From assembly GCF_013408335.1 (NCBI RefSeq), contig NZ_JACBZR010000001.1:4193501-4257500 (forward strand): 64,000 nt of DNA, given 5' to 3'. The stretch comes from Nocardioides panzhihuensis. GTDB lineage: Bacteria; Actinomycetota; Actinomycetes; Propionibacteriales; Nocardioidaceae. This document shows positions 1 through 64,000 of this stretch, one piece after another. Below the pieces are notes generated by a model. It had not been told where the DNA came from. It saw nothing but the letters and a program-made list of their open reading frames with translations, and did not search any database. Every line of letters starts with the position of its first letter. Position 1 is the first letter of the stretch. A program made the position numbers and the translations under genes.

Positions 1-578
1 GCGACGAGCACCCACGGACGAGCGTCGAGGTGCGCACCATGGTTCAGGAGGACATCTACCTCGCCCTGACCGAGGGCACCATCGACGTCGGCCTGGTCAA
101 CCTGCTCGACGGCGACGACCTACCGCCGACGGTCGACGGCACCGCGCTTCTCCACGGTCGTCCGATCGTGGCGCTGCCCGCGGCCCACCGACTCACCTCT
201 CGTGACGAGGTCACCGTCGAGGAGCTCCGCGAGGAACCGTTCGTCGGCATGCGCTCGGGCTACCTGATGCATCGCTTCGCCCACCGCGTCTTCGGCCGCG
301 ACCTCCCCCACCACTGGCACGCCACCGATGGCGCCGAGATGGGCAAGATGATGGTCGGCGAGGGCCTCGGACTCACCCTTCTCCCCGACTACAGCGTCGT
401 CGGGGACCCGCGCGAGACCGGCGGGCACATCACCGTACGTCCTCTTGCCGGAGATCGCTCCCGAGTGACGATGGTCGCGGTGCAACGGCACAACGCACGC
501 ACGACCGCGGGCACGCGCAGTCTCCTCGGCCTGCTGGCCGAGACCGCTGCCCGCGCTCAGCCCTCGGCCGGCTCGTAG
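1..578 (+). CDS. LysR-type transcriptional regulator, C-terminal part (5' end outside window)
   Basis: The reading frame is open from the first bases, so the DNA-binding N-terminus lies upstream of the window. The visible ~190 residues match the effector-binding (type 2 periplasmic-fold) domain of LysR regulators: a GLVNLL strand, a PIVALPAAHRL strand-loop, an EELREEPFVGM segment and a GEGLGLTLLP motif near the C-terminus, which is where these proteins read a signal such as an aromatic or acidic metabolite. The ligand cannot be told. Its stop lies inside the 3' end of the convergent hemE gene (22-bp overlap), so the two are not co-transcribed. Family call is firm; target genes unknown. Confidence 0.8.
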   Translation, partial: DEHPRTSVEVRTMVQEDIYLALTEGTIDVGLVNLLDGDDLPPTVDGTALLHGRPIVALPAAHRLTSRDEVTVEELREEPFVGMRSGYLMHRFAHRVFGRDLPHHWHATDGAEMGKMMVGEGLGLTLLPDYSVVGDPRETGGHITVRPLAGDRSRVTMVAVQRHNARTTAGTRSLLGLLAETAARAQPSAGS

Positions 579-1627
579 CTCTGCACGAACTCCGTGAGCC
601 GGGCGAGCTGGTCGGGGTCGGTGGTCGGGATGACGCCGTGGCCGAGGTTGAAGACGTGACCCTTGGCCGTACGCCCCGTCTCGATGATCTTCCCGGCCTG
701 CTCGAGCATCACCTCGGTGGGCGCGAAGACGAGGGCGGGGTCGAGGTTGCCCTGGACACCGAAGCCGTCGCCGAGCTGTCCGATCGCCCAGTCCAGCGGC
801 GTACGCCAGTCGACACCGACGACCTCGGCACCGGCCGAGCCCATCAGGGGCAGCAGCATGGCGGAGTTGACGCCGAAGTGGATCCGCGGGACGCCGAGCT
901 CACCGACGCGGGCCAGCACATCCTTGGAGTAGGGCAGCACGTGGCGCTCGTAGTCGGCGGGCGTGCAGGCGCCGGCCCAGGAGTCGAAGAGCTGCACCGC
1001 GGAGGCACCCGCGCGGACCTGGACCTCCAGGAACGCACCGGAGATGCCGGCGATCTTGCGCATCAGGGCGTCCCACACGTCGGGGGCACCGAACATCATC
1101 GCCTTGGTCTTGGCGTACTCCTTCGAGGGGCCACCCTCGACCAGGTAGGAGGCGACGGTGAACGGGGCACCGGCGAAGCCGATCAGCGGGGTGCCGCCGT
1201 TGATGCCGGCCAGCTCGCCGGTGAGGTTCTGGACGGCCTCGGTGATGTAGGTGACGTGCTCCGGCGTCAGGTCCGGGATCGCCGCCACGTCGGCCAGGGT
1301 GCGCACCGGGTTGGCGATGACCGGGCCGACACCGGGCTTGATGTCGAGGTCGACCCCGACCGCCTTCAGCGGCAGCACGATGTCGGAGAAGAAGATGGCC
1401 GCGTCGACCCCGTAGCGACGTACGGGCTGGAGGGTGATCTCGGTGATCAGCTCGGCGTTCTGGCAGGACTCGAGCATGCCGATGCCCTCGCGCACCTTCA
1501 GGTACTCAGGCAGCGAACGGCCGGCCTGGCGCATGAACCACACCGGCGTACGGCTCGGCTTCTGCCCTGCCAGCGCCTGCAGGAACGGGGAGGATGCGAG
1601 CGCGTCGGAGGTGCTGATCTCAACCAC
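557..1627 (-). CDS. hemE: Uroporphyrinogen decarboxylase
   Basis: Cytosolic enzyme of heme biosynthesis that decarboxylates the four acetate side chains of uroporphyrinogen III to give coproporphyrinogen III. The 356-residue protein has the N-terminal family signature PVWFMRQAGRSLPEY, the FSDIVLP segment with its substrate-binding aspartate, the GFAGAPFTVASY signature and VNLGHG near the C-terminus. I placed the start at the GTG at 1627: the frame stays open upstream but has no better site, and GACCAT lies 6 nt before this GTG, possibly a weak leaderless -10. It is divergent from the DUF3000 gene. hemE next to DUF3000 and rnd is a known actinobacterial arrangement. Confidence 0.95.
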   Translation of the reverse strand: MVEISTSDALASSPFLQALAGQKPSRTPVWFMRQAGRSLPEYLKVREGIGMLESCQNAELITEITLQPVRRYGVDAAIFFSDIVLPLKAVGVDLDIKPGVGPVIANPVRTLADVAAIPDLTPEHVTYITEAVQNLTGELAGINGGTPLIGFAGAPFTVASYLVEGGPSKEYAKTKAMMFGAPDVWDALMRKIAGISGAFLEVQVRAGASAVQLFDSWAGACTPADYERHVLPYSKDVLARVGELGVPRIHFGVNSAMLLPLMGSAGAEVVGVDWRTPLDWAIGQLGDGFGVQGNLDPALVFAPTEVMLEQAGKIIETGRTAKGHVFNLGHGVIPTTDPDQLARLTEFVQSYEPAEG

Positions 1628-1685
1628 ACGGCAATGGTCCCACCCGGTGCGGCGTGTACGCACATCGCGAATCGTGGAGAAGACA

Positions 1686-1697
1686 TACGCTGTTCAC
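1686..1697 (+). promoter_or_regulatory. Leaderless-type -10 (TACGCT) of the DUF3000 gene
   Basis: TACGCT (1686-1691) fits the actinobacterial -10 pattern TANNNT and ends 6 nt before the ATG at 1698, so transcription would begin at or next to the start codon. No Shine-Dalgarno sequence lies within 4-12 nt of this ATG. Transcript mapping would be needed to confirm it. Confidence 0.5.
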
Positions 1698-2336
1698 ATG
1701 GTCGTCCGTGGAGAGTCGCGTCCCACCGCGGGGCCGGAGAGCGGCCCGGCCGCGTTCCGGTCCGCCGCGGAGGGCATGCGCGCCGCGACCTTCCGGCCCG
1801 AGCTGCTGGTCGAGGAGATGCCGGCGCCGCAGCGGATCGCTCCGCACGCCGCGGCGTTGTCGGCCGACGTGACCGTCGACGACGTGGATGTGGCGACCGG
1901 ACGTCTGATCCTGCTGCACGACCCAGACGGCAACGACGCCTGGGGCACGGTGCGCGGGCTGCCCGGAATGTTCCGGCTGGTGGCGTACGTACGGGCCGAC
2001 ATCGACGTCGAGCACATCAGCGATCCGCTGCTGGGCGACGTCGGCTGGTCCTGGCTTGTCGACGCCCTGTCCGGTCATGGCGCCGAGCACGTCGCCGCCG
2101 CAGGCACCGTCACCCGGGTCGCCACCGAGTCCTACGGCGGGATGGCCGAGGAGGACGGCACCGCCCAGATCGAGATCCGCGCCTCCTGGACGCCGGTGGC
2201 GTCGGACTCGGGTGACCTGGACCTGGGCCCGCACACCGAGGCATGGGGCGAGCTGCTCTGCACGGCCGCGGGTCTTCCTCCTGTGCCGGAGGGTGTCACC
2301 GTCATTCCGAGCCGGCGCGGGCAGCGAGGCGCGTGA
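1698..2336 (+). CDS. DUF3000 family protein
   Basis: A 212-residue protein of a conserved actinobacterial family of unknown function, recognised from overall pattern and position (hemE - DUF3000 - RNase D). Visible features are an N-terminal FRSAAEGMRAATFRPELL stretch, an RIAPHAAALSADV segment and a DPDGNDAWG loop in an otherwise mixed alpha/beta soluble protein; there is no signal peptide or membrane segment. The ATG at 1698 was chosen because conserved sequence starts there and a -10-like hexamer sits immediately upstream. Its role is unknown; the constant neighbourhood hints at heme or RNA metabolism, which is only inference. Confidence 0.75.
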   Translation: MVVRGESRPTAGPESGPAAFRSAAEGMRAATFRPELLVEEMPAPQRIAPHAAALSADVTVDDVDVATGRLILLHDPDGNDAWGTVRGLPGMFRLVAYVRADIDVEHISDPLLGDVGWSWLVDALSGHGAEHVAAAGTVTRVATESYGGMAEEDGTAQIEIRASWTPVASDSGDLDLGPHTEAWGELLCTAAGLPPVPEGVTVIPSRRGQRGA

Positions 2337-2415
2337 TCGAGCACCAGCGAGTGACCCACCGCGCCAGCATGCCGCCGCGTCCGTATCCTTGCGCTTGCGC
2401 AACGGAGGTGGAGGA

Positions 2416-3717
2416 GTGACCGAGGACAACGCCGCGGCAGAGACGGACCCGGACGACGCGACGGAGTCCGTGGAGGATTCCGCAGAGGAGCCCGTGGAGG
2501 AGTCCCCTCCGGCGCCGTTGCTGACCCTGCGCGACGGGCTGCCTCCGGTCACCGACACCGATGAGGGCCTGGCCAAGGCCGCCGCGGCCATCGCCGCCGG
2601 CTCCGGGCCGGTCGGGATCGACGCCGAGCGCGCCTCGGGCTATCGCTACTCCAACCGCGCCTACCTGATCCAGCTGCGCCGCGAAGGCTCCGGGATCTGG
2701 TTGATCGACCCGATCGGGTTGACCACCATGCAGCCGCTGATCGACGCACTCGAGGGCACCGAGTGGATCCTGCACGCCGCCACCCAGGACCTCCCCTGCC
2801 TCAGCGACCTCGGCCTGCATCCCTCGGCCCTGTTCGACACCGAGCTCGCGGGACGCCTGCTGGGCTATCCGCGCGTCGGCCTCGGCACTCTGGTCGAGAC
2901 GGTGCTCGGCTTCACCATGCTCAAGGAGCACTCCGCGGCCGACTGGTCGACCCGGCCGCTGCCGGAAGCCTGGCTGGAGTACGCCGCGCTCGACGTCGAA
3001 GTCCTCGTCGAGCTGCGTGACGCGCTGGCCGCCGAGCTCGTCTCGCAGGGCAAGGAGACCTGGGCACGCCAGGAGTTCGACTGGCTGCGCGGCTTCGAGG
3101 CGCCGGTGCGCACCGATGCCTGGCGGCGCACCTCGGGCATGCACCGGGTCCGCGGCCGCCGCGGCCTCGCCGCGGTGCGCGAGCTGTGGACCGAGCGCGA
3201 CCGGATCGCGCAGCAGCGCGACGTCACCCCGAGCCGGATCATCCCCGACGCCGCGATCGTGATCGCCGCGCAGGATGTCCCGCAGGACAAGGCCGCGCTG
3301 CTCGGGTTGAAGGGTTTCCACGGCCGAGGCGCGGAGCGCTATGTGACCTCCTGGGTCAAAGCGCTCAACCGCGCCGTCTCGATGGACGAGGACGAGCTCC
3401 CGGTGCGTTCGCCGCGGACCGAGGGCCCTCCCCCGCCGCGCGCGTGGGCCGACAAGGACCCGGTCGCCGCGCGTCGGCTCACGCTCGCGCGTGAGTCCGT
3501 CAACGCCCTCGCCGAGGCCCGCCACCTTCCCGCCGAGAATCTGCTCACCCCCGACTTCCTCCGCCGTGCCATGTGGACGCCGCCGAAGACCCGCGATCCC
3601 GGCGCCCTGCTCGACGGCATCATCGAGATCCTCTCCGGCTTCGGCGCCCGTGGCTGGCAGATCGCCCTCACCGCCCCGCTCCTCACCGACGCCGTGCTCC
3701 ACGCCGAGACGAACTGA
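2416..3717 (+). CDS. Ribonuclease D-like 3'-5' exonuclease with HRDC domain
   Basis: Predicted DEDDy-family 3'-5' exoribonuclease acting in tRNA 3'-end processing or RNA turnover. In the 433-residue protein, motif I is GIDAERASG (D and E bind metal), motif II is AATQDLPCL and motif III is YAALDVEVL (tyrosine plus aspartate); the C-terminal half contains an HRDC-like RNA-binding region (ARESVNALAEARHLP). The first ~35 residues are acidic and probably disordered. The GTG start at 2416 is preceded by GGAGG at 2404-2408, ideal spacing. A stem-loop follows at 3726-3750. Exact RNA substrate is not deducible. Confidence 0.9.
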   Translation: MTEDNAAAETDPDDATESVEDSAEEPVEESPPAPLLTLRDGLPPVTDTDEGLAKAAAAIAAGSGPVGIDAERASGYRYSNRAYLIQLRREGSGIWLIDPIGLTTMQPLIDALEGTEWILHAATQDLPCLSDLGLHPSALFDTELAGRLLGYPRVGLGTLVETVLGFTMLKEHSAADWSTRPLPEAWLEYAALDVEVLVELRDALAAELVSQGKETWARQEFDWLRGFEAPVRTDAWRRTSGMHRVRGRRGLAAVRELWTERDRIAQQRDVTPSRIIPDAAIVIAAQDVPQDKAALLGLKGFHGRGAERYVTSWVKALNRAVSMDEDELPVRSPRTEGPPPPRAWADKDPVAARRLTLARESVNALAEARHLPAENLLTPDFLRRAMWTPPKTRDPGALLDGIIEILSGFGARGWQIALTAPLLTDAVLHAETN

Positions 3718-3725
3718 GTGAGGTC

Positions 3726-3750
3726 GAGCGGCGAGCTTGCTCGTCCGCTC
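3726..3750 (+). terminator. Stem-loop after rnd
   Basis: GAGCGG-CGAGC-tt-GCTCG-t-CCGCTC forms an 11-bp hairpin with one bulge, 9 nt after the RNase D stop. There is no T-run, as is common for high-GC terminators. It sits directly before the 21-bp repeat array. Confidence 0.5.
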
Positions 3751-3775
3751 GCGCCGAGCGAGGGAGTGACCGCGC

Positions 3776-3907
3776 GAAGCGTCAGGCCCGTCGGCCGAAG
3801 CGTCAGGCACGTCGGCCGAGTTGGCATCGACGTGACGCGTCGGCCGACCTAACCGACGCCTCGGCCGACGTACTTGACGCCTCGGCCGACGTAGGTGACG
3901 CCTCGGC
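3776..3907. repeat. 21-bp periodic array with an orientation switch
   Basis: Six consecutive 21-bp units fill the gap between two convergent genes. Units at 3776-3796 and 3797-3817 differ at one base; 3818-3838 is a diverged central unit; 3840-3860, 3861-3881 and 3882-3902 are close to the reverse complement of the first two and share the core TCGGCCGACGTA. A partial unit runs to 3907. The array is therefore a set of tandem repeats that is also one large inverted repeat, able to fold as RNA from either strand. It ends almost at the stop codon of the solute-binding protein gene (3910). Not a CRISPR array: there are no spacers. Confidence 0.8.
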
Positions 3908-3909
3908 AG

Positions 3910-5271
3910 CTAAGAGCTCGGGGAGATGGAGGGCGACGGCGAGGTCGAAGGCGTCGGCTGGGGGAAGACGGTCTTGGAGAGCTCGTCGATCTGGGCTGCG
4001 AACTCCTCGATCTGCTCGGGCTCGGTGGCCGTGAACGATCCTCGGACAGGGGCGGCGACGATCTTCTGCAGCTGAGCGAGCTGGGTGGCCTCGGGCAGGA
4101 CCTGCATGTCACGCACGGTGTCGGTGAAGATGCGGGCGTTCTTGGGGTTGCGCTCGGGCTGGGTGAAGACCGGGGCGTAGCCGACCTCGGAGTTCACCGG
4201 CACGAAGTGGCCGGTGCGGACCATCCTGACGACCGACTCGGTCGAGATCAGGTAGGTGAGGAAGTCGGCGGTGGCATCCGGGTCGGCGGCCTCTGCGCCC
4301 ATGCACAGTCCGGCGTAGTCACCGGTGGTGCCGTTGCCACCCGGCATCGGCATGACATCCCACTCCATCCCTTCGGTCGCCCGAAGCTCCGAGACCAGGG
4401 ATCGGTCGCCGGCCAGCGCGACCAGGCGGCCCTGCTTGAACGCCTGGAACGGGGTGCGCCCGCCGAGATCCTTCGGGCTGGCCAGCACGTTGGGCTCGTT
4501 GAGCGCCGCGACCAGCTCCTCGTAAGCACCGGCCGAGTCCCCCATCGCGGTGGTCGTCGGGGCCAGCGGGTCGTCGAAGAGGGTCGCTCCCGCGCCGGCG
4601 AGCCAAGGCATCATCGAGGAGAGGTTCTGCTCGACGTAGGTGCCCCGGACACCCTTGTTGTGCTCGGCGGCGTAGGCCATCGCCGAGCTGAACTGCTCGA
4701 GGGTCCAGCCACGAAGGGTGCCATCGGCCCGGAGGCTGGGGGTGGGCAGCCCCTCTTCCTTCATGGTCTCGAAGTCGATCAGCCCGGTGTTGACGTAGAC
4801 GACCTGCGGTGAGACGGAGTAGGGCATGCACTCGAGGCGGCGATCGACGGAGAAGTCCTCCATCGCCTCACGGGAGTACTTGTCGCCGAAGTCGACGTTG
4901 CGGGCCTCGAGCAGGGTGTCCACCGGCTGGATCAGCTTGTCCTCGGCGAACTTCTCGACATCGGCACGCGGGGTCAGCACGACGTCGACCTTCTCGCCGC
5001 TGTTGAGCGCCGCGGTGAGCTGGTCCTCGGTCGGCCACGACTTCACCTCGACGGTGACGTTGGGGACTTCCTGGGTGTACTCGGCCGCCAGCTGCTTGTA
5101 GGTGTCGACCAGCGCCTTGTGGCCGGAGACCCCGAAGACGAGCTTCACCTTCGCCGGGGCCTTCGTCGTAGGGCTCGGCGAGGGCTTCGCTGCGGGCTCA
5201 CCACCGCAGGCCGCGAGGGAGGCCGAGAGAACCGTCACCATAAGCGCCGTTGCCAGCCGCGTGCGCCGCAC
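3910..5271 (-). CDS. ABC-transporter extracellular solute-binding lipoprotein
   Basis: A 453-residue secreted lipoprotein of the type that captures sugars or similar solutes for an ABC importer. The N-terminus has basic residues, a hydrophobic stretch and the lipobox LAAC-GG, followed by a Pro/Lys/Thr-rich linker and a periplasmic-binding fold (KLVFGVSGH, then a hinge-rich body ending in PVRGSFT). The C-terminal ~15 residues are Ser/Pro/Thr-rich. The GTG at 5271 was preferred over an ATG 12 nt upstream because GGAGG lies 5 nt before it. No permease or ATPase gene is adjacent, so it is an orphan binding protein; the ligand is unknown. Confidence 0.85.
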   Translation of the reverse strand: MRRTRLATALMVTVLSASLAACGGEPAAKPSPSPTTKAPAKVKLVFGVSGHKALVDTYKQLAAEYTQEVPNVTVEVKSWPTEDQLTAALNSGEKVDVVLTPRADVEKFAEDKLIQPVDTLLEARNVDFGDKYSREAMEDFSVDRRLECMPYSVSPQVVYVNTGLIDFETMKEEGLPTPSLRADGTLRGWTLEQFSSAMAYAAEHNKGVRGTYVEQNLSSMMPWLAGAGATLFDDPLAPTTTAMGDSAGAYEELVAALNEPNVLASPKDLGGRTPFQAFKQGRLVALAGDRSLVSELRATEGMEWDVMPMPGGNGTTGDYAGLCMGAEAADPDATADFLTYLISTESVVRMVRTGHFVPVNSEVGYAPVFTQPERNPKNARIFTDTVRDMQVLPEATQLAQLQKIVAAPVRGSFTATEPEQIEEFAAQIDELSKTVFPQPTPSTSPSPSISPSS

Positions 5272-5393
5272 CATTTCCTCCATCTGAACACCAGGACCGG
5301 GTCTGTGATGGAACCACAGGGCCCGGTTTACCAGCGATTCACTTTACGATACGTACCTGGACAGATCCTGAGAAGCAGAGCCTGAGAACGGCC

Positions 5394-5804
5394 TCAGCCG
5401 AGGTGCTCGCGTGCGGCCTTGATCACATCGTCGAAGATCGCCTTGGACAGCACATCGCCTTCACGGCGTACGTCGGCGGGGTCCATCCGGATCAGCCGGT
5501 CCAGGCGGACCTCGGAGGGCCTGCCCTGGCGGTCCCAGCCGCCGGTGCCCACATCCATCCAGTGCCGACCGTGCCGCGCCTCCTGCGCCTCGTCACGGTC
5601 GTGGTCCTTGCTGGTCAGCATCAGGCAGAGAAGTACGCCGGCCCGCTGCCCGATCACCAGAACCGGCCGGTCCTTGCCTTTGGTCTCGTCGTCCTCGTAC
5701 GGCACCCAGCCCCAGACGACCTCGCCCGGGTCGGCATTGCCGTCACCGATCTCGGGTTCGTAGGAGATGACGCCCTCGCGCGGGGACGGCTGCGTGTCGG
5801 TCAC
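5394..5804 (-). CDS. PemK/MazF-family toxin-like protein without adjacent antitoxin
   Basis: 136 residues with the SH3-like fold signature of PemK/MazF endoribonucleases: GEVVWGWVPYED near the start of the domain, KGKDRPVLVIG (basic loop and strand) and LMLTSKDHDRD. Such proteins usually cleave mRNA and are inhibited by a small antitoxin encoded just upstream. The GTG at 5804 has GGAG 6 nt before it. The 231 nt upstream hold no convincing antitoxin frame, and the downstream gene is on the same strand but unrelated. It may be a solitary member whose toxicity is lost or controlled otherwise; activity cannot be judged from sequence. Confidence 0.7.
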   Translation of the reverse strand: MTDTQPSPREGVISYEPEIGDGNADPGEVVWGWVPYEDDETKGKDRPVLVIGQRAGVLLCLMLTSKDHDRDEAQEARHGRHWMDVGTGGWDRQGRPSEVRLDRLIRMDPADVRREGDVLSKAIFDDVIKAAREHLG

Positions 5805-5957
5805 TTCGGCTCCTCGGTAGATGGCTGGCGTCGTGGCCGCCCAGCCGAGGCGCACCGCAAAAGATGATGAACACGCCGGACCGGGAGCGCCTCACGGCGC
5901 AAGGCCGCTCGAAGCGGCTGAAGTTGGGACCCGGGGCTGCCGCAGCCCGACGTGTTC

Positions 5958-5979
5958 AAGCACCAGTGTAACGGTGCTT
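5958..5979. terminator. Small stem-loop between two minus-strand genes
   Basis: AAGCACC and GGTGCTT pair around an 8-nt loop. It lies 3' of the 206... to 6036 gene end and 5' of the PemK-like gene, so it may terminate the former. No T-run. Confidence 0.35.
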
Positions 5980-6035
5980 CCAACCCAGCCGCATCAAAGT
6001 GAACAGGAGGCTACCGCACACGCCTCGGCAAGCCT

Positions 6036-6632
6036 CTAGGCCAACCGGTGCTCGAGCTCCGCGTGGCCCGCAGCCTCGAGCTGCTCGGAGAGCTGCAGCA
6101 CGCTGCGTACGTTCGTGGCGGCTGCATCCGGGTCCAGCGCCGCCCGACCGGCGGCGATGACGCGGGCGAACGCGGCAGCACGGAGGAGCACCACCGCGAA
6201 GTCGCTGCCGGCGATACCGCGCAGGACCTCGTCGACCATCGTCTTGAGCTCCTGCGGCCCCGGAGGTTCGGCGACGCCGGCCACGACCTGCGCTACCTGA
6301 GCCTTGGTCCGTCCGGCCTCGAACTCGCGGGCTGCGCCGACCGGATCGGCGTACACCCAGCTGCGGAGCAGGTAGAGCCGCCACAGGCACCCGGCCAGCG
6401 ACTCCGCCGGCGAGCTCGACCAGACCTCCGCGATCGTCTCGATGCCCTCCGACTCGGCCAGATGGAGGATCCGCTCGACGACAGCCGGGTCGTCGCTCTC
6501 CCGCGCACCGCGCACGAGGGCGGTCGCCGCAGCGTCGGCCGCCTCCTGCACCAGGGCAGGGTCGTCTCCCCCGAGGATGGAGTCGAAGAAGCCGTCCCCG
6601 GGACGCATCGGCGAATGAAACTCTCTGGGCAT
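6036..6632 (-). CDS. Conserved hypothetical protein, mostly alpha-helical
   Basis: 198 residues, not assigned to a characterised family. It opens with MPREFHSPMRPGDGF, contains a GGDDPALVQEAADAA helix and continues as a series of amphipathic helices; no signal peptide, membrane segment, metal-binding or nucleotide-binding motif is visible. The ATG at 6632 was chosen over an upstream in-frame ATG (6662) because TACGCT sits 7 nt before it, a leaderless-type -10, and because 6662 lies inside a long inverted repeat. It is downstream of hrpA on the same strand but separated from it by that inverted repeat, so it is probably an independent unit. Confidence 0.6.
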   Translation of the reverse strand: MPREFHSPMRPGDGFFDSILGGDDPALVQEAADAAATALVRGARESDDPAVVERILHLAESEGIETIAEVWSSSPAESLAGCLWRLYLLRSWVYADPVGAAREFEAGRTKAQVAQVVAGVAEPPGPQELKTMVDEVLRGIAGSDFAVVLLRAAAFARVIAAGRAALDPDAAATNVRSVLQLSEQLEAAGHAELEHRLA

Positions 6633-6645
6633 CAGATCGAGCGTA
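6633..6645 (-). promoter_or_regulatory. Leaderless-type -10 (TACGCT) of the 6036-6632 gene
   Basis: On the minus strand TACGCT (6645 to 6640) is followed by 7 nt and the ATG at 6632. There is no Shine-Dalgarno sequence in the interval. Confidence 0.45.
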
Positions 6646-6661
6646 CCGGCCGCAGCACGCA

Positions 6662-6732
6662 TGTAACACGTCGTTCGTAGGACTACTCGCCCTATGGGAA
6701 CGACCGGAAAGTCCTACGAACAGCGTGTTACA
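6662..6732. repeat. 23-bp inverted repeat with 25-nt loop
   Basis: Arms 6662-6684 and 6710-6732 are complementary at 21 of 23 positions. It lies 24 nt past the hrpA stop and before the next minus-strand gene, so it could end the hrpA transcript. The loop contains TACTCGCC followed by TATGGG, which recurs in the hairpin at 60147-60213 although the stems differ. A flanking GTTACAC at 6740-6746 repeats part of the outer stem. Confidence 0.8.
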
Positions 6733-6755
6733 CACTGAGTTACACCGGCCAAGCG

Positions 6756-9700
6756 CTACCCCAGCAGCTTGCGGATCCGCGCGTCAGAGACCTTCTCCGC
6801 GGTGCCGAGCTGCTGGGCCCAGAGCTGGACGCGGTACTCCTCGAGCATCCACCGCACCTGCCGCAGCCTCGGTCCCGGCGGCCGGCCCTCGGGCAGAGCC
6901 GCGACCTGGTGCAGATAGGCGTCCTGGAGGGAGGCGATCCGGTCGTGGGTCGTGCGGTCGGTGCGGAGGTCGGCATCGAGCTTGCGGCGGCGCTCGACGA
7001 TGGCCTTCAGATAGGTCGGATACCGCCTGATCTGCTGCGCACCCGCCTCCGCGACGAAGCCGCGGTGCACCAGGCGGGCAAGCTGGTCCTTCATGTCGGT
7101 CAGGGCGGGGAGCTGGAACATGTCGGCCCGTCCGGAGAGCGCCTTGTCGGTCTCGCGATACGCCTCGAGCGCCCGCATCACGTCGGCGAGGACCGCGCGG
7201 GCGGCCGCGGCCAGGTCGGCCCGCGTCCCAGCGGCGGCCAGCAGCGCGTCGTACGCCTGCGGGGTCCGGGGCAGCGGACGGGCATCGACGATCTGGCGGA
7301 CGACGGCAGCCCGACAGTCCTCGACGAGCTCGGCGGCGCTCGGGTAGGGAGAGCCTGCCAGCGCGAGCTTCTCCATGGTCGAGAGGCTGTCGACGACCTG
7401 CTTGCCGACATCTGGGAGGGCGAGCAGAAGCAGGCGTACGACCCCCAGGCGATGGCGCGCCTCGGCCTCCTCCGCCGTCCCGGCGACCATGAGGCCGACC
7501 GTCGTGCCCTCGTCGACCAGGCACGGGAAGACGGTGACCTCGTGGCCGGCACGCTTCTCGGTGACCGTGGTCTCGATCGTCCCGAAGACCCACGTCGTCT
7601 CGCCGGTGCGGGTGTGACCGGCCGATGCGGCGACCTCGGCGATCGCGGCCTCGAACTCGCCCTCGAGCGGGGCCTTGAGCGCGTCGAGGTCCTTGCCCTT
7701 GGCCGTCTCGCGACCGTCCTCGCCGACGACCCGGTAGGTCGGGCGCAGGTGCTCGGGCACCTTGGCCCAGTCCCAGGCCTCTCGGGGGATGTGCACGCCC
7801 GCGGTCGAGCGCGCCCAGCGCTCCAGCGCGGTCAGCAGCGGCTCCTCCCCCGGTGGGGTCTCCTTCAGGAAGGCACGCGCCTTGTCCGGGGCAGGCACGA
7901 AGCTGACCCGGAGCTGCTTGGGGAGCGACCGGATCAGTGCGGTCACCAGCTCCTCGCGCAACCCGGGCACCAGCCAGGAGAAGTCCTCGGCGCCGACGCG
8001 GTTGAGCGTGGCGACGGGTACGTCGATGGTCAGCCCGTCGTCGGCCGTGCCCGGCTCGAAGTGGTAGCTCAGCGGGAACGTGAGCGGGCCACCTCCCGGG
8101 TTCTGCAGAGCCCACTCGGCCGGGAAGTCGCTCTCGCGCACCTCCCCGGCAGCCTCGTTGGTGAGCATCGACAGCTCGAAGGTGAGCAGGTCCGGCGTCT
8201 CCCGCCGCGCCTGCTTCCACCACTGGTCGAAGTGCGCCCCCGAGACGATGGAGGCCGGAAGCCGGCGGTCGTAGAAGTCGAAGAGCGTGTGCTCGTCGAC
8301 CACGATGTCGCGGCGCCGGGCACGGTGCTCGAGCTCCTCGGCCTCCTCGACGAGCTTCGCGTTGTCACGGAGGAAGCGGTGATTCGTACGCCACTCCCCG
8401 TAGACCAGGGCATGCCTGATGAACAGCTCCCGGCTCAGCTCGGGATCGACCTTGCCGAAGGCGACGGGACGGTCGGCGACCAGCGGCACGCCGTAGAGGG
8501 TCACCTTCTCCCGCGCCATCACCGAGGCGCGCTTCTGGGACCAGTGCGGCTCGGAGTAGGTGCGTTTGACCAGGTCTTTACCGAGCTGCTCGGCCCACTC
8601 CGGCTTGATCGCGGCGTTCTGCCGGGCCCAGAGGCGGGAGGTCTCGACGAGCTCGGCGGACATCACGAACTGGGGGTTCTTCCGGTGCAGGGCCGACCCG
8701 GGGAAGATCGCGAACTTCGCCCCGCGGGCGCCCTCGTACTCCCGTGGCCCCGGCCGCCGCTTCTCCCGTGCTCGCGCGGCCTCGGCCTTCTTGTCCCGTT
8801 CCTCCAGCGCACCGATGTGCGAGAGCAGCCCGGAGAGCAGCGCCTGGTGGATCCCGTCGGCGTCGTACGCAGCGGAGCGCTCCCCGTCGGCGGACTCGGC
8901 GGCCTCGACCGTCTCGACACGCTCGACACGCTCGACCACCGGAGCCTTGCCGAGGTCGATCTTCATCTCCCGGCACACCTGACGCAGCTGCGACTCCAGG
9001 TCCTGCCACTCCCGGACGCGTACGTAGTGCAGGAACTCCCGCTTGCACAGCCGCCGGAACGCGCTCGAGGAGAGCTCGTGCTGCTGCTCCTTCAGATACC
9101 GCCACAGGTTGAGCCAGGTGAGGAAGTCGGAGGTCTCGTCCTTGAACCGCGCGTGCAGCTGGTCGGCCTGGGCCTGCTCCTTGGGGTGATCCTGCCCGGG
9201 CCGCTCGCGCGGGTCCTGGAGCGAGAGGGCGGACGCGACCACGATGACGTCGCGTACGCAGCCGAGCCGCTCGCCCTCGAGCACCATCCGCGCCAGCCGC
9301 GGGTCGATCGGCAGCCTGGCCAGCCGCCGGCCCAGCTTCGTCAGCCGTTCCCCGTGCATCGCGCCGAGCTCCTCGAGAAGCTGTACGCCGGCGGTGATGT
9401 TGCGCCGGTCCGGCGCCTCCACGAAGGGGAACCGGGCGATGTCCCCCAGCCCGAGGGAGGCCATCTGCAAGATGACGGAGGCCAGGTTCGTACGCAGGAT
9501 CTCCGGGTCGGTGAACTCCGGCCGTCCCTCGAAGTCCTCCTTGGAGTAGAGCCGGATCGCGATGCCCGCCTGGACCCGCCCCGTACGTCCAGAGCGCTGG
9601 TTGGCCGAGGCCTGGGAGATCGGCTCGATGGGCAGCCGCTGCACCTTGGTGCGTGCGGAGTAGCGGGAGACGCGGGCGACACCGGTGTCGACGACGTACT

Positions 9701-10667
9701 TGATCCCGGGGACCGTCAGCGAGGTCTCGGCGACGTTGGTCGCCAGCACGATCCGGCGGCCGGTGTGGGACGAGAAGACGCGGTGCTGATCGGCGGCCGA
9801 CAGCCGGGAGAACAGCGGGACGATCTCGACCAGCCCCGCGCCGGAGCGCCCCTTGTTCAGCCCGAGCGCGTCCGAGAGCGCGTCGGCGGCATCGCGGATC
9901 TCCCGCTCGCCCGGCAGGAAGACGAGCACGTCGCCGGGTCCCTCGGCGGAGAGCTCCTTGACCGCGTCGACGATCGCCTCGGTCTGGTCGCGGACGACGA
10001 CCTCGCCCTCCTCGTCTTCCTCGGAGAACTCCATCAGCGGTCGGTAGCGGACCTCGACAGGGTAGGTGCGGCCGGAGACCTCGATGATCGGCGCCGGCTC
10101 GCCCGAAGCTTCGGCGAAGTGGGCGGCGAACCGCTCCGGGTCGATCGTCGCGGAGGTGATGATCAGCTTCAGGTCGGGTCGCCGCGGCAGCAGCCGGCGC
10201 AGATAGCCCAGCAGGAAGTCGATGTTCAGCGATCGCTCGTGGGCCTCGTCGATGATGATCGTGTCGTAGCGACGCAGGTCGCGGTCGCGCTGCAGCTCGG
10301 CGAGCAGGATGCCGTCGGTCATCAGCTTGATCCGAGAGGCCGCCGACGACTTGTCCATGAACCGCACCTGGTAGCCCACGAGATCCCCGAGCTCGGTGCC
10401 GAGCTCCGAGGCGATCCGCTCCGCCACCGATCGTGCCGCGATCCGGCGCGGCTGGGTGTGCCCGATCAGTCCGGCAGATCCGCGCCCGAGCTCCAGGCAG
10501 ATCTTGGGCAGCTGCGTCGTCTTTCCCGACCCGGTCTCGCCGGCGACGATCACGACCTGGTGGTCACGGATGGCCGCGGCGATGTCCTCGCGGCGCTGGG
10601 TGACCGGGAGCTCGGCTGGGTAGGTGATCGCGACGGAGGGGGCGGCGGTCTGGTCGGCATCGGACAT
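6756..10667 (-). CDS. hrpA: ATP-dependent RNA helicase HrpA
   Basis: A DEAH-box (SF2) RNA helicase of 1303 residues, practically the length of E. coli HrpA (1300). Domain order: RecA-like domain 1 with Walker A GETGSGKTT, TQPRRIAA, DEAHERS and TSATID; RecA-like domain 2 with the motif VI stretch NQRSGRTGR; the helicase-associated HA2/OB region; and the long HrpA-specific C-terminal domain (DUF3418 type) ending in WAQQLG. Related helicases act in mRNA processing and ribosome rescue. The ATG at 10667 (MSDADQT) was chosen; an in-frame ATG at 10679 with GGGGGAG directly before it is an alternative, and neither has ideal Shine-Dalgarno spacing. Transcribed alone on the minus strand. Confidence 0.95.
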   Translation of the reverse strand: MSDADQTAAPSVAITYPAELPVTQRREDIAAAIRDHQVVIVAGETGSGKTTQLPKICLELGRGSAGLIGHTQPRRIAARSVAERIASELGTELGDLVGYQVRFMDKSSAASRIKLMTDGILLAELQRDRDLRRYDTIIIDEAHERSLNIDFLLGYLRRLLPRRPDLKLIITSATIDPERFAAHFAEASGEPAPIIEVSGRTYPVEVRYRPLMEFSEEDEEGEVVVRDQTEAIVDAVKELSAEGPGDVLVFLPGEREIRDAADALSDALGLNKGRSGAGLVEIVPLFSRLSAADQHRVFSSHTGRRIVLATNVAETSLTVPGIKYVVDTGVARVSRYSARTKVQRLPIEPISQASANQRSGRTGRVQAGIAIRLYSKEDFEGRPEFTDPEILRTNLASVILQMASLGLGDIARFPFVEAPDRRNITAGVQLLEELGAMHGERLTKLGRRLARLPIDPRLARMVLEGERLGCVRDVIVVASALSLQDPRERPGQDHPKEQAQADQLHARFKDETSDFLTWLNLWRYLKEQQHELSSSAFRRLCKREFLHYVRVREWQDLESQLRQVCREMKIDLGKAPVVERVERVETVEAAESADGERSAAYDADGIHQALLSGLLSHIGALEERDKKAEAARAREKRRPGPREYEGARGAKFAIFPGSALHRKNPQFVMSAELVETSRLWARQNAAIKPEWAEQLGKDLVKRTYSEPHWSQKRASVMAREKVTLYGVPLVADRPVAFGKVDPELSRELFIRHALVYGEWRTNHRFLRDNAKLVEEAEELEHRARRRDIVVDEHTLFDFYDRRLPASIVSGAHFDQWWKQARRETPDLLTFELSMLTNEAAGEVRESDFPAEWALQNPGGGPLTFPLSYHFEPGTADDGLTIDVPVATLNRVGAEDFSWLVPGLREELVTALIRSLPKQLRVSFVPAPDKARAFLKETPPGEEPLLTALERWARSTAGVHIPREAWDWAKVPEHLRPTYRVVGEDGRETAKGKDLDALKAPLEGEFEAAIAEVAASAGHTRTGETTWVFGTIETTVTEKRAGHEVTVFPCLVDEGTTVGLMVAGTAEEAEARHRLGVVRLLLLALPDVGKQVVDSLSTMEKLALAGSPYPSAAELVEDCRAAVVRQIVDARPLPRTPQAYDALLAAAGTRADLAAAARAVLADVMRALEAYRETDKALSGRADMFQLPALTDMKDQLARLVHRGFVAEAGAQQIRRYPTYLKAIVERRRKLDADLRTDRTTHDRIASLQDAYLHQVAALPEGRPPGPRLRQVRWMLEEYRVQLWAQQLGTAEKVSDARIRKLLG

Positions 10668-10796
10668 GAGGTCACCCATTCTCCCCCGGCGTACCCCTCG
10701 ACCGCACATCGGTTTCTCCTGTGCCGCAGGCCGGGTTCCGTGACTCATGGTGGCGGAGGAGGCTGGGTACTCCCGTTCACGAAGGAGTTGGCCTCC

Positions 10797-11801
10797 ATGA
10801 CCGAGACCCCCACCGACCAGATCTTCCCCGACACCCCCGCCCGACCCCCGTTCGATCCGGAGCTCGTGCCGGTCCTCGAGGCGGCACGGCAGGACGTGTC
10901 GACCTTCTCTGCCGAGAACCTCGCGCTGATACGTCAGCTCAGCGCCGAGGGCCTGCCCGGCGTGGAGCCGGTGGACCTGACCGTGGGTGGTGCGATCAGG
11001 GTCGAGGAGCGTCAGGTCCCCGGCCCCGAGGGCGCACCCGACGTCACCGTGCTGATCCTGAGCCCAGCCGTCGACGGGCCGCCGCGGCCGGCGATCTACC
11101 ACGCCCACGGCGGCGGAATGGTGATCGGCAACCGCCGGCTCGGCGTGGAGACCTTCCTCCCGTACGTCGCCGACGGCCACGCCGTCGTCGTGTCGGTGGA
11201 GTACCGCCTCGCCCCGGAGCATCCCGACCCCGCACCCGTGGAGGACTGCTACGCCGGCCTGGTCTGGACCGCCAAGAACGCGGCTGATCTCGGCGTCGAC
11301 CCCGAGCGCATCATGATCGCGGGGACGAGCGCCGGTGGTGGTCTCGCCGCCGGCACGGCGCTGCTCGCCCGTGACCGGGCCTTCCCGAGGCTGAGCCATC
11401 AGATCCTCATCTGCCCGATGCTCGACGACCGGTTCGAGACCCACAGCAGCCGGATGCTCGACGACGAGGGTCTCTGGGATCGCAACGCCAACCTCTTCGG
11501 CTGGACGGCCCTGCTCGGCGACCGTCGCGGCGGTCCCGACGTCTCCCCGTACGCAGCACCCGCACGCGCTGAGGACCTCACCGGTCTTCCCCGCACCTAC
11601 CTCGACACCGGCTCCGCGGAGACGTTCCGCGACGAGACACTGACCTACGCCCGGCGGCTCTCGGAGGCCGGCGTGAGCGTCGACCTCCACATGTGGGGTG
11701 GCGGCTTCCACGGGTTCGACATGATGGCCGGGAACGCTGCCGTCTCCCGTGCCTCGCTCGCGACCCGTGACGAGTTCTTCCGGCGGGCGCTCGAAGGCTG
11801 A
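10797..11801 (+). CDS. Alpha/beta hydrolase, HSL-type esterase
   Basis: A 334-residue cytosolic esterase of the hormone-sensitive-lipase group. It has the oxyanion-hole motif HAHGGGMVIG, the nucleophile elbow GTSAGG (serine), a DTGSAE acid region and the catalytic histidine in GGFHGFD. VEYRLAPEHPDPAPVEDC is the usual family segment after the oxyanion loop. AAGGAG at 10782-10787 supports the ATG at 10797. It diverges from hrpA across about 130 bp. Natural substrate unknown; short-chain esters are typical for the family. Confidence 0.88.
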   Translation: MTETPTDQIFPDTPARPPFDPELVPVLEAARQDVSTFSAENLALIRQLSAEGLPGVEPVDLTVGGAIRVEERQVPGPEGAPDVTVLILSPAVDGPPRPAIYHAHGGGMVIGNRRLGVETFLPYVADGHAVVVSVEYRLAPEHPDPAPVEDCYAGLVWTAKNAADLGVDPERIMIAGTSAGGGLAAGTALLARDRAFPRLSHQILICPMLDDRFETHSSRMLDDEGLWDRNANLFGWTALLGDRRGGPDVSPYAAPARAEDLTGLPRTYLDTGSAETFRDETLTYARRLSEAGVSVDLHMWGGGFHGFDMMAGNAAVSRASLATRDEFFRRALEG

Positions 11802-11863
11802 TCCGCGGCCGTGTCGCCTCCGCGCTAGGCGAGTCTTGGTCCGGCCACCTAGATTATGTCCCC

Positions 11864-12055
11864 ATGACCGGGGAGCCGAGCGAGATCGATGTCCAGGATG
11901 CGCTGCGTGTGCTCCGCGGAGAGGACGAGGCCCTGAACGAGCGGTCGGTACAGACCGTTGTCGACCTCCATCGATTGCGCGACGCGCTGACCCGTTTCGG
12001 CGAAGAGGAGCCCTCCGGCGACACCAGACCGGCGCGGGACAGGCTCCGATTCTGA
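11864..12055 (+). CDS. Small hypothetical protein (63 aa)
   Basis: A short, charged reading frame between the esterase and citrate synthase genes. It is rich in Asp, Glu and Arg and contains QDALRVLRGEDEALNERSVQTV-like helical sequence, with no recognised domain. The start is supported only by TAGATT at 11850-11855, 8 nt upstream of the ATG, resembling a leaderless -10. Codon composition looks coding, but the ORF is short enough that it could be chance. Confidence 0.4.
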   Translation: MTGEPSEIDVQDALRVLRGEDEALNERSVQTVVDLHRLRDALTRFGEEEPSGDTRPARDRLRF

Positions 12056-12124
12056 GCCGAAATCGGCCAATGGGTGGGACGCCGAGTTACGTAGGGGATT
12101 TCAAGAGGGTTACCGTTGCTGATC

Positions 12125-13429
<1,305 letters not shown>

Positions 13430-13442
13430 GCGCTTAGCCAGG

Positions 13443-13499
13443 CTCGAGTCGGCGCAAACGGACCGGAGCGAAGCGAGGACCGTATTGCGCCGACTCGAG
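13443..13499 (+). terminator. 15-bp perfect stem-loop after citrate synthase
   Basis: CTCGAGTCGGCGCAA (13443-13457) is perfectly complementary to 13485-13499; the 27-nt loop itself can pair partially (GGACC/GGTCC-like). It begins 14 nt after the gltA stop and ends about 20 nt before the HAD gene, making read-through into that gene limited. Confidence 0.7.
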
Positions 13500-13519
13500 A
13501 CGAGCAGCGCGGGAGCAAT

Positions 13520-14125
13520 ATGCAGGTAGATGCAGTCGTCTGGGACTTCGGCAACGTCCTCATCCGCTGGGACCCGCTTCCAGCGATCGCGGCCGGGGTC
13601 GGTGACGCCGACGCCCGCGCATTCCTCGGGTCCTACGACTTCGGGTCGTGGAACTACGCCCAGGACGCCGGCCGCACCTGGGCCCAGGCGCTCACCGTGC
13701 TCGAGACGGAGGCGCCCGAGTGGCTCGCGGCCGGGGCGGCGTACGTCGACAACTTCCCGCTCGCGCTCCTCGGCCCGGTCCCCGGGACCCATGAGCTGGT
13801 CCGCGAGCTCGCCGCCGCCGGCGTCCCACAGGTCGGCCTGACCAACTGGTCGGCCGAGCTCTATCCGCATGCTCCCGCGACGTACGACGTGATCGAGCTG
13901 TTCCGCGACGTCGTCGTCTCCGGGCAGGAGAGGCTGGCCAAGCCCGACCCGGCGATCTACCGGCTCGTCGCCGAGCGCGCCGGGATCCCGCTGGAGCGGC
14001 TGGCCTTCATCGACGACAGTGTCGCCAACGTGGCCGCCGCCGCGGCGGCGGGCATGCAGGCGTTCCAGTTCACCGGGGCCGAGCAGCTCCGCCGGGACCT
14101 GGTCTCGCTCGGCCTCCCGCTCTAG
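13520..14125 (+). CDS. HAD-superfamily hydrolase (YihX-like subfamily)
   Basis: A 201-residue cytosolic phosphatase-type HAD protein. Motif I is WDFGNVLIRWD (nucleophile aspartate; the second motif-I acid is replaced as in the YihX group), motif II is LTNWSAEL, motif III is RLAKPDPAIY with the lysine, and motif IV is FIDDSVANV with two metal-binding aspartates. The alpha-helical cap is inserted after motif I, subfamily I. GGGAG at 13510-13514 supports the ATG. Sugar phosphates are common substrates of relatives, but the substrate here is not deducible. Confidence 0.85.
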   Translation: MQVDAVVWDFGNVLIRWDPLPAIAAGVGDADARAFLGSYDFGSWNYAQDAGRTWAQALTVLETEAPEWLAAGAAYVDNFPLALLGPVPGTHELVRELAAAGVPQVGLTNWSAELYPHAPATYDVIELFRDVVVSGQERLAKPDPAIYRLVAERAGIPLERLAFIDDSVANVAAAAAAGMQAFQFTGAEQLRRDLVSLGLPL

Positions 14126-14134
14126 AAGCCTGTC

Positions 14135-15373
14135 CTAGACGGTCTGCTCGGGCGCGCGCTCGAGGCGGCGTACGCCTGCGAATGACATCGACAGCAGGGC
14201 GCTCCCGGAGATCACCGCGGCGACCACGAGGAGCCAGGTGTCGAAGCCCACCACTACGGCGACCGGTCCGACGAGCGCCAGACCGAGTGGACGGGCGACG
14301 AACGAGCCCACGATGTCGAACGAGTAGACCCGGGAGAGCTTCTCCTCGGGGATCTCCTGCTGGATCGCGATCTGCCAGAAGATGTCGAAGACCTGCAGGC
14401 CGAACCCGTGCAGGAACGCCCCGAGAAGGATCGGCCAGAGCGTGTCCGAGACGGCCATCGCGACCGGAAAGAGGCCGGTCATCGCAAGGAAGATCACTCC
14501 CACGGAGAGCAGCCGGCGCGGCCGGAACCTCAGGCAGAACAGACCGCCGACGATGAAGCCGGCCATCAGCGCGGCCAGCGCGAAGCCCCACGACGCCCGG
14601 CCGATCCCCTCCCCCACGACGATCGGACCGAGCACGCTGTGCGCACCCGACCAGAACAGGTGGTAGAGCAGGGCCTGCAGGATCAGGAACCACAGCCACG
14701 AGTGCCGCATCACCTCGCGGAAGCCCTCGGCGAGGTCGCTGAGCATCGACGCCTTGTGGGCCGGGCGTTCATGGGGCACGCGCATACCGCCGTAGGCGAC
14801 GGCCGCGACGACGAAGGTCAGCGCGTCGACCGCGATCGCCCAGCCGGAACCGACCACCGCGACGAGCACACCACCAAGGGCGTAGCCGACAGTCGCGGCG
14901 GTGGTCTGGAGCAGCGACCGGAGCGAGACGGCAGCACCGAGCTCGTCGGCCGGTACGACGACCTTGGTCATCGCCATCGCCGAGGGCTGGTTGAGCGCGG
15001 CGACGACACCGGCGAGGCCTCCCATCACCGCGATCGAGGGGATCGTGGCGACGCCGAGGATCACCGTCGCCGCCAGCGATCCGATCACGACGGCGCTGAT
15101 CGCCGCGGTGCCCTCCATCATCACCTTGCGCGAGACCCGGTCACCGAGCACACCACCGACCAGCGTGGTCACCACCTGGCAGGTCGCGAAGATGGCCTCC
15201 ACGATGCCCAGCTGGGTGACGGTCCCGCCGAGGTCGAGCACCGCGAACGCGAGCGCGATCGGGGTTACCGCGTTGCCCAGCGACGAGGACGCCGTGCCGG
15301 TCACGAGCCGGCGGAAGTTGCGATGCCTCAGCGGCGAGCGACGCTTGGTCGCTGGTTCGGTCGTGGCGGTCAT
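14135..15373 (-). CDS. MFS transporter
   Basis: A 412-residue inner-membrane protein with about 12 hydrophobic segments arranged in two halves. The loop between segments 2 and 3 reads GGVLGDRVSRKVMM, the MFS family signature, and the sequence resembles the EntS/multidrug exporter group (MFS_3). The first 20 residues are basic and cytosolic. It diverges from a MarR regulator 69 bp away; the shared gap contains paired TTCGC palindromes, so the exporter is probably controlled by that regulator. Substrate unknown; a toxic compound or siderophore is a fair guess only. Confidence 0.85.
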   Translation of the reverse strand: MTATTEPATKRRSPLRHRNFRRLVTGTASSSLGNAVTPIALAFAVLDLGGTVTQLGIVEAIFATCQVVTTLVGGVLGDRVSRKVMMEGTAAISAVVIGSLAATVILGVATIPSIAVMGGLAGVVAALNQPSAMAMTKVVVPADELGAAVSLRSLLQTTAATVGYALGGVLVAVVGSGWAIAVDALTFVVAAVAYGGMRVPHERPAHKASMLSDLAEGFREVMRHSWLWFLILQALLYHLFWSGAHSVLGPIVVGEGIGRASWGFALAALMAGFIVGGLFCLRFRPRRLLSVGVIFLAMTGLFPVAMAVSDTLWPILLGAFLHGFGLQVFDIFWQIAIQQEIPEEKLSRVYSFDIVGSFVARPLGLALVGPVAVVVGFDTWLLVVAAVISGSALLSMSFAGVRRLERAPEQTV

Positions 15374-15385
15374 GCTCCAAGGTAC

Positions 15386-15412
15386 TTCGCTGACGAACTA
15401 TTCGCCAGCGAA
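15386..15412. promoter_or_regulatory. Probable MarR operator between the MFS and marR genes
   Basis: Two 12-bp palindromic sites 15 bp apart: TTCGCTGACGAA (15386-15397) and the perfect TTCGCCAGCGAA (15401-15412), with a further half-site GGCGAA at 15422-15427. The array lies between the two divergent starts and overlaps where the -35 of the marR promoter would be, which suits repression of both genes and release by a ligand. Confidence 0.6.
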
Positions 15413-15430
15413 TTATCAGGTGGCGAAGGG

Positions 15431-15442
15431 TAGGCTCGGGCC
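15431..15442 (+). promoter_or_regulatory. Leaderless-type -10 (TAGGCT) of marR gene
   Basis: TAGGCT at 15431-15436 is followed by 6 nt and the ATG at 15443; no Shine-Dalgarno sequence is present. It lies just downstream of the palindromic operator. Confidence 0.5.
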
Positions 15443-15982
15443 ATGTCCGAGACGCAACCCGCAGAGACCGTCGCCGATGACCTCGCCGATGACGGGGCCG
15501 ACCGCCACGTGGCCCGCTGGCGCGACCACTGGCTCGACATCGACTTCGACGACGAGGTCGAGGCGATCACGGTGCGGATCGGGACCATCGCGAAGTTCTT
15601 CAACGACGCTCGAGCAGCCGCGGCGAGCGAGGTCGGGCTCGCCGACTTCGAGTACAAGACGCTCCACATGCTGATGATCAGAGACACCCCCGGCCACGCC
15701 TCGCCCACCGCCCTCGCGAAGGACCTCGACATCAGTCCGGCCGGGATGACGGGACGACTCGACAGCATGGAGAAGGCCGGATGGCTGCGGCGTACGGCGT
15801 CGGTCGAGGATCGCCGCAAGATCAGCGTCGAGGCGACCAAGGCCGGCATCGAGATCTGGCGCCGGGCGATGGACCTGCGCGGTGAGGCCGAGACCAGGCT
15901 GCTGGAGGCCTTGAGCCCGAAGCGGCGTACGGACCTGGCGGATCTGCTCAAGCAGGTGACCCTGCGGATCGAGGACCACTAG
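15443..15982 (+). CDS. MarR-family transcriptional regulator
   Basis: A 179-residue DNA-binding repressor-type protein. The first ~35 residues are an acidic extension; then comes the winged helix-turn-helix: FEYKTLHMLM, LAKDLDISPAGMTGRLDSME (recognition helix) and the wing with SVEDRRKISVEAT, the DRR motif typical of MarR proteins. The C-terminal helix mediates dimerisation. It diverges from an MFS exporter with a twin-palindrome site between them, a common drug- or metabolite-sensing arrangement. The inducer cannot be predicted. Confidence 0.9.
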   Translation: MSETQPAETVADDLADDGADRHVARWRDHWLDIDFDDEVEAITVRIGTIAKFFNDARAAAASEVGLADFEYKTLHMLMIRDTPGHASPTALAKDLDISPAGMTGRLDSMEKAGWLRRTASVEDRRKISVEATKAGIEIWRRAMDLRGEAETRLLEALSPKRRTDLADLLKQVTLRIEDH

Positions 15983-16031
15983 TCGGATCCCTGAGAGGAG
16001 TCGTTCTTCTCTTCGGCACCGCATAGCCCCG

Positions 16032-16071
16032 TCTCAGCCGGCTCACAGGGACGCTGGTCAGACTCGATCAC
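16032..16071 (+). promoter_or_regulatory. htrA promoter region with direct repeats and CAGACT -10
   Basis: CAGACT at 16059-16064 lies 7 nt before the htrA ATG, like several other genes here. Upstream, CTCAG (16033-16037) and CACAG (16044-16048) form an 11-bp-spaced direct repeat of the kind bound by OmpR-type response regulators; mycobacterial pepD/htrA genes are controlled by MprA through such CTCAG-like repeats. The match is suggestive only. Confidence 0.35.
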
Positions 16072-17409
16072 ATGACCGACATCCCTTCTCAGCAGCCGAG
16101 TGGGACCCCGCCTCAGTGGACTCCCCCGGCTCCCGCCGGAACCGCCCAGCCGTCCGCCCAGTCGTCCGCCCAGTCGTCTCCCCAGCCTCCCGCCGGCCCG
16201 TACGCACCCCCGCCGGCCCAGACCGCGACCATGCCGTCCGTGCCCGGCTCGCCCGGCACACCGTGGACGCCCGGCCCACCCGTCAAGAAGCGCGGGGCCG
16301 GCCGAGCCGGTCTCGTCGCCGCGGTCCTCGCCGGGGCGCTGGTCGCCGGTGGCACTGCCGGCGTCGGCGGTGCGGCGATCTACGACGCCCTCGCCGGTGA
16401 CGGCATCGGCGGCGGGGCGAACACCCCGGCCACCTCGCAGGTCGTCGACGCGAAGATCCCCGAGGGCAGCATCGAGAAGGTCTCGGCCAAGGTGCTCCCC
16501 TCCGTGGTGAAGATCGAGGTCACCTCCCAGCAGGGCTCCGGCTCCGGCTCCGGGGTCGTCATCTCCTCCGACGGCACGATCCTGACCAACAACCACGTGG
16601 TCGAGCTGGCCGCCGACGGCGGCACCGTGACGGTCGACTTCAACGACGGTACGTCGGCCTCCGCCGAGGTCCTCGGCACCGACCCGCTCACCGACACCGC
16701 CGTGATCAAGGCCGAGGGCGTCTCCGGCTTGACGCCGATCACGATCGGCAAGTCCGACAACCTCACCGTCGGACAGAGCGTCGTGGCGATCGGCTCCCCC
16801 TTCGGTCTCGACTCCACGGTGACCACCGGCATCGTGAGCGCGCTCGACCGTCCAGTCAACGTCGGCGTCGACCAGAGCGGGGCGGCGACCGTCTACCCCG
16901 CGGTGCAGACCGACGCGGCGATCAACCCGGGCAACTCCGGTGGGGCGCTCGTCGACCTCAACGGAAACCTCGTCGGCATCAACGCCTCGATCCGCTCCAC
17001 CTCGGGTGGAGGCGGCCAGGACGCGGGCTCGATCGGTATCGGGTTCGCCATCCCGATCGACGAGATCCGTCCGATCGTCGAGCAGCTCGAGAAGGGCGAG
17101 CAGGCCACCCACGCTCAGTTCGGCATCTCGGTCTCTGACGCCCCCGCGGCTCAGAGCGGCCAGACCTCGGTCACCGGGGCGCAGGTCCAGGAGGTCGGCG
17201 AGGGCAGCACCGCCGAGAAGGCGGGCCTCGAGAAGGGCGACGTCATCACGAAGGTCGACGACCACATCATCACCGGGTCGGACTCGCTCGTGGCGACCGT
17301 CCGCTCCTACCGCCCGGACGACGAGGTCGAGGTGACCTGGGTCCGCAACGGCGAGGAGCAGACCGCGAAGGTCACGCTGGACTCCGACGCATCTTCCGGG
17401 ACCTCCTGA
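16072..17409 (+). CDS. HtrA/DegP-like membrane-anchored serine protease with PDZ domain
   Basis: Envelope-stress protease of 445 residues. Residues 1-70 are Pro/Ser/Gln-rich and cytosolic; a single hydrophobic segment (about 75-100, Gly/Ala/Val-rich) anchors the protein; the trypsin-like domain lies outside the membrane with catalytic His in ILTNNHVVE, Asp in DPLTDTAVIK and Ser in NPGNSGGAL; a C-terminal PDZ domain (AEKAGLEKGDVITKVDD) follows. Relatives degrade or refold damaged secreted proteins. A leaderless-type CAGACT and possible response-regulator repeats precede it, and two stem-loops follow. Confidence 0.93.
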   Translation: MTDIPSQQPSGTPPQWTPPAPAGTAQPSAQSSAQSSPQPPAGPYAPPPAQTATMPSVPGSPGTPWTPGPPVKKRGAGRAGLVAAVLAGALVAGGTAGVGGAAIYDALAGDGIGGGANTPATSQVVDAKIPEGSIEKVSAKVLPSVVKIEVTSQQGSGSGSGVVISSDGTILTNNHVVELAADGGTVTVDFNDGTSASAEVLGTDPLTDTAVIKAEGVSGLTPITIGKSDNLTVGQSVVAIGSPFGLDSTVTTGIVSALDRPVNVGVDQSGAATVYPAVQTDAAINPGNSGGALVDLNGNLVGINASIRSTSGGGGQDAGSIGIGFAIPIDEIRPIVEQLEKGEQATHAQFGISVSDAPAAQSGQTSVTGAQVQEVGEGSTAEKAGLEKGDVITKVDDHIITGSDSLVATVRSYRPDDEVEVTWVRNGEEQTAKVTLDSDASSGTS

Positions 17410-17420
17410 TCTCCCCGTAA

Positions 17421-17449
17421 GACGCTGGGGTCCGCAGGGCCTCAGCGTC
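17421..17449 (+). terminator. Stem-loop after htrA
   Basis: GACGCTG (17421-17427) pairs with CAGCGTC (17443-17449), with further pairing inside. It starts 11 nt past the htrA stop. Confidence 0.55.
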
Positions 17450-17468
17450 GCGGGGTGCCAACGATCGA

Positions 17469-17504
17469 GCGCCTCGTGCCCGTCTCTGACCGGGCGCGAG
17501 GCGC
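17469..17504. terminator. Second stem-loop in the htrA / acetyltransferase convergent gap
   Basis: A 14-bp stem (17469-17482 with 17491-17504, one mismatch or wobble) around an 8-nt loop, followed on the plus strand by TCGTTTTCGG. Likely to stop transcription from both converging genes. Confidence 0.6.
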
Positions 17505-17541
17505 ACGGGCTCGTTTTCGGCTCGGGCTCGTTTCGGCTCGG

Positions 17542-18573
17542 TCAGCTCGGCTCGGCTATCTGCTTCTGGATGCTGCACAGCCACTCGATCGGCTCGAAGC
17601 CCATGGCCTCGTTGACCGAGATCATGTGGCCGTTGACCTCGGCGTTGTACGTCGTCAGGGTCGGCACCTCGGGCCGCTCGGACTGGAGCAGCCTGAGGTT
17701 GGCGACCTTCACCGCCAGCCCGAGCCGGTGGCCCCGGTGAGCCTCCTCGACCAGGGTGCCCCACTGATAGCTGTTGCCGTCCAGGCTGGAGTAGCCGATC
17801 ACGGTGTAGGCCACCACCTGACCCTGCGGGTCCAGCGCCACCGTGTGGTAGAGGGTCCGCTTCTGGGCAGCGACCAGCTCCTCCATCTCGCGCACCTTCG
17901 CCACATCGGGTTCTGGCGCCTCGATGTCCAGGTCCCCGGTCGGCGCTTCGGTCTCCAGGCTGGCGTCGAGCACCGCCCAGCTCTCGACGATGTCGTCGGG
18001 CACCCGGCCGACCCAGGACCGCAGCGTGTAGGAACCGTGCCGTTCGGCGGCCTGCGCCGCCAGCCGGTCGAGGATGTCGCCCGGCACCGGGAGCCGCAGC
18101 AGGCGGCGTACCTCGACCAGCGCGGCCGCATAGCCCCGGGCGAGCCCGAACTCCCGTCCCGGCGAGCCCTCACCGCTCGACCCGAGCGACCAGGGCCACC
18201 AGAGCTCCCCCGTCAGCGACGTACGCCCCTGGGCCCGCGCCGCCGCCTCGACATGGTCGAGCAGGCTGGTGCCGTGGCCCTGTCGACGGTGAACCGGCAG
18301 CACCGCCACCACGATCGTCGCCCGGTGGAGGTTGTCCAGCAGCGGCATGGCCATCCAGGCGGCGGCGACCGCCTCGCCACCGACCCGGCCGACGTACGCC
18401 CTCCGGTCGGTCTTCTCGGTCTGCTGCTGCAGCTCGACGCGCTGCTCCTCACGCGCCCACAGGTCTGCGTCCGGGCCGCGTACGTCGAGCCACGACGCGG
18501 TCATCACGTCGTACCACGCATCGAAGACGTCGTCGTCGAACGGGTCGACCCGCTCGATCACCAGCTCACTCAT
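17542..18573 (-). CDS. GNAT-family acetyltransferase, two-domain
   Basis: A 343-residue protein with two GNAT-like halves. The N-terminal half has the acetyl-CoA loop RRQGHGTSLL after the strand IVVAVLPVH; the C-terminal half has HRGHRLGLAVK, a second such loop, followed by LTTYNAEVNGHMISVNEAMGF. It resembles the tandem-GNAT architecture of mycothiol synthase and relatives, but I see no basis to name it so. Its ATG overlaps the stop of the upstream ABC-F gene as ATGA, implying translational coupling. A pair of ABC-F and acetyltransferase genes suggests antibiotic or stress tolerance, as inference. Confidence 0.8.
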   Translation of the reverse strand: MSELVIERVDPFDDDVFDAWYDVMTASWLDVRGPDADLWAREEQRVELQQQTEKTDRRAYVGRVGGEAVAAAWMAMPLLDNLHRATIVVAVLPVHRRQGHGTSLLDHVEAAARAQGRTSLTGELWWPWSLGSSGEGSPGREFGLARGYAAALVEVRRLLRLPVPGDILDRLAAQAAERHGSYTLRSWVGRVPDDIVESWAVLDASLETEAPTGDLDIEAPEPDVAKVREMEELVAAQKRTLYHTVALDPQGQVVAYTVIGYSSLDGNSYQWGTLVEEAHRGHRLGLAVKVANLRLLQSERPEVPTLTTYNAEVNGHMISVNEAMGFEPIEWLCSIQKQIAEPS

Positions 18574-20285
18574 CGGGACCTCTCCACTCTCGTCTCGTCC
18601 CAGACCGGCTCCGGGGACTCGTAGACGTCTCCGTTCGCGCCGTAGACCAGGAACCGGTCGAAGCCACGGGCGAACCAGCGGTCGTGGGTGACCGCGATGA
18701 CCGTGCCGTCGAACGACTCCAGCCCGGCCTCCAGAGCCTCGGCCGACTGGACGTCCAGGTTGTCGGTCGGCTCGTCGAGCAGCAGCAGGGTGGCGCCGCT
18801 CAGCTCGAGCAGGAGGATCTGGAAACGCGCCTGCTGCCCGCCGGAGAGCGAGTCGAAGGTCTGCTCGGAGGCGTGGGCGAGCTCGTAGCGGTCCAGGACC
18901 CGCGAGGCCGCCTCGCGACCCATCCCCGAACGCCCGCGCCCGTCGGGCGTGACCTCCCCGCGATGGAGGATGTCGAGCAACGTACGCCCCACCAGCTCCG
19001 GATGGGCATGGGTCTGCACGAACCAGCCCGGCCGCACACGGGCGCCGAGCTTCGCCTTGCCACGGTGGCGGACCGGCTCGATGGGGGTGTCCTCGACCGG
19101 GCGGTGCTCCACGTCCGGGTCTGTGCCGCCGCGGGCGAGCAGCCGCAGGAAGTGGGACTTGCCCGAGCCGTTGGAGCCCAGCACAGCGACCCGCTCGCCG
19201 TACCAGACCTCCAGGTCGAAAGGCCTCATCAGTCCGCTGAGCTCGAGCGCCTCGCAGACCACCGCCCGCTTGCCGGTGCGGCCGCCGCGCAGCCGCATCT
19301 CCACCGCCTGCTCACGTGGCTGCTCGACGGGCGGGCCGGCCTCCTCGAACTTCCGGAGCCGGGTCTGGGCCGCCCGGTACTGGCTGGACATCCCGTCGTT
19401 GTACTCCGACTTGACCTTCAGCCGCAGGACCAGGGCCTTGATCTTGGCGTGCTCCTCGTCCCAGCGTCGGCGCAGCTCCTCGAACCGCAGGAACCGGTCC
19501 TTGCGTGCCTCGTGGTAGGACGCGAACCCACCAGGGTGCGTCCACGTGCTGTTGCCGGCGCCGGACGCGCCGAGCTCGACCGTGACCACCCTGGTCGCGG
19601 TGTTGTCCAGGAGCTCACGGTCGTGACTGACGTAGAGGATCGTCTTCGGGGACTCCCGGATGCGCTGCTCCAGCCAGATCTTGCCGGGCACGTCGAGGAA
19701 GTTGTCCGGCTCGTCGAGGAGCAGCACCTCGTCGGGGCCGCGCAGCAGAAACTCGAGCACCAGCCTCTTCTGCTCGCCGCCCGAGAGGGTGTCCAGGGAG
19801 CGGTAGCGGGCGCGGTCGTAGGGGACGCCGAGCCCGGCCATGGTGCAGACGTCCCAGACGACCTCGAGGTCGTAGCCGCCGGCGTCGGCGTACTCGGCCA
19901 GCGCCGTCGCGTACCGCATCTGCAGCCGTTCCTCCTCCGAGGACATCAGCTCCAGCTCGCACGCCTCCACGGCCGCCGCCGCCTCGCGCACCCGCACGGG
20001 CGCCACGGAGAGCAGCAGCTCACCGACGGTCGAGGAGTCCTTGCCCACCATCTGCCGCATCACGCCGAGTCCGCCCGACCGCACCACGGATCCGGCCGTC
20101 GGGGTCAGCTCCCCGGTGACGATCCGCAGCAGCGTGGTCTTTCCGGCGCCGTTGGCACCGACCAACGCCACCTTCGCGCCCTCTCCCACCCGGAAGGAGA
20201 CGTCATCGAGAAGCACTCGCCCATCGGGCAGCTGGAACCGCACTCCAGCAACATCCACATGTCCCACAGCCGTCCAGTCTGGCAT
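18570..20285 (-). CDS. ABC-F family ATPase
   Basis: 571 residues with two ABC ATPase domains and no membrane segment, the hallmark of ABC-F proteins, which act on ribosomes (translation factors or antibiotic-resistance proteins). Domain 1: Walker A GANGAGKTT, signature LSGGEQKR, Walker B LLLDEPDNFLD. A charged linker (FEELRRRWDEEHAKIK) of the type that enters the ribosomal E/P site. Domain 2: Walker A GSNGSGKS, signature LSGGQQAR, Walker B LLLDEPTDNLD. The first domain has EPDNFLD instead of the usual EPTNHLD. It heads a two-gene operon with the acetyltransferase. Resistance to a ribosomal antibiotic is possible but unproven. Confidence 0.88.
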   Translation of the reverse strand: MPDWTAVGHVDVAGVRFQLPDGRVLLDDVSFRVGEGAKVALVGANGAGKTTLLRIVTGELTPTAGSVVRSGGLGVMRQMVGKDSSTVGELLLSVAPVRVREAAAAVEACELELMSSEEERLQMRYATALAEYADAGGYDLEVVWDVCTMAGLGVPYDRARYRSLDTLSGGEQKRLVLEFLLRGPDEVLLLDEPDNFLDVPGKIWLEQRIRESPKTILYVSHDRELLDNTATRVVTVELGASGAGNSTWTHPGGFASYHEARKDRFLRFEELRRRWDEEHAKIKALVLRLKVKSEYNDGMSSQYRAAQTRLRKFEEAGPPVEQPREQAVEMRLRGGRTGKRAVVCEALELSGLMRPFDLEVWYGERVAVLGSNGSGKSHFLRLLARGGTDPDVEHRPVEDTPIEPVRHRGKAKLGARVRPGWFVQTHAHPELVGRTLLDILHRGEVTPDGRGRSGMGREAASRVLDRYELAHASEQTFDSLSGGQQARFQILLLELSGATLLLLDEPTDNLDVQSAEALEAGLESFDGTVIAVTHDRWFARGFDRFLVYGANGDVYESPEPVWDETRVERSR

Positions 20286-20372
20286 CCGTGTCGAATGGTT
20301 ATTCCGGCCCGGTTGGGTAGAACGGTCCCATCAGCAGAACGTGATGCTCGACACATTTCAGCGATTACCGAT

Positions 20373-21299
20373 ATGACTTACGCCATGCCTCCGCTCGACA
20401 GCCAGATCGCCGACCTGCTCACCCTCTTCGCAAAGGGCGAGCCCTTGGAGTCGTACGACCCGCCGACGGCACGAGCGCTCTTCCGCGCACTGAGCGAGGG
20501 CGTCCCACTTCCACCCGTCGCCTCGGTCGAGAGCTCGGTGATCCCAGGTCCGGCCGGCGACCTGGACGTACGCATCTATCGGCCCACCACGGAGGGGCCG
20601 CTGCCGACGATTGTGATGTTCCACGGCGGCGGCTGGGTCGTCGGCGACCTCGACACCCACGAGGACCAGGCCCGCAACCTCGCCTCCATCTGCGACGCCG
20701 TGGTCGTCTCCGTCGACTACCGCCTCGCTCCTGAGGATCCCTTCCCCGCCGCCTACGACGATGCGCTGGCGGCCGCCCGCTGGGTCAGCGACAACGCGAC
20801 GACGCTCGGGGGCGACGGTCGGGTGGCTGTCGCCGGCGACAGTGCCGGCGGCAACCTGTCGACCGTGGTCGCCCAGGTCTTCCGGGCCGAGGGGCGCGAG
20901 CTCGCCGGCCAGCTGCTGATCTACCCGACGACGGACATGACCAGCGGCTACCCCTCCTACGCGGAGAATGGTCACGGCTACTTCCTCGAGCTGCCGACGA
21001 TGAAGTGGTTCTCCGACAACTACGTCGGTGGCTCCGACCGCGCCGACCCGCGGATCAGCCCGATCAAGGGCAACCTGGCGGGGCTGGCACCGGCTGTCGT
21101 GGTGACAGCGGAGTTCGACCCGCTGCGCGATGAGGGCATCGCGTACGCCAAGGCACTGGAGAGCTCAGGGGTCCCCACCACCTACCTGCACTGTGACGGT
21201 CTCATCCACGGCTTCTTCGCGATGGGCCAGCATTCGCAGACGGCACAGCTCGCGATCGAGGAGACCTGCGCGCTGTTCAGGGCTGTGCTCCACGGCTGA
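20373..21299 (+). CDS. Alpha/beta hydrolase, HSL-type esterase (second copy type)
   Basis: A 308-residue esterase with the family motifs MFHGGGWVVGD (oxyanion hole), AGDSAGGNL (nucleophile serine), EFDPLRDEG (acid) and GLIHGFFAM (histidine). VDYRLAPEDPFPAAYDD is the typical lid-proximal segment. Only modest resemblance is apparent to the esterase at 10797, so they are not a recent duplication. The ATG at 20373 was used; an in-frame ATG at 20385, 7 nt after TATGAC, is an alternative. It lies 97 bp upstream of a P450 on the same strand, so the two might act in one catabolic step series, which is inference. Confidence 0.87.
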   Translation: MTYAMPPLDSQIADLLTLFAKGEPLESYDPPTARALFRALSEGVPLPPVASVESSVIPGPAGDLDVRIYRPTTEGPLPTIVMFHGGGWVVGDLDTHEDQARNLASICDAVVVSVDYRLAPEDPFPAAYDDALAAARWVSDNATTLGGDGRVAVAGDSAGGNLSTVVAQVFRAEGRELAGQLLIYPTTDMTSGYPSYAENGHGYFLELPTMKWFSDNYVGGSDRADPRISPIKGNLAGLAPAVVVTAEFDPLRDEGIAYAKALESSGVPTTYLHCDGLIHGFFAMGQHSQTAQLAIEETCALFRAVLHG

Positions 21300-21310
21300 A
21301 CCCGGGGCGT

Positions 21311-21396
21311 ACCCCCCGGGGGGTGATTCAGGACATACCGTGAAACCAGGGGTATTCCTGATGACCGTGCACTGACGATGGTCCAGACTGGGCCGC
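21311..21396 (+). promoter_or_regulatory. P450 upstream region: palindrome, imperfect inverted repeat and CAGACT -10
   Basis: ACCCCCCGGGGGGT (21311-21324) is a perfect 14-bp palindrome just past the esterase stop, perhaps its terminator or an operator. AGGACATACC (21330-21339) and GGTATTCCT (21351-21359) form an imperfect inverted repeat. ATGACC (21361-21366), 17 nt, then CAGACT (21384-21389) and 7 nt lead to the P450 ATG, consistent with a leaderless promoter. Confidence 0.4.
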
Positions 21397-22737
21397 ATGC
21401 AGATTGCTGCCCAGGCACGTTCCTCTCTACGGGCGATGACGCGACCACTGACCGAGCGGGTCCGCAAGCTTGCCCTGCAGTTCGCGATGCGGGGCAAGGA
21501 GTCGCCGATCCCCGACATCACCACGCTGCGCAAGATCCCCGAGCATCTGACCTTCCCGCTGCTCCGTAACGGCGTCGACCCGGTGCCGATGCTCGCCGAG
21601 AGCCGCGAGCAGGCGCCGGTCACCAAGCTCGGCGCGGTGCTCGGGCTCGACATCGTGCTGGTCACCGGCCATGCCGAGTCCAAGCACGTGCTGGCCGACA
21701 AGACCGCCTACTCCAACGACATGCGCCACCTGCTCGGCACCCGCAAGCGCACCGACGCCGAGGGCATCGGCGGTCTCGGCATGACCGACGCGCCCGACCA
21801 CACCAAGCTCCGCGGGCTGCTGACGCCGGAGTTCACCATGCGACGCCTGGGTCGTCTGACCGAGATGATCGACCGGATCGTCACCGACGCTCTCGACGAC
21901 ATGGAGGCCCACGGCCCCGAGGTCGACCTGGTCCAGCACTTCGGCTTCGAGATCCCGTTCCGGGTGATCTGCGAGCTGCTGGGCATGCCCGAGGACGTAC
22001 GCGAGGAGTTCCACAAGCTCGGCATGGCCCGGTTCGACCTGTCGGAAGGTAGCGCCGGGTCCTTCGGCGCCGCCACCGAGACCAGGACGTTCCTCATCGA
22101 GCAGGTCCGCCAGCAGCGCGCGAACCCCGGTGAGGGCATGATCGGCGAGATCATCCGCAACAAGGGCTCGGAGTACGACGACGTCGAGCTCGGCGGTCTC
22201 GCCGACGGCGTCTTCCTCGGGGGCTATGAGACCTCCGCCTCTATGCTCTCCATGGGCGCCTACGTCCTGATGCAGAACCCCGAGGCGTACGAGATCCTGC
22301 GCTCCGGCGACAGGGCCGGGGTCGACAAGGTCGTCGAGGAGCTGCTCCGCTACCTGTGCCCGGTGCAGCTCGCCTTCCCGCGGTTCGCCCGCGAGGACCA
22401 CGACCTCTTCGGCCTGCCGGTCAAGAAGGGCGCCGTGGTCCTGGTCAGCCTCACCGGCGCCAACCGCGACCCCGCGGTGGTTCCGAAGCCGGAGCAGTTC
22501 GACCTCCGCAACGCCGACACGATGCACTTCGCCTTCGGCCACGGCATGCACCGCTGCGTCGGCGCCGAGCTGGCCCGCATGGAGCTCCGCGCCGCCCTCA
22601 CCGGCCTCGCCCGCCGCTTCCCCGACCTGTCCATGGCCACCGCCGACCCCGGCGACCTCGGCTGGCGCGACCTCTCGGTCGTCTACAGCCTCGACCGCCT
22701 CCCGGTCCGGCTGGCCAAGGAGCCCGTCCCGGTCTGA
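21397..22737 (+). CDS. Cytochrome P450
   Basis: A 446-residue soluble bacterial monooxygenase. The heme-binding loop FGHGMHRCVGAELAR contains the proximal cysteine; the K-helix EELLR gives the ExxR motif; the I-helix reads LGGYETSASM, where the usual acid-threonine pair is present as ET. The first ~30 residues are basic, without a membrane anchor. No ferredoxin or reductase gene is adjacent, so electron partners must be elsewhere. The C-terminal portion (LARRFPDLSMA) is typical of actinobacterial P450s. Substrate unknown. Confidence 0.93.
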   Translation: MQIAAQARSSLRAMTRPLTERVRKLALQFAMRGKESPIPDITTLRKIPEHLTFPLLRNGVDPVPMLAESREQAPVTKLGAVLGLDIVLVTGHAESKHVLADKTAYSNDMRHLLGTRKRTDAEGIGGLGMTDAPDHTKLRGLLTPEFTMRRLGRLTEMIDRIVTDALDDMEAHGPEVDLVQHFGFEIPFRVICELLGMPEDVREEFHKLGMARFDLSEGSAGSFGAATETRTFLIEQVRQQRANPGEGMIGEIIRNKGSEYDDVELGGLADGVFLGGYETSASMLSMGAYVLMQNPEAYEILRSGDRAGVDKVVEELLRYLCPVQLAFPRFAREDHDLFGLPVKKGAVVLVSLTGANRDPAVVPKPEQFDLRNADTMHFAFGHGMHRCVGAELARMELRAALTGLARRFPDLSMATADPGDLGWRDLSVVYSLDRLPVRLAKEPVPV

Positions 22738-22810
22738 TTCCCGAATCCCGCCGAGTCGGCTCGTTCTCACCAAGATTCCCGCTGGCTGAGATCCGGTCCC
22801 GTCCGATCGC

Positions 22811-23191
22811 TCAGCCGTTCCAGCGCTGAGGCGCGGGCTCCTCACTGATCGCCACGGCGATCCACGGCGCCAGGACGTACGCCGGGATCGCCAGCAGCGG
22901 CAGGCTCGTCATCGGGGTCGCGATGATCACGAACGCGGCCCCGGTGCAGAACCGACCGAGCCCGGAGCGCATGCTCAGGTACGCCCCGACCACGGGCCCG
23001 ATCAGCCCCACGACGATCATCACCGGCACGCTCACCAGCCGCGACAGTTCGATCCCGGAGCTCGTGACGGCAAGGTAGACAGGCAGCACCGTCACCATGC
23101 TCAACAGCGCGGCGACGCCCCAGGCCTTGTAGGAGCGGGCCAGGCGCTGGCGGTTCGTCAGCGCGGGGGTCGTCATCGCGGGACTGGTCAT
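22811..23191 (-). CDS. Small integral membrane protein, unknown function
   Basis: 126 residues with about three to four hydrophobic segments (around residues 27-45, 55-75, 84-112) and a short charged N-terminus ending TNRQRLARSYKAWG. No characterised family recognised. The ATG at 23191 was selected because CAGACT (minus strand, 23203 to 23198) lies 6 nt upstream, the same leaderless arrangement as its neighbours; an earlier in-frame start at 23212 lacks support. It follows a 9-bp tandem repeat that separates it from the RsmC-like gene. Confidence 0.6.
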   Translation of the reverse strand: MTSPAMTTPALTNRQRLARSYKAWGVAALLSMVTVLPVYLAVTSSGIELSRLVSVPVMIVVGLIGPVVGAYLSMRSGLGRFCTGAAFVIIATPMTSLPLLAIPAYVLAPWIAVAISEEPAPQRWNG

Positions 23192-23226
23192 GGACGGAGT
23201 CTGGCAGCGCACCCCGCGCGACCGGC

Positions 23227-23271
23227 CGCGAGACGCGCGAGACGCGCGAGACGCGCGAGACGCGCGAGACG
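23227..23271. repeat. Five perfect tandem copies of a 9-bp unit
   Basis: CGCGAGACG is repeated five times without error, in the gap between the 3' end of the methyltransferase gene and the promoter of the membrane-protein gene. Perfect short tandem repeats of this kind can change copy number by slippage. The unit is a multiple of three, but it is outside the genes I call. Confidence 0.9.
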
Positions 23272-23294
23272 GCGGAAACCGGCATCTGGGCCGT

Positions 23295-23912
23295 TCAGGC
23301 GCGGCGCGTCTCCAGGACGCGGAAGCCCTTGGCGCTGCCGATGCGGACGGTCGGGTAGCCCTGGTCGGTGATCCAGCGCTGCAACGAGTCGCCGCCGAGG
23401 TTCTTGCCGACGACCATGACCGCTCGACCCTCGGGGGCGAGGCGGGGCAGCCAGGTCAGGAGCAGCTCGTGGAGGGCCTGCTTGCCGATCCGGATCGGCG
23501 GGTTGCTCCAGATCTCGTCGTACGTGACCTCGGTGTCGACCTGGCCAGGTGTCCGCGCGACGTAGCGGTCCCCGAGCCCGAGCTTCGCCGCGTTCTCGTT
23601 CGCCAGCAGGACCGCCCGCTCGTTGACGTCGACCCCGGTGACGTACGCCTCCGGCACCGCGACCCCCAGCGCCAGCCCGATCACGCCGTAGCCGCAGCCG
23701 AGGTCAAGGATCCGCGCGCCCGGTCTCAGGGGCGGCGGTTCGGTCTCCTTGAACAGCACCGAGGTGCCGATGTCCAGCCGTCCCTTGGCGAAGACCCCTG
23801 ACCCGCTCACCAGGTCGAGGCCGATGTCCCACACGGTCGTCGAGACCGGGATCCGCTCGAAGGGCACCGACGGGTCGGCGGAGAAGTAGTGCTCGTCATC
23901 AGTCCCGGTCAA
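23295..23912 (-). CDS. RsmC-like class I SAM-dependent methyltransferase
   Basis: A 205-residue methyltransferase of the MTS (small-domain) type, similar to the C-terminal half of RsmC, which methylates guanine N2 in 16S rRNA. The SAM-binding motif is ILDLGCGYGVIG, the acid following strand 2 is VTGVDVNERAV, and the catalytic loop is SNPPIRIGK. It lacks the N-terminal RsmC-like domain, as is usual in actinobacteria. The start is a TTG at 23912 overlapping the last 14 nt of truA, with GAGAGG 9 nt before it, so the pair is coupled. rRNA or tRNA is the probable substrate; the exact base is not shown. Confidence 0.85.
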   Translation of the reverse strand: MTGTDDEHYFSADPSVPFERIPVSTTVWDIGLDLVSGSGVFAKGRLDIGTSVLFKETEPPPLRPGARILDLGCGYGVIGLALGVAVPEAYVTGVDVNERAVLLANENAAKLGLGDRYVARTPGQVDTEVTYDEIWSNPPIRIGKQALHELLLTWLPRLAPEGRAVMVVGKNLGGDSLQRWITDQGYPTVRIGSAKGFRVLETRRA

Positions 23913-24762
23913 GCTCGCTCGCCTCTCTGCGGTTCATGGTGCGTTGGTGCTGGGCCGCCAGCATCTCGTCCGGCGGGTAGGCGACCTCTTCGAGCGTGAG
24001 CCCGTTGGCCGGCGCGATCGGGATCGAGGAGGACCGGGTGCGTGAGGCCAGCGACTCCTTCGCCCAGGTCACGTCCTTGCGCCCCTCCCCGATCAGCATC
24101 AGGCACCCGACCAGCGACCGCACCATCGAGTGACAGAAGGCGTCGGCGAGGACGGTCGCCTCGATGATCCCCTCGGGGCTCCGGTCCCAGGTGAGATGGC
24201 GCAGGTCGCGGATGGTGGTCGCACCCTCGCGTGGCTTGCAGAAGGAGGCGAAGTCGTTGAGCCCGATGAGATCGGCAGCGGCGACGTTCATCGAAGACAG
24301 GTCCAACGACCGGGTCCGATAGAGCACGTGACCGCGCTGCAAGGGATCGACGTACGCCGGGTCGTCCACGATCCGGTAGACATAGCGTCGCGACAGGGCC
24401 GAGAACCTGGCGTTGAACCCCTCCGGCGCCTCGACCGCCCGGTGAACCCGCAGGTCAGCGGGGAGGATCCCGTTCAGGCGGCGCACCAGCGCGTCGAGCG
24501 GCGACTGCTCCGACCGTCCCCGCGAGGACTCGATCACCTCTGCGTCGATGTCGAAGTGCGCGACCTGGCCGCGGGCGTGCACTCCCGAGTCCGTACGCCC
24601 CGCCACCGTCACCCACACCTGGGACCGCTCCCCGATCGCTGGCATCCGCATGGCCGTCGCCAGCGCGTCCTGCAGCTCTCCCTGCACCGTACGCAGCCCC
24701 GGTTGGGTCGCCCAGCCGTGGAACATGGTGCCGTCGTAGGCGAGATCGATCCTGATACGCAC
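23899..24762 (-). CDS. truA: tRNA pseudouridine(38-40) synthase
   Basis: Converts uridines 38-40 in the anticodon arm of tRNAs to pseudouridine. The 287-residue protein has the catalytic aspartate motif AGRTDSGVHARGQVAHFD, the N-terminal RIDLAYDGTMFHGWA strand and the FASFCK segment. The start is GTG at 24762; GAGAAT lies 6 nt upstream and may be a weak leaderless -10. In many actinobacteria truA directly follows rplQ; here two plus-strand genes intervene. It forms an overlapping pair with the downstream methyltransferase gene. Confidence 0.95.
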   Translation of the reverse strand: MRIRIDLAYDGTMFHGWATQPGLRTVQGELQDALATAMRMPAIGERSQVWVTVAGRTDSGVHARGQVAHFDIDAEVIESSRGRSEQSPLDALVRRLNGILPADLRVHRAVEAPEGFNARFSALSRRYVYRIVDDPAYVDPLQRGHVLYRTRSLDLSSMNVAAADLIGLNDFASFCKPREGATTIRDLRHLTWDRSPEGIIEATVLADAFCHSMVRSLVGCLMLIGEGRKDVTWAKESLASRTRSSSIPIAPANGLTLEEVAYPPDEMLAAQHQRTMNRREASELDRD

Positions 24763-24794
24763 GGGCCCATTCTCGCAGCGACCGAGCCGTTTGC

Positions 24795-24806
24795 CAGACT
24801 CGGCGC
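24795..24806 (+). promoter_or_regulatory. Leaderless-type -10 (CAGACT) of the panE-like gene
   Basis: CAGACT at 24795-24800 followed by 6 nt and the ATG at 24807; no Shine-Dalgarno sequence in between. Confidence 0.45.
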
Positions 24807-25754
24807 ATGCGCTATGTGATCTTCGGGGCGGGAGCTGTCGGCGGGGTGGTGGGCGGGCTGTTGCAACGCGCGGGGGCCGACGTCACCCTCGTCGCCCGCG
24901 GCGAGCACCTCCGGGTCGTCCGAGAGCAGGGCCTCACCCTCGACACTCCCGATGGCACGGAAAGCCTCGACATACCCGCCGTGGCCGACGCCGGGGAGCT
25001 CACCTGGACCGAGGACACCGTCGTGCTCCTCTGCGTGAAGGGCCAGCAGACCGAGCGCGCGCTCGAGGACCTGGCTGCGTACGCCCCACCGGGCACCCCG
25101 GTCGTCGCCATGCAGAACGGCGTCGCGAACGAGCCGCGGATCCTGCGACGCTTCGCTCGAACGTACGCCATCCACGTCGTCCTCCCCGCCACGTTCCTGA
25201 CGCCGGGCACCGTCGTCCAGGGCTCGGGCGCCAAGCCCGGCATCCTCGACATCGGCCGCTACCCCACCGGCGTCGACGAGATCGCCGACGCCATCGCGAA
25301 CGTCCTGGTCAAGGCCGGTTTCCTGAGCGAGCCGCGCGCCGACATCATGGCCTGGAAGCACCGCAAGCTCCTCAACAACCTCGGCAACGGCATCAACGCC
25401 GCCATCGCCCCAGGCCCCCGCGACGAGGAGATCTACGCCCGCTGTCTGGCCGAGGCCGAAGCCACCCTCGCTGCCGCAGGGATCAGCGTCGTGACCGCCG
25501 ACGAGGACCGTACGCGGCGCGCCGACCACATCACCGGACGCGGCCGTGACACCAATAGCTCGACCTGGCAGAGCCTCGCTCGTGGCAGCGGCGTCGAGAT
25601 CGACTACCTGTCCGGCGAGATCGTGCTGCTCGGCCGGCTCCATGGCGTCCCGACCCCGGTCAACGAGGCCATCCAGCGCGCGGTCCACGCTATCGCTCGC
25701 AGCGGCGGCGAACCGGGGAGCCTCGACGGCGACGCCTTCCTCGCCGGCCTCTGA
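24807..25754 (+). CDS. panE: Ketopantoate reductase family protein (2-dehydropantoate 2-reductase-like)
   Basis: NADPH-dependent reductase fold, 315 residues. The Rossmann motif is VIFGAGAVGGVVGG; CVKGQQT and MQNGVANE are the substrate/cofactor loops; the catalytic lysine region is WKHRKLLNNLGNG, and a C-terminal acid lies in GVEIDYLSGEI. True PanE makes pantoate for coenzyme A; many paralogues in actinobacteria reduce other 2-oxo acids, so the symbol is by similarity and not proven. It is divergent from truA across 44 bp. Confidence 0.8.
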   Translation: MRYVIFGAGAVGGVVGGLLQRAGADVTLVARGEHLRVVREQGLTLDTPDGTESLDIPAVADAGELTWTEDTVVLLCVKGQQTERALEDLAAYAPPGTPVVAMQNGVANEPRILRRFARTYAIHVVLPATFLTPGTVVQGSGAKPGILDIGRYPTGVDEIADAIANVLVKAGFLSEPRADIMAWKHRKLLNNLGNGINAAIAPGPRDEEIYARCLAEAEATLAAAGISVVTADEDRTRRADHITGRGRDTNSSTWQSLARGSGVEIDYLSGEIVLLGRLHGVPTPVNEAIQRAVHAIARSGGEPGSLDGDAFLAGL

Positions 25755-25806
25755 CGCCCTCGAATGGAGTGGCCAGGTGGGCGACGGATCCGGCAGGCTG
25801 CCCGCC

Positions 25807-26475
25807 ATGAGCTACGCAGCGCCACCTCCCCCACCGCCCCTGACACCGCAGTCAGGGACCGACGTCACCGGTAGCGCCCCGCGATCGACCATGGCCACCA
25901 CCATCGTCGTGATCACCACGGTGGTGCTACTGCAGATCGGGATCGCCCTAGTGGGCCTCGTCCTGATCTATCTCCTCGGCGGCACCGCGGCCACCATGAC
26001 GATCGTCACCATCGTCACCATCGTGCTCAACGCGCTGCTCTACGCCGTAGTGGCAGGCGGCGCCGCAGTGATCGCCCGCACCCCGACGGGGCGGCTCCTC
26101 GGCATCGCGCTGCCGATGCTCGCGTGGCTCCTGAACACCGTGCTCTGGCACGCCCTCGTCGAGCTGTTCCAGTTCTACAACCCGGTCGTCGTCGGCCTTC
26201 TCGCACCGCTGGTCCTGCTGTTGGTCCTCGCCGGTTGGGGATGCGCCGCCTGGACCGGTCGCCGGTGGCTCATCGGGCTCCCAGCCACCTATGTCCTGCT
26301 CATCGTGGTGCACGTGCCGCTGTCCATCGCACTGACGCCGGCATTGTCTTTCGACAACTTCGCCGCGGCGCAGCTGTGGTCGGCCCTGTCCGCCTTGGTG
26401 ACGACGGTGGCCGTGGTTCTCGGCGGGGTCGTCTGCTGGCTGCTGGCCCGATCGGAACAGGACCTCCGGAAATGA
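25807..26475 (+). CDS. Multi-spanning membrane protein, unknown function
   Basis: 222 residues. A proline-rich, cytosolic N-terminus (residues 4-12) precedes about six hydrophobic segments rich in Val, Leu, Ile and Thr; short Arg-containing loops separate them. No enzymatic or transport signature is visible. CAGGCT at 25794-25799, 7 nt before the ATG, suggests leaderless expression. It converges on rplQ, sharing the bidirectional terminator at 26480-26507. Confidence 0.65.
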   Translation: MSYAAPPPPPPLTPQSGTDVTGSAPRSTMATTIVVITTVVLLQIGIALVGLVLIYLLGGTAATMTIVTIVTIVLNALLYAVVAGGAAVIARTPTGRLLGIALPMLAWLLNTVLWHALVELFQFYNPVVVGLLAPLVLLLVLAGWGCAAWTGRRWLIGLPATYVLLIVVHVPLSIALTPALSFDNFAAAQLWSALSALVTTVAVVLGGVVCWLLARSEQDLRK

Positions 26476-26479
26476 CGGC

Positions 26480-26507
26480 GGCCCGTCACCCTCGCGGGTG
26501 ACGGGCC
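26480..26507. terminator. Bidirectional terminator of the ribosomal superoperon
   Basis: An 11-bp perfect stem, GGCCCGTCACC (26480-26490) with 26497-26507, around a 6-nt loop. It lies 5 nt past the stop of the membrane-protein gene and 17 nt past the rplQ stop. Confidence 0.8.
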
Positions 26508-26523
26508 ACTGTTCGGAACCAGA

Positions 26524-27057
26524 TCAGGCCTTGGCCTCGTCCTTGGTCTCCTCAGCAGGCGCCTCGTCGGCAGCAGCCTCGGTGGCCTCGGTCTCCTCAG
26601 CAGCGGTCTCCTCGACCGGCGCCTCGTCGGCCGGGGTCTCCTCAACGGGGGCGGCAACCGGAGCCGCGGCAGCCGGAGCAGCCTTGGTCTTCGGCTCGTA
26701 GGCCTCGTTGACGAGCTCGATCACGGCCATCGGAGCGTTGTCGCCCTTGCGGGGACCGATCTTGGTGATCCGGGTGTAGCCACCCGGACGCTCCGCGAAC
26801 TGCTCGGCGATCTCGGTGAAGAGGGTGTGCACGACCGACTTGTCGCGGATGGTCTTGAGGACCTCGCGACGGTTGTGCAGGTCACCCTTCTTGGCCTTGG
26901 TGATCAGCTTCTCCGCGACGGGGCGGAGAAGCCGGGCCTTGGCCTCGGTGGTGGTGATGCGGCCGTTCTCGAACAGCGCGGTGGCGAGGTTCGAGACGAT
27001 CAGCTTCTGGTGCGCGGGCGAACCGCCGAGGCGGGCACCCTTCGTCGGGGTAGGCAT
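26524..27057 (-). CDS. rplQ: 50S ribosomal protein L17 (bL17) with acidic C-terminal tail
   Basis: Large-subunit protein near the exit tunnel. Residues 1-120 are the normal L17 core ([34 protein letters not shown]). Residues ~122-177 are an Ala/Glu/Pro/Thr low-complexity tail with repeated EET and DEAP elements, strongly acidic, unlike the 115-130 residue bacterial norm; such tails occur in other actinobacteria. Last gene of the alpha operon, 156 nt after rpoA with a hairpin in the gap. Confidence 0.96.
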
Positions 27058-27173
27058 CGAGCCTGCTCCTTCTCTCCGGCCGTACTAGGTACCGGGGTAG
27101 ACGCCCAAGCGGGCGGTTTTCTCATGGATTACGCCGGGCCGCGGCTGCACCGCAAACCCCTGGCGAAACTGTC

Positions 27174-27206
27174 CGCCCGGCCGCGGCGGAGCCGCCTGGC
27201 CGGGCG
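27174..27206 (-). other. Hairpin just after rpoA
   Basis: A 9-bp outer stem (27174-27182 with 27198-27206) encloses a second GGCGG/CCGCC pairing. Starting 8 nt past the rpoA stop and about 115 nt before rplQ, it may attenuate or stabilise the message between the two genes. Confidence 0.55.
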
Positions 27207-27213
27207 TAACAAC

Positions 27214-28230
27214 TCAGTACTGCTCGTCCTCGACGAACGCGTCGTCGTCATCGTCGCCGTAGGCGGCGAGGGCGGCGGACGGGTCGAAGCCCGGGGCGCT
27301 GTCCTTGAGCGACAGACCCATCTCGTGCAGCTTCAGCTTGACCTCGTCGATGGACTTGGCGCCGAAGTTGCGGATGTCGAGCAGGTCCTGCTCCGAGCGG
27401 GAGATGAGCTCACCCACGGTGTGGATGCCCTCGCGCTTGAGGCAGTTGTAGGAGCGGACGGTCAGCTGCAGGTCCTCGACCGGGAGGGCGAGGTCGGCGG
27501 CGAGCTGCTCGTCGACCGGCGACGGGCCGATGTCGATGCCCTCGGCGTCGACGTTCAGCTCACGGGCCAGACCGAAGAGCTCGACCAGGGTCTTACCGGC
27601 CGAGGCGATCGCGTCACGGGGAGCGATCGACGGCTTGGTCTCGACGTCGATGACGAGCTTGTCGAAGTCCGTGCGCTGCTCGACACGGGTGGCCTCGACC
27701 TTGTAGCTGACCTTGAGGACCGGCGAGTAGATCGAGTCGACCGGGATCCGGCCGATCTCGTTCTCGGCGCCCTTGTTCTGGACCGCGGAGACGTAGCCGC
27801 GGCCACGCTCGACGACGAGCTCGAGCTCGATCTTGCCCTTGTCGGAGAGCGTCGCGATCTTCAGGTCGGGGTTGTGCACCTCGACACCGGCCGGCGGCGC
27901 GATGTCGGCAGCGGTGACGTCACCGGCACCGGACTTGCGCAGGTACATGGTGACGGGCTCGTCGTGCTCGGAGGAGACGACCAGACCCTTGAGGTTGAGG
28001 ATGATCTCGGTGACATCCTCCTTGACGCCCTCGATGGTCGAGAACTCGTGGAGAACGCCGTCGATCTTGATCGAGGTGACCGAAGCACCGGGGATCGAGG
28101 AGAGCAGGGTGCGCCGAAGAGAGTTGCCCAGCGTGTAACCGAAGCCCGGCTCGAGGGGCTCGATCACGAAACGGGAGCGGAACTCCTCGACGGACTCTTC
28201 CGACAGGGTGGGGCGCTGTGCGATAAGCAC
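27214..28230 (-). CDS. rpoA: DNA-directed RNA polymerase subunit alpha
   Basis: RNA polymerase assembly subunit, 338 residues. The N-terminal dimerisation domain ([18 protein letters not shown]) occupies about 1-230; the C-terminal domain that contacts UP elements and activators ([15 protein letters not shown] and [12 protein letters not shown]) about 250-310; an acidic tail (DDDDDAF) ends it. The start is GTG at 28230. It follows rpsD after 149 nt containing a strong stem-loop, so its supply may be tuned separately from the ribosomal proteins. Confidence 0.98.
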
Positions 28231-28313
28231 TGATTTGTCCTTTCCGGGCCGACCGCTATTTGACGGACCCGAACTTCAAGGGGTGATGACGGAAGGCTGT
28301 GGGGGCGGCAAGG

Positions 28314-28351
28314 CCCCGGCGTACTTCTTCTGTGAAGTTTGAACGCCGGGG
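28314..28351 (-). other. Hairpin between rpsD and rpoA
   Basis: CCCCGGCGT (28314-28322) pairs with ACGCCGGGG (28343-28351), and inside it ACTTC pairs with GAAGT. A candidate attenuator or RNA-processing site in the alpha operon. Confidence 0.6.
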
Positions 28352-28379
28352 ACTCGTCGTGGTTACTGCGTAGGGCCGA

Positions 28380-28988
28380 TCACTTCTTCGAGTAGTACTC
28401 GACGATCAGCTGCTCCTGGACCGGGACGTCGATCTGAGCCCGGACGGGGAGCTGGTGAACCAGGATGCGCATCCGGTTCGGGACAGCCTCGAGCCAAGCC
28501 GGGACGACGCGCTCGCCGTGGGTCTCGCGAGCCACGATGAACGGGGTCATCTCCAGCGACTTCTCGCGAACGTCGATGACGTCGTGAGCCGACACCTGGA
28601 ACGAAGGCACGTTGACCTTCTTGCCGTTGACCAGGAAGTGGCCGTGAACGACCAGCTGGCGGGCCTGGCGGCGGGTGCGGGCGAAACCGGCACGGTAGAC
28701 GACGTTGTCCAGGCGGCCCTCGAGGAGCACCAGGAGGTTGTCGCCGGTCTTGCCACCGCGGCGGTGGGCCTCGGCGTAGTAGGAAGCGAACTGCTTCTCC
28801 ATCACGCCGTAGGTGAAGCGAGCCTTCTGCTTCTCACGAAGCTGGAGGAGGTACTCGCTCTCCTTGATGCGGCCGCGGCCGTGCTGGCCGGGAGGGTAGG
28901 GGCGCTTCTCGAACGCCGCGTCGTTGCCGACAAGGTCGACACCGAGACGGCGCGACTTGCGGGTCATGGGTCCGGTGTAACGGGCCAT
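28380..28988 (-). CDS. rpsD: 30S ribosomal protein S4 (uS4), zinc-free type
   Basis: Small-subunit assembly initiator that binds the 5' domain of 16S rRNA, and in some bacteria a translational repressor of its operon. The 202-residue protein starts MARYTGPMTRKSRRLG and contains the S4 RNA-binding domain (EGRLDNVVYRAGFARTRRQA). The N-terminus has no cysteines, so it is the form that does not bind zinc. It is 34 nt after rpsK. Confidence 0.98.
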   Translation of the reverse strand: MARYTGPMTRKSRRLGVDLVGNDAAFEKRPYPPGQHGRGRIKESEYLLQLREKQKARFTYGVMEKQFASYYAEAHRRGGKTGDNLLVLLEGRLDNVVYRAGFARTRRQARQLVVHGHFLVNGKKVNVPSFQVSAHDVIDVREKSLEMTPFIVARETHGERVVPAWLEAVPNRMRILVHQLPVRAQIDVPVQEQLIVEYYSKK

Positions 28989-29022
28989 TACTCTTCAGTC
29001 TCCTTCTATGTCTCGGTGGGGA

Positions 29023-29424
29023 TCAAACGCGACGGCGCTTGGGCGGACGGCAGCCGTTGTGCGGGGCCGGCGTGACGTCCTGGATGGTGCCGACCTCGAG
29101 GCCGATCGCACCCAGGGAACGGATCGCGGTCTCGCGGCCCGAGCCCGGGCCCTTCACGAAGACGTCGATCTTCTTCATGCCGTGGTCCATCGCACGGCGA
29201 CCAGCGGCCTCGGCGGCCATCTGAGCGGCGAACGGGGTGGACTTACGCGAGCCCTTGAAACCGACGGTGCCGGCCGAGGCCCACGAGATCACCGCACCGG
29301 TCGGGTCGGTGATCGTGACGATCGTGTTGTTGAACGTGCTCTTGATGTGGGCCTCGCCCTGAGCGACGTTCTTCTTCTCCTTGCGACGAACCTTCGTCGC
29401 ACCCTGTCGGGTCTTCGGAGGCAT
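29023..29424 (-). CDS. rpsK: 30S ribosomal protein S11 (uS11)
   Basis: Platform protein contacting mRNA near the Shine-Dalgarno helix. 133 residues with the signature [15 protein letters not shown] and the C-terminal [19 protein letters not shown]. The N-terminal [10 protein letters not shown] segment is typical for actinobacteria. It follows rpsM by 86 nt. Confidence 0.98.
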
Positions 29425-29510
29425 GCATTAACTCCTGAGTTGGCTGGTCTGTGAGATCGAGGCGAAGGCCGGATCAACGCTGCCCGGGAAATTCCGGTAC
29501 AGGCGTCGAA

Positions 29511-29888
29511 TCACTTGGCCTTCTTCTTGCCGGCGACGGTGCGCTTCGGGCCCTTGCGGGTGCGAGCGTTGGTCTTGGTGCGCTGACCGCGGACCGGAAG
29601 GCCCTGACGGTGGCGGCGACCCTGGTAGCTGCCGATCTCGATCTTGCGGCGGATGTCAGCCTGGACCTCGCGACGGAGGTCACCCTCGGTCTGGATGCCC
29701 TGGGCTTCGATCTCGTCGCGGAGCTTGACCAGCTCGTCCTCGGCCAGAGCGTGCACCCGGGTGTTCGGGTTGACGCCGGTGGCCTCGAGGAGCTTCTGCG
29801 AGGTGGTACGGCCGATGCCGTAGATGTAGGTGAGAGCGATCTCCACGCGCTTGTCGCGCGGAAGGTCAACACCTTGGAGGCGTGCCAT
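29511..29888 (-). CDS. rpsM: 30S ribosomal protein S13 (uS13)
   Basis: Head protein contacting L5 (bridge B1b) and tRNA. 125 residues: [20 protein letters not shown] at the start, the helix-hairpin-helix [11 protein letters not shown], and the basic [11 protein letters not shown] end with a lysine-rich tail that reaches the P site. It begins 160 nt after rpmJ, an unusually wide gap within the operon. Confidence 0.98.
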
Positions 29889-30048
29889 TGTGATCCTTCT
29901 GGTTGCGTCAGAGGTGTCGGTCGGGTCGCGTCCCGGGGTGGCACCCTCGGGCTCCGGCCTCTGCTCCGGAGGTGAGTTCGGACCCAGAAAGTTCTGGCCT
30001 GTGTCCTAGCGACTCGATGAAGTATTCAGTTGTGCTGCGAGCTGGGAC

Positions 30049-30162
30049 TCAGCCCTGGCGCTGCTTGTGGCGCGGGTTCTCGCAGATCACCATGACGCGG
30101 CCGTGGCGACGGATCACCTTGCACTTGTCACAGATCTTCTTAACGCTCGGGTTGACCTTCAT
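30049..30162 (-). CDS. rpmJ: 50S ribosomal protein L36 (bL36), zinc-binding form
   Basis: A 37-residue large-subunit protein, easily missed because of its size. It begins [19 protein letters not shown] and ends HKQRQG. Cys11, Cys14, Cys27 and His32 make the zinc ribbon, so this is the C+ form rather than the zinc-free paralogue used under zinc limitation. It lies 27 nt after infA and shares its operon. Confidence 0.96.
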
Positions 30163-30189
30163 GTCAGCCCTTTCTTGATCGTCGGCTGG

Positions 30190-30411
30190 CTACTTGTAGC
30201 GGTAGACGATCCGACCGCGCGTCAGGTCGTAGGGGGACAGCTCCACCACCACGCGGTCCTCAGGAAGGATCCGGATGTAGTGCTGCCGCATCTTGCCGCT
30301 GATGTGGGCGAGAACCTTGTGTCCGTTGCTCAGCTCCACGCGGAACATAGCGTTGGGGAGGGCCTCCACTACGGTGCCCTCGATCTCGATCACGCCTTCT
30401 TTCTTCGGCAT
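30190..30411 (-). CDS. infA: Translation initiation factor IF-1
   Basis: 73-residue S1-like OB-fold factor that blocks the A site during initiation. It matches full-length bacterial IF-1 from [12 protein letters not shown] to GRIVYRYK. The ATG at 30411 gives the standard length; the frame extends to 30438 upstream, but that would add a nine-residue leader absent from relatives, and AGAGGG lies directly before 30411. First gene of the infA-rpmJ-rpsM-rpsK-rpsD-rpoA-rplQ unit, here physically detached from map. Confidence 0.95.
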
Positions 30412-30438
30412 GCCCTCTGCAATCTGTTGGTCGGTCAT

Positions 30439-30643
30439 CTACCGTTCAAACCACGGATCGGATGACCCGCGGGCGGTCCGGGAACCTCTCCGATAATCGG
30501 AGTGGACCTCGTGAAGCCATCTGCATGTCTCACCCGCGAGCGCGCAGAAGCGCGCTGACCGGGCAGCCGCGAGGCACGACGGGACAGACCCACGTTGGAC
30601 CGACTACCGATCGTAGTCCCCTAGATCAGCAATGCCCTAATCG
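30439..30643 (-). promoter_or_regulatory. infA upstream region with candidate promoter and hairpin
   Basis: This 205-nt gap must hold the promoter of the alpha operon. TTGACG (minus strand, 30647 to 30642) overlaps the stop of the upstream monooxygenase gene and could be a -35, with TCTAGG 16 nt on as a poor -10. AGCGCGC-AGAA-GCGCGCT (30539-30556) is a strong short hairpin, possibly the terminator of the upstream operon. Confidence 0.35.
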
Positions 30644-31897
30644 TCAAGCCCGGGCGGCTGCGTCCGCTTCCGCGACCTCCGCGAGGTACGCCATCGCCGC
30701 CTCCGGGTCGCCGAGGAACGGTCCGAGATCCTCGGGGTGCGGGAACAGCCGGGTGAACCGGTCCGCCACCGTCTGGTGCTGGGTGGCCGCGCCGAGCACC
30801 TGCTGCACGTGCTCGGGCAGCGGGTTGAGCAGCGCGTCGGTCATGCCGGTCGAGTGCTGCGCGCGGGTCTCCCAGAAGGTCTCGAAGGTCGCCTGCATCC
30901 ACTCCGGGTCGAACGGCTGGTCGCCACGCTCGACGATCGCCTTGGTGTAGATCCCGGCACAGTGGGCGGCGTTGTTGGAGCCCTGACCCGCGATCGGGTC
31001 GTTGACGACGACGACGTCGCCCATGCCGAAGACGTAGGTGCCGTCGGCGACCTCGGCGTACGGCTTGCGGATCATGCCGGTGAAGGAGCCCGAGAGCGAG
31101 GCGCGGGCGTCGGTGGGCACGCACTCACGCATCAGCTCGCCCTCCCACGGCATGTGCTCGAGCATCAGGTGCTGGAGGCGGCGCAGGTGCTCGTCGGGAC
31201 GTGGGCGGTCCCAGAAGCAGTCGAAGGGGCCGTCCGGGACCGCCTCGACGAACGCGACCCGGCTCGGCCCGGCGCTGGTCAGGGCGGGGATCACGAACAG
31301 CTCCCCCACACCGGGCGCGACGTTGATCCGCATGCTCCCGGCCGGGAAGTCGTCCGGCTCGACCCAGCCTTGGAGATAGATCGCCGAGAGCGTACGGCCG
31401 GGGCTGGTGTACTTGGAACGGACGGGGTCACGGTCGAAGAGGTCGACGATCTCGCCCTTGCCGGCGGCGATGAGGGTCAGGTCGTACATCGGCGCCAGGC
31501 CGGCCAGGTCGGAGGTCATCACGGGGTGGTAGATGATCCGGCCGCCGCGGTCCTCGAACAGCTCCAGCCAGCTGGACATCTTCAACCGCTGGTCGACGGA
31601 CATGGCGTACGGCTGCCACGGTCCGTCGAACTTCAGTGCCCGAACCCCGGGCTCCGGGCTGACCGAGATGCCGACCGCGGGGATGCGCGGTGCCTCGTCC
31701 TCCCAGAGGTTCAGGTCGTAGGCACGCTCGTAGGCCAGGGCGGGCTCGAACATGACCTGCGTCGACATCGGCCAGCCGTCGCGCAGCTCGTCGGGCGTAC
31801 GCGCGGACATGACCGTCACCTCATAGCCCTCGATCTGGAGGCTGAGGGCGAGCTGCATGCCCGCCTGTCCGGCGCCGACGATCAAGATCTTGCGCAA
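30644..31897 (-). CDS. Styrene/indole monooxygenase-like FAD-dependent oxygenase
   Basis: 417-residue flavoprotein of the StyA group (two-component, group E monooxygenases), which epoxidise aromatic alkenes with reduced FAD supplied by a separate reductase. The N-terminal FAD-binding motif is ILIVGAGQAGMQLALSL, followed by EVTVMSARTPDELRDGWP; GMGDVVVVNDPIAGQGSNNA is the FAD-ribityl region. No StyB-type reductase is nearby. It begins 33 nt after the conservon G-protein gene and is likely its last cistron. StyA-like genes recur beside conservons in actinobacteria, as far as I recall, but their role there is unknown. Confidence 0.82.
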   Translation of the reverse strand: MRKILIVGAGQAGMQLALSLQIEGYEVTVMSARTPDELRDGWPMSTQVMFEPALAYERAYDLNLWEDEAPRIPAVGISVSPEPGVRALKFDGPWQPYAMSVDQRLKMSSWLELFEDRGGRIIYHPVMTSDLAGLAPMYDLTLIAAGKGEIVDLFDRDPVRSKYTSPGRTLSAIYLQGWVEPDDFPAGSMRINVAPGVGELFVIPALTSAGPSRVAFVEAVPDGPFDCFWDRPRPDEHLRRLQHLMLEHMPWEGELMRECVPTDARASLSGSFTGMIRKPYAEVADGTYVFGMGDVVVVNDPIAGQGSNNAAHCAGIYTKAIVERGDQPFDPEWMQATFETFWETRAQHSTGMTDALLNPLPEHVQQVLGAATQHQTVADRFTRLFPHPEDLGPFLGDPEAAMAYLAEVAEADAAARA

Positions 31898-31930
31898 GGA
31901 AACTCCTTCGGAGTGGGGACGCCTCCGGGG

Positions 31931-32521
31931 TCAGGCGCGGGTGGGGGTGGTTTTCATCGTGTGCGCCAGGCAGGCGACCAGCGTCTTGGCCGTGGACCTG
32001 CGGTCGCGGGCATCCACGGTCACCAGCGGCGTCTTCTCGTCGAGGCAGAGCGCGTCGCGCACCTTCTCCAAGGAATGGGTGAGCTTTCCGTCGAACAGGT
32101 TCACCGCAACGACGAACGGGACGTCGGAGTCGTTCTCGAAGTAGTTGATCGCGGGGAACGACGCATCGAGCTGACGGGTGTCGACGAGCACGACGGCACC
32201 GCTGGCGCCACGACACAGGTCGTCCCACATCGGCCAGAACCGGGGCTGACCCGGCGTGCCGAACAGGTAGAGCAGCAGATCTGGGGCGAGGGTGACCCGG
32301 CCGAAGTCCATCGCGACCGTCGTGGTCGTCTTGGCGCTCGAGGCCGAGAGCGGATCCACCGCCTCGCCGGCCTGCGTCATCCAGGCCTCGGTGTTCACCG
32401 GCGGGATCTCGGAGACGGACGCGACCAGGGTCGACTTCCCGACGCCGAAACCTCCTGCGATCACGAGCTTGGCAGAGGTGACGGTCAGCGACTGGCGGTC
32501 AGCCGAGCTCGGAAAGGCCAT
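31931..32521 (-). CDS. Conservon small GTPase (CvnD-like)
   Basis: A 196-residue Ras-like G protein of the bacterial MglA-related group. G1/P-loop is GGFGVGKSTL, G2 lies in the KTTTTVAMDFG region, G3 is LFGTPGQPRFW, and the G4 position reads AVNLFDG rather than NKxD, as normal for this group. It overlaps the DUF742 gene by 23 nt. Together with the histidine-kinase-like, roadblock and DUF742 genes it completes a conservon, a signalling complex proposed to resemble receptor-linked G proteins. Confidence 0.88.
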   Translation of the reverse strand: MAFPSSADRQSLTVTSAKLVIAGGFGVGKSTLVASVSEIPPVNTEAWMTQAGEAVDPLSASSAKTTTTVAMDFGRVTLAPDLLLYLFGTPGQPRFWPMWDDLCRGASGAVVLVDTRQLDASFPAINYFENDSDVPFVVAVNLFDGKLTHSLEKVRDALCLDEKTPLVTVDARDRRSTAKTLVACLAHTMKTTPTRA

Positions 32522-32843
32522 CGATAACTCTCTTCAACAGACGGTGGTCGAACGGGGAGTCGTAAGCCCCCTCATTGATCTGCAGGTGCTCGGTCGAGGC
32601 AAGGTCCTCGAGCAGCACGCGAGTCACCCCGAGTGAGATCCCGCAATGCGCGGACAGCTCCGCGACCGACTGTGGCCCGAGACGTACACGGTCGTAGAGC
32701 CGGCGCGACTCTGGCGTCAGCTTGGACGCCGCTCGCGCATCGAAGTGCGACGCCGAGATCAGCGTGTGCACGTACAGCTGGTGGTTGGTCTGGGTCCGGC
32801 CGCCGGTGAGCACATAAGGCCGTACCCACGGATTGGAACTCAC
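32499..32843 (-). CDS. DUF742 protein (CvnC-like)
   Basis: 114 residues, the winged-helix-like DUF742 family. It opens VRPYVLTGGRTQ, a nearly invariant segment, then has a helix-turn-helix-like region (ELSAHCGISLGVTRVLLEDL). The start is GTG at 32843. In Streptomyces conservons this product binds the other Cvn proteins and affects GTPase cycling. Overlap with the GTPase gene indicates coupled translation. Confidence 0.88.
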   Translation of the reverse strand: MSSNPWVRPYVLTGGRTQTNHQLYVHTLISASHFDARAASKLTPESRRLYDRVRLGPQSVAELSAHCGISLGVTRVLLEDLASTEHLQINEGAYDSPFDHRLLKRVIDGLSELG

Positions 32844-32871
32844 GGTTCCCCTTCCGCTCGCTGAGACTCGT

Positions 32872-33321
32872 TCACGCCCGCTCCCCCGCCATCGAGCTGA
32901 CCGTCATCTGGCGCAGCTCGTCGCGCATCTGGGGAGTGAGTACGTGGCCGACGGCGTCGACCAGCTGGGCCATCTTGTGGGCGACGACGCCCAGGTTCGC
33001 ACCGGCGCCGACGAGGACGGCGAAGCCGGCGAGGTCGCCGATGCCCATGAAGAGGAAGTGGCCGCTGTGGAACTTCAGCATCACCTGGTCGCAGCCAGGC
33101 TCGCCCACCTCACGCGCGATGTTGTTGCCGAGACTGATCACCCCGGCGGTCATCGCGGCAAGAGGGTCGGCGACATTGGCGGACATGCCGCCGGCACCGA
33201 TCAGCGGGAGCCCGTCGGAGGAGACGATGAGCGCATGGGTCACACCGGGAGTGGAGCTGGCGAAGTTGTCGATCAGCCAGCTGAATTCCTTGGGGTCGCG
33301 GGGGACGACCGGGCTTTCCAT
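32872..33321 (-). CDS. Roadblock/LC7-domain protein (CvnB-like)
   Basis: 149 residues with a single roadblock/LC7 domain, a family that regulates small GTPases as GAP-like or scaffold proteins (MglB, CvnB). It shows FSWLIDNFASSTPGVTHALI at the start, the VSSDGLPLI strand and AGANLGVVAHKM. ATG at 33321 has AAAGG about 11 nt upstream inside a GAAAGG-AAA-CCTTTC palindrome. Lies between the kinase-like and DUF742 genes. Confidence 0.9.
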   Translation of the reverse strand: MESPVVPRDPKEFSWLIDNFASSTPGVTHALIVSSDGLPLIGAGGMSANVADPLAAMTAGVISLGNNIAREVGEPGCDQVMLKFHSGHFLFMGIGDLAGFAVLVGAGANLGVVAHKMAQLVDAVGHVLTPQMRDELRQMTVSSMAGERA

Positions 33322-33350
33322 TACGAAAGGTTTCCTTTCACTGCTGGGAC

Positions 33351-34859
33351 TTAGCTACCAAGGGAGAACGCGTCGAGATCGTCTGCGAAGGAGCGGCGGG
33401 CCGCCGACTGGTCCTCCGGCGAGGAGTCCTCGGTCTTCGGTCCGACGGCTGCTTCAGGCTGCTTGTTGCGCAGGCTGACCGGCTCCCGGCGCGGGAGCGC
33501 ACCGGACTCTACTGGTCCGCTCTGTTCAGCGGGCACGGAGGCCTCGTTCGTCTCATCGGCCCCACCCGTTTCGCCGGGGAGCGGGATCGACGTCTTCAGG
33601 GTGTCGGTGGAGGGATCCGGCGAGGGCTCCTGGCCGGGCGCCGGCGCGAACTGGGCCCCCGGCCGACGCACGGGCTGCTGCACGGCGTGCTGCCCGGTCT
33701 GTGCCTCCGCATGCGGGTCGGTGAACGGATCGGTGAGCGGGTCGGTGAGCGGATTGGTCCGATGCGAGGGCCGCCGCGCGGAATCCATGGGCTCGACGGG
33801 CTCGAGCGAGGACCGCCGTGTCTCCAGGCGCGCAGGCTGCGCAGCTTGCTGTGACACGGACGGTGACACGGGCTGCGACACCTGCTGGGGGCCCCGTCGC
33901 CTCGGGGCAGGAGGCAGGACCGCGACGCTGCTCGCGCTGGAGCTCCTCGGCAGCTCGGCCGGCTCGATCGGAGCGACCGGCACCTCGCACAGCAGCTGGG
34001 CCGGCACGGTCACCATCGCGATCATCCCGTTGCCGGGTGCGGGCCGGGTGGCGAGACGTACGTCGATGTCGTACTTGCGGGCGATCCGGTGCACCACCGG
34101 GAAACCGGTGTGGCTCCCGGACTTGCTGACCAGCTCGACGACCGGGCCGGCCAGCAAGGAGTTGAGGCGTCCCACCGACCGCTCCGGGATGCCGATGCCG
34201 GTGTCCTCGATCCGGAAGAGCACGTCACCGGCGTCGGCCAGGTGGACGTTGACCGTCACCGTTCCCGGGGAGTACTTGGTCGCGTTGTCCAGCAGCGCGG
34301 CGATCAGGCAGGAGACGTCGTCGGCGGCATAGCCGATGACGGCAAGATCGCTCACCCGGCCGATCGTCACCTGGTTGTAGCGCTCGATGCTCGACAGCGC
34401 CATCCGGATGATGTCCAGCAGCGAGGTGTCGATGCCACCCATCTCGTCCTGGGCCCGACCGGCGAGCGTACGCAGGTCACGGCTGGCGCGCCGCATGCGA
34501 GTAACCGCGTGGTCGACCTCGTAGAGCTTCCGCAACCGCTCAGGATCGTCCTCGTCGGCCTCCAGCCCATCGAGCGAGATGCGCATCTGCTCGGCCAGGC
34601 TGATCAGGTGGAGCCCGAACTGCTCCATGATCTCGGGCCAGGCCTCGTCCTCATCCTCCGGCGGCAACGCAGGTGTCGAGGAGATCGGCAGGGAGGCAGG
34701 TGTCGGTGGGGCGAAGGGGGTCGGTGGCACCGGTGGAAAGGGCGCGGCCTGGCCGTTCGTCGGAGGGAATGAGCGAGCAGGACCCGGATCTGACTGCTCA
34801 GCGAGCGTCGCAGTCTGGGGCGCCCGGCGCTTCAACAAGCGCAGGCTCCAGCGTGTCAT
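33351..34859 (-). CDS. Conservon histidine-kinase-like ATPase (CvnA-like), cytosolic form
   Basis: 502 residues. After a ~70-residue Pro-rich leader come a helical region (MEQFGLHLISLAEQMRISLD, then RMRRASRDLRTLAGRA) and a GHKL ATPase domain: N box LIAALLDNATKYSPG, G1 EDTGIGIP and G2-like GSHTGFPVVHR. The C-terminal ~200 residues are disordered, with three tandem 12-bp units (33715-33750) encoding TDP repeats. Typical CvnA proteins carry two membrane segments, a nitrate/nitrite-sensor domain and HAMP before the ATPase; all are missing here, so its input must come from a partner. First gene of the conservon. Confidence 0.85.
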   Translation of the reverse strand: MTRWSLRLLKRRAPQTATLAEQSDPGPARSFPPTNGQAAPFPPVPPTPFAPPTPASLPISSTPALPPEDEDEAWPEIMEQFGLHLISLAEQMRISLDGLEADEDDPERLRKLYEVDHAVTRMRRASRDLRTLAGRAQDEMGGIDTSLLDIIRMALSSIERYNQVTIGRVSDLAVIGYAADDVSCLIAALLDNATKYSPGTVTVNVHLADAGDVLFRIEDTGIGIPERSVGRLNSLLAGPVVELVSKSGSHTGFPVVHRIARKYDIDVRLATRPAPGNGMIAMVTVPAQLLCEVPVAPIEPAELPRSSSASSVAVLPPAPRRRGPQQVSQPVSPSVSQQAAQPARLETRRSSLEPVEPMDSARRPSHRTNPLTDPLTDPFTDPHAEAQTGQHAVQQPVRRPGAQFAPAPGQEPSPDPSTDTLKTSIPLPGETGGADETNEASVPAEQSGPVESGALPRREPVSLRNKQPEAAVGPKTEDSSPEDQSAARRSFADDLDAFSLGS

Positions 34860-35039
34860 GAGGCGGCACTTTCAAATGTGGAGAAGGAAAGGAGCGGTGA
34901 TCAGATTGGCACAACCCGTGCGCGAGCGCAGGGTTACGCGCCCAGAAGCAGACAGTGTCCTAGGTCCCTCTTCCCGAGTGGCTCAGGCGCGCCGTCACCT
35001 TCCGACGAGGTGGACCAGATCCTATGCCGATCCCCCAAC

Positions 35040-36077
35040 TCAGCTCGCCAGCAGGCGCAGGGTCTCCTCACGGGCCGGCGCAGTGCGCGGATCCGTTCCC
35101 TCGTAGGCAGATCCGACAGGGTTCACCATGACCTCGTCCACGCCGTACTCGTCGGCCATGCCGGCCAGGCGCGCCTTCGCATACTCGGCGGAGCCGATGA
35201 TCCAGCGGCTGCGCATGGTGTCGACGAGCCCCTGGTGGGCCTCGGGGATCTCGGTCTTCTCGGCCTCGTCGATGCTGGGCTGCGCGGTCAGCGGCTGGCC
35301 CGTACGCAGCTTCAGCATGGTCAGCAGCTGCGGCAGGGCCCGGCGGTCGGCCTCCTCCGCGGTCTCTGCCACGCTCGCGTTCACCGTGAGGAACGTCTTC
35401 GGCTCACGGAGGAGCTCAGAGGGCTGGAACGTCGACCGGTAGAGGTCGATCATCGCCTTGGTGTCGGTGCCGTTGCCCGCGAAGTGGTGCGCGAAGACGT
35501 AGGGCAGCCCCTTCTCGGCGGCCAGGCGCGCCGAGTAGTCCGAGGAGCCGAGCAGCCAGAGCTCGGCGACCGTCGCTGCCGACGGGGTCGCGTGCAGGAC
35601 GTGCTGGCGACCGCCGGCCATCAGCCCGACGCCCTCGGGCGCCATCATGGAGACGATGTTGTCGAGGTACTCCGGGAACCGGTTCACCGCGTCGTCGGTC
35701 ACTCCCCCGGCGCCGTGACGGAGCGCCCAGGAGGTGACCGGGTCGGTGCCCGGCGCACGGCCGATGCCGAGGTCGATCCGCCCGGGGAACGCCGCCTCGA
35801 GCAGCGCGAACTGCTCGGCCACGACCAACGGCGCGTGGTTGGGCAGCATCACGCCGCCGGAGCCGACTCGGATGCGCTCGGTCGCGCCGGCCACCAGCGA
35901 GATCAGCACCGGCGGGTTGGTCGACCCGACCGCCGGCATGTTGTGGTGCTCGGCGAGCCAGTAGCGCTCGAATCCCAGCTCGTCGGCGACCTTGGCCAAC
36001 GACAGTGTCGCGGCCAGGGCATCTGCGGAGGACTGGTCCTTGCGGACCGGGACCAGGTCGAGAACGCTCAGCTTCAC
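35040..36077 (-). CDS. LLM-class flavin-dependent oxidoreductase
   Basis: 345-residue luciferase-like monooxygenase or F420-dependent oxidoreductase of the single-subunit MsnO8/YhbW-like group. Markers: [20 protein letters not shown] start, [32 protein letters not shown] and [12 protein letters not shown] take GTG at 36077 because relatives begin VKLSVLDL; a TTG 12 nt upstream is in frame. A 7-bp hairpin (36078-36096) abuts this GTG. It lies 30 nt after the esterase gene, so the two are probably co-transcribed. Substrate and cofactor preference unknown. Confidence 0.85.
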
Positions 36078-36107
36078 GTGAGGGCTCAACCCTCACCGAG
36101 GTGGTGT

Positions 36108-37292
36108 TTATTCCGGAGGCAGCAGAGCGCGGAGTCCGTCGGCGACGGCTGAGCGCCACCAGGCGTAGTCGTGACCGCCGTTGTGCTCCGCGGAGGTGAC
36201 GTCGATCCCGGCCGCCCGGAGACGGTCGACGAGGTCGTGGTGGAGCTCGTCGAGGACCCACTCCTGGGTGCCGTGCGCCAGGTGCACGCGGGTCTTCGCC
36301 TCCGGCGTGACGGCGTCGGCGAGGTCGTCGAGCCACAGCGAGGCCGACTGGCTGGCGACACCGTGAATGTGGCCGGGATAGGTCAGTCCGGCCCGCAGCG
36401 CGGTCACGCCACCGAGGCTCTGGCCCACGACGTACGTCTCCTCGGTCACCGCGCGACGCTCGCGCACCCACGGCAGCAGCTGGTTGACGATGTAGTCGGC
36501 ACCCTCGCCACCGGCCAGCTCCTCCCAGCGCTTGTCGCGGCCGCCGGAGGCGGGCAGGACGCAGCGGACGTGGCGGAGATGGCCGTCGGCGATCAGGTTG
36601 TCGAGCGTGGTCGGCAACGAATGGTGGTCGGTCCAGATCTCGCCGTCGAGCGCGACCACGAGCGGCAGGTCGACGTTGAGCCCGGCGCCGGCCGGGTCGT
36701 AGAGCCAGACGTCACGCCCGTCCGGGCCCGCCTCCAGCGTGACGGTTCCGGGGACGACGTCATCGCGGCGGTGCAGCCACGGCTGCAGCGGAGCGTCGGG
36801 CAGCGAGACGACCGACTGCTTGATGCCCTGCCGGTTGTGGCACCAGTCGGGGTTGAGCGGGTCGAGGTAGCCGCGGTGCAGCACGGCACGGAGCTCGACC
36901 TGCCCCTCGCTCTCCCACGGGGCCAGCTCGTCGGGATGCTTGCACAGGAAGGAGTAGGAGGCGCGCCAGTCGGCCTTCATCAGGAATGAGGCGTGCCACA
37001 GGTCGGTGCCTGCCTTGCGCTCGAGCATCGTCTCGTCGAGATGGCGCTCGTCAGAGAGCCGGTTGGCGAAGAGGAACACCTCCTCGGCCTCGTCGTCGCG
37101 CCAGCAGAAGGTGACGACGACCTCGTCGTCCGCGCCGTCGGCGCCGGTCTCCTCGATGAGCGGGAGCGAGGTGGCGATCTGGTCCCAGAACATCTCGATG
37201 TCCTCAGGACTGAGTCGGTCGATGATCGCGCTTCGCGTCCGTGCTGATGGATTGGGTCGCGCCGCCATGGGTCGTCGCAACTGCGTACTCAT
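36108..37292 (-). CDS. Enterochelin-esterase-like hydrolase (Fes family)
   Basis: 394-residue cytosolic esterase resembling Fes, which hydrolyses ferric enterobactin-type trilactones to release iron. The N-terminal domain (VVVTFCWRDDEAEEVFLFANR) matches the enterochelin esterase N-domain, ending GIKQSVVSLP; the C-terminal alpha/beta hydrolase has the nucleophile VGQSLGGVTAL and catalytic histidine in NGGHDYAWW. GGGAGGA lies 8 nt before the ATG at 37292. The PPTase gene upstream and this gene together suggest a siderophore connection, although no synthetase or transporter is present here. Confidence 0.82.
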   Translation of the reverse strand: MSTQLRRPMAARPNPSARTRSAIIDRLSPEDIEMFWDQIATSLPLIEETGADGADDEVVVTFCWRDDEAEEVFLFANRLSDERHLDETMLERKAGTDLWHASFLMKADWRASYSFLCKHPDELAPWESEGQVELRAVLHRGYLDPLNPDWCHNRQGIKQSVVSLPDAPLQPWLHRRDDVVPGTVTLEAGPDGRDVWLYDPAGAGLNVDLPLVVALDGEIWTDHHSLPTTLDNLIADGHLRHVRCVLPASGGRDKRWEELAGGEGADYIVNQLLPWVRERRAVTEETYVVGQSLGGVTALRAGLTYPGHIHGVASQSASLWLDDLADAVTPEAKTRVHLAHGTQEWVLDELHHDLVDRLRAAGIDVTSAEHNGGHDYAWWRSAVADGLRALLPPE

Positions 37293-37390
37293 CTGGTCAT
37301 TCCTCCCGAGTACGGGGCTCTCCCTGTCCCCGCGGGCTGACCAAGTTACTCACAGACGGGCCCGCACGCGAGGTTCCGAGGTCCCTTTCT

Positions 37391-37404
37391 CTGTCAATCG
37401 ACAG
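37391..37404. promoter_or_regulatory. Palindrome overlapping a TTGACA -35 upstream of the Fes-like gene
   Basis: CTGTC-AATC-GACAG (37391-37404) contains the minus-strand TTGACA (37397 to 37392). It could be an operator over a promoter for the esterase-LLM unit, about 100 nt from its ATG. No good -10 or DtxR/Fur-type box was found. Confidence 0.3.
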
Positions 37405-37463
37405 GTGATGTCGCATACCCGCTAGTCAAACGCGTGGGCAACCGGGTTTCGTTCAGTTTCCTA

Positions 37464-38081
37464 TCAGTTTTCGGTCCGCATGTCGGCACAGATCGCGACG
37501 GCGCCGAGAAATCCGGGGCCCTCCCACTGGGTGATCCGGACGTCGCCGAACTGGTCCATCGGGCCCTCCTCGGCGAGAACATCGAGGCGCTGTGCCGCCG
37601 CCATGCTGCCGTGGCCGGCCTTCACCAACGCCTCCTTGCGCACCCACAACCGCGTGAACGCGTACGCAGCGTCCGGCTGCCCCGACACCCAGGCCGCCTC
37701 GCGCGGCGAGAGCGCCCGGTCGGGCCCGCGCACGACTCTCTCCACGTCGATGCCGCACCGACGGGTGGCGGCGACCGCGGCGACCTGCCCGCGGGCGTGG
37801 CTGAGGCTCACCTGGACCGTCGTCCACGCCGGACCGGCTACGGACGGCGCGCCGTGCTCGGTGCTTCCGCATCGAGCGCAGCGCTGCTCGATCACGATGG
37901 CCTCGCGGGCGAGGCCCAGCAGCTCCGCTGCGCACTCGCGGACGAGAACGTGCGCTGCTGCGTACGCCTCTTGGTCCGCCTCGGCCACCAGGCGCTGGTG
38001 GCGGGCTCGCTCCGCGGCGGTCAGCAACCCGAGATCGGCGGCGATCTCGTCCACCGGCGCGAAGCGCACGATCTCAGTCAT
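37464..38081 (-). CDS. 4'-phosphopantetheinyl transferase (Sfp/EntD type)
   Basis: 205 residues. Transfers phosphopantetheine from CoA to carrier proteins of NRPS, PKS or fatty-acid synthases. Magnesium-binding motifs are RCGIDVERV and WVRKEALVKAGHG, and the N-terminal VLVRECAAELLG region fits the pseudo-dimer fold. It sits 25 nt after map and is followed by the Fes-like esterase 171 nt later; its carrier-protein partner is not in the window. It may be transcribed with map. Confidence 0.88.
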   Translation of the reverse strand: MTEIVRFAPVDEIAADLGLLTAAERARHQRLVAEADQEAYAAAHVLVRECAAELLGLAREAIVIEQRCARCGSTEHGAPSVAGPAWTTVQVSLSHARGQVAAVAATRRCGIDVERVVRGPDRALSPREAAWVSGQPDAAYAFTRLWVRKEALVKAGHGSMAAAQRLDVLAEEGPMDQFGDVRITQWEGPGFLGAVAICADMRTEN

Positions 38082-38106
38082 ACCGACGCTCGATCGCGCC
38101 GCGGCC

Positions 38107-38922
38107 TCAGTGACCGCCCCAGGGGACGCCGAGCTTGCCGAGCATCTCCTCGCCGCCGTCGAGTGCGGTGAGCACCCAGGCGCCGTCGGCGGTGAGCGCG
38201 AAGGTGTGCTCGAAGTGGGCGGCCCAGGATCCGTCGTCGGTGACTACGGTCCAGTCGTCCTCGAGGGTGGTGACCTCGGGTCCACCCAGGGTGAGCATCG
38301 GCTCGATGGCCAGCGCGATGCCGCGCTGCAACTTGGCGCCCTTGCCCGGCTTGCCGTAGTTGAACACCGACGGCTCCATGTGCATCTCGCTGCCGATGCC
38401 GTGGCCGCTGAACTCCTCGAGGATGCCGTAGTCACCCTGGGAGTCGACATAGGTCTCGATGGCGTGCGAGATGTCGGTGACCCGGCCGCCGAGGCGGGCG
38501 GCGGCGATGCCGTGCCACATGGCCTCCTCGGTGACCCGCATCAGCTCGGAGACCTCGTCGGAGACCGATCCCATGGCCACCGTGATCGCGGCGTCGCCGT
38601 GCCAGCCGTCGACGATGGCGCCGCAGTCGATGGAGATGATGTCGCCGTCCTTCAGCTCCCGGGATCCGGGGATGCCGTGGACCACGACCTCGTCGACCGA
38701 GGCGCAGATCGAGCCCGGGAATCCGTGGTAGCCCTTGAACGACGGGACGCCACCCCGGGACCGGATCGAGTCCTCGGCGATGGCGTCGAGCTCGAGAAGG
38801 GTGACTCCGGGCCGCGCAGCGGCCCGGAGCACCTCGAGCGTCTCGCCGACCACGAGGCCGGCCGTACGCATCTTCTCGATCTGCTCAGGGGTCTTGATCT
38901 GGACCTTGTTCAAGAAGCCCAC
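38107..38922 (-). CDS. map: Methionine aminopeptidase, type I
   Basis: Removes the initiator methionine from nascent proteins. 271 residues with the pita-bread fold: metal ligands in SIDCGAIVDGWHGDAA (two aspartates), GHGIGSEMHMEPSV (histidine), AIEPMLTLG and FEHTFALT (glutamates). No N-terminal SH3-binding zinc finger. It follows adk by 30 nt in the secY-adk-map unit; infA, the usual next gene, is 7.7 kb away. Confidence 0.96.
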   Translation of the reverse strand: MGFLNKVQIKTPEQIEKMRTAGLVVGETLEVLRAAARPGVTLLELDAIAEDSIRSRGGVPSFKGYHGFPGSICASVDEVVVHGIPGSRELKDGDIISIDCGAIVDGWHGDAAITVAMGSVSDEVSELMRVTEEAMWHGIAAARLGGRVTDISHAIETYVDSQGDYGILEEFSGHGIGSEMHMEPSVFNYGKPGKGAKLQRGIALAIEPMLTLGGPEVTTLEDDWTVVTDDGSWAAHFEHTFALTADGAWVLTALDGGEEMLGKLGVPWGGH

Positions 38923-38952
38923 TGCTCCCCCGTTGCGTAAAGATGTTGTGGT

Positions 38953-39528
38953 TCAGGACTCAGGAACGATGTCGAGCTCATCGAAGATCCGCTTGGTGAC
39001 ATCGTCGACGTCGCCCATGCCGTCGATCTCGTGGACCAGGCCACGGCCCTTGTAGACCTCGATCAGCGGCGCGGTCTCCTCGAGGTAGACCTCCTGGCGG
39101 CGGCGGATGACCTCTTCGGTGTCGTCGGAGCGACCTTCGAGCTCAGCACGCTGCAGCAGCCGCTGCACGATCTCGTCCTTGTCGACCGTCAGCACGACCA
39201 CAGCGTCCAGCGCGTGGCCGGTGAACCTGATCATCCCGTCGAGCTCCTCGACCTGCGCGAGCGTGCGCGGGTATCCGTCGAGCAGGAACCCTTTGGCTGC
39301 GTCGGGCTCGTCGATGCGGTTGCGAACCATCAGGTTCATCACCGAGTCCGGGACGTACTCGCCCTTGCTCATGTACGAGTCGGCCTCGACCCCGAGCGGC
39401 GTCCCTGCGTCTACGTTCGCCCGGAGGATGTTTCCGGTCGAGATCGCGGGGATGCCGAAGTGCTCGGCGATGAACTTCGCCTGGGTGCCCTTACCGGCAC
39501 CCGGCGGGCCCATGATGATCAGTCTCAT
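38953..39528 (-). CDS. adk: Adenylate kinase
   Basis: Equilibrates ATP, ADP and AMP. 191 residues: P-loop MGPPGAGKGTQ, AMP-binding STGNILRANV and DGYPRT, and a short LID (LEGRSDDTEE) lacking the zinc-binding insertion, the short form usual in actinobacteria. Its start overlaps the secY stop by 4 nt. Confidence 0.97.
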   Translation of the reverse strand: MRLIIMGPPGAGKGTQAKFIAEHFGIPAISTGNILRANVDAGTPLGVEADSYMSKGEYVPDSVMNLMVRNRIDEPDAAKGFLLDGYPRTLAQVEELDGMIRFTGHALDAVVVLTVDKDEIVQRLLQRAELEGRSDDTEEVIRRRQEVYLEETAPLIEVYKGRGLVHEIDGMGDVDDVTKRIFDELDIVPES

Positions 39529-40856
39529 CGGAGGAACCCTTCATAGTTGCGCTGCTGGAGCTGGCTCTCGATCTGCTTCACCGTGTCGAGGGCGACGCCG
39601 ACCATGATCAGGATCGAGGTGCCACCGAACGGGAAGTTCTGGTTCGCGTTGATGAGCGCCAGCGCGATCAGCGGGATGAGCGCAACCAGACCGAGGTAGA
39701 GCGAGCCCGGCAGTGTGATACGGGACAGAACGTAGGACAGATAGTCCTCGGTAGGCTTCCCGGCCCGAATTCCTGGAATGAAGCCACCGTATTTCTTCAT
39801 GTTGTCGGCGACCTCCGGGGGGTTGAAGGTGATCGACACGTAGAAGTAGGTGAAGAAGATGATCAGCGCGAAGTACGTCGCCATGTAGATCGGGTGGTCA
39901 CCCTGGACGAAGTAGTTGTTGATCCAGTCGACCCAGATGGGCGGGTCCTGCGCGTTCTGGTTGAACTGCGCCGCCATCGCCGGCAGGTAGAGCAACGACG
40001 AGGCGAAGATGACCGGGATGACACCGGCCTGGTTCACCTTCAGCGGGATGTACGTCGAGGAGCCGCCGAACATCTTGCGGCCGACCATCCGGCGGGCGTA
40101 CTGGACCGGGATCCGGCGCTGGGCCTGCTCGATGAAGATGACCGCAGCCATGATCGCGAGCCCGATGACGAGCACGATCGCGAAGGTCCACCAACCCTTG
40201 TCGTTCTTGACGGCCCACATGGTGGCCGGGAAGGTGGCGACGACCTGGGTGAAGATCAGGATCGACATACCGTTGCCGATACCGCGCTCGGTGATCAGCT
40301 CGCCGAGCCACATGATGACGGCGGTGCCGGCGGTCATGGTGACGACCATGACCAGGAAGGTGGCAGTGCCGTCGTCGTGCAGCAGAGGCTGCGTACAGCC
40401 CTGGAGCAGGTCGCCGGAGCGGGCCAGCGCGACGATGCCGGTGGCCTGCAGGACCGCGAGGCCGAGCGTCAGGTAGCGGGTGTACTGGGTGATCTTCGAC
40501 TGCCCGGCCTGACCCTCCTTCTTGAGCCGCTCCAGGCGCGGGATCACCACGACGAGCAGCTGCAAGATGATGCTCGCGGTGATGTACGGCATGATGCCGA
40601 GCGCGAAGACGGTCAGCTGCAGCAGCGCCCCGCCGGAGAAGAGATTGACCAGGTTGTAGAGGCCGGCGCTGTCACCGGTCTGGGCTGCGTCAAGACACTG
40701 CTGGACGTTCGCAACGTGAACGCCAGGGGCAGGGATCTGAGACCCAGCCCTGAAGATCACGACGATCAGGAGAACGAAGAGCAGCTTCTTGCGCAGGTCC
40801 GGGGTACGGAACGCTGATGCGAACGCGCCAAGCACGAATGGTTCCTCTTTCGACAA
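39525..40856 (-). CDS. secY: Protein translocase subunit SecY
   Basis: Central pore of the Sec translocon, 443 residues with ten membrane helices. Recognisable segments: LLFVLLIVVIFRAGSQIPAP (helix 1), the plug region after it, YITASIILQLL, and NPPEVADNMKKYGGFIPGIR in the cytosolic loop before helix 9. It begins 162 nt after rplO; the gap has a long GC-rich hairpin that could set its expression apart from the ribosomal genes. Confidence 0.97.
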   Translation of the reverse strand: MSKEEPFVLGAFASAFRTPDLRKKLLFVLLIVVIFRAGSQIPAPGVHVANVQQCLDAAQTGDSAGLYNLVNLFSGGALLQLTVFALGIMPYITASIILQLLVVVIPRLERLKKEGQAGQSKITQYTRYLTLGLAVLQATGIVALARSGDLLQGCTQPLLHDDGTATFLVMVVTMTAGTAVIMWLGELITERGIGNGMSILIFTQVVATFPATMWAVKNDKGWWTFAIVLVIGLAIMAAVIFIEQAQRRIPVQYARRMVGRKMFGGSSTYIPLKVNQAGVIPVIFASSLLYLPAMAAQFNQNAQDPPIWVDWINNYFVQGDHPIYMATYFALIIFFTYFYVSITFNPPEVADNMKKYGGFIPGIRAGKPTEDYLSYVLSRITLPGSLYLGLVALIPLIALALINANQNFPFGGTSILIMVGVALDTVKQIESQLQQRNYEGFLR

Positions 40857-40948
40857 TCAGGGGTCGCAGGGCCTGCGCCGATGCGAAAACCCGTGGCAGC
40901 CTAACAGCCTCCACGGCAGCTCATGCACGTAGGGCTGAAACAGCGGGA

Positions 40949-40985
40949 GCGCGGTCGGGACCCCGAAGGGGCGACCCGGCCGCGC
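40949..40985 (-). other. GC-rich hairpin between rplO and secY
   Basis: GCGCGG, CGGG and CCCC blocks pair with GGGG, CCCG and CCGCGC around a GAA loop, with small bulges. A second weaker stem, TGACAG/CTGTCA (40993-41021), overlaps the rplO stop. Possible attenuator or terminator of the spc operon. Confidence 0.55.
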
Positions 40986-41018
40986 TTCCACATGACAGGC
41001 TCTACGGTAGTAGAACTG

Positions 41019-41459
41019 TCAGAGAACCGTGACAGTTCCGCCAGCAGCCTCGATCTTCTCCTTGGCAGTGCCGGAGAAGGCGTTGGCGCTGACCTCGACC
41101 TTGACGGTCAGGTCGCCCTGACCCAGAACCTTGACGGGGAGGTTCTTGCGAACCGCGCCCTTCTCGATGAGCGTCTCGGGGGTGACGGTGCCACCCTCCG
41201 GGAACAGCTCGTTGAGCTTGTCGAGGTTGACGACCTGGAACTCCACCTTGAACGGGTTCTTGAACCCCTTCAGCTTGGGGAGCCGCATGTGCATCGGGGT
41301 CTGGCCGCCCTCAAAGGCAGCCGGGACCTGGTAGCGGGCCTTGGTGCCCTTGGTGCCGCGACCCGCGGTCTTACCCTTGGACGCCTCACCACGACCTACA
41401 CGGGTCTTGGCCTTCTTGGAGCCGGGAGCCGGCGCCAGGTTGTGCACCTTGAGTGCCAT
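41019..41459 (-). CDS. rplO: 50S ribosomal protein L15 (uL15)
   Basis: Late-assembling 23S-binding protein, 146 residues. The N-terminal extension [19 protein letters not shown] and glycine-rich [11 protein letters not shown] thread into rRNA; the C-terminal domain holds [14 protein letters not shown]. Starts 1 nt after rpmD. Confidence 0.97.
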
Positions 41460-41460
41460 A

Positions 41461-41643
41461 TCAGTCGACCTCCTCGACCGTCACCAGGTGACGGACGGTC
41501 TGGACCATGCCCCGGATCTCCGGGCGGTCCTCCTTGACGACGACGTCGCCGATCCGCTTGAGACCGAGCGTACGCAGGGTGTCTCGCTGGTTCTGCTTCA
41601 GACCAACGAGGCCCTTCTTCTGCTGGACCTTGAGCTGTGCCAT
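41461..41643 (-). CDS. rpmD: 50S ribosomal protein L30 (uL30)
   Basis: 60 residues, [20 protein letters not shown] to HLVTVEEVD, the full normal length. The ATG at 41643 overlaps the rpsE stop as TGATG, so translation is coupled. L30 is absent from some bacterial groups but present here. Confidence 0.95.
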
Positions 41644-42254
41644 CAGGCCGACACCCCCGCCTTGGGCTCCGCGACCTCGGCCTGCGCCTTGAGCAGCGCC
41701 TCCGGGGCAACGTCCTCGACCGGGAGACCACGACGAGCAGCAACAGCCTCGGGCGTCTCGAGCATCCGAAGCGCCTCGACCGTCGCGTGGACGATGTTGA
41801 TCTGGTTGGACGACCCGAGCGACTTGCTCAGGATGTCGTGGATGCCGGCGCACTCCAGGACGGCACGCACCGGGCCACCGGCGATGACACCGGTACCAGG
41901 AGCGGCCGGGCGGAGCATGACCACACCAGCGGCCTTCTCACCCTGCACCGGGTGCGGGATCGTGGCCTGGATGCGGGGAACGCGGAAGAAGTTCTTCTTC
42001 GCTTCCTCGACACCCTTGGCGATCGCCGCGGGAACTTCCTTTGCCTTACCGTAGCCGACGCCGACCAGACCGTCTCCGTCACCGACGATCACGAGGGCGG
42101 TGAAGCTGAAGCGACGACCACCCTTCACGACCTTGGCAACTCGGTTGATCGCGACGACCTTCTCGATGTAGGCGGTCTTGTCGGCACCTTGGTTGCGACG
42201 ATCGTCGCGACCTCGGCGCTCGCCACCACGCTGTCCGCGCTGGGCTCCGCTCAT
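41643..42254 (-). CDS. rpsE: 30S ribosomal protein S5 (uS5)
   Basis: Accuracy and mRNA-unwinding protein at the mRNA entry site. 203 residues: a ~27-residue Arg/Gly-rich N-terminal extension, then the S5 domain ([20 protein letters not shown] and [19 protein letters not shown]), and a C-terminal tail with [11 protein letters not shown]. Lies 34 nt after rplR. Confidence 0.97.
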
Positions 42255-42288
42255 CAGACTTTCCTCTTCTCTCGTTCGATCGTTGCGA

Positions 42289-42672
42289 TCAGAAGGTCAG
42301 ACCGGCCCCGCGCGCGCCATCAGCGAGCGCGGCGACACGGCCGTGGTACTTGTTGCCGGCACGGTCGAAGACCACGGTCTCGACCCCAGCGGCCTTGGCA
42401 CGCGACGCGACCAGCTCGCCGACCTGCTTGGCCTTGGCAGTCTTGTCACCGGAGGCGGACCGAAGGTCGCCCTCGATGGTCGAAGCCGAGGCAAGCGTCT
42501 TGCCGGCCAGGTCGTCGACGACCTGGGCGGTGATGTGCTTGGCGGACCGGGTTACGACGAGGCGCGGACGCTCCGGCGTACCTTCGATCTTCTTGCGACC
42601 ACGAGTCTGACGACGCAGACGCGAGCGGACGCGGGAAGCGGTGTGCTTGTTGTTCGACAGCGAGATGGCCAT
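42289..42672 (-). CDS. rplR: 50S ribosomal protein L18 (uL18)
   Basis: 5S rRNA-binding protein, 127 residues, [20 protein letters not shown] through [20 protein letters not shown]. The ATG at 42672 overlaps the rplF stop (TGATGG). The GTG codon directly before that ATG is also in frame but is not needed. Confidence 0.96.
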
Positions 42673-43226
42673 CACTTACCAGCCTTTCCGACCTTGCGGC
42701 GGATGTTCTCGCCGGCGTAACGAACGCCCTTGCCCTTGTAGGGCTCCGGCTTGCGCAGCTTGCGAATGTTGGCCGCAACCTCACCGACGAGCTGCTTGTC
42801 GATGCCCACGACGCCGAGCTTGGTCGGACCGTCGGTGGTGAAGGTGATGCCTTCGGGGGCGTCGAAGACGATCGAGTGCGAGTAACCCAGCTGGAACTCC
42901 AGCTTGGTCGGACCCTTCGACAGGACGCGGTAACCCACGCCGACGATCTCGAGCTTCTTCTCGTAGCCCTCGGTGACACCCAGGACCATGTTGTTGACCA
43001 GCGTGCGGGACAGGCCGTGGAGGGCCTTGTTGTCCCGGCTGTCGTCGGGGCGCTTGACGTCGAGGACGTTACGGCCCTCGTCGTCCTGAGCCTTCTCGAC
43101 GGTGATCGGGTCGACCACGGTGTGCGACAGGGAGCCCTTGGGGCCCTTGACGCTCACAACCTGGCCGTCGATGGTGACGTCCACGCCGGCCGGAACCGGG
43201 ACGGGGAGCTTGCCAATACGCGACAT
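42672..43226 (-). CDS. rplF: 50S ribosomal protein L6 (uL6)
   Basis: Factor-binding-site protein beneath the L7/L12 stalk; 184 residues in two similar domains. [20 protein letters not shown] starts it and [15 protein letters not shown] ends it. 21 nt after rpsH. Confidence 0.97.
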
Positions 43227-43247
43227 GTTCTTCTCTCCCTTCCCTGA

Positions 43248-43655
43248 TTACCAGACGTAGGCGAGGACTTCCCCACCTACGCCCTTCTTGTTCGCCTGGC
43301 GGTCGGTCAGCAGACCCTGGCTCGTCGAGATGATCGCGACGCCGAGGCCGCCGAGCACCTTGGGGAGACCGGTGTGCTTCGCGTAGACACGCAGACCGGG
43401 CTTGCTGATGCGGCGTACGCCGGCGATCGAGCGCTCACGGTTGCGGCCGTACTTGAGGGTGATGGTCAGGGTCTTGCCGACCTGGCCCTCGGTGGGCTCC
43501 AGCACCTCGTACTTGGTGATGTAACCCTCCTGCTGGAGGATCTCAGCGACGCCCTGCTTCAGCTTGCTGTACGGCATCGAAACCGTATCGTGGAACGCCT
43601 GGTTGGCGTTGCGCAGACGAGTGAGCATGTCTGCGATCGGGTCAGTCATCGTCAT
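43248..43655 (-). CDS. rpsH: 30S ribosomal protein S8 (uS8)
   Basis: Central-domain 16S binder; in E. coli the translational repressor of the spc operon. 135 residues, [18 protein letters not shown] start and [21 protein letters not shown] end. AAAGGG lies 11 nt before the ATG. A 104-nt gap separates it from rpsN, larger than its neighbours. Confidence 0.97.
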
Positions 43656-43759
43656 TGGCCGAACGGCCCTTTCTCGTAGTGGTTTCCTCGCGACACAAAG
43701 TCACGAGGACCTTCAACGTCAGTGGTTGTGGAGAATCTGGTGATCGAGCCTGTCGAGAT

Positions 43760-43945
43760 TCACCAGGAGGACTTGGTGACGCCGGGCAGCTCGCCGCGGT
43801 GGGCCATCTCACGCAGGCAGATACGGCACAGGCCGAACTTGCGGTAGACAGCCTTCGGGCGGCCGCAGCGCTGGCAGCGGGTGTAACCGCGAACCGCAAA
43901 CTTCGGCTTGCGGGCGGCCTTCACCTTGAGAGCGGTCTTCGCCAT
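43760..43945 (-). CDS. rpsN: 30S ribosomal protein S14, type Z (zinc-binding)
   Basis: 61-residue S14 with the zinc ribbon CQRC...CRIC (four cysteines) and the ending [15 protein letters not shown]. This short C+ form is the housekeeping type in actinobacteria. The ATG at 43945 lies 1 nt after the rplE stop. Confidence 0.96.
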
Positions 43946-43946
43946 C

Positions 43947-44507
43947 TCAGTTCTCCTTGAACGGGAAGCCGAGCGCCTTGAGCAGCGCGCGACCCTGGTC
44001 GTCATTGGTGGCGGTCGTCACGAGGGTGATGTCCATGCCCCGCGAGCGGTCGATCTTGTCCTGGTTGATCTCGTGGAACATGACCTGCTCGGTGAGACCG
44101 AAGGTGTAGTTGCCGTTACCGTCGAACTGCTTGCCGTTCAGGCCGCGGAAGTCCCTGATTCGGGGCAGCGCGAGCGACAGCAGGCGGTCGAGGAACTCCC
44201 ACATCCGGTCGCCGCGCAGCGTGACGTGCGCACCGATCGGCATGCCCTCGCGCAGCTTGAACTGCGCGATGGACTTCTTCGCCTTGTTGATCAGCGGCTT
44301 CTGGCCGGTGATCGCGGTCAGGTCGTTGACAGCGCCCTCGATCAGCTTGGAGTCGCGAGCAGCCTCGCCCACGCCCATGTTGACGACGATCTTGGTCAGA
44401 CCGGGGATCTGCATGACGTTCGGGATCTCGAACTCGGCCTGCAGGGCCGGGGCGATCTCCTCGCGGTACTTCGTCTTGAGGCGCGGGGCCACAGCGGTGT
44501 CGGTCAT
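43947..44507 (-). CDS. rplE: 50S ribosomal protein L5 (uL5)
   Basis: 5S rRNA and P-site tRNA contact protein forming bridge B1b with S13. 186 residues with [31 protein letters not shown] and the C-terminal [15 protein letters not shown]. Starts 2 nt after rplX. Confidence 0.97.
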
Positions 44508-44509
44508 GA

Positions 44510-44869
44510 TCAGATGTCCTTACCGGTCTTGCGCGAGATGCGAACGCTGCGCTCGGCGGCGTAGGTCGAACCGTCGGCGCGACGCTTCTGGACCGTCTCA
44601 CGGCGGTAGCCGACGCGAGCCGGCTCGCCACCCTCGAGCAGCTGAACGTTGGAAACGTGGATCGGGGCCTCGGTGGTCACGATGCCGCCGGTCATGCCGG
44701 CGCGACCGCCCTGGTCCTGGACCTTGGTGTGCTTCTTGATGAGGTTGATGCCCTCGACAATCACACGGTCCTCTCCGGTGAAGACAGCGATCACCTTGCC
44801 GGAGCCGCCCTTGTCCTTACCTGCGATCACCTTGACGGTGTCGCCCTTCTTGATGTGCGAGCGACCCAT
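44510..44869 (-). CDS. rplX: 50S ribosomal protein L24 (uL24)
   Basis: Assembly-initiator protein of the large subunit. 119 residues with the KOW motif in [16 protein letters not shown] and [10 protein letters not shown]. The ATG at 44869 overlaps the rplN stop as TGATGG; the codon before it (GTG) is also in frame. Confidence 0.96.
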
Positions 44870-45237
44870 CACAGCACCTCCGGCGCGAGCGAGATGATCT
44901 TCATGAACTTCTTGTCGCGCAGCTCACGGCCAACCGGGCCGAAGATGCGGGTGCCTCGCGGCTCGCCGTCGTTCTTGAGAATGACGGCGGCGTTCTCGTC
45001 GAAGCGGATGTACGAGCCGTCAGCGCGGCGGCGCTCCTTGACGGTGCGCACGATGACAGCCTTGACGACGTCACCCTTCTTCACGTTGCCACCGGGGATA
45101 GCGTCCTTGACGGTGGCGACGATGGTGTCGCCGATGCCGGCGTAGCGACGACCGGAACCACCGAGCACACGAATGCAAAGGATCTCCTTCGCACCAGTGT
45201 TGTCGGCGACCTTGAGTCGCGACTCCTGCTGGATCAT
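44869..45237 (-). CDS. rplN: 50S ribosomal protein L14 (uL14)
   Basis: Subunit-interface protein, 122 residues, [20 protein letters not shown] to [13 protein letters not shown]. It starts the spc-type unit; the preceding 199-nt gap to rpsQ contains a hairpin and a palindrome, which fits a separate transcription or processing boundary as in E. coli, where spc starts at rplN. Confidence 0.97.
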
Positions 45238-45329
45238 TACTTCTCCTTGTCGAGCTGGTTCTCTCCCCGCTGGAGGGCGGGCGAGCCTTGCCGAACGTAA
45301 TTGGCCCCATAATCGGGTTCTTGATGGGC

Positions 45330-45362
45330 GCAGGCCCAGCGAACAATGGTCGCTGGACCTGC
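45330..45362 (-). terminator. Stem-loop in the rpsQ - rplN gap
   Basis: A 13-bp stem (45330-45342 with 45350-45362) fully paired in minus-strand RNA if one U-G wobble is allowed, with a 7-nt loop. It probably ends or attenuates the S10 operon before the spc genes. Confidence 0.6.
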
Positions 45363-45416
45363 ACCCTTTGGTCAATTTGGCGACGTTTGAGTAACCCCAG
45401 CATCGCCAGCCGGATC

Positions 45417-45432
45417 CGTCTCCTAGGAGACG
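45417..45432. repeat. 16-bp perfect palindrome after rpsQ
   Basis: CGTCTCCTAGGAGACG is perfectly palindromic and sits 4 nt past the rpsQ stop. It may be part of the S10 operon end, an RNA processing site, or a protein-binding site. Confidence 0.6.
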
Positions 45433-45436
45433 AGGA

Positions 45437-45733
45437 TCACTTGGCGCGCTCGACGACCTCGACGAGGCGCCACCGCTTGGTCGCGGACAGCGGCCGGGTC
45501 TCCATGACCAGGACGCGGTCGCCGATGCCGGCGGTGTTCTGCTCGTCGTGAGCCTTGAGCTTGCTGCTACGGCGCATGACCTTGCCGTAGAGCGGGTGCT
45601 TCACGCGGTCCTCGACCTCGACGACGATGGTCTTGTCCATCTTGTCGCTGACGACGAGGCCCTCGCGCACCTTGCGCGTGTTGCGCTCGGTGGTGTCCTG
45701 GGTTGCCCCTGAATCGGACTCAGTGGTAGCCAT
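45437..45733 (-). CDS. rpsQ: 30S ribosomal protein S17 (uS17)
   Basis: 98-residue OB-fold 16S binder. The first ~18 residues ([17 protein letters not shown]) are an acidic extension; the core runs [20 protein letters not shown] to [15 protein letters not shown] at 45733, 1 nt after rpmC. Last gene of the S10 part. Confidence 0.96.
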
Positions 45734-45734
45734 C

Positions 45735-45977
45735 TCAGGCCTCCTCGGTGGTCTCGGTGCCCGGGGCCACGCGGATGCCGAGCTCGCGCTCACGCACCAC
45801 GGTGTAGATCCGGGCGATGTCCTTCTTGACGGTGTTGAGCCGACCGTGGCTCTCCAGCTGGCCGGTGGCCGCCTGGAACCGGAGGTTGAACAGCTCCTCC
45901 TTCGCCTCGCGCAGCTTCGCCTCGAGGTCGACGTCGGTGAGCTCGTCCAGCTCGAACGCCTGCAGGGAGTTGGCCAT
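45735..45977 (-). CDS. rpmC: 50S ribosomal protein L29 (uL29)
   Basis: 80-residue two-helix protein at the tunnel exit, with [20 protein letters not shown] and the [18 protein letters not shown] helix. Its ATG shares a base with the rplP stop (45977). Confidence 0.96.
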
Positions 45978-46396
45978 CAGAACTCACCAGCCTCTCGCGT
46001 GATGAAACGGCACTTCATGGGCAGCTTGTGGATCGCGCGGCGCATCGCCTCGCGAGCCGTGTTCTCGTCGACTCCGGAGAGCTCGAACATGACGCGGCCC
46101 GGCTTGACGTTGGCCACCCACCACTCCGGCGAACCCTTACCGGAACCCATGCGGGTCTCGGCGGGCTTCTTGGTCAGCGGGACGTCGGGGTAGATGTTGA
46201 TCCACACCTTGCCGCCTCGCTTGATGTGGCGAGTCATCGCGATACGCGCTGCCTCGATCTGGCGGTTGGTCACGTAGTGACCCTCGATCGCCTGGATGCC
46301 GTACTCACCAAACGCGAGCTTCGTGCCACCCTTGGCCATACCAGTGCGCTTCGGGTGGTGCTGCTTGCGGTGCTTGACTCGACGGGGCATCAGCAT
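45977..46396 (-). CDS. rplP: 50S ribosomal protein L16 (uL16)
   Basis: A-site finger and tRNA-accommodation protein, 139 residues: [16 protein letters not shown] at the start and [19 protein letters not shown] at the end. GGAGG lies 8 nt before the ATG at 46396, favouring it over an ATG two codons later. Confidence 0.97.
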
Positions 46397-46399
46397 GGG

Positions 46400-47227
46400 T
46401 CAGCCCTCCTGGGTCGTGGTCTCGGCGGCGGGAGCCTCAGCGGCAGCCGGCGCCTCAGTCTTCGCCGCGCGGTCAGCGCGGTTCGGGCGGTCACCACGGG
46501 TGCCACGCGACGGACGGTCGTTGCGGCCACCGCGACGGTCGTTGCCACCGCGACCCGGGACGCCCGCACGGGCGGCCTGGGCGGCCTGACGCTCAGCGCG
46601 CGAGCCGGAGACCTCGCCCTTGTAGATCCAGACCTTCACGCCGATGCGGCCGAAGGTCGTGCGGGCCTCGTAGAAGCCGTAGTCGATGTCGGCACGCAGC
46701 GTGTGCAGCGGAACGCGGCCCTCGCGGTAGAACTCGGTACGCGACATCTCGGCGCCGTTCAGACGACCCGAGCACTGGATCCGGATGCCCTTGGCACCGG
46801 AGCGCATGGTGGTCTGCATGGCCTTGCGCATCGCGCGACGGAACTGCACGCGACCGCTGAGCTGCTCGGCTACACCCTGGGCGACCAGCTGAGCGTCGAC
46901 CTCGGGGTTCTTGACCTCGAGGATGTTCAGCTGCACCTGCTTGCCGGTGAGCTTCTCCAGCTCGGTGCGGAGGCGGTCGGCCTCGGCGCCGCGGCGGCCG
47001 ATGACGATCCCGGGACGCGCGGTGTGGATGTCCACACGGACGCGGTCACGGGTGCGCTCGATCTCGACCTTGGCGATGCCGGCCCGCTCCATGCCCTTGC
47101 TGAGCAGCTTGCGGATCTTGACGTCCTCGCCGACGTACTCCTTGTACTGCTTGTCGGCGTACCAACGCGACTTGTGGTCGGTCGAGATGCCCAGGCGGAA
47201 GCCGTTCGGGTTGATCTTCTGACCCAT
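46400..47227 (-). CDS. rpsC: 30S ribosomal protein S3 (uS3) with Arg/Gly-rich tail
   Basis: mRNA-entry helicase component, 275 residues versus about 210-230 in many bacteria. KH domain: [18 protein letters not shown]3 C-domain: [20 protein letters not shown]. Residues ~215-275 are a low-complexity tail, first Arg/Gly/Asp-rich then Ala/Glu/Thr-rich. Its ATG shares a base with the rplV stop. Confidence 0.97.
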
Positions 47228-47661
47228 TAGTTCTTACCGCCCTTCGCGACACTGCGCTTGTTCAGCTCGGCGGCCGGCTGCACGACCAGGGTGATGTGCG
47301 AGGTCCGCTTGTTGATGCGGGTCGCACGACCCTGGGCGCGGGGACGCCAGCGCTTCATGGTCGGACCTCCGTCGACCATGGCGACCGAGACGACGAGGTC
47401 GTCGCGGTCCAGACCCTCGGCCGACACCGCGTTGGCGATGGCGCTCTCGAGGACCTTGTAGACAGTCTCAGAGGCTGCCTGCGGCGCGAACTGCAGCAGG
47501 GAGAGGGCCTCGTCGACGGGCAGACCGCGAACCATGTCGACGACCCGGCGTGCCTTCATCGGAGTGATCCGCACGAAGCGGGCACTCGCGAAGGCACCCG
47601 GCTGGTCGCCGAGCAGGGACTCGCGGCGGGCGCTTACGCGCACACGCTCGGTGGTGCTCAT
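47227..47661 (-). CDS. rplV: 50S ribosomal protein L22 (uL22)
   Basis: Tunnel-constriction protein whose beta-hairpin loop affects macrolide sensitivity. 144 residues with [20 protein letters not shown], and the hairpin [20 protein letters not shown]. Overlaps rpsS by 4 nt. Confidence 0.97.
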
Positions 47662-47939
47662 CGACGCCGTCCCTTCCGATCGTCCTTGATGTGACCCTTG
47701 AAAGTGCGGGTCGGGGCGAACTCGCCCAGCTTGTGACCGACCATCGAGTCGGAGACGAAGACCGGGACATGCTTGCGACCGTCGTGCACCGCGATGGTGT
47801 GACCGATCATCTCGGGCACGATCATCGAGCGGCGCGACCAGGTCTTGATCACGTTGTGGGAGCCCTTCTCGTTCTCGGCGTCCACCTTCTTCTGAAGGTG
47901 GTCGTCGATGAAGGGGCCCTTCTTAAGGCTGCGAGGCAT
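47658..47939 (-). CDS. rpsS: 30S ribosomal protein S19 (uS19)
   Basis: Head protein, 93 residues, [19 protein letters not shown] start and [20 protein letters not shown] end. 3 nt after rplB. Confidence 0.98.
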
Positions 47940-47942
47940 TGC

Positions 47943-48779
47943 TTACTTCCTACCCTTCCCGCTCTTACGGCGGCGGATGATCTGCGAGTCAGAGGCCTTG
48001 CGCTTACGCGTGCGGCCCTCGGCCTTACCCCAGGGGCTGACCGGGTGACGGCCACCGGAGGTCTTACCCTCACCGCCACCGTGCGGGTGGTCGACCGGGT
48101 TCATGACGACACCACGGACGGTCGGGCGAACGCCCTTCCACCGCATACGGCCGGCCTTGCCCCAGTTGATGTTCGACTGCTCGGCGTTACCGACCTCACC
48201 GACGGTGGCGCGGCAGCGCACGTCGACGAACCGCATCTCGCCCGAAGGCATACGCAGCGTGGCCTTGGAGCCCTCACGGGCGACCAGCTGGGCGCGCATG
48301 CCGGCGGAGCGGGCGATCTTCGCGCCGCCACCCGGACGCAGCTCAACGTTGTGGATGGTGGTACCAACCGGGATGTTGCGCAGCGGGAGGTTGTTGCCGG
48401 GCTTGATGTCGGCAGTGGGACCGGACTCCACGACGGTGCCCTGCGATACGCCGACGGGCGCGAGGATGTAGCGCTTCTCGCCGTCGAAGTAGTGCAGCAG
48501 GGCGATGCGGGCGGTGCGGTTCGGGTCGTACTCGATGTGAGCGACCTTGGCCGGCACGCCGTCCTTGTCGTAGCGACGGAAGTCGATGATCCGGTAGGCA
48601 CGCTTGTGGCCACCACCCTTGTGGCGGGTGGTGATACGGCCCTGGTTGTTGCGGCCGCCCTTCTTGGGAAGGGGCACCGTCAGCGACTTCTCCGGCGTGG
48701 TCCGAGTGATCTCGGCGAAGTCGGCCACCGACGAGCCACGACGGCCCGGGGTAGTCGGCTTGTACTTACGAATAGCCAT
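47943..48779 (-). CDS. rplB: 50S ribosomal protein L2 (uL2)
   Basis: Peptidyl-transferase-centre protein needed for subunit association. 278 residues, with the conserved [15 protein letters not shown] motif containing the histidine near the catalytic centre, and the basic GRTRKRKAS end. Confidence 0.98.
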
Positions 48780-48795
48780 GTTCAGTCAGTCCTTC

Positions 48796-49092
48796 TCACG
48801 CGCCGAAGATGTCGATGCGGTCGCCCTCAGCCAGGGAGACGATCGCGCGCTTGGTGTCAGAGCGCTTGCCCATGCCGTACTTCGTACGACGGGCCTTGCC
48901 CTTGCGGTTGATCGTGTTGACCGAGGTCACCTTGACGTCGAACACCTTCTCGACCGCGATCTTGATCTCGGTCTTGTTCGCGTCGGGGCGAACGATGAAG
49001 GTGTACTTGTTCTGGTCGAGGAGGCCGTAGCTCTTCTCGGAGACCACCGGCGCGATCAGAATGTCGCGGGGGTCGTAGTGCAGCGTGCTCAC
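48796..49092 (-). CDS. rplW: 50S ribosomal protein L23 (uL23)
   Basis: Docking site for trigger factor and SRP at the tunnel exit. 98 residues, [19 protein letters not shown] and [16 protein letters not shown]. Overlaps the rplD stop by 4 nt. Confidence 0.97.
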
Positions 49093-50009
49093 TTGTTAGC
49101 CTCCTCATCAGACGCAGCCTTCTCAGAAGCAGCCTTCTTGCCGGCCTCGACGAAGCCAGCGGCAATGGCGTCCTCAGCGGACTTGAAGTAGAACTCCGCC
49201 TTGGTGGACTCGTACCAACGGCCGCCCGGGGCGTGGAACTTCTTGTCCTTGCCCTTGACGTTGCCCTTGATCTCGAAGCCCTCAGGAGCCGAGCCGTCCT
49301 CGAGCGGCGCGACAGCGCCCTCGGGGAGGTCGTTCTCCTTGGCGGGCTCGACGGCGGCTTCCTTGATCGCGTCCTTCTCGACCTCACCGATGGTGACGGT
49401 CTCCTTGGCAGCGACGACCGGCTTGTCCGAGACGAAGATCTCGTAGGCCGGCCTGGAGAAGACGACATCGTCGGAGACGAGGACGTCGTAGGTGTTGAGC
49501 TGGTCGGCCCAGAGCAGGTGAACCTCAGGCACGTTGCGCAGGCTCAGCGCGGCGATGGACTCGGAACGGTCCAGCACGACGAGGAAGCGCTTGGCGTCGG
49601 AGATCGACTTGAGAGCGGTCAGCGCAGTCTTGGTCGAGGGAGCCTCGAGGGAGAGCTCGACCACGTGGATCTGGCCGGCGCGGGCCCGGTCGGAGAGGGC
49701 TCCGCGGAGAGCCGCGGCCTTCATCTTCTTGGGGGTGCGCTGGCTGTAGTCACGCGGCTGCGGGCCGTGGACGATGCCACCACCGGCGAACTGCGGCGCA
49801 CGGGTCGAACCCTGGCGGGCGCGACCGGTGCCCTTCTGCTTGTAGGGCTTGCGGCCACCGCCGCGGACTTCGCCGCGGGTCTTGGTGGAGTGCGTGCCCT
49901 GGCGCGCAGCAGCCTGCTGCGCGACGACGACCTGGTGGATCAGCGGGATGTTGACCTCAACATCGAAGATCTCAGCCGGGAAGTCGACCTTGACGGTCTT
50001 GATAGCCAT
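49089..50009 (-). CDS. rplD: 50S ribosomal protein L4 (uL4) fused to a C-terminal IKGN-type domain
   Basis: Tunnel-wall protein. Residues 1-~200 are ordinary L4 ([54 protein letters not shown]). The protein then continues to 306 residues instead of about 205-220. Residues ~205-240 form an acidic linker, and 243-291 form a compact domain with [24 protein letters not shown] and AIAAGF. This pattern matches a small domain often found at the C-terminus of unrelated bacterial proteins (called 'sunset domain' in some annotations, from memory). Its role on a ribosome is unknown. Gap to rplC is 2 nt. Confidence 0.93.
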
Positions 50010-50011
50010 GA

Positions 50012-50668
50012 TCAGGCCTCCAGCTTCTTAGCAGCCGAGCGGAGGACCACGAGACCACCCTTGGGGCCAGGAATGGCGCCCTTGACCAGGATGAGGCCCT
50101 TCTCGGTGTCGACGGCGTGCACGGTCAGGTTCTGGGTGGTGACGGTGTCAGTACCCATGTGACCGGCCATGCGGACGCCCTTGAAGACGCGACCGGGCGT
50201 GGCGCAAGCGCCGATCGATCCCGGCTTGCGGTGGTTGCGGTGAGCACCGTGGGAGGCACCGACACCGTGGAAGCCGTGACGCTTCATGACACCCGCGAAA
50301 CCCTTGCCCTTCGAGGTGCCCGTCACGTCGATCTCCTCGCCGATGGCAAAGGTGTCGACGGGGAGCTCCTGGCCGGCGGCGTAGGACGCGGCGTCGGCGG
50401 TGCGGATCTCAGCCAGGTGACGGCGCGGCGTGGTGCCGGCCTTCTCGAACTGGCCGGCGCCCGGCTTGTTCACCTTGCGGCCGTCGATCTCGCCGTAGCC
50501 GATCTGCACGGCGTTGTAGCCGTCGACCTCGGGGGTGCGGACCTGGGTCACGACGTTGGTGTTCGCCGCGATGACGGTCACGGGGACGACGATGTTGTTC
50601 TCGTCCCACAGCTGGGTCATGCCGAGCTTGGTGCCCAGGAGACCCTTCACGTTGCGTTCGATCGTCAT
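50012..50668 (-). CDS. rplC: 50S ribosomal protein L3 (uL3)
   Basis: Assembly initiator reaching the peptidyl-transferase centre. 218 residues: [17 protein letters not shown] at the start, the [19 protein letters not shown] loop and [16 protein letters not shown]. The frame remains open to 50890, but ATG at 50668 gives the family N-terminus. 10 nt after rpsJ. Confidence 0.97.
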
Positions 50669-50678
50669 GTCGTCAACC

Positions 50679-50987
50679 TCAGAGCTTGATCTCGATGTCG
50701 ACACCAGCAGGCAGATCGAGCCGCATGAGGGAGTCAACAGTCTTCGGGGTCGGGTCGATGATGTCGATGAGGCGCTTGTGGGTGCGCATCTCGAAGTGCT
50801 CGCGCGAGTCCTTGTACTTGTGGGGCGAGCGGATGACGCAGTACACGTTCTTCTCGGTCGGCAGCGGCACCGGGCCGGCGACCTTGGCACCCGTACGGGT
50901 GACCGTGTCCACGATCTTTCGCGCCGAGGTGTCGATCACCTCGTGGTCATAGGCCTTGAGCCTGATGCGGATCTTCTGTCCCGCCAT
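50679..50987 (-). CDS. rpsJ: 30S ribosomal protein S10 (uS10)
   Basis: Head protein and NusB partner (NusE) in transcription antitermination. 102 residues, [17 protein letters not shown] to [12 protein letters not shown]. First gene of the S10 operon; its leader is the 427-nt gap upstream, and tuf is not adjacent as in many genomes. Confidence 0.98.
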
Positions 50988-51414
50988 CTGTCTCTCTCGT
51001 CCTTCTTGGTCAGCGTGCCGCGTGCTACAGGCTTCCTCCGGCTGAGTCGGCCCGGTTGCTCACCTCTGGCTCCGACCCCCGCGGTCGGGCGTGTCGCGGA
51101 TGATGTTCAGAGGAACACCAATGCAAACAACGCCGACGTCACGTCGGGACTTTCACCATCAGCTTCACTGGAACCACGCCTTCGGGATGGGCACACGGCG
51201 ACCACAGACCACATCCGGACAGACTGACAGCCTGCTCAGGTGACGCGATTCAGTAGTCAAGGTGTGCGCACCCCAGCGAACGTTCACTGGAGCAACCAGA
51301 GAATCTTGGCACGCGTACGCAGGTGGCTCCAAATCAACGATGCCCTCTGGGTCGCTCTGAGAGGATGCCCTCAACCGAGCGAGTTCGCCGGTCGTCGTGA
51401 CGAGGAGCATCAGG
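50988..51414. promoter_or_regulatory. S10 operon leader / divergent intergenic region
   Basis: 427 nt without a credible gene between rpsJ and a divergent membrane-protein gene. It should contain the S10 promoter. TTGACT (minus strand, 51260 to 51255) is a possible -35 about 270 nt upstream of rpsJ, but I see no matching -10. CCAGCGAACGTTCACTGG (51273-51290) is an 18-bp near-perfect palindrome just upstream of it. GAGGAG at 51402-51407 is the ribosome-binding site of the plus-strand gene. Confidence 0.4.
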
Positions 51415-52521
51415 ATGTCAGGAGCGTGGCCACCCCCACCGGGTGAGCAACCTCAGCAGGGTGCGGCCGACCCGTCCACCCCTCCCCCGCCGGGCCAGCC
51501 GGTGCACCCTCAACAGGTGCATCCTCACCCCGCCCAACCGACGTGGGCACAACCGCTGCCACCGGCCCACAAGCCGGGAGCGATCCCGCTGCGCCCGCTG
51601 GGCCTCGGTGACATCCTCGACGGCGCCTTCCGGCTGGTCCGCTTCAACCCGGGCGCCACCGTCGGCGCCTCGGTCCTCGTGGCCGCGGTCGCGATGGCCA
51701 TCCCGCTCGGGGTGACCGCGGCGATGACCTTCTCCGGCGACAGCCTGGAATGGTTCGGGGCCACCCTCGAGGACCCCGACTACGCGCCCAGCAGCTCCGA
51801 GATCCTCAGCATCGTGGCGGCCGTCGGCTCGCTCGTCCTCGGCACGATCCTGCAGGCGATCGGCGCGATCCTGGTGGCCGGGATGATCTCCCACGTGGCC
51901 CACGCCGCCGCGATCGGCCGCAAGCTCACGCTCAGCCAGGCCTGGGCAGCCACCTACGGCAACCGCTGGCGGCTGATCGGGCTCGCGCTGCTGACCACGC
52001 TGGTCTTCGTCCTGGTCCTGGGGGTCGCGGTGACGCCCGTGGTGGTGCTCGCGATCGTCGTCGACAGCCCCGTCCCGGCCATCCTGGTCGGGATCCTGAT
52101 GTTCCTGCTGCTGATCGCGGCCTCCCTCTTCCTGACGGTGCGGCTCTACCTGCTCTCGGTGCCGTCGCTGATGCTCGAGAACACCGGCGTCTTCGGCGCC
52201 ATCGGCCGTGCCTGGCGGCTGTCGGCCCGCCAGTTCTGGCGGCTCTTCGGGATCTGGCTGCTGGCCACCATCATCGTCGGCTTCGTCTCCCAGATCGTCG
52301 CCTTCCCGATCAGCATGGTCGCCAGCGTGGTCGGCATCGTGCAGCCGGACCTCTACTTCTTCGCGACCATCGCCGGCAGCGCCGTCTCGACCGTCGTCGC
52401 GGCCGCGATCGTGGCTCCGTTCAGCGGCGCGGTGACCAACCTGCAGTATCTCGACCAGCGCATCCGCAAGGAGTCCTACGAGGTCGAGCTGATGGAGCAG
52501 GCCGGGCTGCTGAGCAGATGA
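51415..52521 (+). CDS. Multi-spanning membrane protein heading the moxR-type cluster
   Basis: 368 residues: a Pro/Gln/His-rich cytosolic N-terminus (about 1-50), a conserved IPLRPLGLGDILDGAFRLVR segment, then about six hydrophobic helices. This resembles the membrane domain of glycerophosphoryl-diester-phosphodiesterase-like proteins found at this place in actinobacterial moxR clusters, without any catalytic domain. GAGGAG 7 nt before the ATG. Its stop overlaps the next start as ATGA. Function unknown. Confidence 0.7.
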   Translation: MSGAWPPPPGEQPQQGAADPSTPPPPGQPVHPQQVHPHPAQPTWAQPLPPAHKPGAIPLRPLGLGDILDGAFRLVRFNPGATVGASVLVAAVAMAIPLGVTAAMTFSGDSLEWFGATLEDPDYAPSSSEILSIVAAVGSLVLGTILQAIGAILVAGMISHVAHAAAIGRKLTLSQAWAATYGNRWRLIGLALLTTLVFVLVLGVAVTPVVVLAIVVDSPVPAILVGILMFLLLIAASLFLTVRLYLLSVPSLMLENTGVFGAIGRAWRLSARQFWRLFGIWLLATIIVGFVSQIVAFPISMVASVVGIVQPDLYFFATIAGSAVSTVVAAAIVAPFSGAVTNLQYLDQRIRKESYEVELMEQAGLLSR

Positions 52522-53129
52522 TCCTCTTCCAACTGGCTCCTCCGCTGGAACCGTCACCCGAGGAGGGTCGCTCCTGGCTCCGGCGCGAGCTGGCCGACCC
52601 GGAGTACCACGAGCTCGACCTCGTCGAGCGGATCATGCGCTGGATCGAGCGCGCCCTGTCCGACGGCATCCCGTCCGCCGGGGACGTGCCGTGGGCGCAG
52701 ACCGTCGCCGCCATGGTCGTCTTCGCGGCGATCCTGATCGGGCTCGGCCTGCTGGTCTCTCGTGCCCGGCGCAGTCCCCGGGCGGCCCGCGACCGCAACG
52801 GGGACGTGCTCACCGACGAGTCGCTGTCGGCGGCCGCCCTCCGGGAGCGGGCCGAGGCTGCGTACGCCTCGGGGGACCATGGCGCCGCGGTGATCGACGG
52901 CTTCCGGGCGCTGGCCAGGCGTCAGGTCGAGCGCGGCCGGCTCGCGGAGGACCTCGGGCTGACCGCCGCCGAGGTCGCGGCGAGCCTGGAGCGGGAGATG
53001 TCGCTCGAGGGCCGGGCCGGCAGCGCCGCGGAGCTGTTCAACGAGGTGCTCTACGGCAACCACCCCGCCACACGTGAGCAGGCCGAGGGCGTGCTGAATC
53101 TCGAGCAGGAGCTGGCGGTGAGCCGATGA
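52518..53129 (+). CDS. DUF4129 domain protein
   Basis: 203 residues with one membrane segment (about 55-77) and a cytosolic C-terminal DUF4129 region (ALRERAEAAYASGDHGAAVIDGFRALARRQVERG). DUF4129 also occurs fused to transglutaminase-like proteins and is a standard member of moxR/DUF58 operons. Overlaps both neighbours by 4 nt, so it is translationally coupled. Molecular role unknown. Confidence 0.8.
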   Translation: MILFQLAPPLEPSPEEGRSWLRRELADPEYHELDLVERIMRWIERALSDGIPSAGDVPWAQTVAAMVVFAAILIGLGLLVSRARRSPRAARDRNGDVLTDESLSAAALRERAEAAYASGDHGAAVIDGFRALARRQVERGRLAEDLGLTAAEVAASLEREMSLEGRAGSAAELFNEVLYGNHPATREQAEGVLNLEQELAVSR

Positions 53130-54295
53130 GCATCCCGACCGACGACGAGGTCTCGACAGACCCGGTTACCGGCCCGACCACCGGCCCGGCCACGGGCTCG
53201 GCCGGCTGGTTCCGCCGGCACCGTCCGTTGCTGGCTGTCGCGCTGGCCTTCGTGGTCGCGGTCACGCTGGCATACCTCGCGACTCCGAAGGGCCAGGAGT
53301 CCTATGCGCCCTACGACCCGGAGAGCCCCGATCCCGACGGCACCCGGGCGCTGGTCCGGGTGCTCGAGGAGCACGGGGTCGAGGTCGACGTCGTCCGGTC
53401 CGCCGAGCGCCTGGAGAGCGCCGAGATCGGGCAGGACACGACGGTCCTCGTGACCGGGACCGACGCGCTCGGCGAGGACACCGCCTCCAGGCTGCGGGAG
53501 CGCACCGACGACGCCGACCTGATCCTCTCCGACCCGCCGCCCTACGTCTCGGCGATGCTCGACATCCCCTACGCGCTCTCCCAGACGCCCGAGACGATCG
53601 AGGCGGACTGCGACGACCCGCGCTGGGAGGGGCTCAGCATCCAGGCCGACGCGGTCACCGCGTACGACGCCGGCTCCTGCTTCCCGCACGAGACCGGTGC
53701 GGTGCTCGCTCCCGCCGACGGGCTCACCGTCTGGGGTGCACCGCAGGTGCTGACCAACGACCAGATCCTGCGGGCGGACAACGCCGCGGTGGCGCTTCGG
53801 CTGCTGGGCGGCAGCGACCGCCTGGTCTGGTACATCCCCTCCTTCGACGACCTCGCCCCCGACGAGACCCACTCCGCCGGGTCGCTGCTGCCGCCCTGGA
53901 TCAAACCGGCCCTGTGGATCCTGCTGCTCGCGGTCGTGGCCTTCGCGCTCGCCCGCGGGCGACGGCTGGGACCGCTGGCGGTGGAGCCGCTGCCGGTCCA
54001 TGTCCGCGCCGCGGAGACGACCCGCAGCCTGGGCCGGCTCTACCGCCGCTCCGGCGACCGCACCCACGCAGCGACGACGCTGCGGCACGCCGCCCGCGCC
54101 CGCCTCGCCCGGCGGCTGCGGCTGGACCGGGATGCCACCACGGAGGCCGTCGTACGCGCCGTCGTCCATCGCACCGGACGGCCCGACCTCGAGGTCTCCG
54201 CGCTGCTCACCGGCTCTCCGATCGAGAACGACCAGGACCTGATCACGCTGGCCAACGCGCTGGCTGCCCTTGAGGAAGAGGTACGACACCCATGA
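53126..54295 (+). CDS. DUF4350 domain protein, membrane-bound
   Basis: 389 residues: a membrane segment near residues 33-50 (LLAVALAFVVAVTLAYLA), an extracytoplasmic alpha/beta region (YDPESPDPDGTRALVRVLEE...GVEVDVV, the DUF4350 GIFT-like part), a second membrane segment near 255-278 and a basic cytosolic tail. Equivalent proteins sit between DUF4129 and MoxR in mycobacteria. Overlaps moxR by 4 nt. Confidence 0.8.
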   Translation: MSIPTDDEVSTDPVTGPTTGPATGSAGWFRRHRPLLAVALAFVVAVTLAYLATPKGQESYAPYDPESPDPDGTRALVRVLEEHGVEVDVVRSAERLESAEIGQDTTVLVTGTDALGEDTASRLRERTDDADLILSDPPPYVSAMLDIPYALSQTPETIEADCDDPRWEGLSIQADAVTAYDAGSCFPHETGAVLAPADGLTVWGAPQVLTNDQILRADNAAVALRLLGGSDRLVWYIPSFDDLAPDETHSAGSLLPPWIKPALWILLLAVVAFALARGRRLGPLAVEPLPVHVRAAETTRSLGRLYRRSGDRTHAATTLRHAARARLARRLRLDRDATTEAVVRAVVHRTGRPDLEVSALLTGSPIENDQDLITLANALAALEEEVRHP

Positions 54296-55275
54296 CCCAA
54301 TCCGAGACCATCCCCTACGTGTCGCCCGACGCCGCGCGCGAGCGCCTCACCGCGGTCCGGGCCGAGGTCGCCAAGGCGGTCGTCGGGCAGGACGCCGCGG
54401 TCTCCGGGCTGCTGGTCGCGCTGGTGTGCGGCGGCCACGTGCTCATGGAGGGCGTGCCCGGCACCGCCAAGACCCTGCTGGTGCGGTCGCTGTCGGCGGC
54501 GCTCTCCGTGGAGACCCGGCGGGTGCAGTTCACCCCCGACCTGATGCCCGGTGACATCACCGGTTCGATGGTGGTCGAGTCCTCCCACGGCTCGCTGACG
54601 TTCCGGGAAGGACCGGTTTTCACCAACCTGCTCCTCGCCGACGAGATCAACCGCACCCCGCCGAAGACACAGTCGGCGCTGCTCGAGGCGATGGAGGAGG
54701 GGCAGGTCTCGGTCGACGGGGTCACCCGGCCGCTGCCGAAGCCGTTCCTGGTGGCCGCGACCCAGAACCCCATCGAGTACGAGGGCGTCTACCCGCTCCC
54801 CGAGGCGCAGCTGGACCGGTTCCTGCTCAAGGTCGTCCTGCCGGTGCCCGAGCGCTCCGACGAGGTGCAGATCCTCACCCGCCACGCTTCCGGCTTCGAC
54901 CCGCGCGACGTCGCCGCGGCCGGGGTCACGGCAGTGGCCTCAGGCGCCGACATCGAGGCCGCCCGCCAGCTGGTCGGGTCGGTCCAGGTCTCCCCCGAGG
55001 TCACCGGCTACATCGTCGACATCGCCCGGGCGACCCGGGAGTCCCCGTCGCTGTCGGCCGGGGTGTCGCCGCGTGGCGCCACCGCGCTGCTCCGCGCAGC
55101 GCGTGCCTGGGCATGGCTCGCGGGTCGTGACTTCGTCACCCCCGACGACGTGAAGTCGCTGTCCCACGCAGCCCTCGCCCATCGTCTGGCCCTGCGCCCC
55201 GAGGCCGAGCTCGAGGGCGTCCAGGTGTCCCAGGTCCTCTCCTCCGCCATCGGCGCCGTCCCCGTCCCCCGATGA
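54292..55275 (+). CDS. MoxR-family AAA+ ATPase
   Basis: 327-residue chaperone-like AAA+ protein thought to activate or insert metal into partner proteins carrying vWA-like domains. Walker A GVPGTAKTL, Walker B LLADEINRTPPKTQ, sensor 1 ATQNPIEYEG, arginine finger LDRFLLK and the C-terminal lid (SPRGATALLRAARAWA). Its likely partner is the DUF58 protein encoded next, 85 nt downstream. Confidence 0.92.
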   Translation: MTQSETIPYVSPDAARERLTAVRAEVAKAVVGQDAAVSGLLVALVCGGHVLMEGVPGTAKTLLVRSLSAALSVETRRVQFTPDLMPGDITGSMVVESSHGSLTFREGPVFTNLLLADEINRTPPKTQSALLEAMEEGQVSVDGVTRPLPKPFLVAATQNPIEYEGVYPLPEAQLDRFLLKVVLPVPERSDEVQILTRHASGFDPRDVAAAGVTAVASGADIEAARQLVGSVQVSPEVTGYIVDIARATRESPSLSAGVSPRGATALLRAARAWAWLAGRDFVTPDDVKSLSHAALAHRLALRPEAELEGVQVSQVLSSAIGAVPVPR

Positions 55276-55282
55276 CCATGCC

Positions 55283-55345
55283 CCGAGAAGTCATCTTCTG
55301 GCGCCGAGAAGTCGGTCTCTGGGCTCGAGACGTCAGTTCTTCCGG
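55283..55345 (+). repeat. Three degenerate ~21-bp repeats between moxR and DUF58
   Basis: Units starting at 55283, 55304 and about 55324 share (C)CGAGAAGTC or CGAGACGTC followed by a TTCT/CTCT and GG block. The first can fold (AGAAG/CTTCT). They occupy most of the gap between two otherwise tightly linked genes. Confidence 0.55.
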
Positions 55346-55360
55346 GTCGAGGCGGCGCTG

Positions 55361-56662
55361 ATGGCGATCACCTGGCGCGTCGCGCTGCTCATGCTGGCCG
55401 GCATCATCCCGGTCGTCCTGCGCCCGGCGGCGGGCACCGCTGCGATCTGGATCGTGCTCGTGGTCGTGCTGGTGCTGGCCGATGTGCTCCTGGCCCCGAA
55501 GCCGACGGCCCTGGAGATCAGCCGGAAGCCGCTCGGCGGGATCCGGCTGGGCGACTCGACGGCCTCGGAGCTGGTTATCCGCTCCCCCGATCGGCGCGTC
55601 AGAGCAGTGGTGCGCGACGCGTGGCAGCCCACCGCCGGCGCGACTGGCAACCGGCACCGGATCCGGCTCGATCGAGGCGACAGCACCAGGCTGCGTACGC
55701 CGCTGCGGCCGCGCCGCCGCGGAGACCTGCGCGCACTGGGTGTGACGGTCAGATGTTTCGGGCCGCTCGGCCTGGGCGCACGGCAGAGCACGCGCCCGGT
55801 CGACGGCTCGGTTCGGGTCCTGCCGGCGTTCGAGTCTCGCAAGCACCTCCCGTCCCGGCTTCAGCGTCTTCGTGAGCTCGACGGCCGGGCCGCGGTGCGG
55901 GTGCGCGGGCAGGGGACGGAGTTCGATTCGCTGCGGGAGTATGTCCGAGGCGACGACGTACGCTCCATCGACTGGCGCACCACCGCCCGCTCCCGCACCG
56001 TCGTGGTCCGCACCTGGCAGCCGGAGCGCGACCGCCGCGTCGTGCTGGTGCTCGACACGTCCCGCACCTCGGCCGCCCGGGTCGAGGGCGCCGCCGGCGG
56101 GGTGCCGCGGCTCGACTCGGCGATGGATGCCGGGCTCCTGCTCGCCGCCATCGCCTCCCGGGCCGGCGACCGGATCGACTTCATCGCCGGTGACCTGCGC
56201 GTCCGCTCCCGGGTCCGGCTCGCCGGACAGCGCGACGTCACCCAGCGTCTGCAGGAGGCGATGGCCGACCTCGAGCCGGTCATCGCCGAGGCCGACTGGT
56301 CCAACCTCGCCGGCGCGGTCGCGGGCCTCGGTCGCCACCGCGCGCTCGTGGCCCTGCTGACTCCCCTCGACCCGCACGCGATCGAGGAGTCGCTCCTGCC
56401 CGTCCTGCCGGTCCTGACCCAGCATCACCGCGTCGTCCTCGCCTCCGTCCGCGACCCCGAGCTCGAGGCAACCGCGGCCGCGCGGGACACCCTCGAAGAT
56501 GTCTACGCCGCGGCCGCCGCCGAGCAGACCCTCCGCCGCCGCGAGCACACCGCCGCCATGCTCCGCACCCTGGGCGTCGACATCGTCGACGCCGACGCCG
56601 AGTCCCTCCCGCCTGCTCTCGCCGACCACTACCTGCAGCTCAAGGCCACCGGTCAGCTCTGA
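55361..56662 (+). CDS. DUF58 (vWA-like) protein
   Basis: 433 residues. Two N-terminal hydrophobic segments (LLMLAGIIPVVLRP and TAAIWIVLVVVLVLADVLL) anchor it; the conserved DUF58 motif EYVRGDDVRSIDWR follows, then a vWA-like fold with VVLVLDTSRT in place of the MIDAS DxSxS. Partner of MoxR in known systems of cell-envelope or stress function. GAGG lies 9 nt before the ATG. It would be followed by spoIIM in M. tuberculosis (Rv3692-Rv3695 order); here a minus-strand island comes first. Confidence 0.9.
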   Translation: MAITWRVALLMLAGIIPVVLRPAAGTAAIWIVLVVVLVLADVLLAPKPTALEISRKPLGGIRLGDSTASELVIRSPDRRVRAVVRDAWQPTAGATGNRHRIRLDRGDSTRLRTPLRPRRRGDLRALGVTVRCFGPLGLGARQSTRPVDGSVRVLPAFESRKHLPSRLQRLRELDGRAAVRVRGQGTEFDSLREYVRGDDVRSIDWRTTARSRTVVVRTWQPERDRRVVLVLDTSRTSAARVEGAAGGVPRLDSAMDAGLLLAAIASRAGDRIDFIAGDLRVRSRVRLAGQRDVTQRLQEAMADLEPVIAEADWSNLAGAVAGLGRHRALVALLTPLDPHAIEESLLPVLPVLTQHHRVVLASVRDPELEATAAARDTLEDVYAAAAAEQTLRRREHTAAMLRTLGVDIVDADAESLPPALADHYLQLKATGQL

Positions 56663-57127
56663 TCAGTCGAGCAGACGGAGGTCGAACCGGTCAGCAACTG
56701 CTGCGTGAAGGTCGAAGCCAGGGATGAGGTAGACGACGACGCTCTGGCATTCGTCCGCGAGGGAGACGAGATATCGACTCCCCTGCCAGAACTCAGCCGA
56801 AAAGGCATACGGCGCGACCTGGACGAAGCTCTCCCATAGGCGGTCGTCCGCCGAGTCCACAAGGTTGGTCGTCGCATAGTCCTCAGACTCCACTTTTGTT
56901 CCCTTGAGCGATCGCAGGAAGGCTCGGCAATCGACGACTTCAGGCGGCGCCTCCACGAGGGCCGGCATGTCGGTCTGGAACTCAGATCCATACGGTCTAA
57001 GCAGGTTTAGCAGCATGCGAACCCGGTCTCGCTGCTCGTCATCAGGCGCATCTGGCGGGTACTCGACCACGTACGCCTTGGGCCTGTCCGCTCTCGATCT
57101 GCGCCACAGCGCCACTGGATCCCTCAC
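56663..57127 (-). CDS. Hypothetical protein, third gene of the XRE-AbiEii island
   Basis: 154 residues, no family recognised. It starts with GTG at 57127 (RDPVALWRRSRADRPKAYVV) whose GTGA overlaps the stop of the broken AbiEii gene, so it was translated as part of that operon. Mixed alpha/beta composition with many Asp and Tyr, and a PGFDLHAAVADRFDLRLLD end; no signal peptide. Base composition is visibly less GC-rich than the moxR genes. It might be a third component of the toxin module or an unrelated passenger. Confidence 0.5.
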   Translation of the reverse strand: MRDPVALWRRSRADRPKAYVVEYPPDAPDDEQRDRVRMLLNLLRPYGSEFQTDMPALVEAPPEVVDCRAFLRSLKGTKVESEDYATTNLVDSADDRLWESFVQVAPYAFSAEFWQGSRYLVSLADECQSVVVYLIPGFDLHAAVADRFDLRLLD

Positions 57128-57650
57128 TCGCCTCGAAGCTCTTCGGACCATTCGTCGAAGAACGCCACCAGGTCGGGAACGGATTCCTCATCGATCGGAA
57201 ATTGCCGAGCGTTGATCTGGTTCACCATGCGCGCCATTTGACCGAATACGTCGCGGTCGAACCCTAGATCCCGCTCGGCCGCCAGCTCAAGCAGTTTCGG
57301 CCTTCCGAACCGTCGAGCCAGGGTGAACACGTCGACGAAGTCACGCGGCGCCGCACGGCCGAAGAGTGCCAGCGTCTTACGTCCAGCGTTCTCCTCGAGG
57401 CCGATCGTGGGCCCCAAGAACGTCACCGTAGGGGGAAGCAGGAGGCTGGCATCGATGCCGAGGTCGACCTCGATCTTGTCGACGGCGGCGATCACAGAGA
57501 GTCGTACGAACTCGTCGGTCACACGCTCAACCGCCCCAACGCGATGAGCGCGGCACCGCCCGCGAGCAGAAATCCTTCGGACTCGGGGAGATCGAAGAAG
57601 GTGCGGGCAACATCTTCCTGGAACGCGGTGATGAATCCTGTCGCGCCCAC
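57124..57650 (-). pseudogene. AbiEii/AbiGii-type nucleotidyltransferase toxin, frameshifted and internally deleted
   Basis: The frame starting at GTG 57650, 2 nt after the XRE stop, encodes a correct AbiEii N-terminus (AFQEDVARTFFDLPESEGF then LLAGGAALIALG, nucleotidyltransferase motif I) but stops at 57519. The remaining protein continues in another frame from about 57550: TDEFVRLSV, DKIEVDLG, KTLALFGRAAPRDFVDVFTL, RRFGRPKLLELAAE, ending EELRGE at 57124. Compared with the family pattern, roughly 35-40 residues carrying the catalytic DLD motif are missing at the junction. The toxin is therefore almost certainly inactive. Confidence 0.75.
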
Positions 57651-57652
57651 GT

Positions 57653-58219
57653 CTACGCAACATCCCGGAAGTCCGAGACCGCGCCCTGCCAGGCCTGACG
57701 GATCTCGGGCGGCACGAACATGTCATCCCACATCTCGACGAGCTGGCCGCCGTCGACATAGTCGACAAGGACCGAAGGGGTCGCCTCGAGCATGAGCATT
57801 CGATAGGCGAGGGCCCGGTCGTTCCAGTCGGCCAGGTCGAACGTTCCGCCTCCATCAGACCAGTGGACGCTGTGCGGCAAGGTCACCGTCGCAGTGGCGC
57901 GTTCGGGTTCGAGGCGCCACAGCCGGTTTGGTACCGCCATCGGTCGGCCGATCCGGCTCATCACGGTCCGGAACGAGACCAACCCGCTCGGCGTACGCAC
58001 CATCTCGATCGGGTCGGGTTCGTCGGAGACCTCGAGTCCGACGGCTCGCATCACGTCGGCGACCTTGCGGAGCTCGGCTCTGCCATGGCCGGCCTCGAGC
58101 TCGATGACGAACCGTCGCCCCACACCGGCCAGCTCCGCGAGCTCGGCCTGGGTCAGACCGAGACTCTTGCGCACACCGCGCACCAGCTCGCCGATCTCGC
58201 CCGGGGACATGGTTGCCAT
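57653..58219 (-). CDS. XRE-family helix-turn-helix regulator, partner of AbiEii remnant
   Basis: 188 residues. The N-terminal HTH (LVRGVRKSLGLTQAELAELA, then GVGRRFVIELEAGHGRAE) resembles HipB-type antitoxin regulators; residues ~85-188 form an uncharacterised domain (VPNRLWRLEPERATATVTLP, DWNDRALAYRMLMLEA, FVPPEIRQAWQ). It is directly upstream of the AbiEii remnant and so was probably the cognate antitoxin or autorepressor. TACGCT lies 6 nt before the ATG and a perfect inverted repeat covers its -35 region, so it is likely autoregulated. It appears intact. Confidence 0.75.
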   Translation of the reverse strand: MATMSPGEIGELVRGVRKSLGLTQAELAELAGVGRRFVIELEAGHGRAELRKVADVMRAVGLEVSDEPDPIEMVRTPSGLVSFRTVMSRIGRPMAVPNRLWRLEPERATATVTLPHSVHWSDGGGTFDLADWNDRALAYRMLMLEATPSVLVDYVDGGQLVEMWDDMFVPPEIRQAWQGAVSDFRDVA

Positions 58220-58258
58220 GCGTCCAGCGTACGCTCAGATGTTCCCGACTGGGAACAT
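58220..58258 (-). promoter_or_regulatory. XRE promoter: leaderless -10 plus inverted-repeat operator
   Basis: On the minus strand TACGCT (58231 to 58226), itself in the palindrome AGCGTACGCT, ends 6 nt before the ATG at 58219. Upstream, ATGTTCCC-GACT-GGGAACAT (58239-58258) is a perfect 8+8 inverted repeat covering about -20 to -40. This is where an autorepressor would block polymerase. Confidence 0.65.
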
Positions 58259-59254
58259 TCACGCCTGGGTGGCGACGCGATCCTCGAGCAGCCGCTCGTC
58301 GATGTCGCCCGTCTCGCCGCGAGAGGCGGCGGCGCAGCCGACGATGAAGACGTACGCGAAGAACGCGAGCTCGGCGAGGATGCCGATGCCGACGCGGGCC
58401 CAGGTGGGCAGGGGCGATGGGGTGACGAAGGCTTCGATGATGCCGGAGATCAGCAGCACGACGATGAGCCCGAGGGCGATGCCTCCGGCGGTGCGGCCCT
58501 CCCGGGCCATCGACTGACCGCGGGTCAGCGGCCCGGGGTCGATCCAGGACCAGAAGATCCGCAGCCCGACCGCGCCGGCGACGAAGACGGCGGTCAGCTC
58601 CAGCAGTCCGTGGGGCAGGATCAGGCCCCAGAACTGGCCGCCACGGTCGTGGCGGTGCATCAGGGTGCCGAGGATCGCCAGGTTGGCGATGTTCTGGAAC
58701 ATCGAGTAGATCACCGGCAGCCCGAGCACGCCCAGGGCGATGCAGATGAACGAGACCCAGACGTTGTTGACCCAGACCTGGGTGGCGAACGACGAGGCCG
58801 CGTGCTCGCTGTAGTAGCCCTCGATGTCGTGCTCGACGAGCTGCCTGACCTGCTCCGGGCCGAGCAGCGACTGCTCGACCTCCGGGTGGCGCAGCAGCCA
58901 CCAGATCATCACCGCGGTGACGACCGCGTTGGCCACCAACATCCCCAGCCACCACCAGCGCAGCCGGTAGAGCGCGGCCGGGAACCGATGGGTGAAGAAC
59001 CGCAGGAAGCCGGACCATGTGCTGGTCCGGGTGCCGGTGGTGCGGTTGCGCGCCGCTGCGAGCAGCACCGAGAGATGCTGGACCACCGTCGGGTCGGGGG
59101 CGTTGCTGCGTACGACCGAGAGCTGGGTGCTCACCCGTTGATAGAGCTCGACCAGCTCGTCGGCCTGAGCACCGCTCAGCCGGCGCTCGGCCAACAGCTC
59201 CTCGAGCCTGGTCCGGTCGGCCGCGGTCGCGGCCAGATACGCATCGAGATCCAC
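58259..59254 (-). CDS. Stage II sporulation protein M-like membrane protein (SpoIIM/DUF95)
   Basis: 331 residues. A cytosolic helical N-terminus (DLDAYLAATAADRTRLEELL) precedes about six hydrophobic segments; the conserved IEGYYSEHAASSFATQVWVN and LPHGLLELTAVFVAGAVGLR segments identify the SpoIIM/DUF95 family. In actinobacteria it accompanies MoxR, DUF58 and RDD genes and is not tied to sporulation. The start is GTG at 59254, leaderless by position of the TACGCT. The XRE operon follows 39 nt after its stop, on the same strand. Confidence 0.88.
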   Translation of the reverse strand: MDLDAYLAATAADRTRLEELLAERRLSGAQADELVELYQRVSTQLSVVRSNAPDPTVVQHLSVLLAAARNRTTGTRTSTWSGFLRFFTHRFPAALYRLRWWWLGMLVANAVVTAVMIWWLLRHPEVEQSLLGPEQVRQLVEHDIEGYYSEHAASSFATQVWVNNVWVSFICIALGVLGLPVIYSMFQNIANLAILGTLMHRHDRGGQFWGLILPHGLLELTAVFVAGAVGLRIFWSWIDPGPLTRGQSMAREGRTAGGIALGLIVVLLISGIIEAFVTPSPLPTWARVGIGILAELAFFAYVFIVGCAAASRGETGDIDERLLEDRVATQA

Positions 59255-59277
59255 GCCCGCAGCGTACGCTGACCGCC
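59255..59277. promoter_or_regulatory. 23-bp divergent gap with a palindromic -10 serving both strands
   Basis: AGCGTACGCT (59261-59270) is a perfect palindrome. On the plus strand TACGCT (59265-59270) lies 7 nt before the RDD gene ATG at 59278; on the minus strand TACGCT (59266 to 59261) lies 6 nt before the spoIIM GTG at 59254. Both genes would be leaderless, with start sites about 23 bp apart and their -35 regions inside each other's coding sequence. Confidence 0.65.
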
Positions 59278-60138
59278 ATGACCCTCGCGCCGCAATCGCC
59301 CGAGCGACGTCCCCAGGAGCAGCGCCTCCCCCAAGAACGTGAGCTGCTGACCGACGACGACCTCGTCACCGGCGACGCGGTCGCCCTCGACCTGCCGGCG
59401 GCCGGGCTGGGGATGCGGCTGCTCTCAGGCCTCATCGACGTGCTGGTGACCTGCGTCCTGCTGGTGGTCTTCCTGATCCTCTTCATGACCGCGACGTTCG
59501 ACACCGACGAGGCGCTCGCCTGGGCCGCCTACATCGCGGCGACCGCCGCGGTCCTGGTCGTCCTCCCGACGGCCATCGAGACGCTCACCCGCGGCCGATC
59601 ACTCGGCAAGCTGACGCTCGGGCTGCGCACGGTGCGGGACGACGGCGGCGCGATCAGCTTCCACCATGCGTTCGTTCGCGCCTTGGTCGGCGTCGTCGAG
59701 ATCTACGGCACCAGCGGTGCCGCTGCCCTGATCACGGCGATGATCCACCCCCGCGGCAAGCGCCTCGGCGACATCGCAGCCGGGACCTACGTCATCCGTG
59801 TCCGGGTTCCACTGAGCCCTCCGGCCCCGGTCCAGATGCCTCCCCCGCTCGCCGCCTGGGCCTCCCGGGCAGACGTTGCCGCGCTCCCTGTCGGCCTGAG
59901 CCTGGCGGTGCGCCGGTTCCTCTCCGGCGAGGTCGGCACGTACACCGACCCGGAGCGCCGCCACGCGCTCGCCGAGCGCCTGGCGACCCAGGTGCAGACC
60001 TACGTCGCCCCTGGCCCGCCCCCGGGCACGCCGCCCGAGGCCTACCTGGCCGCAGTGCTCGCGTCCCGCCGCGACCGGGACGCCGCCCGCCTGGCCCGCG
60101 ACAACGACCTTCGTACTCGTCTGACGTCGCGAAGCTAG
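59278..60138 (+). CDS. RDD-family membrane protein
   Basis: 286 residues. The RDD domain covers about residues 40-180: GLGMRLLSGLIDVLVTC (the R and D of the name), two to three membrane helices, RGRSLGKLTLGLRTV and HPRGKRLGDIAAGTYV. The C-terminal ~100 residues are cytosolic and charged. Some RDD proteins act as Na+(Li+,K+)/H+ antiporters, most are uncharacterised. Divergent from spoIIM; convergent with the gene at 60207, sharing a 24-bp hairpin. Confidence 0.88.
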   Translation: MTLAPQSPERRPQEQRLPQERELLTDDDLVTGDAVALDLPAAGLGMRLLSGLIDVLVTCVLLVVFLILFMTATFDTDEALAWAAYIAATAAVLVVLPTAIETLTRGRSLGKLTLGLRTVRDDGGAISFHHAFVRALVGVVEIYGTSGAAALITAMIHPRGKRLGDIAAGTYVIRVRVPLSPPAPVQMPPPLAAWASRADVAALPVGLSLAVRRFLSGEVGTYTDPERRHALAERLATQVQTYVAPGPPPGTPPEAYLAAVLASRRDRDAARLARDNDLRTRLTSRS

Positions 60139-60146
60139 GGGTCGAC

Positions 60147-60213
60147 GGGGTAGTCCGGTAGCGAACTGCCTATTACTCGCCGGTATATGGGCAGTTCGCT
60201 ACCGGACTACCCC
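60147..60213. terminator. 24-bp perfect inverted repeat, bidirectional terminator or mobile hairpin
   Basis: Arms 60147-60170 and 60190-60213 match perfectly; the 19-nt loop holds TACTCGCC and TATGGG straddles its end. It lies between convergent genes and its right arm covers the last codons and stop of the minus-strand gene. A related loop occurs in the hairpin at 6662-6732. Confidence 0.85.
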
Positions 60214-60806
60214 TTCAGTCCGACGGACCTCAGTTCCAGCGCGGCCAGTTTCGCCACCACGTCGGGATCGCCGTCGCGCCAGGCCCTGACCGGGTCGTCG
60301 CTGATCTTCACCAGCTTGTGCAGCGGTTGGGTCGACATCGCCCGGAGAGCAAGCAGGTCACCGCCGGTACCGGCCTCCAGGAACCGCTGGGTCGAGGTCG
60401 CCTTTCGGATGAAGCGCCACCGCAGAGGTACGTAGACCAGCATCCACATCAGCACCGGAACGACCACGACCGCGATCGCCAGCCCGATCGCAATGCCGGC
60501 GACGGCCTCGACCTGCGCCTCGCCGGCCGCGGCGAGCTGGTCGGCCGCCTTCGCGGCCCCCGTGAACGGCGCCGCGATCCCGTCCTCGACGAGTGGCAGG
60601 TCATCGACTCGGCCGGCCGCCTCGAGCATCCTCTCGGAGAGCGAGGTGCCGGCGGCGTCCATCTTCTCGCCGGGCAGGGCGAGCGCCGAGACCATCTCGT
60701 GGACGAACCTGCCGATGAGAACCCACCCGACGACCCACACCACCGTCAGCAGGTCGGCGAACAGTTGGGCAACGCGGCGCGTGGGCGTATCGGCGTACCA
60801 CTTCAT
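60207..60806 (-). CDS. Two-helix membrane protein, unknown function
   Basis: 199 residues. A hydrophobic helix near 14-34 (LLTVVWVVGWVLIGRFVHEM) and another near 105-130 (AIGLAIAVVVVPVLMWMLVY) flank a ~65-residue Ala/Asp-rich extracytoplasmic region; the C-terminus (RWRFIRKATSTQRFL onward) is cytosolic. It starts MKWYADTPTRRVAQL, a motif seen in other actinobacterial hypothetical membrane proteins. ATG at 60806; AAGGA 8 nt upstream could be a ribosome site. It follows trmB by 57 nt. Confidence 0.65.
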   Translation of the reverse strand: MKWYADTPTRRVAQLFADLLTVVWVVGWVLIGRFVHEMVSALALPGEKMDAAGTSLSERMLEAAGRVDDLPLVEDGIAAPFTGAAKAADQLAAAGEAQVEAVAGIAIGLAIAVVVVPVLMWMLVYVPLRWRFIRKATSTQRFLEAGTGGDLLALRAMSTQPLHKLVKISDDPVRAWRDGDPDVVAKLAALELRSVGLKG

Positions 60807-60863
60807 GGCACTGATCCTTGCGGCTCCGACCCCACAGATCAGTGACGACACGGGCAGTTCGGG

Positions 60864-61586
60864 TCAACGCCTCCGGTAGAGCAGATCGGTGATGACCCGG
60901 TCCTTGGCCAGTCCCTTGCGCTCGAACTTGGTCACCGGACGCTCTTCCCAGCGATCGACCACGCCACCGCTCAGCAGCGGCTCGGCGCCGAGGACCTCGA
61001 CCATCTGCTCGGCGTACTCGACCCAGTCGGTCGCCAGGCGCCAGGTGCCACCTGCGTGGAGCCGTTCGGCGATCATCCGCGCATTGGTGGGCGTGACCAG
61101 GCGTCGCTTGTGGTGGCGGGTCTTGTGCCACGGGTCAGGGAAGAACGTCCAGAACTCGCTGACCGACTCCGGGGCGACGAGGTGCTCTAGGGTCCAGAGC
61201 GCATCGACGCTGCAGAACCGTACGTTGGTCGCCCCCGCGGCGCCCACCCGGGCGAGGCTCTCCGCTACGCCGGGCCGCCAGACCTCCAGGGCCAGGATGT
61301 CGTACGCAGGCCGGGCCGCCGCGAGCACGGCGGTCGCTTCCCCCACGCCGCCGCCGATGTCGACGATCAGCGGAGCCTCACGACCGAACCAGCTGTCCAG
61401 GGAGAACCCGGGCTCGTCGACTGCCTCGTCCGGAATCACCCACTCTTCGGCATAGGCATCCCAGGCACGCTGCTGCTTCGTGTCCAGCCGGCTACCGCGT
61501 CGGGTGTAGGTGACCACCTCCCGGACGGTGCGGCCGTCGTCGAGCAGCTTCTGGTGCGGTCGGGCGGGGCGTACGGACTCGTTCAT
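60864..61586 (-). CDS. trmB: tRNA (guanine(46)-N7)-methyltransferase
   Basis: 240-residue SAM enzyme making m7G46 in the tRNA variable loop. The SAM motif is IVDIGGGVGEATAVLA; FFPDPWHKTRHHKRRLV is the family signature with catalytic and tRNA-binding residues, and TKFERKGL is the C-terminal signature. TAGAAT (minus strand, 61601 to 61596) lies 9 nt before the ATG and is a good -10, giving a very short or no leader. It transcribes away from the tuf terminators. Confidence 0.96.
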   Translation of the reverse strand: MNESVRPARPHQKLLDDGRTVREVVTYTRRGSRLDTKQQRAWDAYAEEWVIPDEAVDEPGFSLDSWFGREAPLIVDIGGGVGEATAVLAAARPAYDILALEVWRPGVAESLARVGAAGATNVRFCSVDALWTLEHLVAPESVSEFWTFFPDPWHKTRHHKRRLVTPTNARMIAERLHAGGTWRLATDWVEYAEQMVEVLGAEPLLSGGVVDRWEERPVTKFERKGLAKDRVITDLLYRRR

Positions 61587-61631
61587 GATGCCGCGATTCT
61601 ACGATCGCGCCTCGCCGACCTCGTAAAAGGC

Positions 61632-61665
61632 GAAGGGCGCCCAGGCCGAAGCCTGGACGCCCTTC
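61632..61665 (-). terminator. Distal tuf-type terminator (copy 1, variant stem)
   Basis: GAAGGGCG + CCAGGC pair with GCCTGG + CGCCCTTC around CGAA, one mismatch. Same position as the other two but a different internal stem sequence. Confidence 0.75.
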
Positions 61666-61754
61666 TGATCGCGGCTTACGCCGCTGAGATCACTTGACGA
61701 TCTTGGTGACGCGACCCGCCACCCAACGCAGGTAAGACCGCCCTCACGAAAGGC

Positions 61755-61787
61755 GAAGGGCACCCGAGCCAGGCTCGGGTGCCCTTC
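61755..61787 (-). terminator. Middle tuf-type terminator (copy 2)
   Basis: A 16-bp perfect stem (61755-61770 with 61772-61787) around a single central base, identical to copy 3. Confidence 0.8.
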
Positions 61788-61876
61788 TGATCGCGGCTTA
61801 CGCCGCTGAGATCACTTGATGATCTTGGTGACGCGACCCGCCACCCAACGCAGGTAAGACCGCCCTCACGAAAGGC

Positions 61877-61909
61877 GAAGGGCACCCGAGCCAGGCTCGG
61901 GTGCCCTTC
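61877..61909 (-). terminator. Primary tuf terminator (copy 3)
   Basis: A 16-bp perfect stem (61877-61892 with 61894-61909) 24 nt after the tuf stop codon; the true end of the tuf transcript. Confidence 0.85.
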
Positions 61910-61933
61910 TGATCGCGGCTTACGCCGCTGAGA

Positions 61934-63127
61934 TCACTTGATGATCTTGGTGACGCGACCCGCGCCGACGGTGCGACCGCCCTCACGGATAGCGAACTTC
62001 AGACCCTCGTCCATCGCGATGGGCTGGATGAGCTCGACCGACATCTCGGTGTTGTCACCCGGCATGACCATCTCGGTGCCCTCGGGGAGGGTCACAACGC
62101 CGGTCACGTCCGTGGTCCGGAAGTAGAACTGCGGACGGTAGTTGTTGAAGAACGGCGTGTGACGGCCACCCTCCTCCTTCGAGAGGATGTAGACAGAGCC
62201 CTCGAAGTTGGTGTGCGGGGTGGTGGTGCCCGGCTTGATGACAACCATGCCGCGCTCGACGTCCTCGCGCTTGGTGCCGCGGAGCAGCAGCCCGACGTTC
62301 TCGCCGGCCTGGCCCTCGTCAAGAAGCTTGCGGAACATCTCGACGCCGGTGACGGTCGACTTCTGCGAGTTCTCGCGGATGCCGACGATCTCGACCTCTT
62401 CGCCGACCTTGACGATGCCGCGCTCGATACGACCGGTGATGACGGTGCCACGACCGGTGATCGTGAAGACGTCCTCAACGGGCATCAGGAACGGCTTCTC
62501 GGTCTCGCGAGCCGGGGTCGGGATGTAGTCGTCGACGGCCTGCATGAGCTCGGCGACGGAGTCCATCCACTTCTCCTCGCCCTGCAGGGCGGGGTAAGCG
62601 GCAACGCGGACGACCGGCAGGTCGTCACCCGGGAACTCGTACTCGCTGAGGAGCTCGCGCACCTCCATCTCGACGAGCTCGATGAGCTCCTCGTCGTCGA
62701 CCATGTCGCACTTGTTGAGCGCGACGACGATCGACGGCACGCCGACCTGGCGGGCCAGGAGCACGTGCTCCTTGGTCTGCGGCATCGGGCCGTCGGTGGC
62801 GGCGACCACGAGGATCGCGCCGTCCATCTGCGCGGCACCGGTGATCATGTTCTTGATGTAGTCCGCGTGACCGGGGCAGTCGACGTGCGCGTAGTGGCGC
62901 ACCTCGGTCTGGTACTCGATGTGCGCGATCGAGATCGTGATACCCCGCTGGCGCTCCTCGGGGGCCTTGTCGATGTCCTCGAACGCGAACTCCGGGTTCA
63001 GGTCCGGGTACTTCGCGTGCAGCACCTTCGAGATCGCCGCGGTAAGGGTGGTCTTACCGTGGTCGATGTGACCGATGGTGCCGATGTTGACGTGCGGCTT
63101 CGTCCGCTCGAACTTCGCCTTAGCCAC
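61934..63127 (-). CDS. tuf: Elongation factor Tu
   Basis: GTPase delivering aminoacyl-tRNA to the ribosome, 397 residues. G motifs: GHIDHGKTT (G1), RGITI (G2), DCPGHADYI (G3), NKCDMVDD (G4). Domains 2 and 3 follow ([36 protein letters not shown] end). Kirromycin-contact regions look normal. It lies 84 nt after fusA and is followed by the tandem terminator array rather than by rpsJ. Confidence 0.98.
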
Positions 63128-63211
63128 TGTGGGCTCCTCCTGGTGTGATTTTCTTACTGACTCGTACTGAAAGGTGTTGCTGCCGAAGTCCCTGGACGGG
63201 CGACCCGAAGG

Positions 63212-64000
63212 TCACTCGCCACGGGCCTTCTTGATGATCTCGTCGGCGACGTTCGTGGGAACCTCGGCGTACGAGTCGAACTCCATCGAGTACGACGCCT
63301 GACCACTGGTCTTGGACCGGAGGTCACCGACGTACCCGAACATCTCGGAAAGCGGGACGAGCGCGTTGACGACCATGTCGCCGTGACGCTCCTCCTGCGA
63401 GGAAACCTGGCCGCGGCGGGAGTTGATGTCGCCGATCACGGTGCCCAGGAAAGTGTCCGGGGTGGTGACCTCGACGGCGAACATCGGCTCCAGCAGAACG
63501 GCCTTCGCCATGCGGGCGGCCTCCTTGAAGGCCTGGTTGCCGGCGATCTTGAAGGCGAGCTCGGAGGAGTCGACGTCGTGGTAGGCGCCGTCCTCGAGCG
63601 AGACCTTCACATCGACCATGGGGAAGCCGGCGAGGATGCCGAACTCCATGGCGTCCTGAGCACCCTGGTCGACCGAAGGGATGTACTCCTTCGGCACGCG
63701 ACCACCGGTGACGTTGTTGGCGAACTCGTAGCCCGCGCCCTGGCCCGTCTCCTCGTCGATGTTGGGCTCGACGGAGATGACGACCTTCGCGAACTGACCC
63801 GAACCACCGGTCTGCTTCTTGTGGGTGTAGCTGTGGTTCGTGACCTTCTTGCGAAGCGTCTCGCGGTAGGCGACCTGCGGCTTGCCGACGGTGGCCTCGA
63901 CCTTGAACTCGCGCTTCATCCGGTCGACGAAGACCTCCAGGTGGAGCTCGCCCATACCGGCGATGATCGTCTGGCCGGTCTGCTCGTCGGACTTGACCGT
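63212..64000 (-). CDS. fusA: Elongation factor G, C-terminal part (start outside window)
   Basis: Translocation GTPase. The visible 262 codons cover domains III-end, IV and [21 protein letters not shown], the domain [16 protein letters not shown] and [19 protein letters not shown] loops, and [20 protein letters not shown] with the [14 protein letters not shown] segment in domain V. The frame is open to the window edge; the GTPase domain lies beyond it. rpsG and rpsL are expected next. Confidence 0.97.

Follow-up and report, generated by a model that had tools for sequence, protein, structure and literature searches.

A candidate bidirectional promoter with a shared TA step between predicted leaderless spoIIM and RDD genes of Nocardioides panzhihuensis

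Introduction

In the window (i.e., the whole stretch of 64,000 nucleotides of Nocardioides panzhihuensis DNA that was analysed) a spoIIM-like gene and an RDD gene diverge from start codons whose coordinates differ by 24, i.e., with 23 bp in between: GTG 59254 on the minus strand and ATG 59278 on the plus strand. The question raised by this locus is how two genes can be started from so short a gap, and whether transcription in one direction shuts off the other.

Two kinds of known promoters are pertinent. In E. coli the preferred start distances of bidirectional promoters are 18, 10 and 23 bp (PMC12825309). In Actinobacteria more than 20% of genes have, according to a 2011 survey, a TANNNT some 12 bp ahead of the start codon (PMC3160421).

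The gap and its two hexamers

The features of the locus are the following:

59255..59277, no strand: whole intergenic gap of 23 bp, proposed bidirectional promoter (from the sequence and relatives)
59261..59270, no strand: 10-bp palindrome AGCGTACGCT, read as two TANNNT -10 hexamers with a common TA
59265..59270, plus strand: TACGCT, proposed -10 hexamer for RDD, ending 7 nt before ATG
59266-59261, minus strand: TACGCT, proposed -10 hexamer for spoIIM, ending 6 nt before GTG
59265..59266, no strand: TA step common to both hexamers, proposed -12T/-11A of both promoters
59278..60138, plus strand: RDD-family membrane protein gene (286 aa, PF06271), predicted leaderless, start compared with relatives
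58259..59254, minus strand: SpoIIM-family membrane protein gene (331 aa, PF01944), predicted leaderless, first codons conserved in relatives

The size of the gap, the presence of TACGCT on each strand and its distances of 6 and 7 nt from the two starts had been given in a preliminary description of this DNA, and all are confirmed in the sequence. A TANNNT is found 6-7 nt from the start codon on both sides, which is one mark of the leaderless class, and the opposite-strand -10 elements have the bases 59265-59266 in common, which is one mark of bidirectional promoters. No Shine-Dalgarno-like string is seen by eye in the 23 bp. Very likely the 23 bp act as a compact two-way promoter of the housekeeping type (TANNNT) in which no -35 is recognisable, and whose two mRNAs would be leaderless and probably co-expressed; start sites, activity, sigma factor and co-expression are predictions from the sequence and its relatives.

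Pfam recognizes both proteins (SpoIIM, PF01944, E 5e-42; RDD, PF06271, E 2.4e-14), and NCBIfam returned no name for either. The SpoIIM of the window has 98% identity with its counterpart in a Nocardioides MAG. In its longest reading the RDD ORF begins 87 codons upstream of the predicted leaderless ATG (59017 vs. 59278); the leaderless signal is useful for start-codon placement in such cases.

A consensus promoter and terminator scan of 57000-61000 found nothing. This consensus is of the E. coli type, and the promoter scan is uninformative here because the proposed promoter itself also escapes it. An Rfam search of 56000-64000 gave no match. Two 24-bp arms (60147-60170 and 60190-60213) form a perfect inverted repeat 3' of the RDD gene; it has no T run and the terminator scan gave no report of it.

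Leaderless spacing in relatives

SpoIIM loci were taken from 198 family genomes (56 matched), from 296 class genomes (200 matched) and from a named collection (best 80 of 594). The loci outside the family are a selection from the 200 matching class genomes: 20 returned by the search plus 40 hand-picked across families. From 199 loci, 197 were usable (L060 and L203, whose N-terminus is missing, were dropped) and 179 are distinct.

On the SpoIIM side of these 179 loci, TANNNT is located at 6 nt in 74, at 7 nt in 34, at 8 nt in 9 and at 9 nt in 4. None is found at 0-5 or 10-14 nt, and 1-4 loci have it at a few spacings between 24 and 39 nt. Nine loci have TANNNT at 15-16 nt, where the start is a GTG 9 nt upstream; with this correction applied, TANNNT is at 6-7 nt in 117 of the 179 loci, and in 54 of the 55 distinct family loci. 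On the RDD side (168 loci with RDD downstream; none found in the remaining 11 of the 179) the values are 30 at 6 nt, 43 at 7 and 17 at 8, with 0-4 at every other spacing, it being noticed that the RDD starts were chosen partly with the help of the motif. Within the family, 42 of 55 distinct loci have an RDD TANNNT at 5-8 nt.

TANNNT and Shine-Dalgarno signals are used in a complementary manner across the SpoIIM loci. A Shine-Dalgarno-like string within 25 nt of the SpoIIM start is present in only 4 of the 130 loci with TANNNT at 5-9 nt vs. 39 of the 49 loci without it. Of these 49 loci, many of which are from Streptomyces, 24 have GAGGAGC within 25 nt of the start. The comparison, with its sharp spacing peak, supports leaderless-type starts on both sides. 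The proposal of leaderless mRNAs in both directions holds to this extent; it is not universal, since 49 of 179 loci have no TANNNT on the SpoIIM side. TANNNT is missing on at least one side in 92 of the 179.

Sharing of the TA core

Both sides have TANNNT in 87 loci. The hexamers are separate in 68 of these and overlap in 19 (of 179 distinct), always by TA. The start codons of the 19 shared loci are 23 (1 locus), 24 (15), 25 (1) or 26 (2) apart, and the inner letters of the core vary, e.g., AGCGTACGCT, ATCCTAGGAT, AGCCTATGCT and ACCCTAGACT. Core positions 1, 5, 6 and 10 are fixed by the definition of the class, and their constancy is partly circular. A less circular count takes the 18 loci whose in-frame RDD start is at a distance of exactly 24 from that of spoIIM: ANNNTANNNT lies between the two in 15.

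Perfect palindromes are found in 5 of the 19 shared cores, with 4 different sequences; two of the five are those of this genome and of a relative with a 98% identical SpoIIM. Selection for palindromicity was looked for in how often both strands carry an identical hexamer: this is so in 5 of the 19 loci with a shared core and in 14 of the 68 with separate hexamers, vs. 0.08 under random pairing. Sharing does not clearly raise this rate. A palindrome is just what results when one hexamer serves on both strands. The preliminary description had built the promoter on the palindrome, to be looked for in relatives: the TA core, the geometry and the overlapping -10 elements are indeed kept, and the palindrome letters are not.

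The shared core is not required, since the hexamers are apart in 29 of the 41 family loci that have both. For example, Nocardioides sp. Soil805 (L168, identical to L014) has the shared form and N. lianchengensis (L175, identical to L013) the separate one. On a quick SpoIIM tree (73 scored rows; 35 of 83 inner branches weak, gain and loss not separable) no fewer than 10 changes are required for the shared/separate state, and well-supported branches force 5 of these. Shuffles need 16.3 on average and 0 of 500 are as low as 10; the state is thus clustered yet repeatedly turned over.

Other arrangements of the same gene pair were also observed. In six loci from other families (L077, L083, L150, L151, L155, L156) the hexamers overlap by five bases, one of the two being weaker (NANNNT), and the start codons are 19-21 apart, i.e., near the 18-bp register of E. 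coli. In L050 a 38-bp perfect palindrome, which holds two separate -10 elements, spans the entire spoIIM-RDD gap with both start codons; L047 comes close to this.

The bare 10-mer

Two copies of AGCGTACGCT are present in the window; 100 dinucleotide shuffles gave 0.07 copies on average and never as many as 2. Genome-wide AGCGTACGCT has 12 places and the reversed string has 5. A start codon at a distance of 5-8 nt exists for no more than 3 of the 12 places, namely on both sides at this locus and on one side at 58226 and at C1:5377597. With the other nine lacking such a start codon, the 10-mer was rejected as a genome-wide signal. The informative object is the geometry, i.e., a common TA at 6 and 7 nt from the two starts, which is well above chance, and not the bare 10-mer.

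The second copy within the window is the following:

58226..58235, minus strand: one-sided occurrence of AGCGTACGCT, whose TACGCT ends 6 nt ahead of the ATG (58219) of an HTH gene

The product of this HTH gene is of the Y4mF/HipB type (NCBIfam TIGR03070, 68.7 bits vs. a cutoff of 71.65), and TACGCT at 6 nt is its own leaderless-type -10. A perfect dyad, ATGTTCCCgactGGGAACAT, covers its would-be -35 region (58239-58258) and is probably an autoregulatory operator of the gene. An AbiEii-like gene is located downstream of the HTH gene.

Alternative readings of the gap

The palindrome could be the operator of a dimeric regulator instead of two -10 elements. It is a perfect 10-bp dyad, the same 10-mer precedes the HTH gene at 58226, and a near relative (G469, L256) has AGCGTACGCT as well. 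Beyond the nearest relatives, however, the inner letters change (ATCCTAGGAT, AGCCTATGCT, ACCCTAGACT and others), for which this reading was rejected, while what remains constant (in part through the definition of the class) is the TA, the outermost A and T and the distances to the two start codons. Moreover, the HTH gene has another and longer dyad, and most genomic copies of the 10-mer are away from start codons, as counted above. An operator is extremely improbable. It is also very improbable, though to a slightly less extent, that transcription of one or both genes comes mainly from promoters further upstream, within the opposite gene, and that the hexamers are incidental. Internal promoters are common in bacteria, which speaks for this reading; the sharp spacing of 6-7 nt over 179 loci and the near absence of Shine-Dalgarno-like strings where the hexamer is present (none by eye in the gap itself) speak against it.

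Proposed working and known systems

In the preferred reading, i.e., one bidirectional promoter, RNA polymerase would engage the gap in either orientation. Since the common TA sets -11A of one strand opposite -12T of the other, both orientations would open the same step. Transcription would start at or next to each start codon, so that both mRNAs would be leaderless. The two complexes could not be present simultaneously, which would lead to steric competition; at low ordinary occupancy both genes would probably be expressed together, as a co-regulated pair.

A -35 motif (TTG or GNTTNG, spacing 14-20) is absent in both directions from all 19 shared loci. Propionibacterium acnes belongs to the same order as the organism of the window. 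A -35 motif GnTTnG has been reported for P. acnes (PMC3848588) and its absence here may denote a weak promoter, whereas in M. tuberculosis no conserved -35 motif is reported (PMC3898074).

The E. coli and Salmonella promoters of Warman and Grainger likewise have a symmetric -10 that engages polymerase both ways (PMC12825309, PMC10268837). If both mRNAs begin at their start codons the start distance is 24, i.e., the 23-bp register of these promoters plus one base (PMC12825309), and divergent starts 7-25 bp apart define a bidirectional promoter (PMC10268837). The window differs from the published cases in that its two protein-gene mRNAs are predicted to be leaderless, the gap is the whole promoter and no -35-like motif is found; the word «leaderless» is absent from the main text of the 2026 paper (PMC12825309). 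On the other hand, the actinobacterial TANNNT leaderless genes have the same hexamer class as those of the window, and the passages on leaderless genes in the three papers concerned do not mention a -10 common to two divergent leaderless genes (PMC3160421, PMC3898074, PMC3848588). Titles and abstract openings were searched for leaderless together with bidirectional, divergent or overlapping promoters: no -10 common to two leaderless genes appears among the matches listed, a scope outside which most subscription papers fall. The shared-TA leaderless pair is a case of the published kind of bidirectional promoter, with both products predicted to be leaderless.

If the start sites are confirmed, the locus would be a near-minimal two-gene unit: one TA step, with no -35, no leaders and no spare intergenic DNA.

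Exclusion or co-expression

The preliminary description had gone further and claimed that mutually exclusive firing is hard-wired, i.e., that firing one way shuts off the other way, a switch that selection would keep. Two polymerases cannot bind at once at bidirectional promoters, and in E. coli strong activation of one side represses the other (PMC12825309). Instantaneous steric exclusion is expected at a shared -10. A switch is a different matter: at all five tested E. coli bidirectional promoters basal activity is too low for competition, repression being observed once one side is strongly activated (PMC12825309). Closely juxtaposed divergent promoters are called common in M. tuberculosis (PMC3898074), where prpD (Rv1130) and Rv1129c are, like the pair of the window, divergent neighbours, mapped as leaderless there and predicted so here; both sides rise together in starvation (PMC3898074).

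The relatives point in the same direction. Separate promoters occur among them, and the shared/separate state changes at least 10 times on the SpoIIM tree (73 rows), though in a clustered manner. In addition, 48 of the 68 separate loci still have their start codons within 60 bp, a distance which is still inside the polymerase footprint; steric exclusion thus does not single out the shared design. The claim of hard-wired exclusion is unsupported, and a switch of this kind is very improbable. Co-expression with weak competition is favoured, because of the basal activities in E. coli and the co-induction in M. tuberculosis. The natural shared and separate variants would let the effect of competition on co-expression and noise be compared.

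Recurrence in Nocardioides

The divergent pattern with spacers of 6 and 7 nt was counted in 98 Nocardioides genomes: 505 matches vs. 79 for the backwards control, with at least one match in 97 of the 98. The control is as common or commoner in some genomes (pattern vs. control: 2 vs. 7 in G500, 0 vs. 2 in G507). The count in the genome of the window is modest (7 vs. 3 for the control; 2 vs. 0 for the version with 6 nt on both sides). At these nine places ORFs of more than 200 codons are opened on both sides in 5 and on one side in 4. One of the 5 two-sided places, whose genes read by eye like 5-formyltetrahydrofolate cyclo-ligase and GalU, has a different perfect palindrome, AGCCTAGGCT. Six places from other genomes comprise 3 with the same gene pairs and geometry (all from one near relative and picked because alike), 1 further two-sided place and 2 one-sided ones. 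Besides the spoIIM-RDD pair, four divergent ORF pairs of the own genome (L248, L249, L253 and L254) share a TA-core -10 at leaderless spacing.

A sample of the genome (the window and 800 kb out of 6.3 Mb; genes called by a simple GC3 rule) gave 599 genes, in which TANNNT lies 6 nt before the start 57 times and 7 nt before it 40 times, vs. a background of 4.0 per spacing. Among 112 divergent pairs, 42 have a hexamer on at least one side. At least 9 divergent start combinations have hexamers on both sides, and none of those 9 overlaps. This sample missed the RDD start of the window because only 60 codons into each ORF were examined.

It is put forward tentatively, as a possibility and not as the expected outcome, that the shared-TA leaderless divergon of Nocardioides is a recurring selected module: several pairs per genome would have one two-way -10 as their whole gap, lineages would switch repeatedly between shared and separate forms, and dispersed repeats with a leaderless -10 of their own could break the module. 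If this were true, related species would provide a natural experiment in how polymerases compete and how noisy expression is.

A repeat wedged into the promoter

Two loci of Marmoricola MAGs, L043 and L039, have SpoIIM proteins that are 97.6% identical and gaps that differ. L043 has the shared promoter of 23 bp; in L039 the same 23 bp are accompanied by an insert of 194 bp that adjoins the spoIIM start. The insert (L039:1071-1264) is a member of a dispersed, sometimes tandem, repeat of about 80 bp in Marmoricola-type genomes. Matches to it (many partial; 40 candidates scored per genome) number 12, 17 and 17 in three Marmoricola genomes and 0 in the genome of the window. Among the matches listed in the literature search on the repeat, no paper on such a repeat was found. 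Folded as DNA, it has a z of -2.84, and 1 of 200 shuffles folds at least as well; since, in an alignment of 11 of the 13 copies, only 3 of the 14 consensus pairs vary on both sides, no structure is claimed.

The edge of the repeat reads outward as TAGCCT, 6 nt, start codon, TAGCCT being its proposed outward -10. Three overlapping sets of copies were considered (loci L262-L267, L269, L270, L273, L274-L286, L287-L316). (i) The edge is included in 12 copies, and in 10 of these a long ORF has its start codon 0-3 nt outside the edge; several of these ORFs represent one gene in two genomes. (ii) Exact copies of a 17-mer number 13 (in 7 of 149 family genomes), and for 12 of them an ORF of 78 aa or more starts 6-9 nt further on. 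(iii) Among 31 near-full copies (the 30 best loci of those 7 genomes), a TA-type hexamer precedes an ORF of 75 aa or more by 6-9 nt in 20; these 20 precede about 15 different genes, some reading like csrA, coaE, ispF and ppx/gppA by eye. Of the remaining 11 copies, 6 lie within tandem arrays as inner units. The repeat is apparently a putative portable leaderless promoter, which merits a separate study, one copy being located between spoIIM and the shared promoter (L039).
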